A stretch of DNA of 64,000 nucleotides from Chitinophagaceae bacterium. GTDB lineage: Bacteria; Bacteroidota; Bacteroidia; Chitinophagales; Chitinophagaceae. The position numbers and the translations under genes are program-made. The stretch covers positions 62,001 through 126,000 of the forward strand of contig JAIYAN010000015.1 in NCBI GenBank assembly GCA_027489035.1, given 5' to 3'. Position 1 is the stretch's first letter. Each line of letters opens with the position of its first letter. Below, in pieces: positions 1-64,000 of the stretch. Under the pieces are notes generated by a model. It was not told where the DNA came from. It made no database searches and saw only the letters and a program-made list of their open reading frames with translations.

Positions 1-559
1 GCGCTTTTCCAAAATCAAAACCATAGGTTATAGTATGACATTTCGAAGGGTTTAAATTGAAATGTTTGAGTGCAAAATGCTGGTCTTCATCCGTGATGAA
101 AAAATTGATATCTGCTTGACGATGTGTCCATTTTTCATAATGCCAAAGCATTTTCCACCACCATTTGCCCGTGCTTTTAAAACGCAAGCTTTCTATGTTA
201 TGCGAATGAATGATCAGTTTTACACCCGTAATTTTTTTTAATAAAAACCCCAACCAACCCAAATAAGGATGCTCCAACATAAAATGTGTTGCTTGTTGAT
301 TTCGGATGATTTTTAAAAAAGAAAAAATGCCAAAAGGGTTGAAATATCGATGCTTTGCATTGGGCATTATAGGCATAAACGTGCCAGAGAAATCTGTTGG
401 ATTAGCATTGCTTTTAACCGAAACCAGTGTGACATCCACACACTTGGAAAAAGCTGCATAAAAACAGGCAATACCTTTTTGTCCACCCATTTTTGCTGGA
501 AAAATGTTGTAAGGAGCAATGGCTACGATATATGTATGGCTCGTATTGATATTATTCAA
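1..559 (-). CDS. Glycosyltransferase (GT4/group 1-like), partial, runs off the left edge; probable TTG start at 559
   Basis: Manual reverse-strand translation gives LNNINTSHTYIVAIAPYNIFPAKMGGQKGIACFYAAFSK...HFMLEHPYLGWLGFLLKKITGVKLIIHSHNIESLRFKSTGKWWWKMLWHYEKWTHRQADINFFITDEDQHFALKHFNLNPSKCHTITYGFDFGKA, typical of GT4 N-terminal domains. Confidence 0.78.
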   Translation of the reverse strand, partial: MNNINTSHTYIVAIAPYNIFPAKMGGQKGIACFYAAFSKCVDVTLVSVKSNANPTDFSGTFMPIMPNAKHRYFNPFGIFSFLKIIRNQQATHFMLEHPYLGWLGFLLKKITGVKLIIHSHNIESLRFKSTGKWWWKMLWHYEKWTHRQADINFFITDEDQHFALKHFNLNPSKCHTITYGFDFGKA

Positions 560-567
560 TTTAAAAA

Positions 568-3192
568 CTAAACCACTTCTTTTTTCTTCTTAAATGATAA
601 AGCAACAGCAGCCAATAAAATGATCAGCACCAACCAAGACGCGACTGCATTGATTTTGCTGCCTAAGAAATAAACAGCAGGTTCAAATTTAAATTCAATT
701 TTGTGCTTACCTGCGGGGACGTTAATTCCTCTTAATACATAATTGGTTTTGAAATAAGGCGTTTTCTTTCCATCTACATAAGCAAACCAATCTTTGTAAA
801 ATACCTCACTAAACACCGCAATGTTATTTGAACTAGAAATAGATTCATAAGTGATGGCGTCATTGTCGAAGCTGGTTTGTTTAATGGTTGCTAAGCTATC
901 TGGCGCACTGAAATTTCCAACTGTATTTTTAAAACTTTCATCCACAATCGCAGTATCTTTTGGATTGAAATTATCCAATGCACGCATTTCATTCGCTGGT
1001 CCTTGAACATATTGAACATCTTTTACAAACCAAACATTTCCTAATGCACCTGGATTTTGTTGGGCAATTTTTCCATTTTCTTGCTGTTGAATAAAATACT
1101 TTGCATTAAGCATATTTATAACAGACATATTGATGTTGCCTTTAAATTGGTTGGCAATCAAATCATCATAAATACCCAATTTAGCCGGATGATATCCGCC
1201 AATTGATTTGTGATAATAAGATGTTTTTGCTTCTTCCATGCTTGACGTATTAAACACCCTATAATTCGGATCTTTATCGGCAAGTATTTGTTGGTCGGCT
1301 GGTGTTAGTGGAAATGAATTTGCTTCTGCATCCGCTTTTGCTTCAAAGCTTTTATCGTTAAGATAATTCATGCCAAATTGCAATAAATCAGCAGTAGACA
1401 AAATGGTAATTCCCACAATCATAATCATGGCATTGATTTTCTTTTTTATAAATAAGGCAATTAGAGCCAATGCCAAAGCAACTAAAATAAGCGAACGAAT
1501 GATGTCGTCAAATAAGAATGATGCGCGTTCCTTATGTAAAGCCGATACAAATGCACGAGCTGCTTTTGTAGGGTCGCCAGCACTTGGGTCTCTGCTAATA
1601 TTACTTACCATTGCTTCGTAAATCTGATTGTCGATACTTGGTTTAAACTTTTGATCCAAATTTTGCATTTGGGCTTGCATGTTTGGACTATTCGATTTAA
1701 GGATATTATCGAAAGCAAAAGTTCTTTCTTTATTCTCTTTGCTGAAATCGCTTGTTGTATAAAAGAAACCAATCAAACCAAAAACTACTGCAGTAGCAAT
1801 GGCAGCAAGCTTGAATTTTTTCCAATCCGTTTCCTCTTGATTATTGATTAATTTATTAATTACAAGCGAAGCCATGATAGGGAACAACAATTGAGGTATC
1901 ACCAAAATCATGGTAGGTACCCTGAACTTGTTATACAGCGGGAAATAATCAAACATGAAATAATTGAACGATTTAAAATTATCGCCCCAAGAAAGCATTA
2001 TGGCTAAAATAGAAGCGGTAAGAATCCACCATTTGTGTTTGCCATCCAAATAAAACATGCCAAATAAGAATAAGAAACAAATGATTGCACCCAAGTAAAC
2101 TGGTCCGTTTGTAAATGGTTGATCACCCCAATAAATAGCCCCATTCATTTGTGCAGCTACTTGATCTGCAGGAAGCTGGGGAAGATTTTCAGTCATGTAA
2201 TTTACAAGCGGCCCATTGTCTTTTATCTTAGGGAAAATATAAACATCGCCATCTCTTTCTGCTTGGTGCGAGCCAAAACCCATTACGCCAGGAAACATTA
2301 AACTCCAAGTTTCCGAAATGCCATAACTCCACATAAAAGCATAATCCTTACTTAATCCTGTCGTTTTCTCACCAGAAATTTTATCTTTTGAATTTGAATT
2401 TTGATCCATAACCAACTGTCCGCCTCTTTTAGAATCTTTGGCATAATCGTAAGTGGTCATAAGTATCAACGCATTTGCAGCAACGCCAATAATTCCCGCA
2501 ATTAATATCATTCCGATGCTTTTAAATGCATGTTTTGTTTCGCGGATTTTTATAAAATGAATGAGGTAAGAAATGCCCATAATACCCAACACCAAGAATA
2601 AATAATAACTGATTTGCTGATGCCCTTGTCCTATTTCTAAAGCTGTAAATAAAGCCGCAAGCGCAAAACCCCACAAATATTTTTTATTAAAAATCAAAAC
2701 AACAGCACCAATAACCGCAGGCGCGTAAGCCAAAGCCAACATTTTGGTATTATGACCAGCCATTACAATGATTGGATTATAGCTACTAAATGCAAAAGCA
2801 AGAGAACCAATAATTGCGGCAAATGGTGTTATGCCCAAACAAATGCACATGAAATAAAAACAGATACATGCCAGGAAAAAAAAGTTGAAGGGTTGTGGTA
2901 ATCCCAATTGGGTAATTTTATCAAAAATAGATACCGGCGACCAAGGGCCTTTCATGGCAATTTGATAACTCGGCATTCCGCTAAACATACTTACCGACCA
3001 CAATGGGAAGTGGCCATTTTTTTCAGCATATTCAATCGATTGATGGCTCATGCCATACCAACTCGTTACGTCACCTTGTTTTAACACCACATCCGATTCT
3101 AATGCTGGCTTACAAAAAATTAAAGTAGTCAATAAAAAAATGGCAAAAGCAATAATATGCGGTAAAATAGCTTTAAATGAAATCCTATTCAT
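568..3192 (-). CDS. YfhO-family multi-pass membrane protein
   Basis: 874 aa ORF; many TM segments; C-terminal ...VFSEVFYKDWFAYVDGKKTPYFKTNYVLRGINVPAGKHKIEFKFEP typical of YfhO-like proteins. Confidence 0.85.
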   Translation of the reverse strand: MNRISFKAILPHIIAFAIFLLTTLIFCKPALESDVVLKQGDVTSWYGMSHQSIEYAEKNGHFPLWSVSMFSGMPSYQIAMKGPWSPVSIFDKITQLGLPQPFNFFFLACICFYFMCICLGITPFAAIIGSLAFAFSSYNPIIVMAGHNTKMLALAYAPAVIGAVVLIFNKKYLWGFALAALFTALEIGQGHQQISYYLFLVLGIMGISYLIHFIKIRETKHAFKSIGMILIAGIIGVAANALILMTTYDYAKDSKRGGQLVMDQNSNSKDKISGEKTTGLSKDYAFMWSYGISETWSLMFPGVMGFGSHQAERDGDVYIFPKIKDNGPLVNYMTENLPQLPADQVAAQMNGAIYWGDQPFTNGPVYLGAIICFLFLFGMFYLDGKHKWWILTASILAIMLSWGDNFKSFNYFMFDYFPLYNKFRVPTMILVIPQLLFPIMASLVINKLINNQEETDWKKFKLAAIATAVVFGLIGFFYTTSDFSKENKERTFAFDNILKSNSPNMQAQMQNLDQKFKPSIDNQIYEAMVSNISRDPSAGDPTKAARAFVSALHKERASFLFDDIIRSLILVALALALIALFIKKKINAMIMIVGITILSTADLLQFGMNYLNDKSFEAKADAEANSFPLTPADQQILADKDPNYRVFNTSSMEEAKTSYYHKSIGGYHPAKLGIYDDLIANQFKGNINMSVINMLNAKYFIQQQENGKIAQQNPGALGNVWFVKDVQYVQGPANEMRALDNFNPKDTAIVDESFKNTVGNFSAPDSLATIKQTSFDNDAITYESISSSNNIAVFSEVFYKDWFAYVDGKKTPYFKTNYVLRGINVPAGKHKIEFKFEPAVYFLGSKINAVASWLVLIILLAAVALSFKKKKEVV

Positions 3193-3817
3193 GGTTAAAA
3201 AATTAAGTAGGCAAATTAAAGATAAAAAATCTATATTGCATCAAATAAGTTAGAAACTGCATTCGTAGATTCTAATGAAAAATTAGAAACTCCAACAACC
3301 CAACTCAACCTTTAATTTTTATTGAACATTATCCTCGTTTTTTTTCGAGGTTAACATCTATGGTATTTTCTTACCGAGATAAAACTTGTTTAAGAAATAC
3401 CCTAAGCGAATGCTGGTTAGTATTTGGGAATGAAAACGTGTTTTTAAATTTTGACTTTTTAATTAATATTTTTTAAATAGGTTTCAATTTGAAACATTTT
3501 TTTCAAAACTAAAGTTTCAAATTAGTGGAAATGAAGTGGGCAAAAAAAATTGAATAAATGTGCAAGATGAAAATAAAAAGTTTGTCTTTTTAGCCATTAA
3601 AAACGATTTTATTCAAACTTAATATTGTTTTATTATAATTTTTTAAACCAAATTTCTTACTGATTAACACGAATAATCAAAAAACAAACGCATTAGTCAA
3701 TTATAAAAAATTATATGATAAAAAATTTGTTCTTTGCAATGTTTTATCAAAAGAGTTTTGTTGATTTTGAATTTCGATTTTTTGAAAAATGAATTTTATA
3801 GAACCTAAATCGATTGA

Positions 3818-4564
3818 ATGTTTAATACCGTAATAATTGAGGATGACTTAAAACAAGTCGCGGAAATAAAGAAAATAGTAAATCAGCATTGTCCACAAAT
3901 TGAATTGATTGGCGAAGCTTATGATATAGAGTCTGGATATTCTTTAATAAAGGAGTTAAAGCCTGATTTAATTTTGCTAGATATTGTAATGCCGAGCGGA
4001 ACAGGATTTGATTTATTGGATAAATTAATGCCTTTTGATTTTGAAGTAATCTTTATTACCAAACATGAATCACATAGCTTTAAAGCGATAAAATATTCTG
4101 CATTAGATTATATCTTAAAGCCGGTAAATATTCAAGAACTTAAAAAAGCTTCTGAAAAAGCCATTAAAAAAATAACGGCAAAATATATGAAGCAACAGTT
4201 GGACTTATTAATGACCAACATTAAAAATGTTCAAACCTCGCTCAGTCAAAAAATTGCGGTTCCAACAACAGGTGGATTTGTATTTATTTTATTACACGAT
4301 ATTGTACGTTGCGAAGCAAATGGCTCTTATACCATAATATATGTAGGCAAAAAAGAAAAAATCATGGCTTCAAAAAATATCAAAGAATATGAAGCCATTT
4401 TGCCCAAAACACATTTTTTTAGAATCCACAATTCTCATTTGGTAAACATTAATCGAATCTTGCGTTACAACAAAGGCAGGGGAGGTTCTGTTACCATGGA
4501 AGACGGCACTGAAATAGAAGTTGCAACCAGAAGACGCAGCGATTTTTTAAACCTATTTCAATAA
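3818..4564 (+). CDS. LytTR-family DNA-binding response regulator
   Basis: N-terminal receiver (VIIEDD...DLILLDIVMPSGTGFDLL...KP) plus C-terminal LytTR domain (FFRIHNSHLVNINRILRYNKGRGGSVTMEDGTEIEVATRRR). Confidence 0.9.
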   Translation: MFNTVIIEDDLKQVAEIKKIVNQHCPQIELIGEAYDIESGYSLIKELKPDLILLDIVMPSGTGFDLLDKLMPFDFEVIFITKHESHSFKAIKYSALDYILKPVNIQELKKASEKAIKKITAKYMKQQLDLLMTNIKNVQTSLSQKIAVPTTGGFVFILLHDIVRCEANGSYTIIYVGKKEKIMASKNIKEYEAILPKTHFFRIHNSHLVNINRILRYNKGRGGSVTMEDGTEIEVATRRRSDFLNLFQ

Positions 4565-4588
4565 AATTAAAAAAGTCCAAAATTTTCT

Positions 4589-4619
4589 TTTGTTTAAGAA
4601 ATGATTTCCTTTACTTTTG
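4589..4619 (+). promoter_or_regulatory. Bacteroidota-type sigma promoter for tRNA-His: TTTG (4589-4592) - N19 - TACTTTTG (4612-4619)
   Basis: Exact match to the TTTG/TAnnTTTG -33/-7 consensus with 19-bp spacing, about 14 bp upstream of the tRNA 5' end. Confidence 0.8.
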
Positions 4620-4632
4620 CACAACTATAAAC

Positions 4633-4710
4633 GGTGGTTGTAGCTCAGCTGGTTAGAGCACCAGATTGTGATTCTGGGGGTCGTGGGTTCGAGCCCCATC
4701 ATCCACCCCA
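4633..4710 (+). tRNA. tRNA-His (anticodon GTG), encoded CCA and encoded G-1/C73
   Basis: Cloverleaf: D arm TAGCTCAGCTGGTTAGAGC, anticodon arm CCAGA-TTGTGAT-TCTGG, T arm GTGGG-TTCGAGC-CCCAT, CCA at 4708-4710, G-1 at 4633. Confidence 0.95.
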
Positions 4711-4719
4711 ATAAAATTT

Positions 4720-4746
4720 AATCTCCTAACAAGGAGATTTTTTTTT
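4720..4746 (+). terminator. Rho-independent terminator downstream of tRNA-His
   Basis: ATCTCCT-AACA-AGGAGAT followed by a T run. Confidence 0.85.
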
Positions 4747-4839
4747 GCCTTTTCTTTTTTATTACCCTTTAACAAAACATTATTTCATTTGTTTCGTTTT
4801 CACTTTATCATTGATTGAATTTTCCATTATTTTTACAAC

Positions 4840-7017
4840 ATGCAAAAAATTGCAAACTTTATTATGCAGAACAAAAAATATATACCACTTGTCATCCTAA
4901 TGACCTTCATTGCTGTCTTTTTTACGTTTCAATCTCAAGGAAAAAATGATGAAGATCCCAAACAGCGTTATGAAAAAATATTAAGAAATTTAAATGTACT
5001 CATTAAAGAGGCACATTTTAAACCAAGAGCTATTGATGATGCATTTAGCAAGACCATTCTGAAAAGTTTTGTTGAAGAGCTAGATGATGAAAAAAATGTT
5101 TTCTTAGCTTCAGATATCGAAGCATTTAAAAAATACGAGAATAAAATCGATGATGAAATTAATGGAGCTGGTCTAGTTTCCTTCTACGAAATTTATAAAG
5201 TATATCAAAAACGCATTAAAGAAGTAGAACAGATTTATCCAACCTTACTGAGTTCTCCATTTAATTTTAATGAAGCAGATAGCATTCAAATGGATGTAGA
5301 AAAAAATGATTTTCCAAAAACTGAAAATGATCGCTATGACATATGGAAAAAGCGAATGAAATATGCGGTATTGTCTAAATTGGTTGATGCTCAAGAAGAG
5401 CAAGAAAAAAACAAAGCCAATAAAGAGATAAAAGACTTTAAGCTAAAAGCAGATTCCACTTTGGAACGTGAAGCTAGAGAACAAGTGAAAAAGCAAATGA
5501 CAAGATACTACACAACAAAAAGCACAAACGAAACCCAAGATGAATTGTTTAGCATTTTTGTAAATTCAATCACAATGGCGATTGACCCTCATACCAATTA
5601 CTATCCGCCAATTGCTTCAAGAGAATTTAATGAATCAATGAGTGGTCGTTTTTATGGAATTGGTGCACAATTAAAAGAAGAAGATGGTCACATTAAAATC
5701 GGTACGCTAGTATCTGGTGGACCAGCTTGGAAGGGTGGTGAATTAAAAGAAAATGATGAAATTATTAAAGTAGCACAAGGTGCTGAAGCACCTGTAGACG
5801 TAACCGGATATTCTGTTTCAGATGCCGTTAAACTTATAAGAGGTTCAAGCAAAGGATCAGAAGTTCGTTTAACTGTAAAAAGAATTGATGGTAGTATTCA
5901 TGTTATTAAAATCATTCGCGATGAAGTAAAACTAGAAAATACGTTTGCGAAATCTGCAATCATTAATGGTAAAAATAAAATTGGTTACATCTATCTTCCA
6001 GAATTCTATGCCGATTTTGAACGTCCCAATGGCGCAAGATGTGCTGTTGATATCGCCAAAGAAATAGAAAAATTAAAAGCTGAAAATGTATCTGGCATCA
6101 TCCTCGATTTACGTGGCAATGGTGGCGGTTCGCTTTACGATGTGGTTCAAATGGCTGGATTATTTATCAAAAACGGTCCAGTTTGTCAAGTTAAAGGACG
6201 TGATGAATCTCCAAATATCTTAAAAGATAAAGACGATAAAATACAGTACACCGGTCCATTGGCAGTAATGGTTGATGGCACAAGTGCTTCTGCTTCTGAA
6301 ATATTTGCAGCAGCCATTCAAGATTATAAAAGAGGGATTATCATTGGCGCTAACTCAACGTATGGTAAAGGAACTGTTCAGCGGATGATTTCACTTAACC
6401 CAGATGGCGAACTTTCCATTCTTGCGGATAAAAACGCAGAAGATTTGGGAAATGTAAAAATAACATTACAGAAATTTTATAGAATCAACGGTGGTGCTAC
6501 ACAGCTTCGTGGTGTGGTTCCAGATGTGATTTTACCTGATCGCTACGACTTTTTAAAATATCGTGAAAAAGATGTGCCAAGCGCATTGGGCTGGGACGAA
6601 ATTCCAAAAGCGGTTTATAATGTAGAAAATAATGATTTTAATACTATAGTTAACGAAGAGAAAAATGAACTTGCAAAAAATGATCGTTTTTCAAAATTGA
6701 AAAAAAGTCTTGAGCAATTAAATGTAAGATCTAAAAAAGCATACTCTTTAAACATCAATCAATATAAATTAGAGCAAAAAGTATTCAAATCTTTAATTAA
6801 AGAGATTGATGAGCTTTCTAAATTGTCAAAATCTCTAGAATTTAAAAATCTTGCTTCAGATACAGCTACCATAAATAGTGCGCAAGATAAGATCGACAAC
6901 AACAAACAATGGATGAAATTTAGGGTTAATGATATTTACATCAATGAATCGGTTAATGTTATAGAGAAAATGATTTCTCAAAATAATTTGGTGAAATTAG
7001 AAGGCAACAAACCTTAA
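4840..7017 (+). CDS. prc: Carboxy-terminal processing (tail-specific) S41 peptidase with PDZ domain
   Basis: 725 aa; PDZ (GIGAQLKEEDGHIKIGTLVSGGPAWKGGELKENDEI) and S41 catalytic region (MVDGTSASASEIFAAAIQDYKRGIIIGANSTYGKGTVQ). Confidence 0.92.
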   Translation: MQKIANFIMQNKKYIPLVILMTFIAVFFTFQSQGKNDEDPKQRYEKILRNLNVLIKEAHFKPRAIDDAFSKTILKSFVEELDDEKNVFLASDIEAFKKYENKIDDEINGAGLVSFYEIYKVYQKRIKEVEQIYPTLLSSPFNFNEADSIQMDVEKNDFPKTENDRYDIWKKRMKYAVLSKLVDAQEEQEKNKANKEIKDFKLKADSTLEREAREQVKKQMTRYYTTKSTNETQDELFSIFVNSITMAIDPHTNYYPPIASREFNESMSGRFYGIGAQLKEEDGHIKIGTLVSGGPAWKGGELKENDEIIKVAQGAEAPVDVTGYSVSDAVKLIRGSSKGSEVRLTVKRIDGSIHVIKIIRDEVKLENTFAKSAIINGKNKIGYIYLPEFYADFERPNGARCAVDIAKEIEKLKAENVSGIILDLRGNGGGSLYDVVQMAGLFIKNGPVCQVKGRDESPNILKDKDDKIQYTGPLAVMVDGTSASASEIFAAAIQDYKRGIIIGANSTYGKGTVQRMISLNPDGELSILADKNAEDLGNVKITLQKFYRINGGATQLRGVVPDVILPDRYDFLKYREKDVPSALGWDEIPKAVYNVENNDFNTIVNEEKNELAKNDRFSKLKKSLEQLNVRSKKAYSLNINQYKLEQKVFKSLIKEIDELSKLSKSLEFKNLASDTATINSAQDKIDNNKQWMKFRVNDIYINESVNVIEKMISQNNLVKLEGNKP

Positions 7018-7056
7018 CTTACATTGAATTATTAAAAATTATTCAAAATTTATCCA

Positions 7057-7539
7057 TTGAATAGAATAGCCCTTTTTCCTGGAACGTTTGATCCCATTAC
7101 ATTAGGTCATACCGATATCATTAATCGGGCATTACCCATGTTTGATAAACTTTACATCGGTATTGGTAGAAATACCAACAAGCAACCGATGTTTGATGAA
7201 ACAATACGTTTAAATTGGATCAACAGCATATTTGCGAATAATCCTAAAGTGGAAGGTTTAGTTTATGAAGGATTAACCGTTGACTGCTGTAAAAAAATTG
7301 ATGCAAATTATATTTTAAGGGGTATTCGTTATGTAAGTGATTTCGAATACGAGAAAGCAATTGCAGACATGAATAGGAGTTTGGATCAACATATTGAAAC
7401 TGTTTTTCTGACTTGTTTGCCTCAATATACTTCTGTGGCTTCTACATTAATCAGAGATGTATTAAAATATAATGGAGATGTTTCGCCGTTTCTTCCAGAT
7501 GTGGTGTATCAATCTATTATGGAAAAAAAGCTCGGTTAA
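7057..7539 (+). CDS. coaD: Phosphopantetheine adenylyltransferase (TTG start)
   Basis: MNRIALFPGTFDPITLGHTDIINRA...ILRGIRYVSDFEYE; start codon reads TTG in the DNA. Confidence 0.95.
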   Translation: MNRIALFPGTFDPITLGHTDIINRALPMFDKLYIGIGRNTNKQPMFDETIRLNWINSIFANNPKVEGLVYEGLTVDCCKKIDANYILRGIRYVSDFEYEKAIADMNRSLDQHIETVFLTCLPQYTSVASTLIRDVLKYNGDVSPFLPDVVYQSIMEKKLG

Positions 7540-8162
7540 ACAGCGTTAGATTTTAAAAATACGTCTACCACATCTTTAATGGCTTTAAACGTATTGGCTA
7601 ATGGAATATTCAAATCTTTAACATCAACCCATTGAATTGCAGTGATGTCTTCTTCAAGTTGTGGAATTAAATTACCTTCAAAGCCGGTTTTGAAATGATA
7701 CCAATGGCTAATTTTCAAAATAATTTTTCCTTTTTCTTCGTAAAAATGAAAAGTATCGGTTAGTTTTTTAATGCGTTGGAGATTATTCACACCCGTTTCT
7801 TCTTCTATTTCACGTTCTGCACAAAGCTCAGGTGATTCATTAAGTTCCATTTTTCCTTTTGGTAAATCCCATTTATTTCTTCTGAAAATAAACAATAATC
7901 CATTTTCTGGATGTTCTACAATTCCTCCTGCAGCTTCAATTATATTAAAATGATTGATGAAATCTGTTTTAACCTTTTCGAAATCGGTTGCTTGTATAAA
8001 AATTAATTCCGTTTCTGTTTCGAAAATAACACGTGTTAATTCAGAAAAAGCTGTTTCGAAATAATTTTTACAAACGTATATTTTATTGGGAATTTCAATT
8101 TGCATCAATTCGCTGTCTGTAATAATAATCGTTTTGTCATTAAAGTAAAAACAGGTTCGCAT
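7536..8162 (-). CDS. NUDIX hydrolase
   Basis: Nudix box GKMELNESPELCAEREIEEETGV. Confidence 0.9.
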   Translation of the reverse strand: MRTCFYFNDKTIIITDSELMQIEIPNKIYVCKNYFETAFSELTRVIFETETELIFIQATDFEKVKTDFINHFNIIEAAGGIVEHPENGLLFIFRRNKWDLPKGKMELNESPELCAEREIEEETGVNNLQRIKKLTDTFHFYEEKGKIILKISHWYHFKTGFEGNLIPQLEEDITAIQWVDVKDLNIPLANTFKAIKDVVDVFLKSNAV

Positions 8163-8298
8163 GCTAAAGTCTTTTGTTTTGATTAAAATAGGAATTTGAA
8201 TGTTGAAATAACATCGATTTATTCCAAAGGAAACGAGATGTTCATAATTTTTTTATGCATTGTAAAGATAGGTTTCTATAAGTAATTATATTTGCGCT

Positions 8299-8931
8299 AT
8301 GACAAACGAAAAATCAGTAGCTGCAAGATTATTGCAAGTAGAGGCCGTAAAATTAAATCCCGAAAATCCATACACTTGGGCAAGTGGTTGGAAAAGTCCA
8401 ATTTACTGCGACAATAGAAAAGTGTTGTCGTTTCCTTACGATCGAGATTTTATTAAAAGCGAATTGTGTAGTGTAATATTTGAGCAGTTTCCTGATGTAG
8501 ATGCAATTGCCGGTGTGGCAACAGCCGGTATTGCTTGGGGCGCAATGGCTGCCGATCAATTGAAACTGCCATTTTTATATGTTCGTCCAAAGCCAAAAGA
8601 ACATGGTTTGGGTAATCAAATTGAAGGCAATTTAACGCCAGGGCAAAAAATATTGGTGGTTGAAGATTTGATTTCTACCGGAAAAAGCAGCTTACAAGTT
8701 TGTGATATCCTAAAACAATCAGGGGTAGAAATAGTTGGAATGGTATCTATTTTTAATTACGGATTCAACCAAGCTACAAAGGCATTTGAAGAAGCAGGAA
8801 TAAAACTGGTTTCTTTAACGAATTATGCGGCCCTAGTTGATTTGGCCATTGAAAATGAGACCATATCGCCAGCATTACTTACAACATTAAACAATTGGCG
8901 CGAAAATCCTGCTGATTGGAAAGGCGTATAA
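8299..8931 (+). CDS. pyrE: Orotate phosphoribosyltransferase
   Basis: PRPP-binding motif ILVVEDLISTGKSS; TAWASGWKSPIYCDNR-like N-terminus (YTWASGWKSPIYCDNRKVLS). Confidence 0.95.
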   Translation: MTNEKSVAARLLQVEAVKLNPENPYTWASGWKSPIYCDNRKVLSFPYDRDFIKSELCSVIFEQFPDVDAIAGVATAGIAWGAMAADQLKLPFLYVRPKPKEHGLGNQIEGNLTPGQKILVVEDLISTGKSSLQVCDILKQSGVEIVGMVSIFNYGFNQATKAFEEAGIKLVSLTNYAALVDLAIENETISPALLTTLNNWRENPADWKGV

Positions 8932-8965
8932 AGGCCGTATTTAATTTAAAAACTTAAAAATCATG

Positions 8966-8993
8966 AATTATCGCCATTAAAAAGGCGATAATT
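8966..8993. terminator. Bidirectional hairpin terminator between convergent pyrE and LEA-like gene
   Basis: AATTATCGCC-ATTAAAAA-GGCGATAATT with flanking T/A tracts; overlaps the last codons of the minus-strand gene. Confidence 0.75.
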
Positions 8994-9435
8994 TTTGTTT
9001 GGTCTTGTATTCAAAAGGTACCACTTTAAATATATTGGCTTTACCTGCCTTTATTTTCCCTTTTGCACGAATCTCCACTTCTTTGTTGAATAATCCAATC
9101 AAACTATTTTTGATGATGTTCTTCATGTCTACATCTACTTTAATCGGTAAAGTAAACCTATCTCTTTTGGGTATCCTTACCTGAACGTTTTGATCTACAT
9201 GTCCGAGGTAATTATCATTGATAAATAGGTCCATTTCTGTATGGTTCAATTCCATTCCAAAATTGTTTGGGTTGTAATAAATCAATTTTAACGAAAGGGT
9301 GGTTTTGTTAAAACCTAGATTCTCCAATTTCACATCTTTGTATTCTTTGAATTCCAAATCTTTAAATCCCGTACAAGAGAATAATGATAAGCTAATTAAT
9401 ATAGATATTAAAAAAGTATTTATTTTAAATTTCAT
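8977..9435 (-). CDS. LEA type-2-like lipoprotein
   Basis: Signal peptide with lipobox-like LSLFSC; body NLGFNKTTLSLKLIYYNPNNFGMELNHTEMDLFINDNYLG resembles LEA14/WHy domains. Confidence 0.7.
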   Translation of the reverse strand: MKFKINTFLISILISLSLFSCTGFKDLEFKEYKDVKLENLGFNKTTLSLKLIYYNPNNFGMELNHTEMDLFINDNYLGHVDQNVQVRIPKRDRFTLPIKVDVDMKNIIKNSLIGLFNKEVEIRAKGKIKAGKANIFKVVPFEYKTKQKLSPF

Positions 9436-10374
9436 TTGTTTTTATTTCTTTTAAAATTTATTTTTTTTAGAATGACAAATATTGCTTCTGGATTGGCGAT
9501 GAAACAACATGGATGGAAATTTCAACGATTAATTTTTTGTAAAGATAAGCATCCAGGTGTAAAGTGCACACATCATAACTGCCAAATTTAAGCACAAAGG
9601 AGTGTGGTTGATGGTGATCTTTAAAAATCTTTTTTGAGCCTTATTTTCAAGGTTTTGAAAAATCTTTCTTAGTTAAATTCATTAGCATTTGTATTAAAAA
9701 CAAGCTATAATTAGTCAATTGAAAACTTAAATTAAATGCTAAATATAAAATCAATAAAATAATATTGTAAAATACTAATAATCAATTTATTAAAACTAAT
9801 TATTTTAAATAAATAATTAAAATAAAACAACGTATTTTTATAAATAAAGTAGAAAAAATTACTCAATCGATTATTTTTAATTAAAATAGTCATAAGTAAA
9901 TGATTTACATTTAATTAATTAAATTTAATTGAAATAAAATGTTGTATAAAATAACGATTGTATTAATAACCCTATATGAAAATGGAATTTTTCGTTCAAA
10001 TGGGGCTAAAATAAATGATAAAAAAAAATATTTATAAAAATGCTTTGATTTAAATTTTGAAGTTTCTATGTTTGTCTCAGAAACGACATAAGCATTTATT
10101 AGTTTCTTTTAATTCCATATTTTTCCTTCTCCTACCGTTCAACCAGAATTCAATTTCAATCTATTTTACAATTTAACAAATATAAATAAAAAATTATTCA
10201 TTTGGGAGTAATTTCTATTTGTCAGTTTTAAGATTTGAGTTTTAGAAAAAACGAATAAAATAGATTTTAATATGAATTGCGTTTTTGAAAAAAAATCTTT
10301 GATAAACATGTAGGTTATACAAACAATCAGCATGTAGGGAAATAAAAATGTAATGGTTTTTAAGTTCGCTTAAA

Positions 10375-10565
10375 CACTAAAACATCGCAACCGATGGCTC
10401 CAATAATCCATCGGTTGCACCTTACCTGATGTGTTTTTTATGATAGTAGTATACAGACAAATTCCCCAATGTCTGTTTGAATGAAGTAGTTAAACGCTTT
10501 CTTTGGGGGTTTATGAATCGAGAGATTCAAACATCAAAGCTGCATGTCTATGCGGCTTTTTTTAT
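10375..10565 (+). ncRNA. Candidate structured non-coding RNA of unknown family, ending in an intrinsic terminator
   Basis: Perfect 11-bp hairpin GCAACCGATGG/CCATCGGTTGC (10387-10397/10408-10418); ACAGACA/TGTCTGT hairpin (10453-10459/10470-10476) whose loop CCCCAA (10464-10469) complements TTGGGG (10503-10508); TGAATC-GAGA-GATTCA; terminal AAAGCTGCAT-GTCT-ATGCGGCTTT + T run. 5' end is a guess from TAAGTTCG at 10361. Confidence 0.65.
10536..10565 (+). terminator. Intrinsic terminator of the candidate ncRNA
   Basis: 10-bp stem AAAGCTGCAT/ATGCGGCTTT (one G.U), GTCT loop, T7 tract; no T tract on the minus strand, so direction is +. Confidence 0.85.
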
Positions 10566-11080
10566 TTTTTTACGATAGTTACATTGTCGTAATGAGCCTT
10601 CATTTTTTCAATTAACTTAAATGTGGCTGGACAATGATCGATATTTTGTTTGTGCACATGCGCATAATCGGCCCATTTTTTCTTGGTTAAATGCGGAAAA
10701 CCTGAGCAATCTGCTGGTCTTATTTCATAAATACTGCACTTATTATCGGTTAAATTTAAAAACTGACAAGGCTGTGTGGTATTTACCATGTCTTTATTTC
10801 GGTCTTTTTTCAACCATTTTTTCTCAAATTCCAGTGGAGTTTGGTTAAAATGGGCAGATATGCGCTTTATATCTTTTGTGGTAAACGTTGGCGTCATTTT
10901 CTTGCAACAATTCGCACAAGTCAAACAATCAACTTCTTTCCAAACTTCTTCCGCAATTTTGGGCGTAAGCTGATCGATCCCTTTTGGAGATGCTTTTTCT
11001 GTTTTGTTTATAAATCTTCTGAAATCTTTTCTATAAAGCGTTAACCTTCTTTTGAAAGATCTAAAATTTACGGGAAGCAT
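10562..11080 (-). CDS. YkgJ-family cysteine-cluster protein (zinc/iron-chelating domain)
   Basis: CLTCANCCKKMTP...CQFLNLTDNKCSIYEIRPADCSGFP. Confidence 0.85.
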   Translation of the reverse strand: MLPVNFRSFKRRLTLYRKDFRRFINKTEKASPKGIDQLTPKIAEEVWKEVDCLTCANCCKKMTPTFTTKDIKRISAHFNQTPLEFEKKWLKKDRNKDMVNTTQPCQFLNLTDNKCSIYEIRPADCSGFPHLTKKKWADYAHVHKQNIDHCPATFKLIEKMKAHYDNVTIVKK

Positions 11081-11171
11081 CAGTTTTCTTATTTAAATTT
11101 TGAATAAATTACAAAACGAAAATAATGTTTAATTAAATGGTAACCTCATTCCCCAAAAAACAATTCTATAA

Positions 11172-12077
11172 ATGATGTGGGATTCCTTCAAAAAGGGTTT
11201 TAAAGCCTGGTTACAGCTCGAAAAATCATTGTCTGATAACTCTGTTGATGCTTATTTACAAGACATAGATAAACTTACTGCCTTTTTGGAGTTACATGAA
11301 TTAAAGAAATCACCCAACGATATTGATTTAAAATTGCTCGAAAATTTTGTAAAATGGATTCATGAACTAGGCATGACGGCCACTTCTCAAGCCCGAATCA
11401 TTTCAGGATTGCGAAGTTTCTATAAATATTGTTTACTTGAACAGCTTTCCGAAAAAGATCCCACGGTTTTGCTCGAAGCACCCAAAATCAGGCGAAAATT
11501 ACCTGATACGCTTTCTATTGATGAGATTAATGGGATAATTGATGCCATAGATTTAAGTGCACCCGAAGGCACCAGAAACAAAGCCATTTTTGAAACCATG
11601 TACAGCTGCGGACTTCGTGTAAGTGAGTTGATAAACCTAAAAATCAGCAGTCTTTATCTGGATGTTGGATTTATAAAAGTAATTGGTAAAGGCGATAAGC
11701 AGCGTTTGGTACCAATAGGTTCGGAAGCCATTAAGCATATTGGCATTTATAAAAATAATGTGCGAAATCACATCATGATTAAAAAAGACAAAGAAGATTT
11801 TTTGTTTTTAAATAGGAGAGGGAGCCAACTGAGTAGGGTAATGATATTTTTAATTTTGAAAGAGCTGGTTAAAAAAGCCGGGATAGAAAAAAATGTTTCG
11901 CCACATACGTTTCGCCATTCATTTGCAACACATTTAGTAGAAGGTGGCGCCGATTTACGCGCCGTCCAGGAGATGCTCGGTCATGAAAGCATTACCACCA
12001 CAGAAATATACACGCATTTGGACAGGGATTTTTTACGATCTACGCTACAGCAGTTTCATCCAGCGTTTAAAAGGTGA
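11172..12077 (+). CDS. xerD: Site-specific tyrosine recombinase XerD
   Basis: 301 aa; SCGLRVSELINLK, HTFRHSFATHLVEGGADLRAVQEMLGHESITTTEIYTH (R-HxxR-H-Y set). Confidence 0.9.
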   Translation: MMWDSFKKGFKAWLQLEKSLSDNSVDAYLQDIDKLTAFLELHELKKSPNDIDLKLLENFVKWIHELGMTATSQARIISGLRSFYKYCLLEQLSEKDPTVLLEAPKIRRKLPDTLSIDEINGIIDAIDLSAPEGTRNKAIFETMYSCGLRVSELINLKISSLYLDVGFIKVIGKGDKQRLVPIGSEAIKHIGIYKNNVRNHIMIKKDKEDFLFLNRRGSQLSRVMIFLILKELVKKAGIEKNVSPHTFRHSFATHLVEGGADLRAVQEMLGHESITTTEIYTHLDRDFLRSTLQQFHPAFKR

Positions 12078-12174
12078 GGGGAGGAGATTTTTTTTGTTCT
12101 TTTTTTTTCTTTGAAATATCAGATACTTATGTGTCTACCAATTCATCCCATTCTAACATGGTGTTTATATTTTG

Positions 12175-12831
12175 TTACCTTATGTTTGTTATTTTGAATG
12201 ATTTTAAAATTTTTGCAAAGTCTGCTTTCCAATAATCCGTTTCTGAAAATCGGTATGAAAGAGTCAAAGTGTGCATTCTATCGTTGTTATGAAAGTAATA
12301 TATGTTAACAAGCACAAAAGGCCTGTCCTGTAATTGTCTTTTATAACTAATATGAAAACAAGAAACACCATTAACTTTCTCAACTTTTAGTGGATACCAT
12401 TCAATTAGTTTAAGTCCATTTTCAAGAAAAGCTTCTTGGATTTGTTGTTTGTAAATCGTGTTTAATTCTATAATGTCTTTTTGAGGGATTTTGGAAATAT
12501 TGAAATTGTACTTTTCAAAGTCGCCTTCTGAACCTATTGTTGTTTCAACCATTACTCGAGCATATTTTTCAAAACTTTCTTTCCCAAAATCATTTAGTCC
12601 TTTTTGTTGAGCTACCAATTGCGGAACATCATATTCCATTAGTTTGTAAACCGAATTTTGCATTAGTTTATAATTTCCCGCTTGAATTTCCATTGTTGGA
12701 GGCAAATCAAAACTTCCTACATTTTTAATATATATTTTCTCTGTTCCATTATTTGTATTCGAATTTTGAGCATAAATTTGACTTGCAAAAACAAAGGTTA
12801 AAGCTAGAATTAATGTAGTTTTTATTTTCAT
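12175..12831 (-). CDS. Secreted hypothetical protein
   Basis: 218 aa with N-terminal signal peptide MKIKTTLILALTFVFASQIYAQ. Confidence 0.65.
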   Translation of the reverse strand: MKIKTTLILALTFVFASQIYAQNSNTNNGTEKIYIKNVGSFDLPPTMEIQAGNYKLMQNSVYKLMEYDVPQLVAQQKGLNDFGKESFEKYARVMVETTIGSEGDFEKYNFNISKIPQKDIIELNTIYKQQIQEAFLENGLKLIEWYPLKVEKVNGVSCFHISYKRQLQDRPFVLVNIYYFHNNDRMHTLTLSYRFSETDYWKADFAKILKSFKITNIR

Positions 12832-13057
12832 GAATTTAATTATTACACGATCTATTTAAAAAGAAAATTAGATTAATGACAACAACCCATACTACAAGTT
12901 GGATAATTCCATTAACACATCAGTTTGCTGCTGCTTTTGTTACGCCTTTAAAATCTTTTATTGTTTGGATTTCCAATCCATGATCTATACAAAATACAAA
13001 TAGAAAAGAGTCTCCAATTTTTAAAATGGCTGGTCTGGATGAAAGGCAATTAAAACT

Positions 13058-14401
13058 TTAATATTTAATAAATTTACCCGTGAACAAAACGCCATTTTTA
13101 GCAACAACTTTTGCGAAATAAATGCCACTTGATAATCTAGAAATGTCAATTGTTTTTTGCTTGGATACTAAAATTAATCGTCCTCTAGAATCTAAGATAT
13201 CTATGTGATTAAATGATCCATTGATTTTTAGTGTGATTTCTTTTTGAGCAGGATTGGGAAATAAAATTCCCTCTTTTTTAGCATTTTGAGTTTCTTCAAC
13301 TTCGGTTGAATTATTAATTCTAAGTGCTCTTGCCGCAAAACAATTTTGTGTACTTCTCATCATATCGAAGGCGAATGCACCTGATTCAAACGATTTAGGA
13401 ACATTCGATGTTAAAAGTCCGGTTACTAATGATACGCCTGCAATGAAATTTCCATTGCTAAAAAAATAAGTCATAGCATCTGGGTCAATAAACGAACCGC
13501 CGGTTAAATTTCCTCCTGCGCCAATATGATATGGTGATACAAAAGTTACTACACCTGTATTTGGATTTATTTTCGATAGCCTAAATGTAGTAGAGTCTAT
13601 CACGTCATTATACATCATATTCACGCTATCGTAAACACTTGAAATATAATTTTGACGGGTTAACCCATAAATAGACTTGTCGATGCAACTATATGAAATG
13701 TTTTCAAAAATTCCGTATTGAGGTAATAAAATAGGAGATTCGCTAAATTTTGCACCAGTGTATAAATCAACACCAACCAAAGAATTTCCAGATGAGTAGT
13801 AATATATCATTTGATGTGGATCAATAGAGTTGCCAGCTAAAGTATAAATATTGCTAAATGAAGTGTTTCCAATTAAAGTGTATTGTCCGGTTGTAGGATT
13901 TATGGAAGCAAAACGGATTCGAGTCGAATCAAGCTGATCAATATACATCATCAAACCGCTATCATAATAGGTGGAATAATAATTTATGGGAACCATGCCG
14001 TAAATGGTGGAATCACTTGGATTGAATCTAAAGTTCTGAAAAGAGGCAGAAGGGGAGGCGCCAAAAATTGGAACATTGTTTATGATGTTACCAGAGTTGA
14101 TATCAAAAGTTAAAAAATTATATCCACTGCCAATGTAATACCGGTTTAAATAAGGATCTAAAGTTGCGCCGTTAAGATTAATTCCAGAATTGTATGCTGA
14201 ATTTCCAATGTTAGTAACAACACCCGTTGTTGTATTTATACTTCCAAGCCTGATTGTAGCAGAATCAAATACCTCTATATTCATCATTAAACTACTATCA
14301 AAATAGGAGGAAATATAGTTCTTCCTTACTATGCCAACATTTTGTGCGTCAGCGACATTGAAAGAAAAGAATAAAACAATAAATAATAATTTTCTTTTCA
14401 T
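13058..14401 (-). CDS. Secreted repeat protein with T9SS type A C-terminal sorting domain
   Basis: Signal peptide; three about 111-aa repeats; C-terminus ILFPNPAQKEITLKINGSFNHIDILDSRGRLILVSK...ISRLSSGIYFAKVVAKNGVLFTGKFIKY. Confidence 0.88.
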   Translation of the reverse strand: MKRKLLFIVLFFSFNVADAQNVGIVRKNYISSYFDSSLMMNIEVFDSATIRLGSINTTTGVVTNIGNSAYNSGINLNGATLDPYLNRYYIGSGYNFLTFDINSGNIINNVPIFGASPSASFQNFRFNPSDSTIYGMVPINYYSTYYDSGLMMYIDQLDSTRIRFASINPTTGQYTLIGNTSFSNIYTLAGNSIDPHQMIYYYSSGNSLVGVDLYTGAKFSESPILLPQYGIFENISYSCIDKSIYGLTRQNYISSVYDSVNMMYNDVIDSTTFRLSKINPNTGVVTFVSPYHIGAGGNLTGGSFIDPDAMTYFFSNGNFIAGVSLVTGLLTSNVPKSFESGAFAFDMMRSTQNCFAARALRINNSTEVEETQNAKKEGILFPNPAQKEITLKINGSFNHIDILDSRGRLILVSKQKTIDISRLSSGIYFAKVVAKNGVLFTGKFIKY

Positions 14402-14549
14402 TTTTATAATTTGAAGAAATATGAAGATCTTTCAAAAATCTTGATGTGTATTAAAAACTGAATTTATGAACTTAACAAAAATGCATTAGAATTGTTTGGT
14501 GTTAACCCAGATTTGAAAAATTTCCTAATTAATTCATCATTTATTTTGC

Positions 14550-15269
14550 TTAATTATCCTTGCTTTCACCGTCTGTAGATTTATTAGATGCGTGTTTTCT
14601 GAATAATTCTACATAACATCCCAATTGTAAAAAGTCACGCCCAACTTCATCATTTATTTTGTAATCAAATTGCTTTAAATATCCAATTTGAATAGTAGTT
14701 GCTTTTGAGGTTTTGTAATTGAGTGATAATAAAAGTCTGTTTCTTTCAAAGTATGGTTCTTTGTTTGTAAAAAAGATTTCGTTGTTTATGCTGATTAGAA
14801 AGGGTTCATAATCTTTTTTCACTTTTCCGAATGGATAAGAAACACCAAACCTGTATCGAAAACGGTTGCGATAGCCATTACTTGTAAATCTTAGCTCTGC
14901 ACGATATCGTTGTTCTATATTTAACTTTCCAATTGATTGAAAAAGAATGACCTGAGGCCAAACTCTAAATTCATCATTATTCTTTGGCAAAATAAAATTC
15001 CCACCTTCTTTATACGTTTGATAACTGCCCGCTCCTAAAGTTAGCCTTACATGCTTGTGGGCTTTGTAGTTAATACCGGCCTTATATTCGTAATAATGAA
15101 AGTTGTTATAAAATTTTAATGAACGCAATTGTGTTTCTCCAAATGCACTCCATTTATCATCAAAATTGTATTTTAAATTAACGATATTCCAACTGCCAAG
15201 ATCAACAGCTTGTGTATATGTGTTATTAATAAAACAAAACGAAAGTATCGTTATAAATAATGTTCTCAT
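14550..15269 (-). CDS. DUF2490-like predicted outer-membrane barrel protein
   Basis: Signal peptide; FDDKWSAFGETQLRS...LNIEQRYRAELRFTSNGYRNRFRYRFGVSYPF. Confidence 0.75.
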   Translation of the reverse strand: MRTLFITILSFCFINNTYTQAVDLGSWNIVNLKYNFDDKWSAFGETQLRSLKFYNNFHYYEYKAGINYKAHKHVRLTLGAGSYQTYKEGGNFILPKNNDEFRVWPQVILFQSIGKLNIEQRYRAELRFTSNGYRNRFRYRFGVSYPFGKVKKDYEPFLISINNEIFFTNKEPYFERNRLLLSLNYKTSKATTIQIGYLKQFDYKINDEVGRDFLQLGCYVELFRKHASNKSTDGESKDN

Positions 15270-15787
15270 TATGTATGGGGATTGGTTTTTTCTTTGTTTT
15301 CTGAAAGTGTAAAAGATTTATCGAAGAAATGTGAATTCGGAATCGTAATTATTTCGTTGTCTCTTGTTTTTAGGTAAACAAAAAAATAATTCAATTCAAT
15401 TACTACTCCTTCATATTGATAGTCTTTGTGTAATATTTTTATGGAGTCGCCTAATTTTACGGGGTGATTAAAAAATATCAGAATACTTGATGTGATGTTT
15501 GAAAGTAAAGACCATTGAGCAAAAAAGGCAATACCCAATGCGGTCAAGATTGAACTTGCAAATAACGCAATTTCATTTTGTTTAAACCCCCAAATGCCTG
15601 TTAGAATGATTATTGAGGCTATTGTAGTAAAAAGCTGCATTGATCTGATAGCCATTTTTCTTCTACCTCTTTCTAATTTGGTTTTTTTGAGAAAATTATT
15701 GATTAAGGTTTTAAAGGCAAAATACAGTAAAATGTAAATGCCTAAAATCACAAGGGTTTCAATAATTTGTAATTTATAATGTTCCAT
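15269..15787 (-). CDS. Minimal MscS-family mechanosensitive channel
   Basis: 172 aa; TM helices followed by ALGIAFFAQWSLLSNITSSILIFFNHPVKLGDSIKI...GVVIELNYFFVYLKTRDNEIITIPNSHF. Confidence 0.85.
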   Translation of the reverse strand: MEHYKLQIIETLVILGIYILLYFAFKTLINNFLKKTKLERGRRKMAIRSMQLFTTIASIIILTGIWGFKQNEIALFASSILTALGIAFFAQWSLLSNITSSILIFFNHPVKLGDSIKILHKDYQYEGVVIELNYFFVYLKTRDNEIITIPNSHFFDKSFTLSENKEKTNPHT

Positions 15788-15866
15788 TTGTTTGTTGTTG
15801 TTTTATAATTTTCTTTTCTCCATTAATCAACAAAGGTCTTTGTTTCCGATTTAATAAACACTACAC

Positions 15867-16337
15867 TTATTCTACAACGCGTATGTCTGAAATAAGTGCA
15901 TTTTCATAAAATGCAGCAACTGCCGGAGTCCAACCAACTGATTGACATTGGGAATATAAAAGTTCTGATTGAACGGCATTCAAATAAGGTTTCCAATAAA
16001 TTTCTAAACCAGGATAAATCAAATAAATTTCTTCAGAATTTTTAGGAAAGTAAAAAGAAAATAATGTCGATGTCTCTTTATACTTGTCATAATGAATATT
16101 TTCTCTTGGCGAGAAATACTTTATTTGTATTTGCAAACTGTTCAATACAACTGAAAATGGCTTGCCAATGTATTTGGATTTATTGGCTACAATTGATTGT
16201 AAATATGAAAGTGTGTCCGGAACACCAGAAGCTTGAGCATCCGCATTTTTTATAAAAGCGGAAAAGAAAAAAAATAGTAAAAAAAGTCGTTTATTCATTT
16301 TTTTTGGTTGGATTACAGCTATCCGCTTTTTATTCAT
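15867..16337 (-). CDS. Secreted hypothetical protein
   Basis: 156 aa ORF with internal signal-peptide-like segment MNKRLFLLFFFFSAFIKNADAQ. Confidence 0.5.
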   Translation of the reverse strand: MNKKRIAVIQPKKMNKRLFLLFFFFSAFIKNADAQASGVPDTLSYLQSIVANKSKYIGKPFSVVLNSLQIQIKYFSPRENIHYDKYKETSTLFSFYFPKNSEEIYLIYPGLEIYWKPYLNAVQSELLYSQCQSVGWTPAVAAFYENALISDIRVVE

Positions 16338-16570
16338 TTTAGTTTAAACCTTCTGAATAATCAAGAATTCTTTGTGTAGATGCTATAATCTCTTGAATCA
16401 TGTCAAACTTCCCTTTAAAAATATAATTAAGTTGATATGAGATTAGACATCCCAAGAGACCCTTAGACAAAAACACTTTTAATCTTTTTGGGACTAAAAG
16501 TGTAACTGGTAAAAGGAGCAGCGCCCAATAAAATTCTTCGTTGAAAAAAAATAAAGATGCTAGTATTTTT

Positions 16571-17008
16571 TTAATTGCAAGGTAAAGTGTCTTGTATATA
16601 CTTTCTGAAAGATTCTTTGAACTTCTTTGCATTTTCAGGATTATCAAACCATTTTCGATGTAAATTATTCTCTGTTTCAATAACGACATACCATGTCTGC
16701 ATTAATTCAACATCGCCTTTATCAAAAATTGTTTCACAAAAATTCCAAGAAATAAATGCATATATTTCATATTTTATTTTTTCATCTTCAAAAAAATTGT
16801 TTGCATAATCATTGGTTAGAATAGGATTTCTAAAAGATGGATTTTCCATTCCTGTTTTTAAAATATCTAAATATGTAGCGTCAAAAACATGATATGAATT
16901 ATCCGATTTGTCTTTATTCCACAATATTATATAGAGTAGAATTGCTAATGCAGACAATATTGTTGCTGCAGAACTAACCATTAAGTTCCAAAATTCGATT
17001 GTTGTCAT
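16571..17008 (-). CDS. Small membrane-anchored hypothetical protein
   Basis: 145 aa, N-terminal TM helix, protein-like composition; start overlaps the GNAT gene stop. Confidence 0.55.
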   Translation of the reverse strand: MTTIEFWNLMVSSAATILSALAILLYIILWNKDKSDNSYHVFDATYLDILKTGMENPSFRNPILTNDYANNFFEDEKIKYEIYAFISWNFCETIFDKGDVELMQTWYVVIETENNLHRKWFDNPENAKKFKESFRKYIQDTLPCN

Positions 17009-17667
17009 TTGATTATATTGTTTATTTGAGAGATTTTCTTCGGTGTGTTTTTTAAGATTGAAAGCAACAAGTCATCATTTTCTGTTTTGCCATACAAATC
17101 TCTGTAAAGCCGTTTAACTAATTGTTTGATTTTTGCAAATACAATAAAATCATTTTTATATTTGGGGGAAATCATGAGCATCATTTCTGTAGGAAGGGTG
17201 CCATCCAAAGAGGGTAGCATATATGGTAATTCATGTAAAATGTAAGCTCCATTCCTAATATAAAAATTAATTCTTTTTTTTCTTAGCCTTTTGTTATTTC
17301 CAAATAAGTAATTTTCAACTTCAATAATCATGTATTTTTTACATGAAATTATTGTATCTGACAGAAATTTAAAAAAAAATGTGCCGATTTTATTGTTTCT
17401 ATATTCTCTATCAACTGCCATGTAGTCCAGAAGGACAAATTCCAAATCTTTAAAATCCCATAATAGTGCCATGCATATCACCTCATCATTTAAAAGACCG
17501 ACAAAAAGCTTCGATGTTTTTTCTGTTATTCTTTTTTTTATTAATGATAATGGCTGTTTCTCATTTGAGGGAAAAGATTCATTGTAGATATGAATGGCCT
17601 TATTAAAATGAATGTCATTGATGTTTGATATTTGGCAAAAAGATAGTTTTGATTTATTATTTATCAT
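17005..17667 (-). CDS. GNAT-family N-acetyltransferase
   Basis: SFPSNEKQPLSLIKKR...FVLLDYMAVDREYRNNKIGTFFFKFL typical acetyl-CoA-binding region. Confidence 0.75.
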   Translation of the reverse strand: MINNKSKLSFCQISNINDIHFNKAIHIYNESFPSNEKQPLSLIKKRITEKTSKLFVGLLNDEVICMALLWDFKDLEFVLLDYMAVDREYRNNKIGTFFFKFLSDTIISCKKYMIIEVENYLFGNNKRLRKKRINFYIRNGAYILHELPYMLPSLDGTLPTEMMLMISPKYKNDFIVFAKIKQLVKRLYRDLYGKTENDDLLLSILKNTPKKISQINNIIK

Positions 17668-17776
17668 CTTGTAAGTGTTTTAAACTTGCCATAACATTTT
17701 ACTTGTTGACAATGTTTCCTTGTATTGCGCCTGCGGCAAAGCAATATTGCTTACACGCTATTGAGTGGTGTTTTTT

Positions 17777-18442
17777 TTAATTAAAAATATCGTTCTGTAA
17801 ATATCTAATCTTTTTGAAATAATTCGCTACATTTTGAGGTCCTACCTTGTATGGTTTGAATTTCAATTTCAAGGATTTTAATTTTTCAAGATCTGAATCA
17901 GCCTTAGACTCGTTGATATATCCATTTCGTAAAATCAACTCATAATTATCATTCGGAAGTTCTAAAATTCTTACTGAAAGACCATTTGAAGAAAACTCAG
18001 GTGAATTATTCAAGCTTTCCTTTAAATCTCTTGCTTCTTTTTGTGTCAAATTATTTTTAAGAACTACATAATAAACACCCATATTCTTAACATAATACAA
18101 TGATCCTATTGTCATTAACGTAAAGAATAGAATGCTAGCAAAAATAATTTTAGCAAAAATATTTTTGCTGTTTTTTTGAGGAATATATTTTGGGGGATTA
18201 TTGTCATTTGGATTTATTATTTCAGTATTTGCACTTTCAATTTTATTGTCTTGGGAATTAGTTAAGAATAGGTTGATGATTAGAAGTACAATTAATGCAA
18301 TAATCGATAGTCCAATCAGAGGTAAATGAGTTGCAAAACCAGTTCTTACTTCATTAATATCCTTTAGAAATAAGAAGAAAGAAAAAGTCACGGAAAGAAT
18401 ATTGGCCTTGCTTAGACAAATCGTTTTTATTTTATTTTTCAT
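17777..18442 (-). CDS. Hypothetical membrane protein (about 3 TM plus extracytoplasmic domain)
   Basis: 221 aa ORF with hydrophobic segments. Confidence 0.55.
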   Translation of the reverse strand: MKNKIKTICLSKANILSVTFSFFLFLKDINEVRTGFATHLPLIGLSIIALIVLLIINLFLTNSQDNKIESANTEIINPNDNNPPKYIPQKNSKNIFAKIIFASILFFTLMTIGSLYYVKNMGVYYVVLKNNLTQKEARDLKESLNNSPEFSSNGLSVRILELPNDNYELILRNGYINESKADSDLEKLKSLKLKFKPYKVGPQNVANYFKKIRYLQNDIFN

Positions 18443-18715
18443 ATTGTTTTATTTCTATGTAATTCCAATAAATACAACTAATTCTCCATCTATTTGTTCA
18501 ATTCCTTGTTAAGGAATATATGCTGATTAATTTCTTCAAGTTCTTTTTTCTTAAAAAAGTCAAATACTCCCATCGTTATTTATTTTTAAATTTAATTAAC
18601 CAAATCAAATTTAAATCTTCCCAAAAATACATTCATTAAACTTATTATTTATGTATTCAACTTTTTTATTTTTATAATTTTTCTCACTACGAACTAATAT
18701 TCACACTATCAACCT

Positions 18716-19918
18716 TCACCCCGCAAAACTCACCTTCCCCATACCAACATTCGGTGCGTTTTTACTCCCCTTGCCAAAACAGCTCCCATCGCCCGAAACC
18801 AATTCATTCGCCAACAAAGCAAACAATATCGCTTCTTTTGCATCGGGGTTTATGGAAATGGATGCAGTTGTAGATATTTTAATTTTTGGCAAATTGGTTT
18901 GTATCGTATCCATCATTATTTTATTATGCACACCGCCACCACTGATATAAACCTCACAAGCTTTTTCCGAAGTTGCAAATTCCTGAATTGCTGAAGTAAG
19001 TAGGGTAGCTGTAAATGCCGTTAATGTGGCTACCACATCTTCATTTTTGTTGATTACAATTCCATGCTCCGAAATGATTTTTTCTAACCATTGTTTGTTA
19101 AACAACTCCGGTCCGGTGGTTTTTGGAAAAGCCATTTTTAAAAATGGATCATTCATCATTGCATCCAATAACGCTTTTTGCACCTCGCCACTCGCAGCAA
19201 TTTTTCCATCTACATCATATTTTAATGGAGAAAAATTTTCCTTCACCCAACCATCAATCAACACATTGCCAGGTCCAATATCCGTACACACGATTGACTC
19301 AAATTCAGCATCTGCCGGTATATATGTAAGGTTGGATATGCCACCGATGTTGATTAAAATTCGATCCACTTTTTTATCGGCAAACAATATATAATCTCCA
19401 TAAGCCGCCAATGGCGCTCCCTCGCCACCAGCAGCCACATGCTTTTGCCTAAAATCACTGATGGTAATAATGCCCGTGTGATGCGCAATGTGGTCGCCAT
19501 CACCTATTTGTAATGTACTGTTTTCAAACTCGTTTTGCTGATGCTGCCTTTTGGGCGCATGATATATCGTTTGCCCATGGCTGGCAATTAAATCAATCTC
19601 AGATTTGTCAATGCCCCATTTTTTTATTTGCGCATTTATGATAGACGCATGTTCACGCGCTACCCAACTGTTCAACATACACAGCTTTTCCAAATTCACC
19701 ATTTGCGTTGAAAACACCGACCGCACTTCATTTTTAAATACTTCACCATAACCGTAGGTTTCAAATTCTAGCAATGTCAATTGGGTTTCCTTGCCATGGC
19801 CACTGATTTCGCATAAAGCCATATCTAGCCCATCCAATGAAGTGCCACTCATTAATCCAAGTATTTTTCTGCTTTCTTTTTTCGAAATGTTATTCAGTTT
19901 CTGAATCTGGTACTGCAC
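18716..19918 (-). CDS. anmK: Anhydro-N-acetylmuramic acid kinase
   Basis: [43 protein letters not shown]. Confidence 0.93.
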
Positions 19919-20873
19919 TTTTTTCTAGATTTAAAAATTGTAAATTTCTTTTGATGCCACTGTATTTGCTTCTTTTTATTGGAGAGTCTTTAAAAATGAT
20001 TTTAAATTTTTCTTCGGTTATTGCTTCCCAATCTTTTGTGGTAAATGAAATGATTTCTGCTAAAGGTTGAAATTGCTTTTCGGTTGTTGGGCTTGAAAAT
20101 CGGTTCCAAGGACAAATATCTTGGCAGGTATCACAACCAAACATCCAATTGTCGAATTTCCCTTTCATGGTTTCCGGTATCAACGCATCTTTTAATTCTA
20201 TCGTAAAATAGGAGATGCATTTGCTGCCATCTACCTCTTTGTTCGGCAAGATCGCTTCTGTAGGACAAGCATCAATGCATTTTGTACATGTGCCACAATG
20301 ATCAAACTCAGCGCTAACATCATATTCAAACGCTACATCCACAATGAGTGTAGCAATGAAAAAAAACGATCCTGATTTTTTGGTGATTAAATTTCCATTT
20401 TTGCCTACCCAACCCAAGCCGGCTTTTTTTGCCCATGCGCGTTCCAATACTGGAGCACTATCTACAAAACCACGGCCTTCAATGGCACCAATTTTTTCGC
20501 GCAATAAAAATAAAAATTCATGCAATTTGGACTTAATCACCTCATGATAATCATTTCCATATGCGTATTTGGATATTTTATTTTCTAGCGAAGATTGTTT
20601 TTGTTCAGGATTATAATTTAAAAGTAAAGTGATTACCGATTTTGCACCTGGCATTAATACTGTTGGGTCGATGCGCTTTTCAAAATTCCGCGACATGTAT
20701 TCCATGTTACCCTGCCTATTTTTATTCAGCCATTGCTCCAATCTTCGGGCATCTTCATCAAGCTTTCCGGCTTTGGCAATACCACAATAATCAAATCCCA
20801 AACTTTTTGCTATCGATTTTACAAGCAAACTGTTTTGATAAAGTTGAATTCTATTGGCATCTAAACTGTTCAT
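19890..20873 (-). CDS. queG: Epoxyqueuosine reductase
   Basis: Two 4Fe-4S clusters ([31 protein letters not shown]), [10 protein letters not shown]. Confidence 0.93.
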
Positions 20874-20888
20874 GTTTACGAATTGATT

Positions 20889-21245
20889 TTATTCAGTTTC
20901 TTCCAAATGGAGTTTATGAAAAAAACGATGCAAGACCGGGGTTAGAAAAATGCCAAATGTGGTAAGAAAGGTTACGCCGCTAAATATCGCATATATTGAA
21001 GCAAATACTTTTGCCGCTTTGGTTAATACAATGTTGTTATCTACTACTGGTCCCATTCCACTTAATATCATCGAGGCATTCAACAAACTATCGTACCAAT
21101 CAAATTCTGGGATGGTTAACTTGTAACCCAACATGCCTATAAACAAACTCAACACCAAAATCACAAACGCAATTAATGCATTTGTTTTTAGTCGTTTTCG
21201 ATATACATGTATTGGCGCTAGTTGCTGTTTCTTATGTTCGTACAT
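20889..21245 (-). CDS. Small predicted ion-channel-like membrane protein
   Basis: 118 aa with three hydrophobic segments. Confidence 0.6.
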   Translation of the reverse strand: MYEHKKQQLAPIHVYRKRLKTNALIAFVILVLSLFIGMLGYKLTIPEFDWYDSLLNASMILSGMGPVVDNNIVLTKAAKVFASIYAIFSGVTFLTTFGIFLTPVLHRFFHKLHLEETE

Positions 21246-21260
21246 AATTCTACATTAGTT

Positions 21261-22061
21261 TTAAAATGTGATGTCGTAACCAAATAGTCCAATGATTTCA
21301 AAATATCCAAATGAATGTTTTAAATAACTGTTTTTAAATTGAGTGGTGTTTGCCAATGCGTTGGTATATTTCACAAATCCAGTTTTAGCGGTTCCTTCTA
21401 TAAAAAAACGTTTCCCAAAATAATACCTAGCGCCACCTTCCGCACTGATATTGTATCCTGCAATATGAAATTTGTTGTTTAATCGATCGCCTTTCCAAGT
21501 GAAATCGGTTCGAGGTATATTTATTCCGGCACCCAATTTTCCAATTAAATTCAACATGGGTCGGTTGCTTTTTTGTTTTTTTAAGATGTTTTTTTGCCAC
21601 ACATAATTGAAGTGTAAAAAATTCGCTCCGTCGGTATGCTCAACATGCAAAAAACGATTTCTTTCTAATATGCTATCCCCATTCACAGCCTGCCCTTCGA
21701 TGGTACCGGTTACCAATACACGCTGATTGCCATCTACCACATATTTTGCATGATCAAAATTGATTTCTAAAGCACGCGTTTTTGATTCGTTTATATAAAA
21801 TCCTATTCTATAATTATATTGAGGTATTGAAATGTCTAATGGACTTTCATATATCCCTTCCATATCTGGCTTATCACTTGCTTTTACATTGTGCAAAGTG
21901 AAATTACTTCCATTATTCAACTTAAAATGCAAATTACTTTTGGTGTACCATTCTGTATTATATCCCCATTGAAAATACATGCCGGTTATTTTTAACTTCT
22001 GAGCATATGCATTTGATGTTGTTATTGTAAATATTAAAATGAAGCATATTACTCTATTCAT
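21261..22061 (-). CDS. Predicted outer-membrane protein, hypothetical
   Basis: 266 aa, signal peptide, beta-barrel-like alternation. Confidence 0.6.
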   Translation of the reverse strand: MNRVICFILIFTITTSNAYAQKLKITGMYFQWGYNTEWYTKSNLHFKLNNGSNFTLHNVKASDKPDMEGIYESPLDISIPQYNYRIGFYINESKTRALEINFDHAKYVVDGNQRVLVTGTIEGQAVNGDSILERNRFLHVEHTDGANFLHFNYVWQKNILKKQKSNRPMLNLIGKLGAGINIPRTDFTWKGDRLNNKFHIAGYNISAEGGARYYFGKRFFIEGTAKTGFVKYTNALANTTQFKNSYLKHSFGYFEIIGLFGYDITF

Positions 22062-22312
22062 TCCGATGTTTTTAATTTATGTACCAAAACTATGATAAGT
22101 TTCATCAACATGTAATACTATTATCACATAGCCATAATATTTTTTAATAGATTTTTATTCTGTACATATTTACAATAGTGTTGTTTGCTTCGCCTTATCG
22201 TAATATGAAAAAATGTCGCATTTAATTGAGGTTAAGTGTCATAATTACAATAAAATTGAATTGGATTGTCTTTTGATTTGTTTGAATTTGAAGAAAACAA
22301 AATAATAAACTC

Positions 22313-24928
22313 ATGAACATGAATAATTTTACCATCAAAGGCACCGAAGTGATTCAGCAAGCACAACAACTTGCGTTTAATCAAAAAAATCCAGCGATAG
22401 AAATTGAGCATATTTTAAAAGCGATGCTCTCCATGGCAGATTCGCCCATTGAATATCTGCTCAAGAAAAACAATGTTACCATTAATATACTGGATCAAAA
22501 GTTGAACGAACTTTTAGAGAAATTGCCTCAAGTTACCGGCGAACCTGCACAAAATTTAGGTAGGGAAGTGAATGCCATGATATTAAGGGCCGGCGCGGTG
22601 TTGAAAACATTTTCAGATGATTTTATCACCCCAGAACATTTATTGCTCGCTATTTTACAAGGAAAAGATATCGTTTCTAAACTTTTAAAAGATGCAGGCT
22701 TAACCGAAAAAGGATTGATTGCAGCCATTAACGAACTTAGAAAAGGCAGCTCGATAAAATCTCAAACACAAGAAAATACCTTCAATTCGCTGAATAAGTA
22801 TGCAAAAAATTTAATTGAATTGGCGCGTGCAGGAAAATTGGATCCGGTCATTGGACGAGACGAAGAAATCAGAAGAACGCTACATATTTTAAGCAGACGG
22901 TCTAAAAATAATCCGATTTTAGTAGGGGAGCCAGGTGTGGGTAAAACGGCCATAGCAGAAGGTTTGGCGATGCGCATGGTTAATGGCGATGTACCCGATA
23001 ATTTGAAATCGAAAGTTATTTATGCGTTGGATATGGGCTTGTTGATTGCGGGAGCAAAATACAAAGGAGAGTTTGAAGAGCGTTTAAAATCTGTGGTTAA
23101 AGAAGTTACAGATAGTGAAGGCGAAATCATTTTATTTATAGATGAAATACATACGCTTGTTGGTGCGGGTGGGGGCGATGGTGCCATGGATGCAGCAAAC
23201 ATTTTAAAACCTGCTTTGGCTAGAGGCGAACTTAGAGCCATTGGTGCCACTACATTAAATGAATATCAAAAATATTTTGAAAAAGATAAAGCACTCGAGC
23301 GTCGTTTTCAAAAAGTTATCATTGATGAGCCAAATGTAGAAGATGCGATTTCCATTTTACGTGGATTAAAAGATAGATATGAAAATTACCATCATGTGCG
23401 CATTAAAGACGAAGCCATTATTGCTGCGGTGGAATTGTCTAACCGTTATGTAACCGATCGTTTTTTACCAGATAAAGCCATCGACCTTATTGATGAATGT
23501 GCGGCAAAATTGAAACTCGAAATGAATTCAATGCCCGAAGAATTGGATAAATTAGAAAGGCAAGTACGACAACTCGAAATTGAACGCGAGGCCATCAAAA
23601 GAGAAAGTGACGATAAGAAATTAAAAGAGTTGAATACTGAAATAGCCAACCTTTCTGTTGAAAGAGATACCTATCGCTCTAAATGGAATCAAGAAAAAGA
23701 AATTGTAGAAAAAGTACAAGCAGGCAAATCAAATATTGAAGCGTTAAAACAAGAAGCTGAACAAGCTGAAAGAAATGGAGATTATGGTTTGGTAGCTGAA
23801 ATCCGTTACGGAAAAATAAAAGCGCAAGAAGAAATCATACAAAAGCATACGTTGGAATTGGATGAACTATCCGAAAAAAGATTGTTGAAAGAAGAAGTCG
23901 ATCGCGACGATATTGCTGAAATTATTGCCAAAACTACTGGAATCCCGGTTTCGAAAATGATGCAAAGTGATAGAGAAAAACTATTGCATTTGGAAATAGA
24001 ATTGCACAAAAGAGTGGTTGGTCAGGAAGAAGCGATTGAAGCTGTTTCTGACGCCATTCGTAGAAGCCGTGCGGGTTTGCAAGATCCCAAAAAACCAATT
24101 GGTTCATTTATATTTTTAGGTACAACCGGTGTGGGTAAAACAGAATTGGCGAAAGCATTGGCCAGTTATTTGTTTGATGATGATAGCATGATGACAAGAA
24201 TAGATATGAGTGAATATCAGGAGAAACATACCATCAGCAGATTAATTGGTGCGCCTCCGGGATATGTGGGTTTTGAAGAGGGTGGTCAACTTACGGAAGC
24301 AGTTAGACGTAAACCTTACTCAGTGATTCTTTTGGATGAAATTGAAAAAGCACATCCAGATGTGTTTAATGTGTTGTTACAAGTATTGGATGATGGAAGA
24401 TTAACCGATAACAAAGGCCGTGTGGTGAATTTTAAAAACACCATCATCATCATGACGAGTAATTTGGGCAGTCAAATCATACAAGACAATTTTGAAAAAG
24501 TAACTGAGTTAAACAAAGAAGCTGTTGTAGAAAGTACAAAATCGGAAGTGATGGTGATGTTGAAACAAACGATTCGTCCAGAGTTTTTAAACCGTATTGA
24601 TGAGGTGATTATGTTTCAGCCGTTAATGAAAAAAGATATACGAAACATCATTAAAATTCAATTGGACGGGTTGAAAAAATCCGTTTTTGAAACGGGAATC
24701 CGGTTAGAATTTAGCGATTATGCATTGGATTATCTTTCCGAAAATGGGTTTGATCCACAATTTGGAGCTCGTCCATTAAAAAGATTGATTCAAAAAATGA
24801 TTGTAAATCCGTTAAGCAAAAAAATATTGGCTGGAGATATCGAAAAATCAATGCCAGTAGTGGTGGATGTGTTTGATGGGTTGGTGGTATTTAGAAATGA
24901 AATTGCGATGGAGAGTTTAGAGAAGTAA
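22313..24928 (+). CDS. clpB: ATP-dependent chaperone ClpB
   Basis: Two AAA+ modules (GEPGVGKTAIAEGLA; GTTGVGKTELAKALA), middle coiled-coil region, GAPPGYVGFEEGGQLTEAVRRKPYSVILLDEIEKAHPDV. Confidence 0.95.
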   Translation: MNMNNFTIKGTEVIQQAQQLAFNQKNPAIEIEHILKAMLSMADSPIEYLLKKNNVTINILDQKLNELLEKLPQVTGEPAQNLGREVNAMILRAGAVLKTFSDDFITPEHLLLAILQGKDIVSKLLKDAGLTEKGLIAAINELRKGSSIKSQTQENTFNSLNKYAKNLIELARAGKLDPVIGRDEEIRRTLHILSRRSKNNPILVGEPGVGKTAIAEGLAMRMVNGDVPDNLKSKVIYALDMGLLIAGAKYKGEFEERLKSVVKEVTDSEGEIILFIDEIHTLVGAGGGDGAMDAANILKPALARGELRAIGATTLNEYQKYFEKDKALERRFQKVIIDEPNVEDAISILRGLKDRYENYHHVRIKDEAIIAAVELSNRYVTDRFLPDKAIDLIDECAAKLKLEMNSMPEELDKLERQVRQLEIEREAIKRESDDKKLKELNTEIANLSVERDTYRSKWNQEKEIVEKVQAGKSNIEALKQEAEQAERNGDYGLVAEIRYGKIKAQEEIIQKHTLELDELSEKRLLKEEVDRDDIAEIIAKTTGIPVSKMMQSDREKLLHLEIELHKRVVGQEEAIEAVSDAIRRSRAGLQDPKKPIGSFIFLGTTGVGKTELAKALASYLFDDDSMMTRIDMSEYQEKHTISRLIGAPPGYVGFEEGGQLTEAVRRKPYSVILLDEIEKAHPDVFNVLLQVLDDGRLTDNKGRVVNFKNTIIIMTSNLGSQIIQDNFEKVTELNKEAVVESTKSEVMVMLKQTIRPEFLNRIDEVIMFQPLMKKDIRNIIKIQLDGLKKSVFETGIRLEFSDYALDYLSENGFDPQFGARPLKRLIQKMIVNPLSKKILAGDIEKSMPVVVDVFDGLVVFRNEIAMESLEK

Positions 24929-24964
24929 AAAGTAAAAAGTAAAAAGTGAAAAGTAAAAAGTGAA
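24923..24964 (+). repeat. Heptamer tandem repeat (AAGTRAA)x6 starting at the clpB stop codon
   Basis: AAGTAAA AAGTAAA AAGTAAA AAGTGAA AAGTAAA AAGTGAA, with the stop codon inside unit 1. Confidence 0.92.
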
Positions 24965-25230
24965 AAAACTAGGATCAACAATTTTTTACTTTTAAATTTT
25001 GCATTTTGACTTTGTAAAACAATTTTAACATTTTGATAATGAATCTTAAGTAATTAAAAATCAATACATTAGATGTGAATAAACATCGATTTATGCACAT
25101 TGCTTTTGAAACTATTTAAAATTTACTATCTTCAACCGATTCGGAAATTTGAATTAAGTTAAACAAATTATAAACAAATGTTGTTTGATATTAAACAACA
25201 TGAATAAATAAATAAAAAAAGGAGCAGAAA

Positions 25231-25800
25231 ATGGCATTTAAGAAAGAGGTTTTAGAAATTATTGAACCAAGAGATGTTTTTGTTGGAAACGTGAAAGCTG
25301 AAGTTACATTAGAAGAATTTGGCGAATACGAAAGCGAAGTTTGTGCAAAAGCAAATGAGGTGGTAAAGCAATTATTAGAGGATTATGATGGCAGAATTAG
25401 ATTTAATTTCCGTCATTTTCCACTTACAAAAATTCACCAAAGAAGTTTGAAAGCTGGAGAAGCTGCTGTAGCAACTGCTCAGGAAGGTAAATTCTGGGAA
25501 ATGCATAATATCTTATTTGCAAACAGAAGAAACTTAGGAACCACCAGTTTAAAATTACATTCAAGAGAAGCAGGCGTAAGCAGCAAAAAATTTTTGGATG
25601 ATTTGGTAAACGCAACTTTCGGTTGGCAAGTACAAGGTGATTTAAAAGAAGGCATTGATAGAGGTGTGAAAGACGTTCCTACTTTTTTTGTAAACGGAAC
25701 TTTAGTAACCGGCAAACCAACTTACGAAGAGTTGAGTAAAGCTATTGAAGCAGCGTTGAAAAAAGTAAAGAAAAAAGCACCAGCTAAACAAAAAGCATAA
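25231..25800 (+). CDS. DsbA/thioredoxin-like protein without a complete CxxC motif
   Basis: VTLEEFGEYESEVCAKANEVVKQLLEDYDGRIRFNFRHFPL...DRGVKDVPTFFVNGTLVTG (cis-Pro region retained). Confidence 0.82.
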   Translation: MAFKKEVLEIIEPRDVFVGNVKAEVTLEEFGEYESEVCAKANEVVKQLLEDYDGRIRFNFRHFPLTKIHQRSLKAGEAAVATAQEGKFWEMHNILFANRRNLGTTSLKLHSREAGVSSKKFLDDLVNATFGWQVQGDLKEGIDRGVKDVPTFFVNGTLVTGKPTYEELSKAIEAALKKVKKKAPAKQKA

Positions 25801-25817
25801 TGCTTGAAGCGATTGTT

Positions 25818-26141
25818 TTATTTCAGCATTTTTATGATGAAATAAGCAGCAATAGCTACAATAATTAAAATGGTAAACGTAATGTAGATCCATGAAGGCG
25901 TAATAATCTTCATGGATTTTTTATGTCTTTTACGGAGTTGTTTTTTTAAATCAACCTTTATTTGATGTAATGTATTTGGCAATGCATTTTGATTCAGTTG
26001 AACCAATCCTTCTAATGCATCTTTTGTAAATTCATCGGAATCTAATTCTGCTTCAATCTTTTTGAGATCGTCCTCAGAAAGATCGCTGGTTAGATAATTC
26101 AGTATTTTTTCTTCCTCTTTTAAAGGTTTATTTTCTTTCAT
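25818..26141 (-). CDS. Small single-TM protein, possible anti-sigma/partner of the ECF sigma factor
   Basis: 107 aa; C-terminal TM; overlaps the sigma factor gene by 14 bp. Confidence 0.6.
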   Translation of the reverse strand: MKENKPLKEEEKILNYLTSDLSEDDLKKIEAELDSDEFTKDALEGLVQLNQNALPNTLHQIKVDLKKQLRKRHKKSMKIITPSWIYITFTILIIVAIAAYFIIKMLK

Positions 26142-26700
26142 TTTTTTGTTGTTTTTCCATGATGATCTTCAGATTTCTTTTTCCGTTTTGAATATAGCTC
26201 TTTACTTCACCAATACTATATTTTGTTTCTTCTGATATATCCAGATAACTTTTTTTCAGTAAGTAAAAAGCTTCAATGCATATTCGCTGTTCATCATTTA
26301 GTTTAGTTATAGCCAGATGCATCATATCAAGTTCGTGATTTTTTTGGATAAAATCTATGCGATCTATCAATTCGTCTGTGCCAATATCATTGTGATTGAG
26401 TTCTTTTAAATGAGGCTTCTTTTTTCGAAGCTCCATTAAACAATGATTTTTTGCCACCATATACAACCAGCTTTTAAAATAGTCTATTTTGTATTTTGGA
26501 ATTTCGGCAATTACTTTGATAAATACTTGTTGAACCGCATCTTTTGCATCTGATTCTTGCTTCAAATATTTCATACACAAACCAAATACAAGTAGGGTGT
26601 ATCTGGGTAAAAGTACCTCAAGCCATTTATTATCCTGATCATTTCTGTATCGGTCTAATAATTCTTGGTCGGAATATTGATCAACTATTTTTTGATTCAA
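26128..26700 (-). CDS. ECF-type RNA polymerase sigma factor
   Basis: Sigma-70 region 2 (DAKDAVQQVFIKVIAEIPKYKIDYFKSWLYMVAKNHCLMELRKKK) and region 4. Confidence 0.88.
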   Translation of the reverse strand: MNQKIVDQYSDQELLDRYRNDQDNKWLEVLLPRYTLLVFGLCMKYLKQESDAKDAVQQVFIKVIAEIPKYKIDYFKSWLYMVAKNHCLMELRKKKPHLKELNHNDIGTDELIDRIDFIQKNHELDMMHLAITKLNDEQRICIEAFYLLKKSYLDISEETKYSIGEVKSYIQNGKRNLKIIMEKQQKNERK

Positions 26701-26761
26701 AATAAAAATTTAAAACCTTGATGATTAACAACTTGAAATTTCACAAAAACGAGCCGAATTT

Positions 26762-27238
26762 TTATGATGGTGTACTTTTTGAAATTGGCGTTTCTTGAAA
26801 ATTGTTATTGTGTTCTGTTTGATGATTCTTTTTCCCCTTGCTTTTCGGCTTGTCTAAAAACAACATTTTTACAGCTACTAAAATCAATAAACAAGCAAAG
26901 ATTTTTCGGATGACATCTTGAGGTAAATCCAAGGCTATTTTACTTCCAAAGAAACTTCCTACAATAAAACCAATGGCCAATATCAACACAATTGAAAAAT
27001 CTATATGCCCTTGTTTGTAATATTGCATTACGCCAAGAATTCCAACTGGAAACATAATAAGCGCAAGTGAAATACCCTGAGCTTGTAGTTGGGATTTTCC
27101 TAAAAAATAGATTAACGCGGGTACAATGATTATTCCTCCGCCAATGCCTACTAATCCACCAAGCATTCCTGCAGCTGCTCCAATAATGAGCAGTATTAAA
27201 ATTGTATTAAAGTCCATTTTATTTTGAGTTTGTGTCAT
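26762..27238 (-). CDS. TauE/SafE (TSUP) family transporter, half-size
   Basis: GAAAGMLGGLVGIGGGIIIVPALIYFLG; 158 aa. Confidence 0.82.
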   Translation of the reverse strand: MTQTQNKMDFNTILILLIIGAAAGMLGGLVGIGGGIIIVPALIYFLGKSQLQAQGISLALIMFPVGILGVMQYYKQGHIDFSIVLILAIGFIVGSFFGSKIALDLPQDVIRKIFACLLILVAVKMLFLDKPKSKGKKNHQTEHNNNFQETPISKSTPS

Positions 27239-27240
27239 TT

Positions 27241-27603
27241 TTATAATGATAATTTTAATCCCAAATATGCAGCTAATAACCCTGCAATGATGCTAATGCC
27301 AATATACATAATGCTTTCAGCGATTTTTCCATTTTGCAAAAGTTGTACGTTTTCTATACTAAATGATGAAAATGTGGTGAATCCGCCACAAACGCCAACC
27401 GCAAAAAATGAGCGCCATTTGGCGTCCCAAACTTGATTTTTCAAACCATATCCAATGATTAAGCCAATTAAAAAACTGCCAATAATATTGATGAGAAGTG
27501 TTATCCAAAAATTCTGATTTAATTTTATAAACTGATAAGGCAAGTATCTCAGTATCGTTCCAATAAAACCGCCAATTCCAGCAAATAATAAATTTTTTAT
27601 CAT
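27241..27603 (-). CDS. crcB: Fluoride efflux channel CrcB/Fluc
   Basis: GGFIGTILRYLPYQF...GFCGGFTTFSSFS-like VGVCGGFTTFSSFSIE. Confidence 0.92.
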   Translation of the reverse strand: MIKNLLFAGIGGFIGTILRYLPYQFIKLNQNFWITLLINIIGSFLIGLIIGYGLKNQVWDAKWRSFFAVGVCGGFTTFSSFSIENVQLLQNGKIAESIMYIGISIIAGLLAAYLGLKLSL

Positions 27604-27609
27604 GAATTT

Positions 27610-28014
27610 TTATTTGTGTTCTTCTGAAGTGTATTTGAAATCTACATACCAAACTTTATTTACACGAATCAACTTTATTTCCATCGGCTTTTTCATATAG
27701 TCGTTAGAATAATTGATGAGTGTAGTAGAATCATTGAGTTCTTTAAATTCATTGATTTCGTAAGAGGCTTTTTGGTAATGCTGCTTTTTGTCATCCGGCA
27801 TTCTATTGTAAAACGTTTTAAATGCATTGAACAATGAAAGGTTTTCGGCATCTTGATATACCAACGTTTCTGCCATTTTGAAATCGCCCACCATGCTCGA
27901 TTTTATAAATGCCCTTCCTGTATCCATTGCGGTATCCGGACGTTTTTCTGTTTTTGAATTACATGCTGAAAATATTATCCAGGCTATGAAAAATAAAATG
28001 TTGATTGACTTCAT
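27610..28014 (-). CDS. Small lipoprotein, DUF4878-like
   Basis: Lipobox IIFSAC; similar layout to the neighbouring 28042-28584 protein. Confidence 0.6.
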   Translation of the reverse strand: MKSINILFFIAWIIFSACNSKTEKRPDTAMDTGRAFIKSSMVGDFKMAETLVYQDAENLSLFNAFKTFYNRMPDDKKQHYQKASYEINEFKELNDSTTLINYSNDYMKKPMEIKLIRVNKVWYVDFKYTSEEHK

Positions 28015-28041
28015 TATGGTTATGTGTAAATGATTTTTTAA

Positions 28042-28584
28042 TTAATTGTCTAAGGTTTTTTGCACTGAATCCAGCTTTTGTAAACTGTTTAGCATTTCAT
28101 CTTTTAAAGAATCGAGGGGCATGTTTTGAATGCTTTCTAATTCTTTGTCCAGTTGCTGTCCTTTTTTTCTGCCTTCTTTTTTGATTTTGTCTAAACCAAT
28201 TTTCATTAAGGTTTCTGCTTCAAAAGCTACTTTCCAATCCCCATCCTCTTTCTTTAATTTTAATGGAATAAACTCATCGCTGTTTTTGATTGATACTTCT
28301 ACAATTGCAGAATCACCTACTATTTTAGGTGTTCCAAATTTCAGTCTTGATTTATCAAACATCGAACTGTCCATTTTTTCAATTTGAAAATTAGCAGCAA
28401 GACTAATCATATCCAAAACGGATTCGCTTTTTTTAGTGGCGAACGATTTAGCTGTTTCAAAATCTTGTTTACTCAATGCATCAAAAAAAGATTCGACAAC
28501 AATTTCAGGTTTTTGGGTTTCGGAATTACAACCATTTAAAATTAGCAGTCCGGTTATAAAAAGTGCAACAATTGAAGTTTTCAT
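28042..28584 (-). CDS. DUF4878-like lipoprotein
   Basis: Lipobox LILNGC; PEIVVESFFDALSKQDFETAKSFATKKS...EDGDWKVAF. Confidence 0.65.
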   Translation of the reverse strand: MKTSIVALFITGLLILNGCNSETQKPEIVVESFFDALSKQDFETAKSFATKKSESVLDMISLAANFQIEKMDSSMFDKSRLKFGTPKIVGDSAIVEVSIKNSDEFIPLKLKKEDGDWKVAFEAETLMKIGLDKIKKEGRKKGQQLDKELESIQNMPLDSLKDEMLNSLQKLDSVQKTLDN

Positions 28585-28603
28585 TTTGGAGTTTCTTTTT
28601 TAT

Positions 28604-29614
28604 TTATTCTGATTTAGGTTGTTTTAATTCTTTTTCTTTCGATTCTTTTTCTTTGGTCGTTCTCACATCATCTTTGTTGTAAGCTTTAATGATTGATTTC
28701 ACCAATCGATGTCTAACCACATCTTCTTCATCAAGTTCAATGTAAGAAATTCCGTCAATATCACGCAAGATACGTGTAGCTTTAAATAAACCACTTTGCT
28801 GATTTTTAGGTAAATCTATTTGGGTAGGATCGCCTGTAATTATCGCTTTTGCATTTGGTCCAATACGGGTTAAAAACATTTTAATTTGTAGGTCATTGGT
28901 ATTTTGTGCTTCATCCAAAATGATAAATGCATTGTCTAATGTACGTCCACGCATATACGCTAATGGTGCAATTTCAATAATTCGGGTTTGCATATAGTAG
29001 CCTAATTTATCTGCAGGAATCATATCGTCTAACGCATCATATAAAGGCCTTAAATATGGATCGATTTTTTCTTTTAAATCTCCAGGTAAAAAGCCCAAGC
29101 TTTCTCCCGCTTCAACAGCAGGACGCGTTAGAATTATTTTTTTAACGAGTTTGTTTTTTAAGGCCCTTACCGCAAGTGCAACCGCAGTATAGGTTTTACC
29201 TGTTCCGGCGGGTCCTATGGCAAATACAATATCGTTTTTATCGCAAGCATTCACCATCAATTTTTGGTTTTGGGTTCTTGCGCGAACTGTTTTTCCATTT
29301 GGTCCAAAAACCAACACATCATTGGGATTTCTATCCACAAAATTATCTACAATTTTCTCATCGTCGCCGCCCAAAATTTGTTCGAAATAATTCTCACTCA
29401 TATTTCCATTGCGCTGCATGTATTGCACAAGCAAGTTTATTTTTTCTTTAGCGATATCAATTTGTTCTTGTGCACCGCTTAATTTTATTTGAGTGCCTCT
29501 ACTTAAGATTTTCAAAAGCGGAAATTTCTTTTTTAGCATTTCAAGCTTTCCATTGTTAACACCAAAAAATTCAATTGGGTTAACGGATTCTAAGTTGATG
29601 ATTGATTCTGTCAA
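28604..29614 (-). CDS. PhoH-family protein (PhoH/PhoL ATPase)
   Basis: AIGPAGTGKTYTAVALAV...LTRPAVEAGESLGFLPGDLKEKIDPYLRPLYDAL...ITGDPTQIDLP. Confidence 0.93.
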   Translation of the reverse strand: MTESIINLESVNPIEFFGVNNGKLEMLKKKFPLLKILSRGTQIKLSGAQEQIDIAKEKINLLVQYMQRNGNMSENYFEQILGGDDEKIVDNFVDRNPNDVLVFGPNGKTVRARTQNQKLMVNACDKNDIVFAIGPAGTGKTYTAVALAVRALKNKLVKKIILTRPAVEAGESLGFLPGDLKEKIDPYLRPLYDALDDMIPADKLGYYMQTRIIEIAPLAYMRGRTLDNAFIILDEAQNTNDLQIKMFLTRIGPNAKAIITGDPTQIDLPKNQQSGLFKATRILRDIDGISYIELDEEDVVRHRLVKSIIKAYNKDDVRTTKEKESKEKELKQPKSE

Positions 29615-29743
29615 AATAATTAGTTTTTGTTACTGCAGTAAAAAATAAAAGCAGCAAATAGGTGATTGAATAAATGATTGAATTAACTATTTCAAATTTA
29701 ACCAATAGATTTTGAAATTGAAAAACAATATTTGTTAACATTG

Positions 29744-29899
29744 GGCGCTTCGCGGTTGAACGGTTTAAGTTGCTTTGCTGGTTTAACGGTTTAAATCACT
29801 ACGTTGGTTTAATGGTTTAAATCACTATTTTGGTTTAATGGTTTAAAACGCTTCGCTGGTTTAATGGTTTAAATCGCTTCGCTGGTTTAATTTCGATTG
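29744..29899 (+). repeat. About 6 tandem copies of a 26-bp unit (TCRCTNCGCTGGTTTAATGGTTTAAA)
   Basis: Units at 29744, 29770, 29796, 29822, 29848 and 29874, read directly with exact 26-bp spacing for the central four. Confidence 0.9.
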
Positions 29900-29978
29900 A
29901 ACAATATCTTGAAAATCTTTCTTGTTTAACGCAAATCGCGCAAAGGTCCGAGGCCGCAAAGTGAGAATAGTTTTACCT

Positions 29979-30007
29979 TAAACCATTAAACCATTAAACC
30001 TTAAACC
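29979..30007 (+). repeat. TTAAACCA-type short repeat complementary to the 29744-29899 array
   Basis: TTAAACCATTAAACC is the exact reverse complement of GGTTTAATGGTTTAA in the array. Confidence 0.85.
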
Positions 30008-30010
30008 TCC

Positions 30011-32512
30011 TCAAAACCTCCCCACCAATTTCAAATTTAATAATCTCGGTGTTAGCGTGTTTGGTAGGGCATAGGTGTTGTTCGCAAAATCTTTTATGAG
30101 TTGATATGAAATGGTATTGGCTTTATTTATTAGATTAAACACCTCCAAGCTAAGCCAAATGTTTTCTACCGATTTAAAAGGGCTATGACTGCGCCTTACA
30201 CTTTTTTCACTTAGCAATAAGGCACTGAAACCTACGTCTATTCTAATGTAAGGGTCTATAATTAAGCCGTTTCTGTATTTTGTAGAATTGGGAATGTTAT
30301 AGGGCATGTTGCTGCCGTAAAGCGCGTTGATATGTACTTTAAAGTTTTTGTTGGTTGCCAAATAATCTTGTAAAAATAAACCTACGGTAATTAATCTATC
30401 TGTTGGACGACGCAGAAATCCGATGTCATTTTTTATACTGTCGGTTACAACTTGATCATCTGTATTGGCATTTATAATTTCTCCAGCAGCATTTTTATAT
30501 TGATAATAATAATCGTTCTTGATGTTTTCTTTGGTTTTCATAAATCCAATGCTTATCCAACTTTCAGCATCTTTTACCAATTCGCTAAATAACCGCAAAT
30601 CAAATCCTGTAGCATATGCAATGGCATCGTTGTTGCCAAAATATTTAATTTTTACGTTATCTACATCATAGGGATTGATTTGTTTCATCGACTTGTAATA
30701 GGCTTCTGCGCTTAGTCTAAATGGTTTTCCATTTGTGCTAATAATTTGATAATCCATTCCACAAACCAATTGGGTAGATTTTTGAGCCAATACAGCTTTA
30801 TTTATTTCACCATTGTATTTTCTAAGCTCTCTATAAAATGGCGGTTGGTTATAAACACCAAATGATGTTTTAAATATAATGTCATTTTTCCAGTTGGGTT
30901 TCCAATTTAATTGCATTCTAGGACTAATCAGCAGTTCGTTATTTAAGTTGTTGCTATGAAAACGAATACCCAATTGCACATTTAAGTCTTGCTCTGTTTT
31001 TATAAGATGAATATTGTCCTGTATAAATCCACTGTATTTTAAAATGTTTAGGTTTGTTTTGCTACTTAATGAATTGAATAAATTTAAAGCTGATGGGCTG
31101 TAAGGCAGCGAATATCCTGCAGAATCTTGATATTCAAATTGTTTGATAACGTCTGTAATTACAGTGTTTTCAATATTCGTTCCCCACTGAATAAAATGTT
31201 TATTTTTTTCAAAACTGCCTCGATGTCCGGCATTCCAATTAGTAATGCTTAATTTATTTCTGGCAAATTGCTGATAAATTCCCGTGCCTAATGGGTTTAC
31301 AATTTCGCCATAAGTACTGCTGCTTTGGTCGAAATCTCTATCGCCAAAAAGATATGCCCCCGTGATATCGTAATTCTCTTGTTCTTTATCTGAAAATTTG
31401 CTCAATAGCCATTTTAATTTTACATTTTTTGAAGGGCTATGGATAAAAGTTGCAGCAAATAAATTGGTGTAATATTTGTCTTTTTCCGCACCTTGAAAAT
31501 AAGTATCTAAACCAAGATTAGCGGTGAAAAAAGGAGAGAAAACAGAAGAGGTTTTTTTTACAGATTCAGGATAATAACTAAATCTGGAACTGGATAAAAT
31601 GCTTAAAAATTCTGCTTGAAAATGATTGGAGAATTTGTATGTGATTAAAGATTGCAAATCGGAAGCAGAAGGAATATACGCTCCGGTTATGGGTTGGCTT
31701 CTTAATAAATTCTGATTGGATTTATTGCGCAATCCTAATAAGAAACTGGCTTTTTCATTTTTAACTTTGCCACCCAAAAACAAACCTTGTTCCAATAAAC
31801 TGGCATAAACACTACCATTAAATGCAGTAGGTTTTTTGTATTGAATATCCAATACGCTACTCATTTTGTCGCCATATTTTGCTTGAAATCCTCCGGTATA
31901 AAAATGTACATTTTTAACCATTTCCGGATTAATAAAGCTTAAGCCTTCTTGTTGACCATTACTCACTAAATAAGGCCTAAGAACTTCGAAATCATTAATG
32001 TACACAAGGTTTTCATCGTAATTGCCACCTCGTACATTGTATTGAGATGTGAGTTCATTATTGCTGCCAACCAACGTTTTAATAATTCCCTCTACACCAC
32101 CAGTTGTGGTTGGAAGTGAAATTGCATTTTGAGGATTTATTTTAATTAGTCCATTTTCTTTTCTTTCTTTTTCATCGGTGATGGTAACGGCATCCAAAGT
32201 AGAAATCTCATTTAGATGAATGGTGATGTTTATTTCCTCTCCATTTTTCAGAAAAAAATTCTTTTGAACTTCAGCATAACCGGTATGGGTAAAAATAAGC
32301 GCAAATGCTTTTTGTGCGGGTACTTTTATTAAAAATGTCCCACTGTCTGACGTGCTAATGCCTTGTGCTTTTCCAAGAATTAAAACGTTGGCATTAGCAA
32401 TTGGAATTTCATTGTTGTTTAAAACAACTCCTTTTATTATCGCATTTTGAATTTGAGCAAACAATGCGAAAGGAATGAAGAATATAATTATGGTGAATAA
32501 ATGCTTCTTCAT
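30011..32512 (-). CDS. TonB-dependent outer-membrane receptor with carboxypeptidase-like N-terminal domain
   Basis: 833 aa; KGVVLNNNEIPIANANVLILG; plug-domain NVRGGNYDENLVYINDFEVLRPYL. Confidence 0.9.
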   Translation of the reverse strand: MKKHLFTIIIFFIPFALFAQIQNAIIKGVVLNNNEIPIANANVLILGKAQGISTSDSGTFLIKVPAQKAFALIFTHTGYAEVQKNFFLKNGEEINITIHLNEISTLDAVTITDEKERKENGLIKINPQNAISLPTTTGGVEGIIKTLVGSNNELTSQYNVRGGNYDENLVYINDFEVLRPYLVSNGQQEGLSFINPEMVKNVHFYTGGFQAKYGDKMSSVLDIQYKKPTAFNGSVYASLLEQGLFLGGKVKNEKASFLLGLRNKSNQNLLRSQPITGAYIPSASDLQSLITYKFSNHFQAEFLSILSSSRFSYYPESVKKTSSVFSPFFTANLGLDTYFQGAEKDKYYTNLFAATFIHSPSKNVKLKWLLSKFSDKEQENYDITGAYLFGDRDFDQSSSTYGEIVNPLGTGIYQQFARNKLSITNWNAGHRGSFEKNKHFIQWGTNIENTVITDVIKQFEYQDSAGYSLPYSPSALNLFNSLSSKTNLNILKYSGFIQDNIHLIKTEQDLNVQLGIRFHSNNLNNELLISPRMQLNWKPNWKNDIIFKTSFGVYNQPPFYRELRKYNGEINKAVLAQKSTQLVCGMDYQIISTNGKPFRLSAEAYYKSMKQINPYDVDNVKIKYFGNNDAIAYATGFDLRLFSELVKDAESWISIGFMKTKENIKNDYYYQYKNAAGEIINANTDDQVVTDSIKNDIGFLRRPTDRLITVGLFLQDYLATNKNFKVHINALYGSNMPYNIPNSTKYRNGLIIDPYIRIDVGFSALLLSEKSVRRSHSPFKSVENIWLSLEVFNLINKANTISYQLIKDFANNTYALPNTLTPRLLNLKLVGRF

Positions 32513-32530
32513 AATTCGCTTTTTTTACAA

Positions 32531-33178
32531 CTAAATTGCTTTTAATGCGGCGATCGTATTGAATGGATTTTCCGATTTGAAAACGGTATTTCCGGCAACC
32601 AATACATCAGCACCTGCATCAATAATTAATTTCGCATTTTCAAGCGTTACCCCACCATCAATTTCGATTTTTACATTTAGTAATTGTTCATTAATCATCT
32701 CTTTCAACTGCTTAATTTTTAGCAAAGTTTGTCCTATGAATGATTGTCCGCCAAAACCAGGGTTTACACTCATCAAGCAAACCAAATCAATATCTCGTAA
32801 AATATCTTTTAGGGAATCAACAGGTGTATGAGGGTTCAATGCCACGCCAGCATGCATTCCCAATGATTTTATTTGTTGAATATTTCTATGCAAATGTTTG
32901 CAAGCTTCATAATGAACCGTTAAGTTATTCGCGCCGGCTTTATGAAATGCGTCAGTATATTTCTCAGGCTCTTCTATCATTAAATGCACATCGCAATATT
33001 TTGTAGTAGCTTTTGAAATAAAATCTACAATCATTGGGCCATAACTGATGTTGGGTACAAATCTACCATCCATCACATCCAAATGAAACCACTCCGCAGC
33101 ACTTTCATTTAGCATTTTACAATCTTGTTCGAGGTTTAAAAAATTTGCAGATAATAGTGAAGGAGCAATTATGGCCAT
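32531..33178 (-). CDS. rpe: Ribulose-phosphate 3-epimerase
   Basis: IAPSLLSANF...WFHLDVMDGRFVPNISYGP...VNPGFGGQSFI...IDGGV. Confidence 0.95.
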   Translation of the reverse strand: MAIIAPSLLSANFLNLEQDCKMLNESAAEWFHLDVMDGRFVPNISYGPMIVDFISKATTKYCDVHLMIEEPEKYTDAFHKAGANNLTVHYEACKHLHRNIQQIKSLGMHAGVALNPHTPVDSLKDILRDIDLVCLMSVNPGFGGQSFIGQTLLKIKQLKEMINEQLLNVKIEIDGGVTLENAKLIIDAGADVLVAGNTVFKSENPFNTIAALKAI

Positions 33179-33250
33179 GGGTTTTTATTTTTTGCGCAAG
33201 TTAAACTATAATTTATTTTTTCCGACCTGATTGTTGTAAAAATGGCAATA

Positions 33251-34039
33251 TTATTTTGTCAATCTATTCAGCGCCATTTCTGCTAGTTCGTAATTGGGGT
33301 TATAGATGAGTGCATTTTGATAATATTCTATAGCAAGTTCTTTATTTTTCATTTGTTCTAAACAAAGTCCCGAATAATAATATGCTTCATCAAAATTGTT
33401 TTTAACCGTTATTGCTTTTCCTAAAACATCTAGCGCTTCTTTATATTTTTTTAAATCATAAAATGCCAGTGCTTTTTCGCGATAGGCCTCAACAAAGGTG
33501 TAGCTAGATTGAATACTTTTATCAAAATAAGCAATGGATTCCTGCTTTTTGTTGGAACGACTTAAAAAATATCCTTTAATATAATAAGCTTCTTTTTCAT
33601 AAATTTCTTTGTTGTGCACCAATAAACTATCAGCTATTAAATTGGCATTTGGATTTTTTGTAGAAGCATATAAAATCGCCAACCAAATTAGGTCGTTTCC
33701 GGTGGGTTGTATGTTAATAATATTTTCGAAACATTGGATGGAAAGCAAAGTGTCTTCATTTTCGACTGCAAGCGTACCTTTTATGCGCCATAGTTTTGTA
33801 TTTAATGAATCTGTCTTTAAATAGTTTGATGTGATTTCAATTGCTTTACTATAATCAGCAGAATCTCTATAATACTGGATTAGGTTTTCTTTTAAGATTA
33901 ATGAATCAGGGTATTTTTGAATTAAATCCTGCATCGTATTAAACTTTGGCAATTCAGCAACTGGTGTTGTCGTTTTTTTTTCAGATTCCTCATTACAGGC
34001 CACAAATAATAATAGAAAGCATAAATGGTAGATTCGCAT
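33251..34039 (-). CDS. TPR-repeat lipoprotein
   Basis: Lipobox LLLFVAC; TPR-like repeats. Confidence 0.75.
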   Translation of the reverse strand: MRIYHLCFLLLFVACNEESEKKTTTPVAELPKFNTMQDLIQKYPDSLILKENLIQYYRDSADYSKAIEITSNYLKTDSLNTKLWRIKGTLAVENEDTLLSIQCFENIINIQPTGNDLIWLAILYASTKNPNANLIADSLLVHNKEIYEKEAYYIKGYFLSRSNKKQESIAYFDKSIQSSYTFVEAYREKALAFYDLKKYKEALDVLGKAITVKNNFDEAYYYSGLCLEQMKNKELAIEYYQNALIYNPNYELAEMALNRLTK

Positions 34040-34210
34040 CGTTTTTTTTGTAAAAATAAATGAATCAAGCCGCCTAAATAAACATTATTGTATCAATTTG
34101 TTTAAAAGCGAATGTTAACTTTGAGATATCAATAATTTAAAGCAGTTGTATTGCATTTGAAATGGTTATTTTTAATGCAATAACAACGGCATAATCATAA
34201 AATAATATCC

Positions 34211-35296
34211 ATGTTAATTAAATCAAGTTTTTTCTTTTCCTTTTTTCTAACAAGCATTAATTTGTTTGCGCAAAACAATACTAAACCTACCGACACCATT
34301 CATTTTCCAGGAGAAAATCATTTCGTAAATGTAAGGCAGTTAACGTTTGGCGGTGATAATGCGGAGGCGTATTTTAGTTATGATGATCAATATTTAATTT
34401 TCCAAAAAACAAACACAAAAGAAGGCATTCCATGCGATCAAATATGGATGGGAAAAATTCCTACAAATGCTGATGAAACATTTGAACCAAAATTAATCAG
34501 TTCGGGAAAGGGTAGAACCACTTGTGCTTATTTTTATCCAGACAATAAACATGTGCTTTACGCATCTACTTTTCTTGGAGGCGATAGTTGTCCACCAACA
34601 CCAGATAGAAAAAAATATGGCAATAAATACATCTGGCCAATTTATGAAAGCTTCGATATTTTTAAAACAGATTTAAATGGAAAAATTATAAAGCAATTGA
34701 CCAAAACCAAAGGTTACGATGCAGAAGCAACAATATCTCCCAAAGGTGATGTAATGGTATTTACGTCTATGCGTGATGGTGATTTAGAATTGTATACTAT
34801 GGATTTAAATGGCAAACATGTAAAACGGATTACCAATGCTTTGGGTTATGATGGTGGTGCATGGTTTAGTCCGGATGGTACAAAAATATTATGGCGCGCA
34901 TCACGTCCAAAATCAGAAGCTGAAATCACGGAATATAAATCGCTATTATCTGAAAATCTTGTTGCACCAACCAATATGGAAGTTTGGATGGCAAATGCTG
35001 ATGGTTCAAATCCACAACAACTTACAAAATTAAGTCAGGCCAATTGGGCGCCAAATTTTAACAGAAAAGGCGATAAGATTATTTTTTGCAGCAATCATGA
35101 ATATAAAAGAGGATTTCCATTCAACATGTATATGATGAATTTGGATGGAGCTAATATTGAAAAAATTTCGCGAGACAAAGGATTTGATGCGTTTCCAATG
35201 ATAAGTCATAATGGTAAAAAAATTGTTTTTTGCAGCAATAGAAATAACGGAGGCACTAGAGATACAAATATTTTTATTGCAGATTGGGTTGAATAA
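34211..35296 (+). CDS. TolB-like WD40/PD40 beta-propeller protein
   Basis: GYDAEATISPKGDVMVFTSMRDGDLELYTMDLNGKHVKRIT. Confidence 0.85.
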   Translation: MLIKSSFFFSFFLTSINLFAQNNTKPTDTIHFPGENHFVNVRQLTFGGDNAEAYFSYDDQYLIFQKTNTKEGIPCDQIWMGKIPTNADETFEPKLISSGKGRTTCAYFYPDNKHVLYASTFLGGDSCPPTPDRKKYGNKYIWPIYESFDIFKTDLNGKIIKQLTKTKGYDAEATISPKGDVMVFTSMRDGDLELYTMDLNGKHVKRITNALGYDGGAWFSPDGTKILWRASRPKSEAEITEYKSLLSENLVAPTNMEVWMANADGSNPQQLTKLSQANWAPNFNRKGDKIIFCSNHEYKRGFPFNMYMMNLDGANIEKISRDKGFDAFPMISHNGKKIVFCSNRNNGGTRDTNIFIADWVE

Positions 35297-35335
35297 ATTC
35301 ATTGAAAATGCATTAAATTTAATTATTAAGAAAAA

Positions 35336-36229
35336 ATGGAACAATCTCAAAAAATGGAACAGGTTCAAAAACGCAAAGTTGACATTTTGGTATTATCAGA
35401 TATTCATCTTGGCACAGTTGGCTGCCATGCAAAAGAGCTATTGTATTACCTTAAATCTATAAAACCACAAACGGTTATTTTAAATGGAGACATTATAGAT
35501 ATTTGGAATTTTAATAAAAGATATTGGCCTAAATCGCACATGAAAGTGGTAAAACATTTGATGAGTTGGATGGGTAAGGATATTAAGATGTACTACATAA
35601 CTGGAAACCACGATGAAATGTTGCGCAGGTTTGTTGGTTTTGAAATGGGTAGAATGGAAATTGTAAATAAAGTGATATTAGAATTAGACGGCAATAAGAA
35701 AGCGTGGTTTTTCCATGGGGATGTATTTGATGTAACCATGCAATACAGTAAATGGCTGGCAAAACTTGGAGGCTTAGGATACGATTTATTGATATTAATC
35801 AACCGTTTTGTAAATTTCATTTCAGAAAAAGTATTTAATAAGGGAAAAATATCATTATCAAAAAAAGTAAAAAATGGCGTAAAAGGCGCGGTTAAGTTTA
35901 TCAATAAATTTGAAGAAGTGGCTGCCGAAATTGGCATTAATAACGGTTATGATTATGTGGTATGTGGACATATTCACCATCCAGAAATCAGGGAAATTAG
36001 CAATGCAAAAGGATCAATAGTTTATTTGAATAGTGGTGATTGGATAGAAAACTTAACCGCTTTGGAATATAATGCTGGCGAGTGGAAAATTCATCATTTT
36101 GATGTAGAGGGCTATAAAAATGCTAAGAAATTGGAAAAAGAAGAGGAGGAATTAAATAACAATCAATTGTTTGATAATTTAGTTCAAGAGTTTAATATGA
36201 TGAAAAACGATGAGGAAAGTGAAAAGTAA
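35336..36229 (+). CDS. Metallophosphoesterase, UDP-2,3-diacylglucosamine diphosphatase (LpxH)-like
   Basis: VLSDIHLGTVG...LNGDIIDIWNF...ITGNHDEMLRRF...VCGHIHHPEIRE. Confidence 0.85.
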   Translation: MEQSQKMEQVQKRKVDILVLSDIHLGTVGCHAKELLYYLKSIKPQTVILNGDIIDIWNFNKRYWPKSHMKVVKHLMSWMGKDIKMYYITGNHDEMLRRFVGFEMGRMEIVNKVILELDGNKKAWFFHGDVFDVTMQYSKWLAKLGGLGYDLLILINRFVNFISEKVFNKGKISLSKKVKNGVKGAVKFINKFEEVAAEIGINNGYDYVVCGHIHHPEIREISNAKGSIVYLNSGDWIENLTALEYNAGEWKIHHFDVEGYKNAKKLEKEEEELNNNQLFDNLVQEFNMMKNDEESEK

Positions 36230-36275
36230 AAATACATTATACGACTAATTCAAACTTTTAAAGTTTTAAAAATCA

Positions 36276-37265
36276 ATGAAAATCCTTTATGCAATACAAG
36301 GAACGGGGAATGGGCATGTATCTAGAGCGCGTGATATCATTCCGATTTTACAAAAAAAAGGGGATTTAGATATTTTAGTAAGTGGCATACAAGCAGATGT
36401 AGATTTGCCTTATAACATAAAATATAAATTTAAAGGGCTCAGTTTTATTTTTGGCAAAAAAGGCGGTATTGATTTATTTGACACATTTAAAAAATGTGAT
36501 TTAGGTAATTTAATTCGCGAAATAAAAAGCTTACCTGTAAACGAATACGATTTAGTTATCAGCGATTTTGAACCCGTTAGCACTTGGGCTTGTAAAATAA
36601 AAAAGAAACCATGTATTGGGTTGAGTCATCAATCTGCTGTAATCAATAAAAATGCACCCAAACCTAAATCATTTGATATCATCGGAAACCTTGTGTTAAG
36701 GTATTATGCGCCATTTACAAAAGCGTATGGATTTCATTTTGAAAACTATGATGAAAATATATTTTCACCGGTAATAAGAAATCAAATAAGAGCGGCCAAT
36801 CCACTGAATCATTCACATTATACGGTGTATTTACCGGCTTATGGCGATGAAATTATAATCCGAATTTTAAGTGAAATTCCACAAGTAAAATGGGAGGTCT
36901 TTAGTAAACATTCAAAGGTTACATACACAGAAAAAAATGTACAGATTCGCCCAATACAAAATGAAGAATTTATTGCAAGTATTGTAAACTGCACAGGTAT
37001 CCTTTGTGGCGCTGGGTTTGAGTCGCCTGCAGAAGCATTGTATTTACAGAAAAAACTAATGGTGATTCCAATGAAAGGGCAGTACGAACAACAATGTAAT
37101 GCCGCAGCGTTAAATAAATTGGGCGTTCCAGTTTTGAAAAGTTTTAAATTGGATTATCTCAATCAAATAAAAAATTGGGTAGAATTACCACAAAATATCA
37201 GCGTAAATTATCCAGATATAACAGAAGAAATTATCGATAAATTAATTGCGGATAATATCAGATAA
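36276..37265 (+). CDS. Glycosyltransferase-like protein (MurG/UDP-sugar transferase fold)
   Basis: ILYAIQGTGNGHVSRARDIIPILQ...CGAGFESPAEALYLQKKLMVIPMKGQYEQQCNA. Confidence 0.75.
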   Translation: MKILYAIQGTGNGHVSRARDIIPILQKKGDLDILVSGIQADVDLPYNIKYKFKGLSFIFGKKGGIDLFDTFKKCDLGNLIREIKSLPVNEYDLVISDFEPVSTWACKIKKKPCIGLSHQSAVINKNAPKPKSFDIIGNLVLRYYAPFTKAYGFHFENYDENIFSPVIRNQIRAANPLNHSHYTVYLPAYGDEIIIRILSEIPQVKWEVFSKHSKVTYTEKNVQIRPIQNEEFIASIVNCTGILCGAGFESPAEALYLQKKLMVIPMKGQYEQQCNAAALNKLGVPVLKSFKLDYLNQIKNWVELPQNISVNYPDITEEIIDKLIADNIR

Positions 37266-37340
37266 TTGGTTTTTATTCGTTACAATATTTTTTTATCTCG
37301 CCATATAAAAATATATTTATAGTAATCAACTCGTTTTTAT

Positions 37341-38453
37341 ATGGTAAACATTTCCTACAAACATTTTACAATTGGGGTAGAAGAGGAGTATATGGTGATA
37401 GATCCAAATACACGAGAATTAAAAAGCCACGAACAAAAAATTGTCATTGAAGGTCAGAAAAAATTCGGCGACAAAGTAAAAGCAGAAATGCATCAGGCGG
37501 TTGTGGAAGTTGGTACGGATGTTTGTAAAGATGTAGAAGAAGCTTTTACAGATGTAGCCAATTTGAGAAAGTCTGTTCATGACATTGCAAATTCTCTTGG
37601 CTTATGGGTTGGCGCTAGTGGAACACATCCATTTAGCCATTGGCAGAAACAATTGATTACCGATCACGCCCGTTATAATGAAATCGTAAATGAATTTCAG
37701 GATGCAGCGCGAAGCAATTTGATTTTTGGATTGCATGTTCATATTGGAATGGAAAGTAGAGAAATGGCCATTCATATCGCTAATTCGGCACGTTATTTTT
37801 TACCACACGTATTTGCATTAAGTACTAACTCGCCATTTTGGGAAGGAAGATTAACGGGATATAAATCTTATCGAACAAAAGTATTTGAGAAATTTCCTCG
37901 CACCGGTATTCCCGACTTATTTAATAGCATAGAAGATTATGATAATTATGTGAAGATGTTGATTAAAACCAATTGTATCGATAATCCTAAAAAGATTTGG
38001 TGGGATTTGCGGGTACATCCGGTTTTTAATACGGTGGAATTTAGGATTTGCGATATTCCATTAACCATTGACGATACCATTGCCATTGCTGCAATTTTTC
38101 AGGCGATTTGTGCGAAGTTGTATAAGCTGCGTGCTCAGAATTTGAATTTTATGATGTATAGCAGAGCGCTCATTAATGAAAATAAATTTAGAGCTAGTAG
38201 ATATGGTTTGGAAGGAAACATGATTGATTTTGGTAAAGCAGAAGAAGTAAATACCGTTTCTTTAATACACGAACTTTTGAATTTCATTGATGATGTTGTA
38301 CCGCATTTAGGCAGCAATAACGCCATTAGTCATGTACACAAAATTATAGAATCGGGCACAGGCGCGGATTTACAATTGAAAGTTTTTGAAGAAACCGGAA
38401 GCATGATTGATGTGGTGGATCATATTCGGGGGGATTTTTTAAAAGGGATATAG
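37341..38453 (+). CDS. Carboxylate-amine ligase, GCS2/YbdK family
   Basis: FTIGVEEEYMVIDPNTREL...GLHVHIGMES...WWDLRVHPVFNTVEFRICDIP. Confidence 0.92.
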   Translation: MVNISYKHFTIGVEEEYMVIDPNTRELKSHEQKIVIEGQKKFGDKVKAEMHQAVVEVGTDVCKDVEEAFTDVANLRKSVHDIANSLGLWVGASGTHPFSHWQKQLITDHARYNEIVNEFQDAARSNLIFGLHVHIGMESREMAIHIANSARYFLPHVFALSTNSPFWEGRLTGYKSYRTKVFEKFPRTGIPDLFNSIEDYDNYVKMLIKTNCIDNPKKIWWDLRVHPVFNTVEFRICDIPLTIDDTIAIAAIFQAICAKLYKLRAQNLNFMMYSRALINENKFRASRYGLEGNMIDFGKAEEVNTVSLIHELLNFIDDVVPHLGSNNAISHVHKIIESGTGADLQLKVFEETGSMIDVVDHIRGDFLKGI

Positions 38454-38463
38454 GACGTTTGGT

Positions 38464-38505
38464 TAGCCCCCATCCCCAACCCTTCCCCCGAAAGGTGAAG
38501 GGAGC
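38464..38505. repeat. C-rich dispersed-repeat-like element with imperfect hairpin
   Basis: AGCCCCCATCCCCAACCCTTCCCCCGAAAGGTGAAGGGAGC; GC-rich outlier with CCCTTC...GAAGGG stem between convergent genes. Confidence 0.6.
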
Positions 38506-38562
38506 TTGGTCATACACTTTGATGATGAAAAAACACCAAGATCGGCAGATGAAAATTCCTAA

Positions 38563-38670
38563 CCTTTTGAACTCATTGAACATATTGAACCTTTTGAACT
38601 TCACAAACCTCTCAAACCTCTCAAACCTCACAAACCTCTCAAACCTCTTAAAACTCACAAACCTCTTAAA
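38563..38670 (+). repeat. Nonamer minisatellite, 12 units (consensus CCTCTCAAA)
   Basis: Direct 9-bp periodicity; last unit contains the stop codon of the adjacent minus-strand gene. Confidence 0.9.
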
Positions 38671-41107
38671 ACTCCTTCTCCCCAATTTCACTTATAGGCA
38701 AAACGATTTTTCGATTTCTTTTTGATAAATTAAAAGATGTAGAAAATTGAATTTGATCGGTTTCGTAAATGTAGTTTGTTGTGGTATAAAAATCTTTTCC
38801 AGAAGTTGTAATGCGTTGTCTATTGCTTTGTTGCATGCCTGCGTCTATGTTCAGCCATTGTAGTTGGAAGCTCCATCTTTTATCAGCCGTTGTTTTTTTT
38901 ATGGTTAAATGCGGAGTTAAAAATCGACCATCATTTCCTTGGGCTGTTGCACGATTGGATAAATAATTTATACTCAATTGAGCGCTCCATAATTTAGGCA
39001 AATTTATGCTCTGGGTACTATTTATGCTATATACCCAACTGCTGTTGTTTATAGCAATGCTATTGTTGAAAATATTTCCTTTGATGCGATATTGATACAC
39101 ATTGCCACCAAATACGAATGACCAAATTGGGTTGACCTTGATGTTTAAATTGGCTTCTAATCCGAGTTGTACCGCTTTGCCTGCATTGGTGAATGCACGA
39201 ACAAGAATACTATCATTAAAAACTTTGTTTACCCTTTGTATTGGGTTTTGGGTGGTTTGGTAATAAATTGTAGCAAATAAACTTCCTTTTTTAAAACTAC
39301 GTTCAATTCCTGCTTCGTAATTGCCAATTAGTTCGGGAAGTAAGTTTGGGTCGCCTTGTTCCAATGTTTCAGCATGCTCACGTTCAGGAAATGGATTTAA
39401 TTCGTAATTGTTGGTGCGTTTTATTCTTCGATTATATCCGATTTTCAAATTCGTTTTTTCAAACGCTTTATAACTTATTTGTAAGGCTGGAAAAAAATTG
39501 TAGAGTTGAATTTGGGTGGTTTTATTTAATGTTGAAAAGTAAAGGTTTCTGTTGGTTACTTCCATCCTCAAACCAGCGTTGTAATTGAATTTTTTAAATA
39601 AACCTGAGTATTGTACATAACCAGCATGTATATGATTAATGGCTTTTACACCACTCGAAAACAAACTGTCTATTTTAAATTCACTAGTACCTAAAATGTT
39701 TGTTTTGTATAAAAAGTTCCCATCTTGAATATCATAACGATATTGATATCCCATTTGGAAGCTTCCATTGTTGATTTTTTTTGTGAAATCAGATTTGATT
39801 CTAATGGCATTTAATGGGTTTGAATATGGGTTAATGGTGTATTGTAAAGTGTCAGCAGAATTGAAGCTTTTTAAATTGTTGTTGTTGGTATTGCCATACA
39901 AATTAGCGTTTTCGTACAATGCAGAAATTGTTAATTTAGAATGATTCGAAAATTCATGATTCAGGTCAATATTCGTCAATGTAAATTTCCCTTTTTTTTG
40001 TTGATCGTTTTCATTCCAATAAGATAGATTGTTTCGATCAAGCGTTAAAAGGTTTTCTCTGGTTAATTCATATTGTAAATTGGCAACGCGGCTTTGGTAC
40101 TTTTTTCCTGAATAAAATCCAGTAGTTATGTTCGTATTTTTATTGAATTGGTAGTTTAATCCCATTCGAAAACCATAATTATATTTTTTAAAACTGCGTT
40201 CGCCATTACTGGGAAAACTGGTTTTTATATTGTTGGTAATTGTAAATACATCGCCTTCTCTAAAGCCTGCATTATCGTTTCTGAGATAATTGATTCCTAT
40301 GTTGAAATCTAATTTATTTTTACGGTAACCTGCATTAAAATCTACATTGTAGCGATTTGGATTGCGTTTATTTTCAAAATCGTTGATAGGTGGTGCGCCA
40401 ATCATTCCACTGGTTTGAATCATCCAACCGTTTTGTATGTTGGATTTTGTAACAATGTTTATGATGCCCGATTTCCCATCTGCATCAAAAGAAGCGCCCG
40501 GATTACTAATGATTTCGATATTTTCAATAGAAGCAGCTGGCAATTGTCCTAAAATAAAAACTACATCGCCTTGGGTTGGTTTTCCATTAATTAACACTAA
40601 AAAACTTGTAGAGCCACGCAATGAAATCTCGCCCAAACCATTAACAGAAACAGAAGGTAAATTTTTGATGATGTCAGCTGCTGTGCCGTTTGTTGCATTT
40701 GTAAATTGATTTGCATTAAAAACTTGTCTATCTAGTTTAAAATAATTGGGTGCTTTTTTGCCTTCAATAACAATATCTGAAAGTGAAACAAGATTAGGTT
40801 TCATCAATATAATTCCAGCATCAAATATTTGATTTGAAAAAGCAACAGGTAATTGTAAAGTTTGATAACCCGCAGCGCTGATTTCTAAAAGTAGCGATTG
40901 TGTACCCATCGTTTCCAGAAAAAAATCACCTTTATTATTAGTAATAACAGATTTTACCAAATCATTATTTTTTTGTTTTAAATAAATGGAAGCGCCTGAA
41001 AAAGGTTTTTGAGAAATGCTATCGATGATTTTGCCTTTTATGATATTGTTTTGTGCGAATGAGGAAGAGAAAAATATAGAGAGGAATATGGTAAATAGAG
41101 ATTTCAT
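38666..41107 (-). CDS. TonB-dependent receptor-like outer membrane beta-barrel protein (start revised from 41287 to 41107)
   Basis: MKSLFTIFLSIFFSSSFAQNNIIKGKIIDSISQKPFSGASIYLKQ...; the upstream 60 aa of the ORF is translated repeat DNA. Confidence 0.87.
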   Translation of the reverse strand: MKSLFTIFLSIFFSSSFAQNNIIKGKIIDSISQKPFSGASIYLKQKNNDLVKSVITNNKGDFFLETMGTQSLLLEISAAGYQTLQLPVAFSNQIFDAGIILMKPNLVSLSDIVIEGKKAPNYFKLDRQVFNANQFTNATNGTAADIIKNLPSVSVNGLGEISLRGSTSFLVLINGKPTQGDVVFILGQLPAASIENIEIISNPGASFDADGKSGIINIVTKSNIQNGWMIQTSGMIGAPPINDFENKRNPNRYNVDFNAGYRKNKLDFNIGINYLRNDNAGFREGDVFTITNNIKTSFPSNGERSFKKYNYGFRMGLNYQFNKNTNITTGFYSGKKYQSRVANLQYELTRENLLTLDRNNLSYWNENDQQKKGKFTLTNIDLNHEFSNHSKLTISALYENANLYGNTNNNNLKSFNSADTLQYTINPYSNPLNAIRIKSDFTKKINNGSFQMGYQYRYDIQDGNFLYKTNILGTSEFKIDSLFSSGVKAINHIHAGYVQYSGLFKKFNYNAGLRMEVTNRNLYFSTLNKTTQIQLYNFFPALQISYKAFEKTNLKIGYNRRIKRTNNYELNPFPEREHAETLEQGDPNLLPELIGNYEAGIERSFKKGSLFATIYYQTTQNPIQRVNKVFNDSILVRAFTNAGKAVQLGLEANLNIKVNPIWSFVFGGNVYQYRIKGNIFNNSIAINNSSWVYSINSTQSINLPKLWSAQLSINYLSNRATAQGNDGRFLTPHLTIKKTTADKRWSFQLQWLNIDAGMQQSNRQRITTSGKDFYTTTNYIYETDQIQFSTSFNLSKRNRKIVLPISEIGEKEF

Positions 41108-41170
41108 TATTTTTTTGTAAAGATATTTTAACATGAAATATGTAGATGTTATTTTTTTGTGTCGCGAATG

Positions 41171-41236
41171 GGAGCGAAGACACGAAGGTTTTGAAACACG
41201 AAGGCACGAAGGCACGAAGACGCAAAGACACGAAGA
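41171..41236 (+). repeat. Octamer repeat cluster (CACGAAGR)
   Basis: Tandem CACGAAGG CACGAAGG CACGAAGA CGCAAAGA CACGAAGA at 41197-41236 plus degenerate copies upstream. Confidence 0.88.
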
Positions 41237-41275
41237 TTTTTTATTAATTAGCGAATAATTGGAAACTACTTTCAA

Positions 41276-41418
41276 CCTTTTGAACACATTGAACCTTTTT
41301 GGTTGAATATCTTCAACCCCTACAACCTCTCAAACCTCTCAAACCTCTCAAACCTCTCAAACCTCACAAACCTCTCAAACCTCTCAAACCTCCCAAACTT
41401 CTCAAACCTCTCAAACCT
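41276..41418 (+). repeat. Nonamer minisatellite related to 38563-38670; 11 in-phase CTCAAACCT units at 41320-41418
   Basis: Direct 9-bp periodicity; preceded by the same CCTTTTGAACNCATTGAAC block as the 38.56 kb array. Confidence 0.92.
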
Positions 41419-41456
41419 CCCCAATCTTCCTTACCTTTACAAATAATTTTTAAAAG

Positions 41457-42662
41457 ATGTTAAATACTATAGAATCTGCTATTGAAGATATTAGAAATGG
41501 TAAAATGGTTATCGTTGTAGATGATGAAGACCGTGAAAATGAAGGTGATTTTATAACAGCGGCCCACAACGTAACGCCAGAGATAATAAATTTTATGAGC
41601 ACGCACGGTAGAGGATTGATTTGTGCATCAATTACCGAAGATCGTTGTGTTGAACTTAATTTACAACCCATGGTTCCGGATAATACCTCTTTACACGAAA
41701 CGGCATTTATGGTAAGTGTAGATTTAATTGGAGATGGTTGTACTACAGGTATTTCGGCACATGATAGGGCTAAAACCATCCAAGCACTTATTAATAAAGA
41801 CACAAAGCCTGAAGATTTGGGAAGACCAGGCCATATTTTTCCATTAAGGGCTAAAAAAGGCGGCGTACTCAGAAGGGCAGGACATACCGAAGCTACAATC
41901 GACCTGGCTCAATTGGCGGGATTTGAACCAGCAGGTGTTTTGGTTGAAATTATGAACGAAGATGGCAGCATGGCACGTTTGCCTGAATTAAAATTGATTG
42001 CAGAGAAATTTGATATGAAAATCATTTCTATAAAAGATTTGATTGCTTACCGTTTAGAAACTGAAACGCTTATTAGAAAAGAAGTAGAAGTAAAAATGCC
42101 CACCATTTTTGGCGATTTCGACTTGATTGCATTTACACAAATAAATACCGGCGAAACACATTTGGCCATCAAAAAAGGCAATTGGGAAAAAGATGAACCC
42201 GTTTTGGTGCGTGTGCATAGCAGTTGCATGACCGGCGATATTTTGGGCTCATTACGCTGCGATTGTGGCGATCAATTGCACCACGCGATGAAGATGATTG
42301 AAAAAGAAGGCAAAGGGTTAGTACTTTATATGAATCAAGAAGGTCGTGGCATCGGATTGGTGAATAAATTAAAGGCTTATAAACTACAAGAAGAAGGTTT
42401 AGATACGGTTGAGGCAAACATAAAACTAGGCTTTGGAATGGATGAACGTGATTATGGAATTGGCGCACAAATATTAAGGGCATTAAATGTGTCTAAAATG
42501 ATTTTAATGACCAACAACCCAAAAAAACGTGCTGGAATTTTAGGTTATGGTCTTGAAGTCGTTTCTTCTGTATCCATTGAAATTGAACCCAATGAACACA
42601 ACGAGAAATATCTATTTACAAAAAGAGATAAATTGGGGCACGATATTTTGAAAGGGATATAA
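41457..42662 (+). CDS. ribBA: Bifunctional 3,4-dihydroxy-2-butanone-4-phosphate synthase / GTP cyclohydrolase II
   Basis: [14 protein letters not shown]...[37 protein letters not shown]...NQEGRGIGL. Confidence 0.95.
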
Positions 42663-42842
42663 AAAATGCTTTTATGTATTCTTTTTATAGGTTGATATTT
42701 TTTAATCACAAAATCGCTTCCACTAGCCAAAACTTCACTTTATTCAATTATTGATTGATATTTAATTTATATCCTTCAAATTCTTCGTTAAGATAAATGA
42801 TAGTTTTGAATGTAACATTTCATACTTACTGATCAATGTCAA

Positions 42843-43067
42843 TCATGACTTTTGCCGCCATTTGAATCCATTGTATTTTAATAGTTTTCTTGTATGATAA
42901 GTAATACAACTATTCGCAAGTACACGAATATTGGAAGCCGGATTAGAGGTTATTTCTAGCATTGTTTTATCTGAATAATTTGAAGAAAATTCAACACTCA
43001 TTCCTTTTTCAAGTTTCACACCATTTGTCCATCTATTTGACTTAACAGTTGCGATAAATAATCCCAT
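42843..43067 (-). CDS. Small hypothetical protein, possibly DUF6140-like
   Basis: 74 aa; MGLFIATVKSNRWTNGVKLEKGMSVEFSSN; family assignment from memory only. Confidence 0.5.
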   Translation of the reverse strand: MGLFIATVKSNRWTNGVKLEKGMSVEFSSNYSDKTMLEITSNPASNIRVLANSCITYHTRKLLKYNGFKWRQKS

Positions 43068-43131
43068 ATTTTTAATATTAAATTGCCTAATCTTTCAATA
43101 TGCAGTTTTCTGATTCCCTGTATGCTTAATT

Positions 43132-43752
43132 TTAAACCCATTCCTTATCTATAGCTGTAATATCTGCATCAGGATATCCATGATTTTTAACTAAATCAGT
43201 TTTTAAAAATGTTTGCTTTAATGGATCGATAATTGATATAATAAAAATATCTGCAGGTTCTGTATCAATGGTTGAGGCGATTGATTCAATCAATAAATTA
43301 GCAGGAGCATAAGCATACCCTATTTCTAAGATAGCTTTATTATATTTTTTTATTTGTCTGATGTGTTTTTTGAATTCGAATGCTTCGCAATAATTATGTT
43401 TTAAGTAAAAAATATTCCATTCAAAATCTTCATGCTTCTTTATCTTATGCAACCCTAAAATTTCATCCATTTCATCAAAAACAATTTGGTATCGTTCTTT
43501 GGCTCTACACTTGATAAACTCTCCTTGATAAATAGACAGTATTTTCTTTTTTATTGTGTACTCATCAGGAAATTCAGGGATTAGCAGTTTTGATAAAACA
43601 TCTATCTGTTGAAGTCGTATAAACCTTGGCGGATTTTCTTTTTGTTGTTCAAATCCCCAATCATCTAATTCAGGAGTTAATGCTATAAAATCAAGAATTG
43701 TATCTAATAGCGTTAGTGCTGTAATGTTTTCTATTGATTTTTTCATACTCAA
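43132..43752 (-). CDS. Hypothetical protein, divergent from the WYL regulator
   Basis: 206 aa ORF, protein-like composition, no recognised motif. Confidence 0.6.
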   Translation of the reverse strand: MSMKKSIENITALTLLDTILDFIALTPELDDWGFEQQKENPPRFIRLQQIDVLSKLLIPEFPDEYTIKKKILSIYQGEFIKCRAKERYQIVFDEMDEILGLHKIKKHEDFEWNIFYLKHNYCEAFEFKKHIRQIKKYNKAILEIGYAYAPANLLIESIASTIDTEPADIFIISIIDPLKQTFLKTDLVKNHGYPDADITAIDKEWV

Positions 43753-43792
43753 ATTTTAAATCTGATTCAAAATTATCTCTTTACTAAGCCAA

Positions 43793-43842
43793 ACTATGTC
43801 GCGTAAGAAATTATTTTTTACTTTTTATTCAAGCGACACAGT
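43793..43842. promoter_or_regulatory. Candidate operator: imperfect 12-bp inverted repeat ACTATGTCGCGT/AAGCGACACAGT
   Basis: 10 of 12 positions complementary, 26-bp spacer, in the divergent intergenic region before a WYL regulator. Confidence 0.5.
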
Positions 43843-43914
43843 ATGGCATTTCACAACAGTAGATTTGCACTTTATAACATAAAACAATATCTTAATCTAT
43901 AGGCAGTTAAGTGC

Positions 43915-43922
43915 TATATTTG
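43915..43922 (+). promoter_or_regulatory. Candidate -7 element TATATTTG for the WYL gene
   Basis: Matches TAnnTTTG; no clear -33 element at standard spacing. Confidence 0.45.
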
Positions 43923-43988
43923 AAAGAAAATGATTTTCAAACATGCTTCAAATGGACTAAAGCTTGTCTTAAAATTTAATAAGAGAAA

Positions 43989-44906
43989 ATGTCAAAAAAA
44001 GGATTCATTTATCGTTATTTACTCATCTTAAAAAAGCTCAAACAGAAGCCTTATTCAACCTATGAAGAGATTGAAAGATATTTAGAGCATGAGTTTGATT
44101 TCATGCAATTGAAAGATGAGTCTATTGCTGTTGGGTTTTCAAAAAGAACATTTCAACGAGATATCAAAGAGATCAGAAGCATCTTTGGATTTGATATAGA
44201 ATTTTCAAAAAAAATAAAAGGGTATTTTATTTCAGAAAATGAATCTGAATCTGCAAGCTTCTCCAATTTGCTGGAAGCATTTGATTTATTCAATTCATTA
44301 AATATCACACATGATTTGCAGCCATTGGTTTTTGTTGAAAAGAAAAATGGTTCAGGAGCAGAGAATTTATATGGATTACTCCATGCCATAAAAAACAAAC
44401 TAAAAATCAAGTTTCAATACGAAAAGTTCTGGGAAAATGAAATAACGATTAGGCATACATCTCCAATAGCCTTGAAGGAATTTAAAAATCGCTGGTATTT
44501 ACTTGCTATGGATGAAAAAGATCATAAAATAAAAAGCTTTGCACTTGACAGATTATCGGACTTAGAAATTACCGATCAGAAGTTTAAGGTAAACAATGAA
44601 CATAATATTGCACTCAACTACCAACATTGTTATGGCATTATTCAACCAATGGATGGCCAACCGGAAGAAGTTATTTTATCATTTGAGCCTACACAAGGAA
44701 AATATATCAAATCATTACCACTGCATTCTTCACAGCAAATTTTACTTGATGATGGCAAGCAGTTTCAAATTAAATTAAAACTTTTCATTACCGAGGATTT
44801 CATCATGGAGCTTTTATCACATGGCAATAGGATTAAAGTGCTTCAACCAAAATCGCTGGTTGATGAAATGAAAACCATATTATTTGATGCGTACAAACAA
44901 TATTAA
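43989..44906 (+). CDS. WYL-domain transcriptional regulator
   Basis: N-terminal HTH region (SKRTFQRDIKEIRSIFGFDIEFSKKIKGYFI) and WYL core (IKFQYEKFW...TSPIALKEFKNRWYLLAMDEKDHKIKSFALDRLSDLEI). Confidence 0.88.
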   Translation: MSKKGFIYRYLLILKKLKQKPYSTYEEIERYLEHEFDFMQLKDESIAVGFSKRTFQRDIKEIRSIFGFDIEFSKKIKGYFISENESESASFSNLLEAFDLFNSLNITHDLQPLVFVEKKNGSGAENLYGLLHAIKNKLKIKFQYEKFWENEITIRHTSPIALKEFKNRWYLLAMDEKDHKIKSFALDRLSDLEITDQKFKVNNEHNIALNYQHCYGIIQPMDGQPEEVILSFEPTQGKYIKSLPLHSSQQILLDDGKQFQIKLKLFITEDFIMELLSHGNRIKVLQPKSLVDEMKTILFDAYKQY

Positions 44907-45042
44907 GCATAGTGATGATTGTTTTCGGAAATAAGTAAAAGTTTTTAAACAAAAATAGGTTGAAAAAGAAATGTGTCAGATTGAAACTGATTTTTTTACA
45001 AAAGAAACTAAATCAAATTTAAAAGATTAAATTAACGTAATT

Positions 45043-46200
45043 ATGACAATCAATGAAATAAAACAACTATTTACTCAAGTAGATCAAATCGCTAATCATT
45101 ATAAAGAAATTTCCAGAATAACCGGAGATGATTTTAATATTTTTAAAACATTAAACCTTGAGTCTTCTGAAAATAAACTTCATTCAAAAATTTTAAAAGA
45201 GTTTCTTAACCCTAAAGGAACACATGGTCAAGGAGATTTATTCTTAAAAATATTTTTAGAACATCAAAAAATTCTTGATTTTGACAGTGAATCAGCATCT
45301 GCAGATTGTGAGATTCGTATCGGTAATATAAACACTGACTATACCGAGGGCGGTAGAATTGATATTGTTATAAAAGACGAAAATAATAAACAAATATTCA
45401 TTGAAAATAAAATTAATGCCACGGATCAAAAGAATCAACTGCTTAGATATTATAAATCCGATCCTAATGCTTATTTATTTTACCTAAATAAAGATGGAAG
45501 CAACCCAAGTGAAATTAGCACAAATGGTTTATCTCCAGAGAAATATAAGATTATATCATATAGCTATGATATAATCTCTTGGCTAGAAGAATGTAGAATG
45601 AAGGCAGTTTCGCTTCCTATAATTAGAGAAACAATCACTCAATATATTAATGTTTTAAAAATAATTACTAATCAAATAACAGATAATAAAATGAAAAATG
45701 ACATCAAAGATTTAATTGTACAAAATCCTGAGTATATAAATTCAATAGAAATCTGCTTTCAGGAGCTTCAAGATATCATTAAAGAAACAAAAAAAGAATT
45801 TATAAAATTAGTCAGTCCAACGTATCCATCATATGACACAATTAATTCTAATGAAGATATTATTCTCAAAACATACTTTCTAGAAGATATAAAGGGGTTT
45901 TATATCGGATATAAAACTTTAAAAGGAGATGAAGATATTAGCAATTCTGAAACTGTTAAAAAATATAACAAATTATTTAAGGAATTAGATAATCGTATCA
46001 ATGATAATTCCAATTACACAGCATATTTCTACCCAGATCCGTTTAAAAAAGGTCAAAAATTCGAAAACTTTGATAGAAAAGAAATATTAAAAATGAATTT
46101 AGATAAAGAGATTTTGAGAAATTATGCGACAACATTCATTCAAGATGAAAATCAAATACGACAAGCCTTTTTAAATCAAATAGAGAAGACCAAAAAATAA
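45043..46200 (+). CDS. PD-(D/E)XK nuclease superfamily protein (PDDEXK_4-like)
   Basis: SENKLHSKILKEFLNPKGTHGQGDLFLKIFL; catalytic region GRIDIVIKDENNKQIFIENKINATDQKNQLLRYY (D...ExK). Confidence 0.85.
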   Translation: MTINEIKQLFTQVDQIANHYKEISRITGDDFNIFKTLNLESSENKLHSKILKEFLNPKGTHGQGDLFLKIFLEHQKILDFDSESASADCEIRIGNINTDYTEGGRIDIVIKDENNKQIFIENKINATDQKNQLLRYYKSDPNAYLFYLNKDGSNPSEISTNGLSPEKYKIISYSYDIISWLEECRMKAVSLPIIRETITQYINVLKIITNQITDNKMKNDIKDLIVQNPEYINSIEICFQELQDIIKETKKEFIKLVSPTYPSYDTINSNEDIILKTYFLEDIKGFYIGYKTLKGDEDISNSETVKKYNKLFKELDNRINDNSNYTAYFYPDPFKKGQKFENFDRKEILKMNLDKEILRNYATTFIQDENQIRQAFLNQIEKTKK

Positions 46201-46219
46201 AAAAAATAAACATTCTAAA

Positions 46220-47893
46220 ATGAATAACATAGAAGAAATATTTAAACCAGAGAGTAAAAGTATTAAGCAAATTTTTGGAGATATAGATGCGTTTTATCAA
46301 ATGCCAATTTACCAACGTCCCTATTCATGGGACAAAGAACGTATTGTACAACTTTGGTATGACATTTTAGAAGCCCATAAAAACAATAAAGAAGATGAAA
46401 CTATTGACTCCAATTATTTTTTAGGCTCAGTAGTTGTTGTCAAGAAGAGCGATAGTTATGAGGTAGTTGATGGACAACAACGACTGACGACACTGACTAT
46501 TCTGTTTTGCACACTTAGAGACTTGAATATTGATTTAAATCAAAAAAAAATTATCAATAATAGCATAAGGGATTTGGTGGAAAGCAAGGAACGACTAAAA
46601 CTCACTACACATTTAAATAACCAGGCACTGTTTGAAGAAACAATAATAAAAGGAATTAATTTCAATGCTTCAAAAAAAGAATTAGCTGAGAATCGTTTTT
46701 TACAAACAGCCTTTTATTTCAAAGAATTAATTTTAAAGGCACAGCAAAAAGAAGAAGAAGATTTTATACCCGATTTTGGAGAATTCATAGACTATCTTTT
46801 TAATAAAACTACAATGATTCGTATTGTTTGTTTTAATGAAGGGTTCGCTATAAAATTATTTACAGTACTTAATGACAGGGGACTAGATTTAACCCCGGCT
46901 GACATAATAAAAGCGTATTTGTTACAAAACATTAGTAATGAAATTCAAAGAAATAGTTTTGTAGAAGTTTGGAAACGCATTGAAAATACATGCAAACTTT
47001 CAAACGAGAGCCTTATGACTTTATTCAATCTATATCTATACTATTTAAAAAATGAAAATCCAAAGAGATCATTACAAGAAGAATTAAAAGAACAATTTAA
47101 AAGCAAAGTCCCACAAACAATCATTCTGGACATTGAAAAGTTTGCCAATAATATTCTGGAGATAAATTCAAGCAGTAAGGACAAGGATATTTCAATGTTA
47201 AAATACTTGCCTCAAACAATATATTGGAAATCTATTTTAGCGACAGCAAAACAAATAGAGCACCCCGATTATTCGGAAATTAAAAATCTTATTTCAAAAT
47301 ACTATTACCAAAGTTGGATTTCGAATGGCACTTCCAATAGAATCAAGCAAACGTCTTTTAACATACTTAAAAAGGTAAAATCTAAAGCAAGTGTAAGCGA
47401 GATAAAGGACTTGGTCATTGAAAATTTAAGCAAATACGACAATTACATTGACTTTTTAAATAATGAAAATGCTTATTGGCTGAAATGGCACAAGCCTCTA
47501 CTCCTTTCATTAGAATATTACGAACATGATGTGAAGGAGTTTGTACCCATTTCAAGTGATTTACACACCGAACATATATTACCAAAAGAATGGAACAGGA
47601 AAGATTTAAATTGGTCTGACAACTTCAGTGAAGAAACAGCAAAACCGTTACTCAATAGTTTAGGTAACTTAACATTGCTGTCAGGCACTAAAAACATACT
47701 GGCAAGCAACCGTAACTATTCTGATAAAACTGAAATTTATAATGGAAATAGCGGTAAAGGATTTGACGGCAAAACTTCATTTGAAATAACTAAAGATGTG
47801 ATAAATAAATATAACAATTGGACAAGCGAAACAATAGCAGAACGTTACCAATGGATACTTAATAAAACGAGAGAAATATTTGACATTGAATAA
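46220..47893 (+). CDS. GmrSD-like DUF262/DUF1524 fused protein (putative type IV restriction nuclease)
   Basis: DUF262: YQRPYSWDKERIVQLW...YFLGSVVVVKKSDSYEVVDGQQRLTTLTIL; DUF1524: DLHTEHILPKEWN...NSLGNLTLLSGTKNILASNRNYSDK. Confidence 0.9.
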   Translation: MNNIEEIFKPESKSIKQIFGDIDAFYQMPIYQRPYSWDKERIVQLWYDILEAHKNNKEDETIDSNYFLGSVVVVKKSDSYEVVDGQQRLTTLTILFCTLRDLNIDLNQKKIINNSIRDLVESKERLKLTTHLNNQALFEETIIKGINFNASKKELAENRFLQTAFYFKELILKAQQKEEEDFIPDFGEFIDYLFNKTTMIRIVCFNEGFAIKLFTVLNDRGLDLTPADIIKAYLLQNISNEIQRNSFVEVWKRIENTCKLSNESLMTLFNLYLYYLKNENPKRSLQEELKEQFKSKVPQTIILDIEKFANNILEINSSSKDKDISMLKYLPQTIYWKSILATAKQIEHPDYSEIKNLISKYYYQSWISNGTSNRIKQTSFNILKKVKSKASVSEIKDLVIENLSKYDNYIDFLNNENAYWLKWHKPLLLSLEYYEHDVKEFVPISSDLHTEHILPKEWNRKDLNWSDNFSEETAKPLLNSLGNLTLLSGTKNILASNRNYSDKTEIYNGNSGKGFDGKTSFEITKDVINKYNNWTSETIAERYQWILNKTREIFDIE

Positions 47894-47922
47894 TAAAGCC
47901 TGCCACCAAATCAGATTTCATC

Positions 47923-47957
47923 AAAAGCCTTGAAGTTCAGTCTTCCAAGGCTTTTTT
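47923..47957 (+). terminator. Intrinsic terminator after the GmrSD-like gene
   Basis: AAAAGCCTTG...CAAGGCTTTT stem with T tract. Confidence 0.85.
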
Positions 47958-48074
47958 ATTTTCCTTGAAATTTAAACGTCATATTTTGGCACTATGTAAT
48001 ATTAATTTTACAATTCAATATACAGAGTTTCTAGAAGCTTTATTTTCCGTTTGATTTAATTATTTTCAAACATT

Positions 48075-51000
48075 TTATTTCGGAGAAAGCTCTAACGAAT
48101 CTTCCGCAGCAATACGTTTTCTACTTTTGAAAATGTCTGTTATTTTGTTCATGTCTTTTCTATACGAAAGCTGCAAACCCGAACGGTTTCGTTGGTTTAA
48201 TGTAAAATCTATACTACTTCTGTTGAAGCCAACTACTCGAAGAGAGCCATCTTTATTAATTGCCCATTCTATCGTAATATCTGGTGTTAATAAACCTTTT
48301 CTCTCCAATTGCTGTGTATACGTAGGGTTGTTATAATCTAAATTTCCACCCACCAACATTACTAGTCTTTTATTCAATAATATCTTTAAACCCGCACGAA
48401 TATTGGCTTGTAGTGTTGATGCGCTTTTTTGTAAATCCAATGTTGGGTTGATGTCTATGTACGTTGATAATATCCCTTTTGTTGCTTTTTCAAGCTCTTT
48501 ATTAAAGAATGTGGTTAACAAACTTGATACCATACCGCCAATGGTGTTGGTAATTAACGTACTTGCATTTCCTTGCGTTAAAAAGTTTTGATTGCCAAAG
48601 ATGAAAGTATTGAACAACAGCAAACTCGCCACTTGTTTATTCATTTCATTTTCATCATTTTTAAACTCCGCAAGTCGCTTTACAATAATGTCGTTTCTTC
48701 TTGCTTCACTATTTTCGGGCAGTTCAAAATCAAATTTTACTGTTGGTTTTTGCAAAACACCAGATAAATGGGCTATGATTTTTATATTCGTTTTTTGTAC
48801 AAAACCGTTGTTTGATGCCAATACACTTAAATCGACATTTTGAGCATCATAGTTTGCATCGATGTCAATCAATGCTTGGTAAGGATCTCCGTTCCAAGAA
48901 ATATTTCCACGATTTAGGGTAAAAGGGTAGGTGAGAAATGTTTGGAAATTAAAAGTGTATTCTCCTTTTGTAAGCGCATAATTCCCCCTGATTTTTAACG
49001 GCTCCACATTGCCAAAACTAATCGCGAAGTTTCCATTGCCTTGACCTTTTATGACATCACCTGTTTCCTCATCTAAAATTACATCTACCTTGCAAGCAGG
49101 ATTTGCTTTTATGTTTAGCGAGATAAGTATATTGGTATTATCCGTATTTGGCTTCTCTTTTATTTCTTTACCAAACTTTACAAAATCAATATAGTTGACC
49201 GTGCTGGCCTCCAATTGATCTGAAGTAGAAATATATACATGGCTTGTATCAACACTCATTGGCTCACCCGAAATGTTCATTTTTAAATTATTCAATTTGC
49301 CATTCAAATTAAATTTTACATTGCCTATGATGTTGCCATAAAATTGTGCATTGTCTTGCTTTTTTGTATTTAATAACGATAATTTATCTGACTCCACTGT
49401 CAAATTCTTGAATTCAAAATCATCAAAAAACTGGTGTGATATTTTGCCGTTTAAGGTTGCGGTGTTTTTTAAAGAATCGCTAATGTTGATTAAATTAAAA
49501 TCTATTTCATTTGCTTTAAAAATAATGGGCTGATGATTTATGAAATAACGTACTTGTGTAAATTCGGATTTTAGGATGCCGTTATTTATCATTGCATTTC
49601 CAACAATTGTTCTATTATTCGGTCCGCCAGAAATTACAAGGTCTGTTGTAGCGTCTCCTTCCAATTGAGAAAAAACATCACTCAAATAAGGCTCCAATAA
49701 CGATAAATTTATTTTCTTCCCTTTTATAGAGGTCATCAATTGCTTATCGCTGCTGTCTTTGTAATTGTATTGCCCATCTATATCAAAAATGTTTGTTGTA
49801 TCGTTACTTTTCGCTCTGTATTCAACCAACCCTGTTTGCGCATTTGAAATACCATTCATGAAGATGTTTCCAACCAATTTCTTTTCAATCATTAAGCTAT
49901 CCACCTTGCCCATGAAATCAACATTCATTTTTCCAAATGGATCGTTTACATTAACTGTTCCGGATAGTTTTCCTTTTAGTTCGGGATCGGTAAAAAGCAA
50001 TGGAATAAAATCTTCCAACTTAATGTCATTCAATTCTGCTTTTATATTGGAATGATTATTGATTTCATCCAAACTTGTTGAAATGGAAATGCTTTCCTTA
50101 TCATGTGTTAAACTGATTTCGCTGGCACTAACCACATTTCGCCTCAACGTAATTTCTCCGTTTTCTTTGAGTTGCCATTTTTTTTCGTTGATGACAAATG
50201 TAGATGGATAAAATTGCATTGAAGCCCCATCCGAATAAGTTGTTACCAATGCATGCAAATCAGCTTCATTCATAGATCCGCTTGTGCTTGTTTTTAAAGC
50301 AATTTCGGAGCTATCGTTTTTAGAAACAAATGATAGCTCACTATTTGGAAATGTTAAGCTGTCTGAAAGTATTATTTTTTCAACATCAATTTTTGCAGAT
50401 AGGTTTTTTAAATTCCCTTTTCCATCAATTAGTATATTATTAAAATGCTTTTCCTCATATCCAAAATCAGGAATATCGGCTTGAACATTCAATTCATTTT
50501 TGCTCAGATTTAAGTTCCCTTTGATGTTTGCATCATTACCGCCGGATAAATTTTTATTGATTAGACTCAAATAATCTTGAATGTTATTGGTTTGGATGTC
50601 AAAATCAAATTCCTGATTGCTTACAAATTTTTTAGGTTCGCTAATATAGCTTGGATAATATTTATGTAAAAACAATTTGAAGGCATCGGGCAATTCCATT
50701 ATTTTAAATTTGCCAATTATAGATGCATTTATTTCATTAGAAACTAAAGAAAGTGTTTTGGTGTTTCCTTCTAACGAAGAACTTAGCATTAGCTTTTCAA
50801 AAGATAATTTATTGTTGTCGTTACTCAAATTTGCATCAAATATTTCGGCTTGTCCCAAAAAATCATCAATATTACTTCCACTAAAATTCAAATTAAATTT
50901 TCCGCCAAAAGATAAATTTTGTTTAGAAATTTTTAAGTTTTTCAAATTTGCTTTTTCTACATCAGCTTGTAAATTGAAACCAATTTTATCTGGATAAAAG

Positions 51001-52754
51001 CCAATTTCACCAGCAAGATTATTAATGATTAAGTTGGAATCCAATATGCTTACACTTCCTGTGAATTTGTTGTTTTTAAAACTACCATTTGTTCTAATAT
51101 TTTGATAGTTGTATCCATTAAATTCAAATTGAGGAAGTATGCCCTTAAAGCTATTTTTGATATTGTTTAGTGCGAAGCCCGACCCTTCAATATTTCCATC
51201 CAAAGAAATTCTACCAAATAGTTTGTTGTTAATAAACTCACCCAAATTGAATCTTGTAGTTTTTAAGTTCCCACTATATGTTGGAATTCCTTTTTCTGGT
51301 AAAACAAATTTAATATTACTTTGAATATTGCCTAAATCCGTATTGATAATTCCATCTGCAACAAAATTATGTACAAAACCCGTAAATTGACCTTTAAAAT
51401 AGATATTCCCCAAACGAAATAATTGAGGTTCTTTTATTTTTGAAATTGATGGAATAAATTGCGTTAACTCATAAAAATTTGTTGTTGAACCTGTAGAGTT
51501 AAATACCAAATATAGATTGTCTATATCTGGGATGTTTTTCAAATCTAAATCGCCTTTTATAATGGTTTGATTCGATTTCAAATAGGCGTTTTTTATTTTG
51601 AGTCTATCTATTGTACCATTTACCAAACCATCTATTTTAACCAATCTATGCCAATCCTTAAGTTCCGGAGCAAAAAAAGCAATATCATCCGTATGCACAT
51701 TTGACTCTTTTAAATCACCTTGTAATTTGACATTGGTGATGAAATTTTTCATGTCCTCATTGAAATCTGAATAGTGCATGGCATAGTAATTGCCAATTCG
51801 GCTTTTGTTGGTAATGATGTCTAGATTTTTAAACTCCATTACATCGCCATTCATTTTTACATTTGCCTCGAGTTTTTTTACGTTAAAACCACAACTTTCT
51901 TTGGTGCCTATATTTACTTTTGCAATAAGTTCATTGTTGCTATAAACGGCATCTTCAATGGTTCCATTTATTTTGTCAAACTTAAAATGTAATTCATCAA
52001 ATCGATCCGTGTATTTTTTTCTTGTTGTGAATTCATCATTCAAAAAAGCGCCATCGGTAATGTTTATTTTTTTGATGGAAACCAGTAGTGTGCTTTTTTC
52101 TGCTGGTTTTGTTTTTGTTGCAGCAGCTAATTTTTGTTTCTCTGCTAAAGTTCTCGAACCATCATAATTATATAACGAAAAGACGGGTTTTACGAGATTG
52201 ATTTGATCTATTTTAAACTCATTTTTATTGAAATTCGTTTCTTTAATATTAACACTCAAATCTTGTATAGAAGCATTCATATCTTCTCCTATCCAATAAT
52301 CAGACGAAATGAAACTTAGATTTTTTATCCTTAATTTTTTTAGATCTAAAACCAAATTAGACTTACGCTTGTCTTTTTTGGGCTCTGAAAAATAATCTAA
52401 AATGAATTGATAATTCCATTCTTTTGAATGCCTTTGCACATGAATTTTAGCATCATTCAATTGAATGTCTTTTAATGTAATGTTGTTTTTGGTAAAAAAC
52501 CAATCGTTTACATTTACCATTGCAGAACCCGCATACAATAAGGTGTCTTTTGAACGATCTTCTATCAGCAGTTTTTTAAACTGTAGTTTATAAAAAAAAG
52601 TAAAATCAACAGATTCAATCGAAACTTTAGTGTGTAATTTATTTGATAAGTTAGTTGTTACCTTTTTTACCAGCCAAGTTTGAACAGAAGGTACATGAAG
52701 CAGCCCGTACAAACTAAATATTAAAAATAGGAGTACGATGATAATGCGGGACAA
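48075..52754 (-). CDS. TamB/DUF490-family translocation and assembly module protein
   Basis: 1559 aa; N-terminal TM then AsmA/TamB-like repeats; C-terminal ...LLTQGNASTLITNTIGGMVSSLLTTFFNKELEKATKGILSTYIDINPTLDLQ. Confidence 0.88.
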   Translation of the reverse strand: MSRIIIVLLFLIFSLYGLLHVPSVQTWLVKKVTTNLSNKLHTKVSIESVDFTFFYKLQFKKLLIEDRSKDTLLYAGSAMVNVNDWFFTKNNITLKDIQLNDAKIHVQRHSKEWNYQFILDYFSEPKKDKRKSNLVLDLKKLRIKNLSFISSDYWIGEDMNASIQDLSVNIKETNFNKNEFKIDQINLVKPVFSLYNYDGSRTLAEKQKLAAATKTKPAEKSTLLVSIKKINITDGAFLNDEFTTRKKYTDRFDELHFKFDKINGTIEDAVYSNNELIAKVNIGTKESCGFNVKKLEANVKMNGDVMEFKNLDIITNKSRIGNYYAMHYSDFNEDMKNFITNVKLQGDLKESNVHTDDIAFFAPELKDWHRLVKIDGLVNGTIDRLKIKNAYLKSNQTIIKGDLDLKNIPDIDNLYLVFNSTGSTTNFYELTQFIPSISKIKEPQLFRLGNIYFKGQFTGFVHNFVADGIINTDLGNIQSNIKFVLPEKGIPTYSGNLKTTRFNLGEFINNKLFGRISLDGNIEGSGFALNNIKNSFKGILPQFEFNGYNYQNIRTNGSFKNNKFTGSVSILDSNLIINNLAGEIGFYPDKIGFNLQADVEKANLKNLKISKQNLSFGGKFNLNFSGSNIDDFLGQAEIFDANLSNDNNKLSFEKLMLSSSLEGNTKTLSLVSNEINASIIGKFKIMELPDAFKLFLHKYYPSYISEPKKFVSNQEFDFDIQTNNIQDYLSLINKNLSGGNDANIKGNLNLSKNELNVQADIPDFGYEEKHFNNILIDGKGNLKNLSAKIDVEKIILSDSLTFPNSELSFVSKNDSSEIALKTSTSGSMNEADLHALVTTYSDGASMQFYPSTFVINEKKWQLKENGEITLRRNVVSASEISLTHDKESISISTSLDEINNHSNIKAELNDIKLEDFIPLLFTDPELKGKLSGTVNVNDPFGKMNVDFMGKVDSLMIEKKLVGNIFMNGISNAQTGLVEYRAKSNDTTNIFDIDGQYNYKDSSDKQLMTSIKGKKINLSLLEPYLSDVFSQLEGDATTDLVISGGPNNRTIVGNAMINNGILKSEFTQVRYFINHQPIIFKANEIDFNLINISDSLKNTATLNGKISHQFFDDFEFKNLTVESDKLSLLNTKKQDNAQFYGNIIGNVKFNLNGKLNNLKMNISGEPMSVDTSHVYISTSDQLEASTVNYIDFVKFGKEIKEKPNTDNTNILISLNIKANPACKVDVILDEETGDVIKGQGNGNFAISFGNVEPLKIRGNYALTKGEYTFNFQTFLTYPFTLNRGNISWNGDPYQALIDIDANYDAQNVDLSVLASNNGFVQKTNIKIIAHLSGVLQKPTVKFDFELPENSEARRNDIIVKRLAEFKNDENEMNKQVASLLLFNTFIFGNQNFLTQGNASTLITNTIGGMVSSLLTTFFNKELEKATKGILSTYIDINPTLDLQKSASTLQANIRAGLKILLNKRLVMLVGGNLDYNNPTYTQQLERKGLLTPDITIEWAINKDGSLRVVGFNRSSIDFTLNQRNRSGLQLSYRKDMNKITDIFKSRKRIAAEDSLELSPK

Positions 52755-53009
52755 TATTTTAAAAAATTGTTTCAGCTTTTATGGGTTATTTGTAAAATTA
52801 ACCAATCAAATTCTAAGATGAACTCAATTTAAATCAAATTCAACTTTTTTTTACAATATTTTATGTGATAGCATAGTTTGTTTTTGGTCATATTTAATCC
52901 CATCTTTTACAATAATCGCTTTGTATTGGAAATTTTATTGTAGCTATTTCATACTTTTAGCCTTTATATTTTTAAACTATAGCTGTCACAAAATTCAAAA
53001 TTTTCATTC

Positions 53010-55499
53010 ATGCGTTTTATTTTCACCCTTTGCTTCGTAATCAGTAGTTATTTTTTGAATGCACAAAGCATTAAAAGTCCAGATTCCTTTTTGGGATACA
53101 AATTGGGTTCTTATTATACCGAGCATTATAAAGTAGTTAACTATTTCAATTCATTGGCAATTGAAGCAAGTGATAAAATAATCGTAAAAAAATATGGCGA
53201 AACCAATGAACGTAAATCACTCATTTATGCCATTATTTCAACACCCGAAAACATAAAAAACATTGAAGAAATTCGTAAAAACAGCATGCGTCTTTCTGGC
53301 GATTTATTGGATAAGCCAGCTGTTTTGAATATGCCAACTATCGTTTGGTTGAGTTATAATGTGCATGGAAACGAAGCCAGTTCTACAGAAACTGCCATGA
53401 AAGTAGCTTTTGAATTGGTTGCCGGTAAAAATGTCAACATCAACAATTGGTTAAAAAATACGGTTGTAATTATTGATCCATGTTTGAATCCAGATGGACG
53501 CGATCGTTATGTAAATTGGTTTAACGGACAATTGGGCGCAAATCCACAACCTAAATTACTGGCTAGAGAGCATGATGAACCTTGGCCTTCAGGAAGATTT
53601 AACCATTACTATTTTGATTTAAACCGTGATTGGGCTTGGCAAACGCAAGTTGAAACCCAACAGCGCATTAAGATTTATAACGAATGGATGCCAACCATAC
53701 ATTGTGATTTCCATGAGCAATACATCAATAATCCTTACTATTTTGCGCCAGCTGCTGAACCATTTCACGAGGCTATAACCCCTTTTCAACGCAGCTTTCA
53801 AAACGAAATTGGAAAAAATCACGCAAAGTATTTTGACCAAAATGGCTGGCTCTATTTTACCAGAGAAATATTTGATTTGTTTTACCCATCTTATGGAGAT
53901 ACATACCCAACTTTTAACGGATCAGTTGGTATGACTTACGAGCAGGCCGGGCATAAACAAAGTGGATTGGCTGTTGTAACGAATGAAGATACACTTACAC
54001 TCTACGACAGAATTGCACATCATTTCACCACAAGCATAAGCACAATAGAAATCGCTGCTCAAAATGCAGAAAAAATAAATAGTTCGTTTAAAAAATATTT
54101 TGAGGATCAAACTATTAATGGAAGCGGGATCTATAAAAGTTATCTCATCAGCGGAAGCAATAAACATAAATTAAATGAGCTAAAAAGCTTATTGGATAAA
54201 AATCAAATCAAGTATGGTTATGCAAAAGAAGGCACTTCAATAAAAGGCTTTAATTATATCGATTCTAAAGAAAAAAGCTATAAAACCTCGGCTACCGATT
54301 TGGTTATAAGTACTTATCAGCCTAAAGGATCTTTGGTGAATGTGCTTTTTGAACCCAATTCAAAATTAGCCGATTCGGTAACTTATGATATTACCGCTTG
54401 GTCATTGCCTTATGTTTATGGTTTAGACGCCTATGCGGTTAAAGAGAAAATTGTAGTTAACAATACGATTCAATCAAATGCAACATTGGTAAATCCTTCA
54501 AACAACAGTTATGCATACTTGTTGGGTTATAAATCCTTCAACGACTCAAAATTATTGTCTGCATTACTAAATATTGGTACAAAAGTTAGGTATGCAGAAT
54601 CTGCATTTACCATAGCAGGTAAAAATTTCGATCGAGGAACGTTGATTGTTTTAAAACATGGTAATGAAGAAAAAATAAACGCTATGCTTGAGCTAGTGAA
54701 AAACTTCAATGCGGATGTAACGCCTGTTCCTACTGGCTTTATGGAAGCCGGTTTTGATTTTGGCTCAGAAAAAATCCACCTCATCAAGAAAAAAAATGTA
54801 GCCATTGTTGTTGGCGAAAATACATCTGCAACAGCAGTAGGAGAGGTTTGGCATTTATTTGATAAAGAGTTGAATTATACATTGACATTAATTAACTCAA
54901 GCGAAATCTCAAACTTAAAACATGGAGACGTTGATGTGTTAATATTCGTTGATGGATCTTATAAATTACTATCAGACAAAGAAAGCAGTTTGAAAAACTG
55001 GGTTCGTGATGGTGGAAAAATAATTGCATTAGAAGAAGCGGTGAAACAAATGGCAACAGGTGAATGGGGCATAAAAATGAAAAAAGAGCCCGAGTCTACT
55101 GAAAATAAAGAAAGCAATTACAGCGACTTGAAAAGGTATGAACAACGTGAAAGAGATAACGTTAGTTTCAACACACCCGGAGCAATTTATAAAGTTCAAC
55201 TAGATGATAGTCACCCTTTGGCATTTGGTTATAGTAGCAATTATTTTTCTTTAAAAATGAATAGCGTGGTTTACGAGTTTTTAAAAGATGGATGGAATGT
55301 AGGCGTAATAAAAAAAGAAGGTCTTGTGTCAGGGTATGTTGGTAGTAATATGAAAGACAATATAAAAGATGGAACTGTATTTGGTGTTCAATCATTTGGG
55401 AGAGGCACGGTGGTATATTTTGCAGATGATTTGATTTTTAGATCGTTTTGGCAAAATGGAAAAATGATGTTTGCCAACGCTGTGTTTTTGGTAGATTAA
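53010..55499 (+). CDS. Secreted M14-family zinc carboxypeptidase
   Basis: VWLSYNVHGNEASSTETAM (HxxE), DPCLNPDGRDRYVNW, HCDFHEQ. Confidence 0.85.
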   Translation: MRFIFTLCFVISSYFLNAQSIKSPDSFLGYKLGSYYTEHYKVVNYFNSLAIEASDKIIVKKYGETNERKSLIYAIISTPENIKNIEEIRKNSMRLSGDLLDKPAVLNMPTIVWLSYNVHGNEASSTETAMKVAFELVAGKNVNINNWLKNTVVIIDPCLNPDGRDRYVNWFNGQLGANPQPKLLAREHDEPWPSGRFNHYYFDLNRDWAWQTQVETQQRIKIYNEWMPTIHCDFHEQYINNPYYFAPAAEPFHEAITPFQRSFQNEIGKNHAKYFDQNGWLYFTREIFDLFYPSYGDTYPTFNGSVGMTYEQAGHKQSGLAVVTNEDTLTLYDRIAHHFTTSISTIEIAAQNAEKINSSFKKYFEDQTINGSGIYKSYLISGSNKHKLNELKSLLDKNQIKYGYAKEGTSIKGFNYIDSKEKSYKTSATDLVISTYQPKGSLVNVLFEPNSKLADSVTYDITAWSLPYVYGLDAYAVKEKIVVNNTIQSNATLVNPSNNSYAYLLGYKSFNDSKLLSALLNIGTKVRYAESAFTIAGKNFDRGTLIVLKHGNEEKINAMLELVKNFNADVTPVPTGFMEAGFDFGSEKIHLIKKKNVAIVVGENTSATAVGEVWHLFDKELNYTLTLINSSEISNLKHGDVDVLIFVDGSYKLLSDKESSLKNWVRDGGKIIALEEAVKQMATGEWGIKMKKEPESTENKESNYSDLKRYEQRERDNVSFNTPGAIYKVQLDDSHPLAFGYSSNYFSLKMNSVVYEFLKDGWNVGVIKKEGLVSGYVGSNMKDNIKDGTVFGVQSFGRGTVVYFADDLIFRSFWQNGKMMFANAVFLVD

Positions 55500-55541
55500 T
55501 ATTGCCAATTTGAAGTAAATAATTTCCTTTTCTTTAAAAAT

Positions 55542-58055
55542 ATGTTTTTGAAAAAAATAATCTTGCTGTTTTCAGCATTCATTTATGTTGGACAGATTTT
55601 CGCACAAACACCCAAAACATTTACATCTTCAGAGATATTTTCGCAGATCCAAAAGCTGAATGTCGTAGGCTCGGTTTTATACATTGCGGCACATCCAGAT
55701 GATGAAAACACGCGCCTTCTCGCTTATTTAGCCAATGAAAAAAAATACAGAACCGGCTATTTGAGTTTAACAAGAGGCGATGGTGGACAAAATTTAATTG
55801 GAGATGAACAAGGCGTAGATCTGGGTTTGATTAGAACACAAGAGTTGTTGGCAGCAAGAAATGTGGATGGCGCAAAACAATTTTTCACAAGTGCTTACGA
55901 CTTTGGTTATAGTAAAAATCCAGAAGAGGCATTAAGCATTTGGGGCCACGATAAAATATTAAGCGATGTAGTATTTATAATAAGAACGTTCAAACCCGAC
56001 GTAATTATTTGTAGGTTTCCAACAACTGGTGAAGGCGGTCATGGACACCATACCGCCTCCGCAATACTAGCGGAAGAAGCTTTTGAAGCAGCTGCGGATT
56101 CTACAAAATTTCCAGAACATTTTTTATCGGGAGTTTATACATGGCAAACCAAAAGACTTTTATGGAACACGTTTAATTTTGGTTCAACCAATACGCAAAA
56201 AGAAGATCAATTTAAATTAGATGTTGGAGGATACAACACTTTATTAGGTAAGAGTTACGGTGAAATGGCTGCACTGAGTAGAAGTCAACATAAAAGTCAA
56301 GGATTTGGTGTGCCAGCGCAAAGAGGTAAAAGCATCGAGTATTTTAAAACCATCAAAGGAGAACCTTTTAAAAATGATTTATTTGAAGGTATAAATACAA
56401 CATGGAGCCGTTTTGAAAATGAAAAGGTTCATTTGGTAAAAGATCTTTTTGAATTGGATGGAAAAGATTCAGAAGCTTCATTTAATTATGCATATTTCCA
56501 ACAAAAAATTGATTCTTTAATTCAAAATTATAACCTCGAACATCCCGAAAATTCAACAAAATTATTAATTGAATTGTTCAACGGTTTGTTGAAATGCTAT
56601 GCAAATGACAATTCGTTGTTGACTAGCTATAAATTTTTAAAAATGAATGAAATCCGCAACCTTATTGAATCTTGTAGCGGATTGTATATGGAAGCCATAG
56701 CATCACAACCGAAAATTGTAGCAGGAGATACGACAAAATTGACGTATTCATTTATTAATCGATCAGGCATTCCAATAGAGAGAATCAGAACGTTTACAAA
56801 TGGAAAAGATTTGTTTTTGGATGAGAAACCAACCAATCAAACTATAAGTTTAAAAGATAGTTTTTTGGTTGAAAATAATCAAATGCTATCTCAGCCATAT
56901 TGGTTGAAAAATAAAATGAACAAAGGCAGTTATGCACTCTCTTCTCTATTTGAATTGCAAAATCCCGAAGATAAAGGCATTATAAACACATTTGATGTAA
57001 ACATTTCAGGGAGTCGTTTCTTTTATGAAAAGCCAATAATGTATAAATACACAGATCCCATTAAAGGAGAGATTTATCAGCCAGCAGTTGTGATTCCAGG
57101 GTTATACATTAAGCCAGAAAAATCAATTTTAATAAAGTCTAACAATGGAAAAACATTTGTAAACATTACCATAATTGCCAACAGGAATATCGTTATTGAT
57201 TCATTGAAAGCGAATAACCGAAACTTACTTTTTGGAACAAAACTTTCGTTGGTAAAAGATGAAAAGAAAGTAATGAAGGTAGAAATTTCTGATTCAAGCA
57301 CGCAGTTTGTTGCTTATGAAGGATCAAGCGCATATGAAACATATGCTAGAGAAATCAAGTACGATCATATTCCAAACATCATTTATTTTAAACCTGCTGT
57401 TGTAGAATGTAAAAGCATAGATTATAAAATTGCCGGAAAAAAAATCGGTTATATCGAAGGGGCGGGAGATAAAGTGGCAGAAGCGTTGACTCATATGGGA
57501 TACACAGTTACGGTTTTAAAAAAAGAAGATATTGTTTCTAATAAATTAAAAAATTTTGATGCGATTGTAACAGGTGTGCGTGCATACAATACCAATGAAT
57601 GGATGAATGAGGTTTACGATGTATTGATGAATTATGTAAAAGAAGGAGGGGTAATGTTGGTGCAGTACAATACAAGCAATCAAATTGGTCCAATCAAAGC
57701 TAAGATTGCACCTTTCCCTATAACTGTTTCTCGAAACAGAATTACAGATGAAAATGCAACTGTACATATTTTAAATCCCGAACTTAAAATATTTAATTAT
57801 CCCAATAAAATAACAACAAGTGATTTTGAAGGTTGGGTGCAAGAGCGAAGCATATATCATGTAACTGATGCAGACAGCAATTATATCAAACCGTTGGCTA
57901 TGAAAGATCCAGGGGAAAAAGAAAATGATGGAAGTTTGGCAATAGCGAACTTCGGAAAAGGTAAATTTATTTATACGGGCTTGGCTTTTTTTAGACAACT
58001 TCCAGCGGGTGTAACTGGAGCGTATAGATTGTTTGCTAATTTGCTGTCTAAGTAA
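55542..58055 (+). CDS. Secreted PIG-L/LmbE-family deacetylase
   Basis: LYIAAHPDDENTRLLAYLANEKKYRTGYLSLTRGDGGQN; C-terminal GATase-like extension. Confidence 0.87.
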   Translation: MFLKKIILLFSAFIYVGQIFAQTPKTFTSSEIFSQIQKLNVVGSVLYIAAHPDDENTRLLAYLANEKKYRTGYLSLTRGDGGQNLIGDEQGVDLGLIRTQELLAARNVDGAKQFFTSAYDFGYSKNPEEALSIWGHDKILSDVVFIIRTFKPDVIICRFPTTGEGGHGHHTASAILAEEAFEAAADSTKFPEHFLSGVYTWQTKRLLWNTFNFGSTNTQKEDQFKLDVGGYNTLLGKSYGEMAALSRSQHKSQGFGVPAQRGKSIEYFKTIKGEPFKNDLFEGINTTWSRFENEKVHLVKDLFELDGKDSEASFNYAYFQQKIDSLIQNYNLEHPENSTKLLIELFNGLLKCYANDNSLLTSYKFLKMNEIRNLIESCSGLYMEAIASQPKIVAGDTTKLTYSFINRSGIPIERIRTFTNGKDLFLDEKPTNQTISLKDSFLVENNQMLSQPYWLKNKMNKGSYALSSLFELQNPEDKGIINTFDVNISGSRFFYEKPIMYKYTDPIKGEIYQPAVVIPGLYIKPEKSILIKSNNGKTFVNITIIANRNIVIDSLKANNRNLLFGTKLSLVKDEKKVMKVEISDSSTQFVAYEGSSAYETYAREIKYDHIPNIIYFKPAVVECKSIDYKIAGKKIGYIEGAGDKVAEALTHMGYTVTVLKKEDIVSNKLKNFDAIVTGVRAYNTNEWMNEVYDVLMNYVKEGGVMLVQYNTSNQIGPIKAKIAPFPITVSRNRITDENATVHILNPELKIFNYPNKITTSDFEGWVQERSIYHVTDADSNYIKPLAMKDPGEKENDGSLAIANFGKGKFIYTGLAFFRQLPAGVTGAYRLFANLLSK

Positions 58056-58056
58056 A

Positions 58057-59016
58057 TTAATCTTCTTCAGATTCAATTTTGTAGGTTAACAACATAATAC
58101 CGTTTGCTAAAATCTTAAAAGGGTATTCGCCTTCTCTCTTGAATACGTAGTTGAATTTTATTTCTCCGTTTGAACTGGTGAAATTAACTCGTTCTGGTTT
58201 TGATTGTGTTGTCCCATCACCAATGATGATTGAAACGTCTGAAATATTGGCTTCGTATTGAAGCTTTAAGGTAAACGAAACAGCTTTTGTGGTGTTGGAT
58301 CTTATAAAACCATTTTCAGGAAAAAAAGAAATTAATTTGCTGTTGTAAGCCCCAGTTCCAATAAGCGGAAGATCGAAAAAAATCTTTGCATTTTTACTAC
58401 CATTACCAAGCAACCAAGCATTATTATCTGGGAAATGATCAAAATTAAAAATGTTTTTTTCTGAAAAGAAATAACAATCTGAAAAACTTGGGGTGAATGC
58501 CATGAATTTTTTATCCAAACTTCCAGATGCTTTTGCCGCATCAACATAATACCAATTTGAAGGACTTGTGTTCAATTGAATAACATTCCAAGTATGGTTT
58601 AATTCATCTGGCATTTCGCCAATTTGGTCGATGTTGAATCTTGAGTAACCATCTACGGTTAAGCAGCGTATATCTGATAAACTGCACATTTCCTGAACAA
58701 GTGTAGCAAAACCAAGTGGGGTTGTTTTTCTATTGAGGATTACGTCTTCGGGTTTAATATTTTTTGTGTCGTTGGAACGGGTAGCTTTAGGATCAAGAGC
58801 GATGTTGTTGGCAATCCAACTGAAAATCGCTCTTGATTTTAAAGTTTTATCTGAAAAATTTTGCGTAAGTGTATCTGCTATTGATGCCACATTTAAAAGT
58901 GGGAGAGGACCCAGTTTTTTTACATACAAATCAACATTTTCAAATTGCCTTACGTTGATTTGAGCAATGCCTGTTGAGGCAATAAATAAGGTAATAAACA
59001 GATAAATTGTACGCAT
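58057..59016 (-). CDS. Secreted transglutaminase-like domain protein, probably catalytically inactive
   Basis: SRAIFSWIANNIALDPKATRS...RKTTPLGFATLVQEMCSLSDIRCLTVDGYSR...NHTWNVIQL...WYYVDAAKASG. Confidence 0.75.
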   Translation of the reverse strand: MRTIYLFITLFIASTGIAQINVRQFENVDLYVKKLGPLPLLNVASIADTLTQNFSDKTLKSRAIFSWIANNIALDPKATRSNDTKNIKPEDVILNRKTTPLGFATLVQEMCSLSDIRCLTVDGYSRFNIDQIGEMPDELNHTWNVIQLNTSPSNWYYVDAAKASGSLDKKFMAFTPSFSDCYFFSEKNIFNFDHFPDNNAWLLGNGSKNAKIFFDLPLIGTGAYNSKLISFFPENGFIRSNTTKAVSFTLKLQYEANISDVSIIIGDGTTQSKPERVNFTSSNGEIKFNYVFKREGEYPFKILANGIMLLTYKIESEED

Positions 59017-59029
59017 CGTTTTTTAATTT

Positions 59030-59425
59030 TTATTCTCCGCTAGCTTCTTTTTTAGCTTTTTGAGCGTCTTTCATCGCTTGAATTTGCTCAGGTGTAAATG
59101 ATTCTTTTATTTTTTTAGATTTTTCTTTAGAAGCCATTTTTATTTGAGCTGCTTTTTGATCTGCATTTAAAGTCGTATCACTTTCAATTCTAGCTTTTTC
59201 TGCTTTAAAAACTTTATTTATTTCTTTTAGTTTTGCTTTTTGTGCTTCAGTAATTGGGGCTGCAACTGGTGCTGCTGGAGCTGATACTTGTGCTTGAGGC
59301 GTTTCTGCAACAATTGGCGCAGCGACTGTATCTGTTTTTGGTGTTTGTTTTTTTGATTTTTTGTTTTGACAATTTGCAGATGCACCTAGTAATACAAGGC
59401 AAGACAACACAATAATTCTTTTCAT
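59030..59425 (-). CDS. Small secreted Ala/Lys-rich protein, Spy/CpxP-like C-terminus
   Basis: Signal peptide; FTPEQIQAMKDAQKAKK. Confidence 0.6.
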   Translation of the reverse strand: MKRIIVLSCLVLLGASANCQNKKSKKQTPKTDTVAAPIVAETPQAQVSAPAAPVAAPITEAQKAKLKEINKVFKAEKARIESDTTLNADQKAAQIKMASKEKSKKIKESFTPEQIQAMKDAQKAKKEASGE

Positions 59426-59507
59426 TTTTTTTGTTTTAAAGTTATGATTTAAATGTCTAATAAATTCCTGATTCAGACGAATCTTATTTAGGATAGTTTA
59501 ACCTTCA

Positions 59508-59538
59508 AAAAAAATCCTTCAATTTTGAAGGATTTTTT
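59508..59538 (-). terminator. Hairpin terminator downstream of glutamine synthetase
   Basis: AATCCTTCAA/TTGAAGGATT stem flanked by A and T tracts. Confidence 0.8.
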
Positions 59539-59542
59539 AAAA

Positions 59543-61738
59543 TTATCTGATAAATAATAATTCGCGATATTTTGGAAGTGGCCAAATGTTGTCATCAACC
59601 ATCAACTCTAATTTATCTGCATGGTATCTGATGGTATCGAAGTATTTTATTTTGATATCGTCGCAATATGCAATGGCTCTATCTCTTGTATTACTGATTT
59701 CGTTTGCTTTTTTACGCGCTTCAATCATCGCTTCTACATTTTTGCTGATGGCATTAATGTGCTCGCTGATTTTTTCTAACACCGCTTGTTGACTTTCATA
59801 TAAACTTGTTGAAATGTTTAGGTTTTTCAAACCAACTATATTTTCTAAAAGCATATTTTGATATTTCACCGCTGCTGGCAAAATCATAGTTGATGCAATA
59901 TCTCCCATAACCCTTGCTTCAATTTGTACTTTTTTAATGTACTCTTCAAGCATGATTTCATGACGTGCTTCAAGCTCTAAGTGATTGTAGATGTGATTGT
60001 CTTCAAATAATTTTTTTGCTTTATCAGCAGCAAAAGCATCTAAAGAAACCGGCGTTGTTTTTACATTTGGTAATCCTCTTTTTTCTGCTTCTTTTTCCCA
60101 ATCATCGCTATATCCATCTCCTTCAAATAATACTTTTTTGCTTTCAACAATATATTTCTGAATGATTTGCATGATGGCTACTTCTTTCTTTTCGCCTTTT
60201 TCAATCAATGCATCAACTTCAACTTTAAAGTTTTTAAGCGTTTCTGCCATTACAGAATTAAGAATCGTCATTGGTCCTGCACAATTAGCAGAAGAACCTA
60301 CCGCACGGAATTCAAATTTATTTCCTGTAAATGCAAATGGCGAAGTGCGATTTCTGTCGGTGTTGTCCAACATCAATTCTGGAATGCTTTTATGAATATC
60401 CAACTTAAGCATGGCTTCATCTGTTTCGTCGAAGTTTCCACCAACCCTGCTTTCTACTTGATTTAATACATCCGTTAAATACTTTCCGATGAATATAGAA
60501 ATGATTGCAGGAGGCGCTTCATTTGCACCCAAACGGTAATCGTTACTCGCACTTGCGATTGAAGCACGAATCAATTCTGAATAATCATGTACTGCTTTGA
60601 TGGTATTTACAAAGAAAGTAAGGAACATCAAATTCGTTTTTGGCGTTTTTCCAGGTGCCAATAAATTAACCCCTGTATCTGTTGCCATACTCCAGTTGTT
60701 GTGCTTTCCACTTCCGTTGATACCGGCAAATGGTTTTTCATGCAACAACACCATCAAATTATGACGCTTAGCTACTCTTGTCATCACATCCATCAATAAA
60801 GTGTTGTGATCTACTGCAAGATTTAATTCTTCAAATATAGGTGCACACTCAAATTGAGCAGGCGCTACTTCATTATGTCTTGTTCTTAAAGGAATACCCA
60901 ATTTGTAAGATTCATTCTCGAAATCTTTCATGAATGCATAAACGCGCTCAGGAATTGCACCAAAATAATGATCTTCTAATTGTTGGCCCTTTGCAGGTGC
61001 ATGACCAAACACGGTTCTTCCTGTTAAGGCTAAATCCGGACGAGCCAATGCCAATCCTGCATCAACCACAAAATATTCTTGCTCCCAACCTAAAGTTGCG
61101 TTTACTTTTGAAACGTTTTTATCGAAATACTGACAAACATCTACAGCGGCTTTATCTAAAGCAACGATAGCTTTTAGCAACGGCGTTTTTGTATCAAGTG
61201 ATTCACCTGTGTAAGAAACGAAAATGGTAGGAATGCAAAGGGTTTTGCCTTCTCCTGTTTCTGTTATAAATGCTGGAGATGAAGGATCCCAAGCAGTATA
61301 ACCTCTTGCTTCGAAAGTTGCCCTCAATCCACCACTTGGAAACGAAGATGCATCAGGTTCTTGTTGGATTAATGCACCGCCATCAAATTCTTGAATCGGA
61401 GTGCCATCGCCCTTTAGTGTGAAAAATGAATCATGTTTTTCAGCGGATAAACCCGTTAATGGTTGAAACCAATGCGTGAAATGGGTTACACCTTTTTCTT
61501 CAGCCCATGCTTTTAATCCATTGGCAATGTTGCTTCCCATTGTACGATCGATTTTCTTTCCACCTTTAATCGATGACACTAAGCTTTTATACGCTTCATC
61601 ACTTAAATAATGACGCGCTGTTTTTAACGTGAAAACATTTTCATTAAAGACGGATGTTATCTTTTCTGCAGTTTTTGAGTTTTGTACCACACTACTATTT
61701 GTAATGTTCTTGATGGCATCGAATCGTAAAGAATTCAT
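59543..61738 (-). CDS. Glutamine synthetase type III
   Basis: 731 aa; GLSAEKHDSFFTLKGDGTPIQEFDGGALIQQEPDASSFPSGGLRATFEARGYTAWDPSSPAF; HEKPFAGINGSGKHNNWSM. Confidence 0.95.
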   Translation of the reverse strand: MNSLRFDAIKNITNSSVVQNSKTAEKITSVFNENVFTLKTARHYLSDEAYKSLVSSIKGGKKIDRTMGSNIANGLKAWAEEKGVTHFTHWFQPLTGLSAEKHDSFFTLKGDGTPIQEFDGGALIQQEPDASSFPSGGLRATFEARGYTAWDPSSPAFITETGEGKTLCIPTIFVSYTGESLDTKTPLLKAIVALDKAAVDVCQYFDKNVSKVNATLGWEQEYFVVDAGLALARPDLALTGRTVFGHAPAKGQQLEDHYFGAIPERVYAFMKDFENESYKLGIPLRTRHNEVAPAQFECAPIFEELNLAVDHNTLLMDVMTRVAKRHNLMVLLHEKPFAGINGSGKHNNWSMATDTGVNLLAPGKTPKTNLMFLTFFVNTIKAVHDYSELIRASIASASNDYRLGANEAPPAIISIFIGKYLTDVLNQVESRVGGNFDETDEAMLKLDIHKSIPELMLDNTDRNRTSPFAFTGNKFEFRAVGSSANCAGPMTILNSVMAETLKNFKVEVDALIEKGEKKEVAIMQIIQKYIVESKKVLFEGDGYSDDWEKEAEKRGLPNVKTTPVSLDAFAADKAKKLFEDNHIYNHLELEARHEIMLEEYIKKVQIEARVMGDIASTMILPAAVKYQNMLLENIVGLKNLNISTSLYESQQAVLEKISEHINAISKNVEAMIEARKKANEISNTRDRAIAYCDDIKIKYFDTIRYHADKLELMVDDNIWPLPKYRELLFIR

Positions 61739-61884
61739 ATTTTTTGGTTTTTATTTGCCAAAATTAAAGAGTTAATTCTTTAAAATGCAATTTTTTCGTA
61801 AGAAATATTTTAAAAATGAGCTTTTGGGAATAAAAAAGTTATATATTTTTAAATTTAATTTGTTAGAAACGTTGATTATTGTAT

Positions 61885-61908
61885 AGCCCACGGTTTCAAC
61901 CGTGGGTT
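61885..61908. repeat. Palindromic REP-like element overlapping a stop codon
   Basis: AGCCCACGGTTTCAACCGTGGGTT; 9-bp perfect arms CCCACGGTT/AACCGTGGG. Confidence 0.8.
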
Positions 61909-63167
61909 GTAAAATTTTTTGATTTTTGTATTAAATATAGTTTCATCAAAATTGGCGTAATTAAATATGGAAGAAACAAGCTTCGGTATCGAGCAATCGA
62001 ATTATAATTGGGTACAATAAAGCCAGTTGTAACAATCATTATCCCAGCTATTAGCAACATATAAAATAGGAAACGATTAAAATGTTGCTTTTGTTTGTTT
62101 CTGTCTTTGAAGTAAAAGTAAACAGCAATTAAAATAAACGCTTCAAAAAGTAACAGTTCCAAACTCAATAAAAAAGAAAAGATATTTTTGGTTTCCCAGA
62201 TATAAGGTCGAAGAAATCCATGATTGAGAGCAGTAGGACTATTTTTAATAAAACTGGATAATGTTGGTTTTAATTCAAAACTATCAAGCTGGGAATTTGC
62301 GGTTTTTAAATGGTCAAAATCTGTTTTCCGCTCTGTGATAATTTTAAGCGGTTGCAGATTGGGAAAGAAATTTTCCGCAGTTATAAAAAATGCTAAACCA
62401 ATAACTAAAAAAGAAATTAAGATTTTGGTATTGCTTACTGCATATTTTTTCGACAAAATAAACCCAACGGTTGCTGGAATTAAAGCAAGCAATAAAAAAT
62501 TGCGCATCAAAATCAATATCAAAAAGCTTGAAATAAATAAAATCAACTTTTTGTAAGAAAAACCTTCTTCCACCATATAATACAACGCATAGCTATACAC
62601 ACCAAGCGCTCCAAAAACAATCGCATCTTTATGTACACCAGCCGAAAAATAAATCGTAGTTGGTATTAAAAAGCAACAAAAAATTAAAAGGTTGTTTTTT
62701 TCTCTATACAAATGAACGAGCATACGATACAATCCAATACTTCCCAAAAATGCAAATACATTTATAAATAACGCGTTTATATAATAGTTGCCAAAACTGA
62801 TGAAGTTCAATAAAGCGAGTAATTTAATGATGATGTTATTTCGAAGCTCGTTCCAATATGAATGGGTAGTACTAAAAAAACTGTTGAATTGGGAATCACT
62901 ACTTAACGGCAATAATGCTTTGAAAAATAGCTTCGGATTAGATTTTAATAATTTATTCTCTAAAATTCCATCATGATGTAAAGACCAATAGTCGTTTTGT
63001 GGTGCAAATTTGTAACTAATCCATCCAATTGCCACTGCACCAATTATCCGATATAGAAATAAAATACCAACCAATTTTGAACTCAATCCCGCTTTTTTTA
63101 CAAAAGGAATTTTGTTGATGATTACACAAAAAACGATTAGGTAAATAAAAAAAAATAAATAATCCAA
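61896..63167 (-). CDS. Multi-pass membrane protein, EpsG/O-antigen polymerase-like
   Basis: 423 aa with about 10-12 hydrophobic segments. Confidence 0.65.
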   Translation of the reverse strand: MDYLFFFIYLIVFCVIINKIPFVKKAGLSSKLVGILFLYRIIGAVAIGWISYKFAPQNDYWSLHHDGILENKLLKSNPKLFFKALLPLSSDSQFNSFFSTTHSYWNELRNNIIIKLLALLNFISFGNYYINALFINVFAFLGSIGLYRMLVHLYREKNNLLIFCCFLIPTTIYFSAGVHKDAIVFGALGVYSYALYYMVEEGFSYKKLILFISSFLILILMRNFLLLALIPATVGFILSKKYAVSNTKILISFLVIGLAFFITAENFFPNLQPLKIITERKTDFDHLKTANSQLDSFELKPTLSSFIKNSPTALNHGFLRPYIWETKNIFSFLLSLELLLFEAFILIAVYFYFKDRNKQKQHFNRFLFYMLLIAGIMIVTTGFIVPNYNSIARYRSLFLPYLITPILMKLYLIQKSKNFTTHG

Positions 63168-63277
63168 GGTTGATTTTTTTTCGAAAAGTTAAGTTGATTA
63201 AAATTATTACTTTTTATATCGGTTAATGCAACAATGGTTTATTATTTTTGCCAAAATTTAAAAACTCAAAATACACA

Positions 63278-64000
63278 ATGGAAATTACTGTCGAAACCGC
63301 AGCCAAACTCAGAATTACAGAAGCAGAATTTGAATTGATAAAAACGAAACTGGGAAGAACCCCCAATTTTACTGAATTGTGTGCGTTTAGTGGCATGTGG
63401 AGTGAGCATTGTAGTTATAAGAATTCGATTAAATGGTTGAAAACATTGCCAAGAGATGGGGCAAAAATGCTGGTTAAAGCTGGTGAAGAAAATGCAGGAT
63501 TAATGGATATTGGCGATGGATATGGTGTGGTTTTTAAAATTGAATCCCATAATCACCCTTCAGCACTTGAGCCATTTCAAGGTGCCGCTACTGGTGTTGG
63601 CGGTATTAATAGAGATATTTTTACCATGGGTGCAAGGCCTATCGCTTCGCTGAACTCTTTACGTTTTGGTAAATTAACCGAAGCAAAAACACAGCATTTA
63701 TTGGCTGGAGTAGTTCATGGGATTGGACATTATGGCAATTGTTTCGGTGTTCCAACTGTTGGCGGAGAAATTTATTTTGAAGAATGTTATCACACCAATC
63801 CTCTGGTAAATGCGATGAGTGTTGGTATTTTAAAAAATGGCGAAACCATCTCAGCTACTGCTGAAGGAGAGGGAAATCCCGTTTTCTTTGTGGGGTCCGC
63901 TACTGGTAAAGATGGCATTGGTGGTGCTTCTTTTGCAAGCGCCGAAATTACAAAAGATAGCGTGGAAGATTTGCCTGCTGTTCAGGTTGGTGATCCTTTT
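63278..64000 (+). CDS. purL: Phosphoribosylformylglycinamidine synthase subunit PurL, 5' part, runs off the right edge
   Basis: Manual translation [58 protein letters not shown]...[40 protein letters not shown]. Confidence 0.95.

Follow-up and report, generated by a model that had tools for sequence, protein, structure and literature searches.

The block at positions 10375-10565 of the window, the 64-kb stretch of Chitinophagaceae DNA analysed here, is best read as the conserved 3′ end of a transcript of ~485 nt, belonging to a new sRNA family whose members occur either as free-standing genes or as operon tails and would act in trans by base-pairing, a reading to which we give a probability of about 0.6. 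Its defining features are the sequence UUUUC(U/A)UUGGGGGUUA, an intrinsic terminator and a short hairpin; the core, adjacent hairpin and terminator of this Chitinophagaceae UUGGGGGUUA sRNA family are all present in the element, which scores 71 bits with covariance model R1 and 54 bits with model R2 in its own genome. By the Rfam criterion the family is new, and its kind, a terminator-ended bacterial sRNA or 3′ UTR element, is known. The Rfam 15 search that the earlier note on this DNA had proposed returned no family at or above its gathering threshold for the element, either in the window or in 20 related loci, where only tRNAs were recovered; the best sub-threshold match in the region was Phe_leader, at 28.8 bits against the 55 required. 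Regarding tmRNA, ARAGORN detected only a tRNA-His in the window and there was no Rfam match either, and no description of this RNA family was found in the open-access literature.

The region 9436-10561 is ORF-poor and AT-rich, as had been reported: it contains no ORF of at least 60 aa, and its G+C content is 21.6% over 9436-10375, compared with 38.7% over 10376-10561 and 32.7% for the whole window. It is flanked upstream by a gene for a LEA_2-domain lipoprotein (8977-9435) and downstream by a gene for a CxxCxxCC protein (10562-11080), both on the minus strand, and the statement that the block is not a leader of the downstream gene is supported. The 193-nt block folds better than 200 out of 200 shuffled sequences (energy of -54.5 versus -38.5 +/- 3.8, z of -4.2), none of the shuffles being equally good. 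Three of the structures claimed for it were recovered where they had been placed, namely an 11-bp hairpin with a 10-nt loop (10387-10418), a GAGA-capped hairpin (10514-10529) and a 10-bp terminator (10536-10559) followed by a T-run.

Comparison with relatives supports the proposal of a genuine, conserved plus-strand RNA endowed with its own terminator; here, as for the structure, promoter, distribution and upstream box of the family, the evidence is comparative sequence analysis. The last ~75 nt, comprising UUUCUUUGGGGGUU, a GNRA-type hairpin and the terminator, are nearly invariant in ~60 Ferruginibacter/Ginsengibacter-type genomes, and the part common to all relatives reads (A)GATGTTTTCTTTGGGGGTTACAGAAYCnnnnGRTTCTTAACAAA, followed by the terminator. 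On the plus strand of the window, this part consists of a single-stranded conserved core, TTTCTTTGGGGGTT, which is a putative seed (10498-10511), a core-adjacent hairpin GTTT-AT-GAATC-GAGA-GATTC-AAAC (10509-10532) and the terminator with a GTCT loop (10536-10563). The core is near-invariant in alignment A1 (n = 59), for which the collection scan used the core motif whereas the DNA and covariance model searches did not. Compensatory changes, another check put forward earlier, were found in these 59 distinct sequences with pairing kept at 8 of the 14 consensus pairs, seven of them in the terminator (which has nine) and one in the adjacent hairpin. The inner stem of this hairpin is GAATC/GATTC or GAACC/GGTTC in relatives (26 and 33 sequences, respectively), and its outer helix, otherwise GTTA/TAAC, has an A-U pair exchanged for U-A (GTTT/AAAC) in both the window and its nearest relative, L002.

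A plain DNA search found the block in 20 of 60 relatives (own genome included), all belonging to the same genus, for which 36 genomes were sampled, while none of the other genera of this sample was matched. A pattern scan of GTDB species genomes returned 66 contigs, mostly labelled Ferruginibacter or Chitinophagaceae and including Ferruginibacter paludis and Ginsengibacter hankyongi. Of the genomes sampled, a covariance model built from Ferruginibacter sequences matched 9 of 10 in the same genus and each of the 9 from one other genus, with scores of 71-94 bits in these two genera save one partial match (41 bits). Strong matches are usually single-copy, as is the exact core in the window's own genome, and weaker ones occur in other Chitinophagaceae genera. 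The joint model, applied to samples of 398 genomes from the order and 296 from the phylum, gave no credible member beyond Chitinophagaceae. Weak covariance model matches outside the family (L289, L290, L291) were rejected as terminators or coding sequence, and core matches lying inside coding sequence (L223, L234-L236, L241) were discarded.

The boundaries originally drawn for the block proved too narrow, since a promoter lies ~300 nt upstream of it. This Bacteroidota-type promoter (10044-10074, plus strand) has a -33 TTTG at 10044-10047, a 19-nt spacer and a -7 TATGTTTG at 10067-10074, and is the sole perfect occurrence of TTTG-N18-20-TATGTTTG on either strand of the 64 kb. Its position upstream of the element is kept in ~30 relatives, in which a second conserved block, 400-2100 nt upstream of the core, is a TTTG-N19-TATGTTTG promoter followed by a 5′ hairpin. 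In Flavobacterium, the experimentally mapped consensus places TAnnTTTG at -12 to -5 (PMC9723704); applying this rule to the window promoter sets the start at ~10079. Because the promoter at 10044-10074 is conserved, the block would be the 3′ part of a transcript of ~485 nt (10079-10563, plus strand), predicted from promoter and terminator and noncoding here: it holds no plus-strand ORF of at least 40 aa, the longest frame being 39 aa with a TTG start and beginning upstream of the start site. Identity between the window (L001) and L002 is 0.95-0.97 over promoter and core and 0.9 over the 11-bp hairpin; between promoter and core it is mostly 0.55-0.8, with high values at the promoter/leader and the 3′ end. 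A 5′ terminal hairpin is predicted at 10079-10107 (plus strand), and an equivalent is predicted, sequence by sequence, in most relatives; RNAalifold, run on an alignment that is not structure-aware, did not confirm it as a consensus.

Within the block, the 11-bp hairpin, whose loop is CTCCAATAAT and which is followed by CCTTAC (10387-10425, plus strand), is real. Eight different stems, each forming a hairpin of 9 bp or more ahead of CCTTAC, were found in the 29.6 kb preceding the core (450 nt per locus), whereas another 442 kb from these loci gave no such hairpin. Several of their loops share the letters CCAATA(A); in L056 the stretch also lies in an open frame, so a coding reason is possible there. 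Pairing of the loop letters CTCCAA with the TTGGGG of the core was considered and is not significant (P of 0.19). The 7-bp hairpin with its C-rich loop (10453-10476, plus strand) is lineage-specific and kept in L002. The hairpin and the CCCCAA of its loop are present as described; the H-type pseudoknot proposed between CCCCAA and TTGGGG is not supported, as a C-rich partner upstream of the core is no better than in dinucleotide shuffles (combined P of 0.31 over 67 loci; 0.54 for the window alone). This partner is a hairpin loop in the window and L002 only, and C-rich loops occur in some other clades. A helix between GATGTGTTT and AAACATC, said to enclose the pseudoknot domain, is not supported by L002, where the 5′ strand is gone but the 3′ strand is kept in otherwise well aligned flanks.

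What lies between promoter and core in most relatives is coding sequence, for either a ~125-aa secreted protein or a larger one with a Por_Secre_tail domain (Pfam). The ~125-aa proteins have a domain like the one preceding T9SS sorting signals and end 14-50 nt before the core; such small secreted proteins without a sorting domain are seen in L053, L058, L063 and others, and the one tested had no Pfam match. Often encoded alongside the larger form is a 52-75 aa protein bearing a W(A/E)LIPV-like motif. This small protein, variable and with a basic N-terminus, is encoded before the core in at least 12 genomes and ends 6-154 nt upstream of it (L040, L049, L067, L075, L042, L060, L061, L062, L084 and others). 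In the window, the sole recognisable fragment of sorting-domain sequence is TTATACAAACAATCAGCATGTAGGG (10315-10339, plus strand), a fossil of the region encoding LSKQSxxSKG in relatives, which corresponds to the TTATCCAAACAATCAGCAATGAGTAAGG-like sequence of L069, L040 and L054 and whose frame is broken. The most likely origin of the ORF-poor region is therefore a secreted-protein gene that decayed while the RNA ends on either side of it were conserved. Gene order upstream is kept (pyrE, a small metal-binding-like protein, the LEA lipoprotein, then the element) and the coding content varies; downstream genes vary, often comprising a giant protein that has an IgGFc_binding domain at its start, together with a PorP/SprF protein. 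A stretch of the sorting-domain coding region, GTTATCCAAACAATCA, is far better conserved than the rest and survives gene erosion (L040 at -534 to -506 and L054 at -352 to -324 relative to the core; also L067, L068 and L069), and is possibly constrained as RNA. Second copies of the core were observed directly 3′ of the stop codon of other T9SS-sorted genes in L225 (G009:C56) and L226 (G341:C2).

A purely structural 3′ UTR role is the main rival explanation: the element would be a module that merely stabilises or terminates the operon mRNA, with no role in trans, and the window copy would be a leftover after gene loss. The core does lie 14-50 nt past a stop codon in ~20 loci, the element ends in a terminator, and the second copies too sit directly after stop codons. 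Yet a terminator would not require such strong conservation of the single-stranded core, which has stayed unchanged despite the decay of the coding region, and separately promoted free-standing copies exist in other genera; all of this leaves the explanation rather unlikely. The free-standing sRNA of ~190 nt starting near 10370, as proposed in the earlier note, would account for a compact folded block with a terminator that is more conserved than the sequence just upstream. We consider it improbable, since the region's only TTTG-N19-TAnnTTTG promoter is the one at 10044, with none near 10370, and since the promoter-to-block space belongs to the operon in relatives. The claim of a self-contained 190-nt RNA with a pseudoknot is not supported, although the core itself is free-standing in other genera, and processing of the long transcript could yield a ~190-nt fragment. 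That the transcript is dual-functional and still encodes a tiny peptide is suggested by the 52-75 aa W(A/E)LIPV-like ORF located shortly before the core in at least 12 relatives; such an ORF is absent from the window and L002, whose short frames are not conserved, making this the least plausible reading.

The preferred reading, an sRNA family that is free-standing or forms an operon tail, draws on the layout seen in ~10 other Chitinophagaceae genera, where the core is a free-standing RNA gene of ~100 nt consisting of a GTGAAAAATCAC box, a promoter, usually a 5′ stem, TTTTTCATTGGGGGTTATATGCTGAC and a terminator; one genome carries three copies. Each of the 14 free-standing members examined has the GTGAAAAATCAC box (one being degenerate), placed 86-133 nt before the core and in some present as two boxes 21-22 bp apart, with the promoter downstream of the box. 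Exact boxes number 2-24 per genome, versus 0-1 for the reversed control. In three genera, the box is found between an aminotransferase gene and a histidine kinase/LuxR-type response regulator operon, at a divergent promoter; in many cases it comes in two or three copies spaced by 21-22 bp (L333, L337, L342; genomes G118, G159 and G175). Judging from its sequence context, GTGAAAAATCAC seems to be an operator serving a small regulon to which this operon would belong, the identity of the regulator being deduced from the location of the box. A similar palindrome, ACnGTAAAATTACnGT or GTGGAAATTACGGT, precedes the -33 element by ~8 nt in many of the Ferruginibacter RNA promoters. In the Ferruginibacter genome G371, the RNA promoter has a variant, ACnGTAAAATTACnnT, which recurs with one mismatch next to the response regulator's best homologue. 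Since this second palindrome does not clearly outnumber its control across the genome, its link to the regulator is suggestive only. Box and palindrome are both absent from the window's own clade, which lacks this mark of membership. Homology between free-standing and operon members rests on the ~17-nt core, the hairpin/terminator and the regulatory box.

Mechanistically, we infer that the RNA is made and that its 3′ end acts as an sRNA. In ~10 genera it would be a free-standing sRNA of ~100 nt under a GTGAAAAATCAC-type activator box, whereas in Ferruginibacter and a sister genus it would form the 3′ end of an operon for secreted or small proteins. In the window lineage the coding part appears eroded, so that the transcript would now be essentially noncoding. 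The exposed G-rich strand UUUCUUUGGGGGUU most likely pairs in trans with mRNAs, as may be deduced from the near-invariance of a single-stranded stretch between stable stems; the targets are possibly mRNAs of envelope or secreted proteins, and the RNA may be part of a two-component regulon. Genome-wide, the complement of the core showed no excess, long complementary targets being as frequent as reversed controls (400-kb samples), and the start codons of the window's own genome showed no enrichment of short seeds. For UUUUUCAU, matches to AUGAAAAA in G175 exceed those of shuffles (38 versus 8 +/- 5.5), an excess attributable to Met-Lys-Lys starts being common. We tentatively suggest that, in one lineage, a two-component-controlled sRNA family of the Chitinophagaceae turned into, or derives from, the tail of a hypervariable operon for secreted proteins, and that the window species has lost the coding portion, with mRNA tail and noncoding RNA interchanging through several intermediate states.

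The nearest functional comparator of the Chitinophagaceae family is Rfp18, an sRNA of Flavobacterium psychrophilum with a reported effect on secreted metalloproteases and predicted targets that include a secreted adhesin (PMC9723704). Like the present family, Rfp18 is a strongly folded Bacteroidota sRNA conserved within a genus, the likeness being one of description. As the present model gave no credible member beyond Chitinophagaceae in the phylum sample, nothing indicates that the two RNAs share an ancestor. The 3′ UTR-derived sRNAs of enterobacteria are likewise sRNA-like modules at the 3′ end of an mRNA that use the mRNA's own terminator; unlike them, the core described here is also a stand-alone gene in sister genera, its mRNA part has been lost in the window species, and it is known from sequence alone. 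Two-component-system-controlled sRNAs also exist, for example in enterobacteria, and resemble the free-standing members in that the box at the sRNA gene is that of a response regulator which apparently controls its own operon. Here, however, the regulator is deduced from box location, the box is absent from the window clade, and both phylum and promoter type differ.

A second, unassigned RNA family was also observed, with the sequence GGTTTTTCATAGGATATTGGATTxxAxxCGAGGCTGGATTTCTATCCGGCC and a T-run, close behind a TATCTTTGCA-like promoter element. It occurs in the own genome outside the window (G000:C20:149411-149855, L125 1412-1856) and in L126, L228 and L273, as tandem units of ~190 nt (three in the own genome, five in G677 and two each in G131 and G373); L125 and L273 gave no Rfam match.

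To our knowledge, very few regulatory RNAs have been described in Bacteroidota other than Bacteroides and Flavobacterium. As the family described here is absent from Rfam and comes with a defined promoter, core and candidate regulator, its role is directly testable. The loci also form a series, from mRNAs that encode proteins and end in a conserved RNA tail to a transcript that is essentially noncoding, and this bears on the origins of sRNAs.
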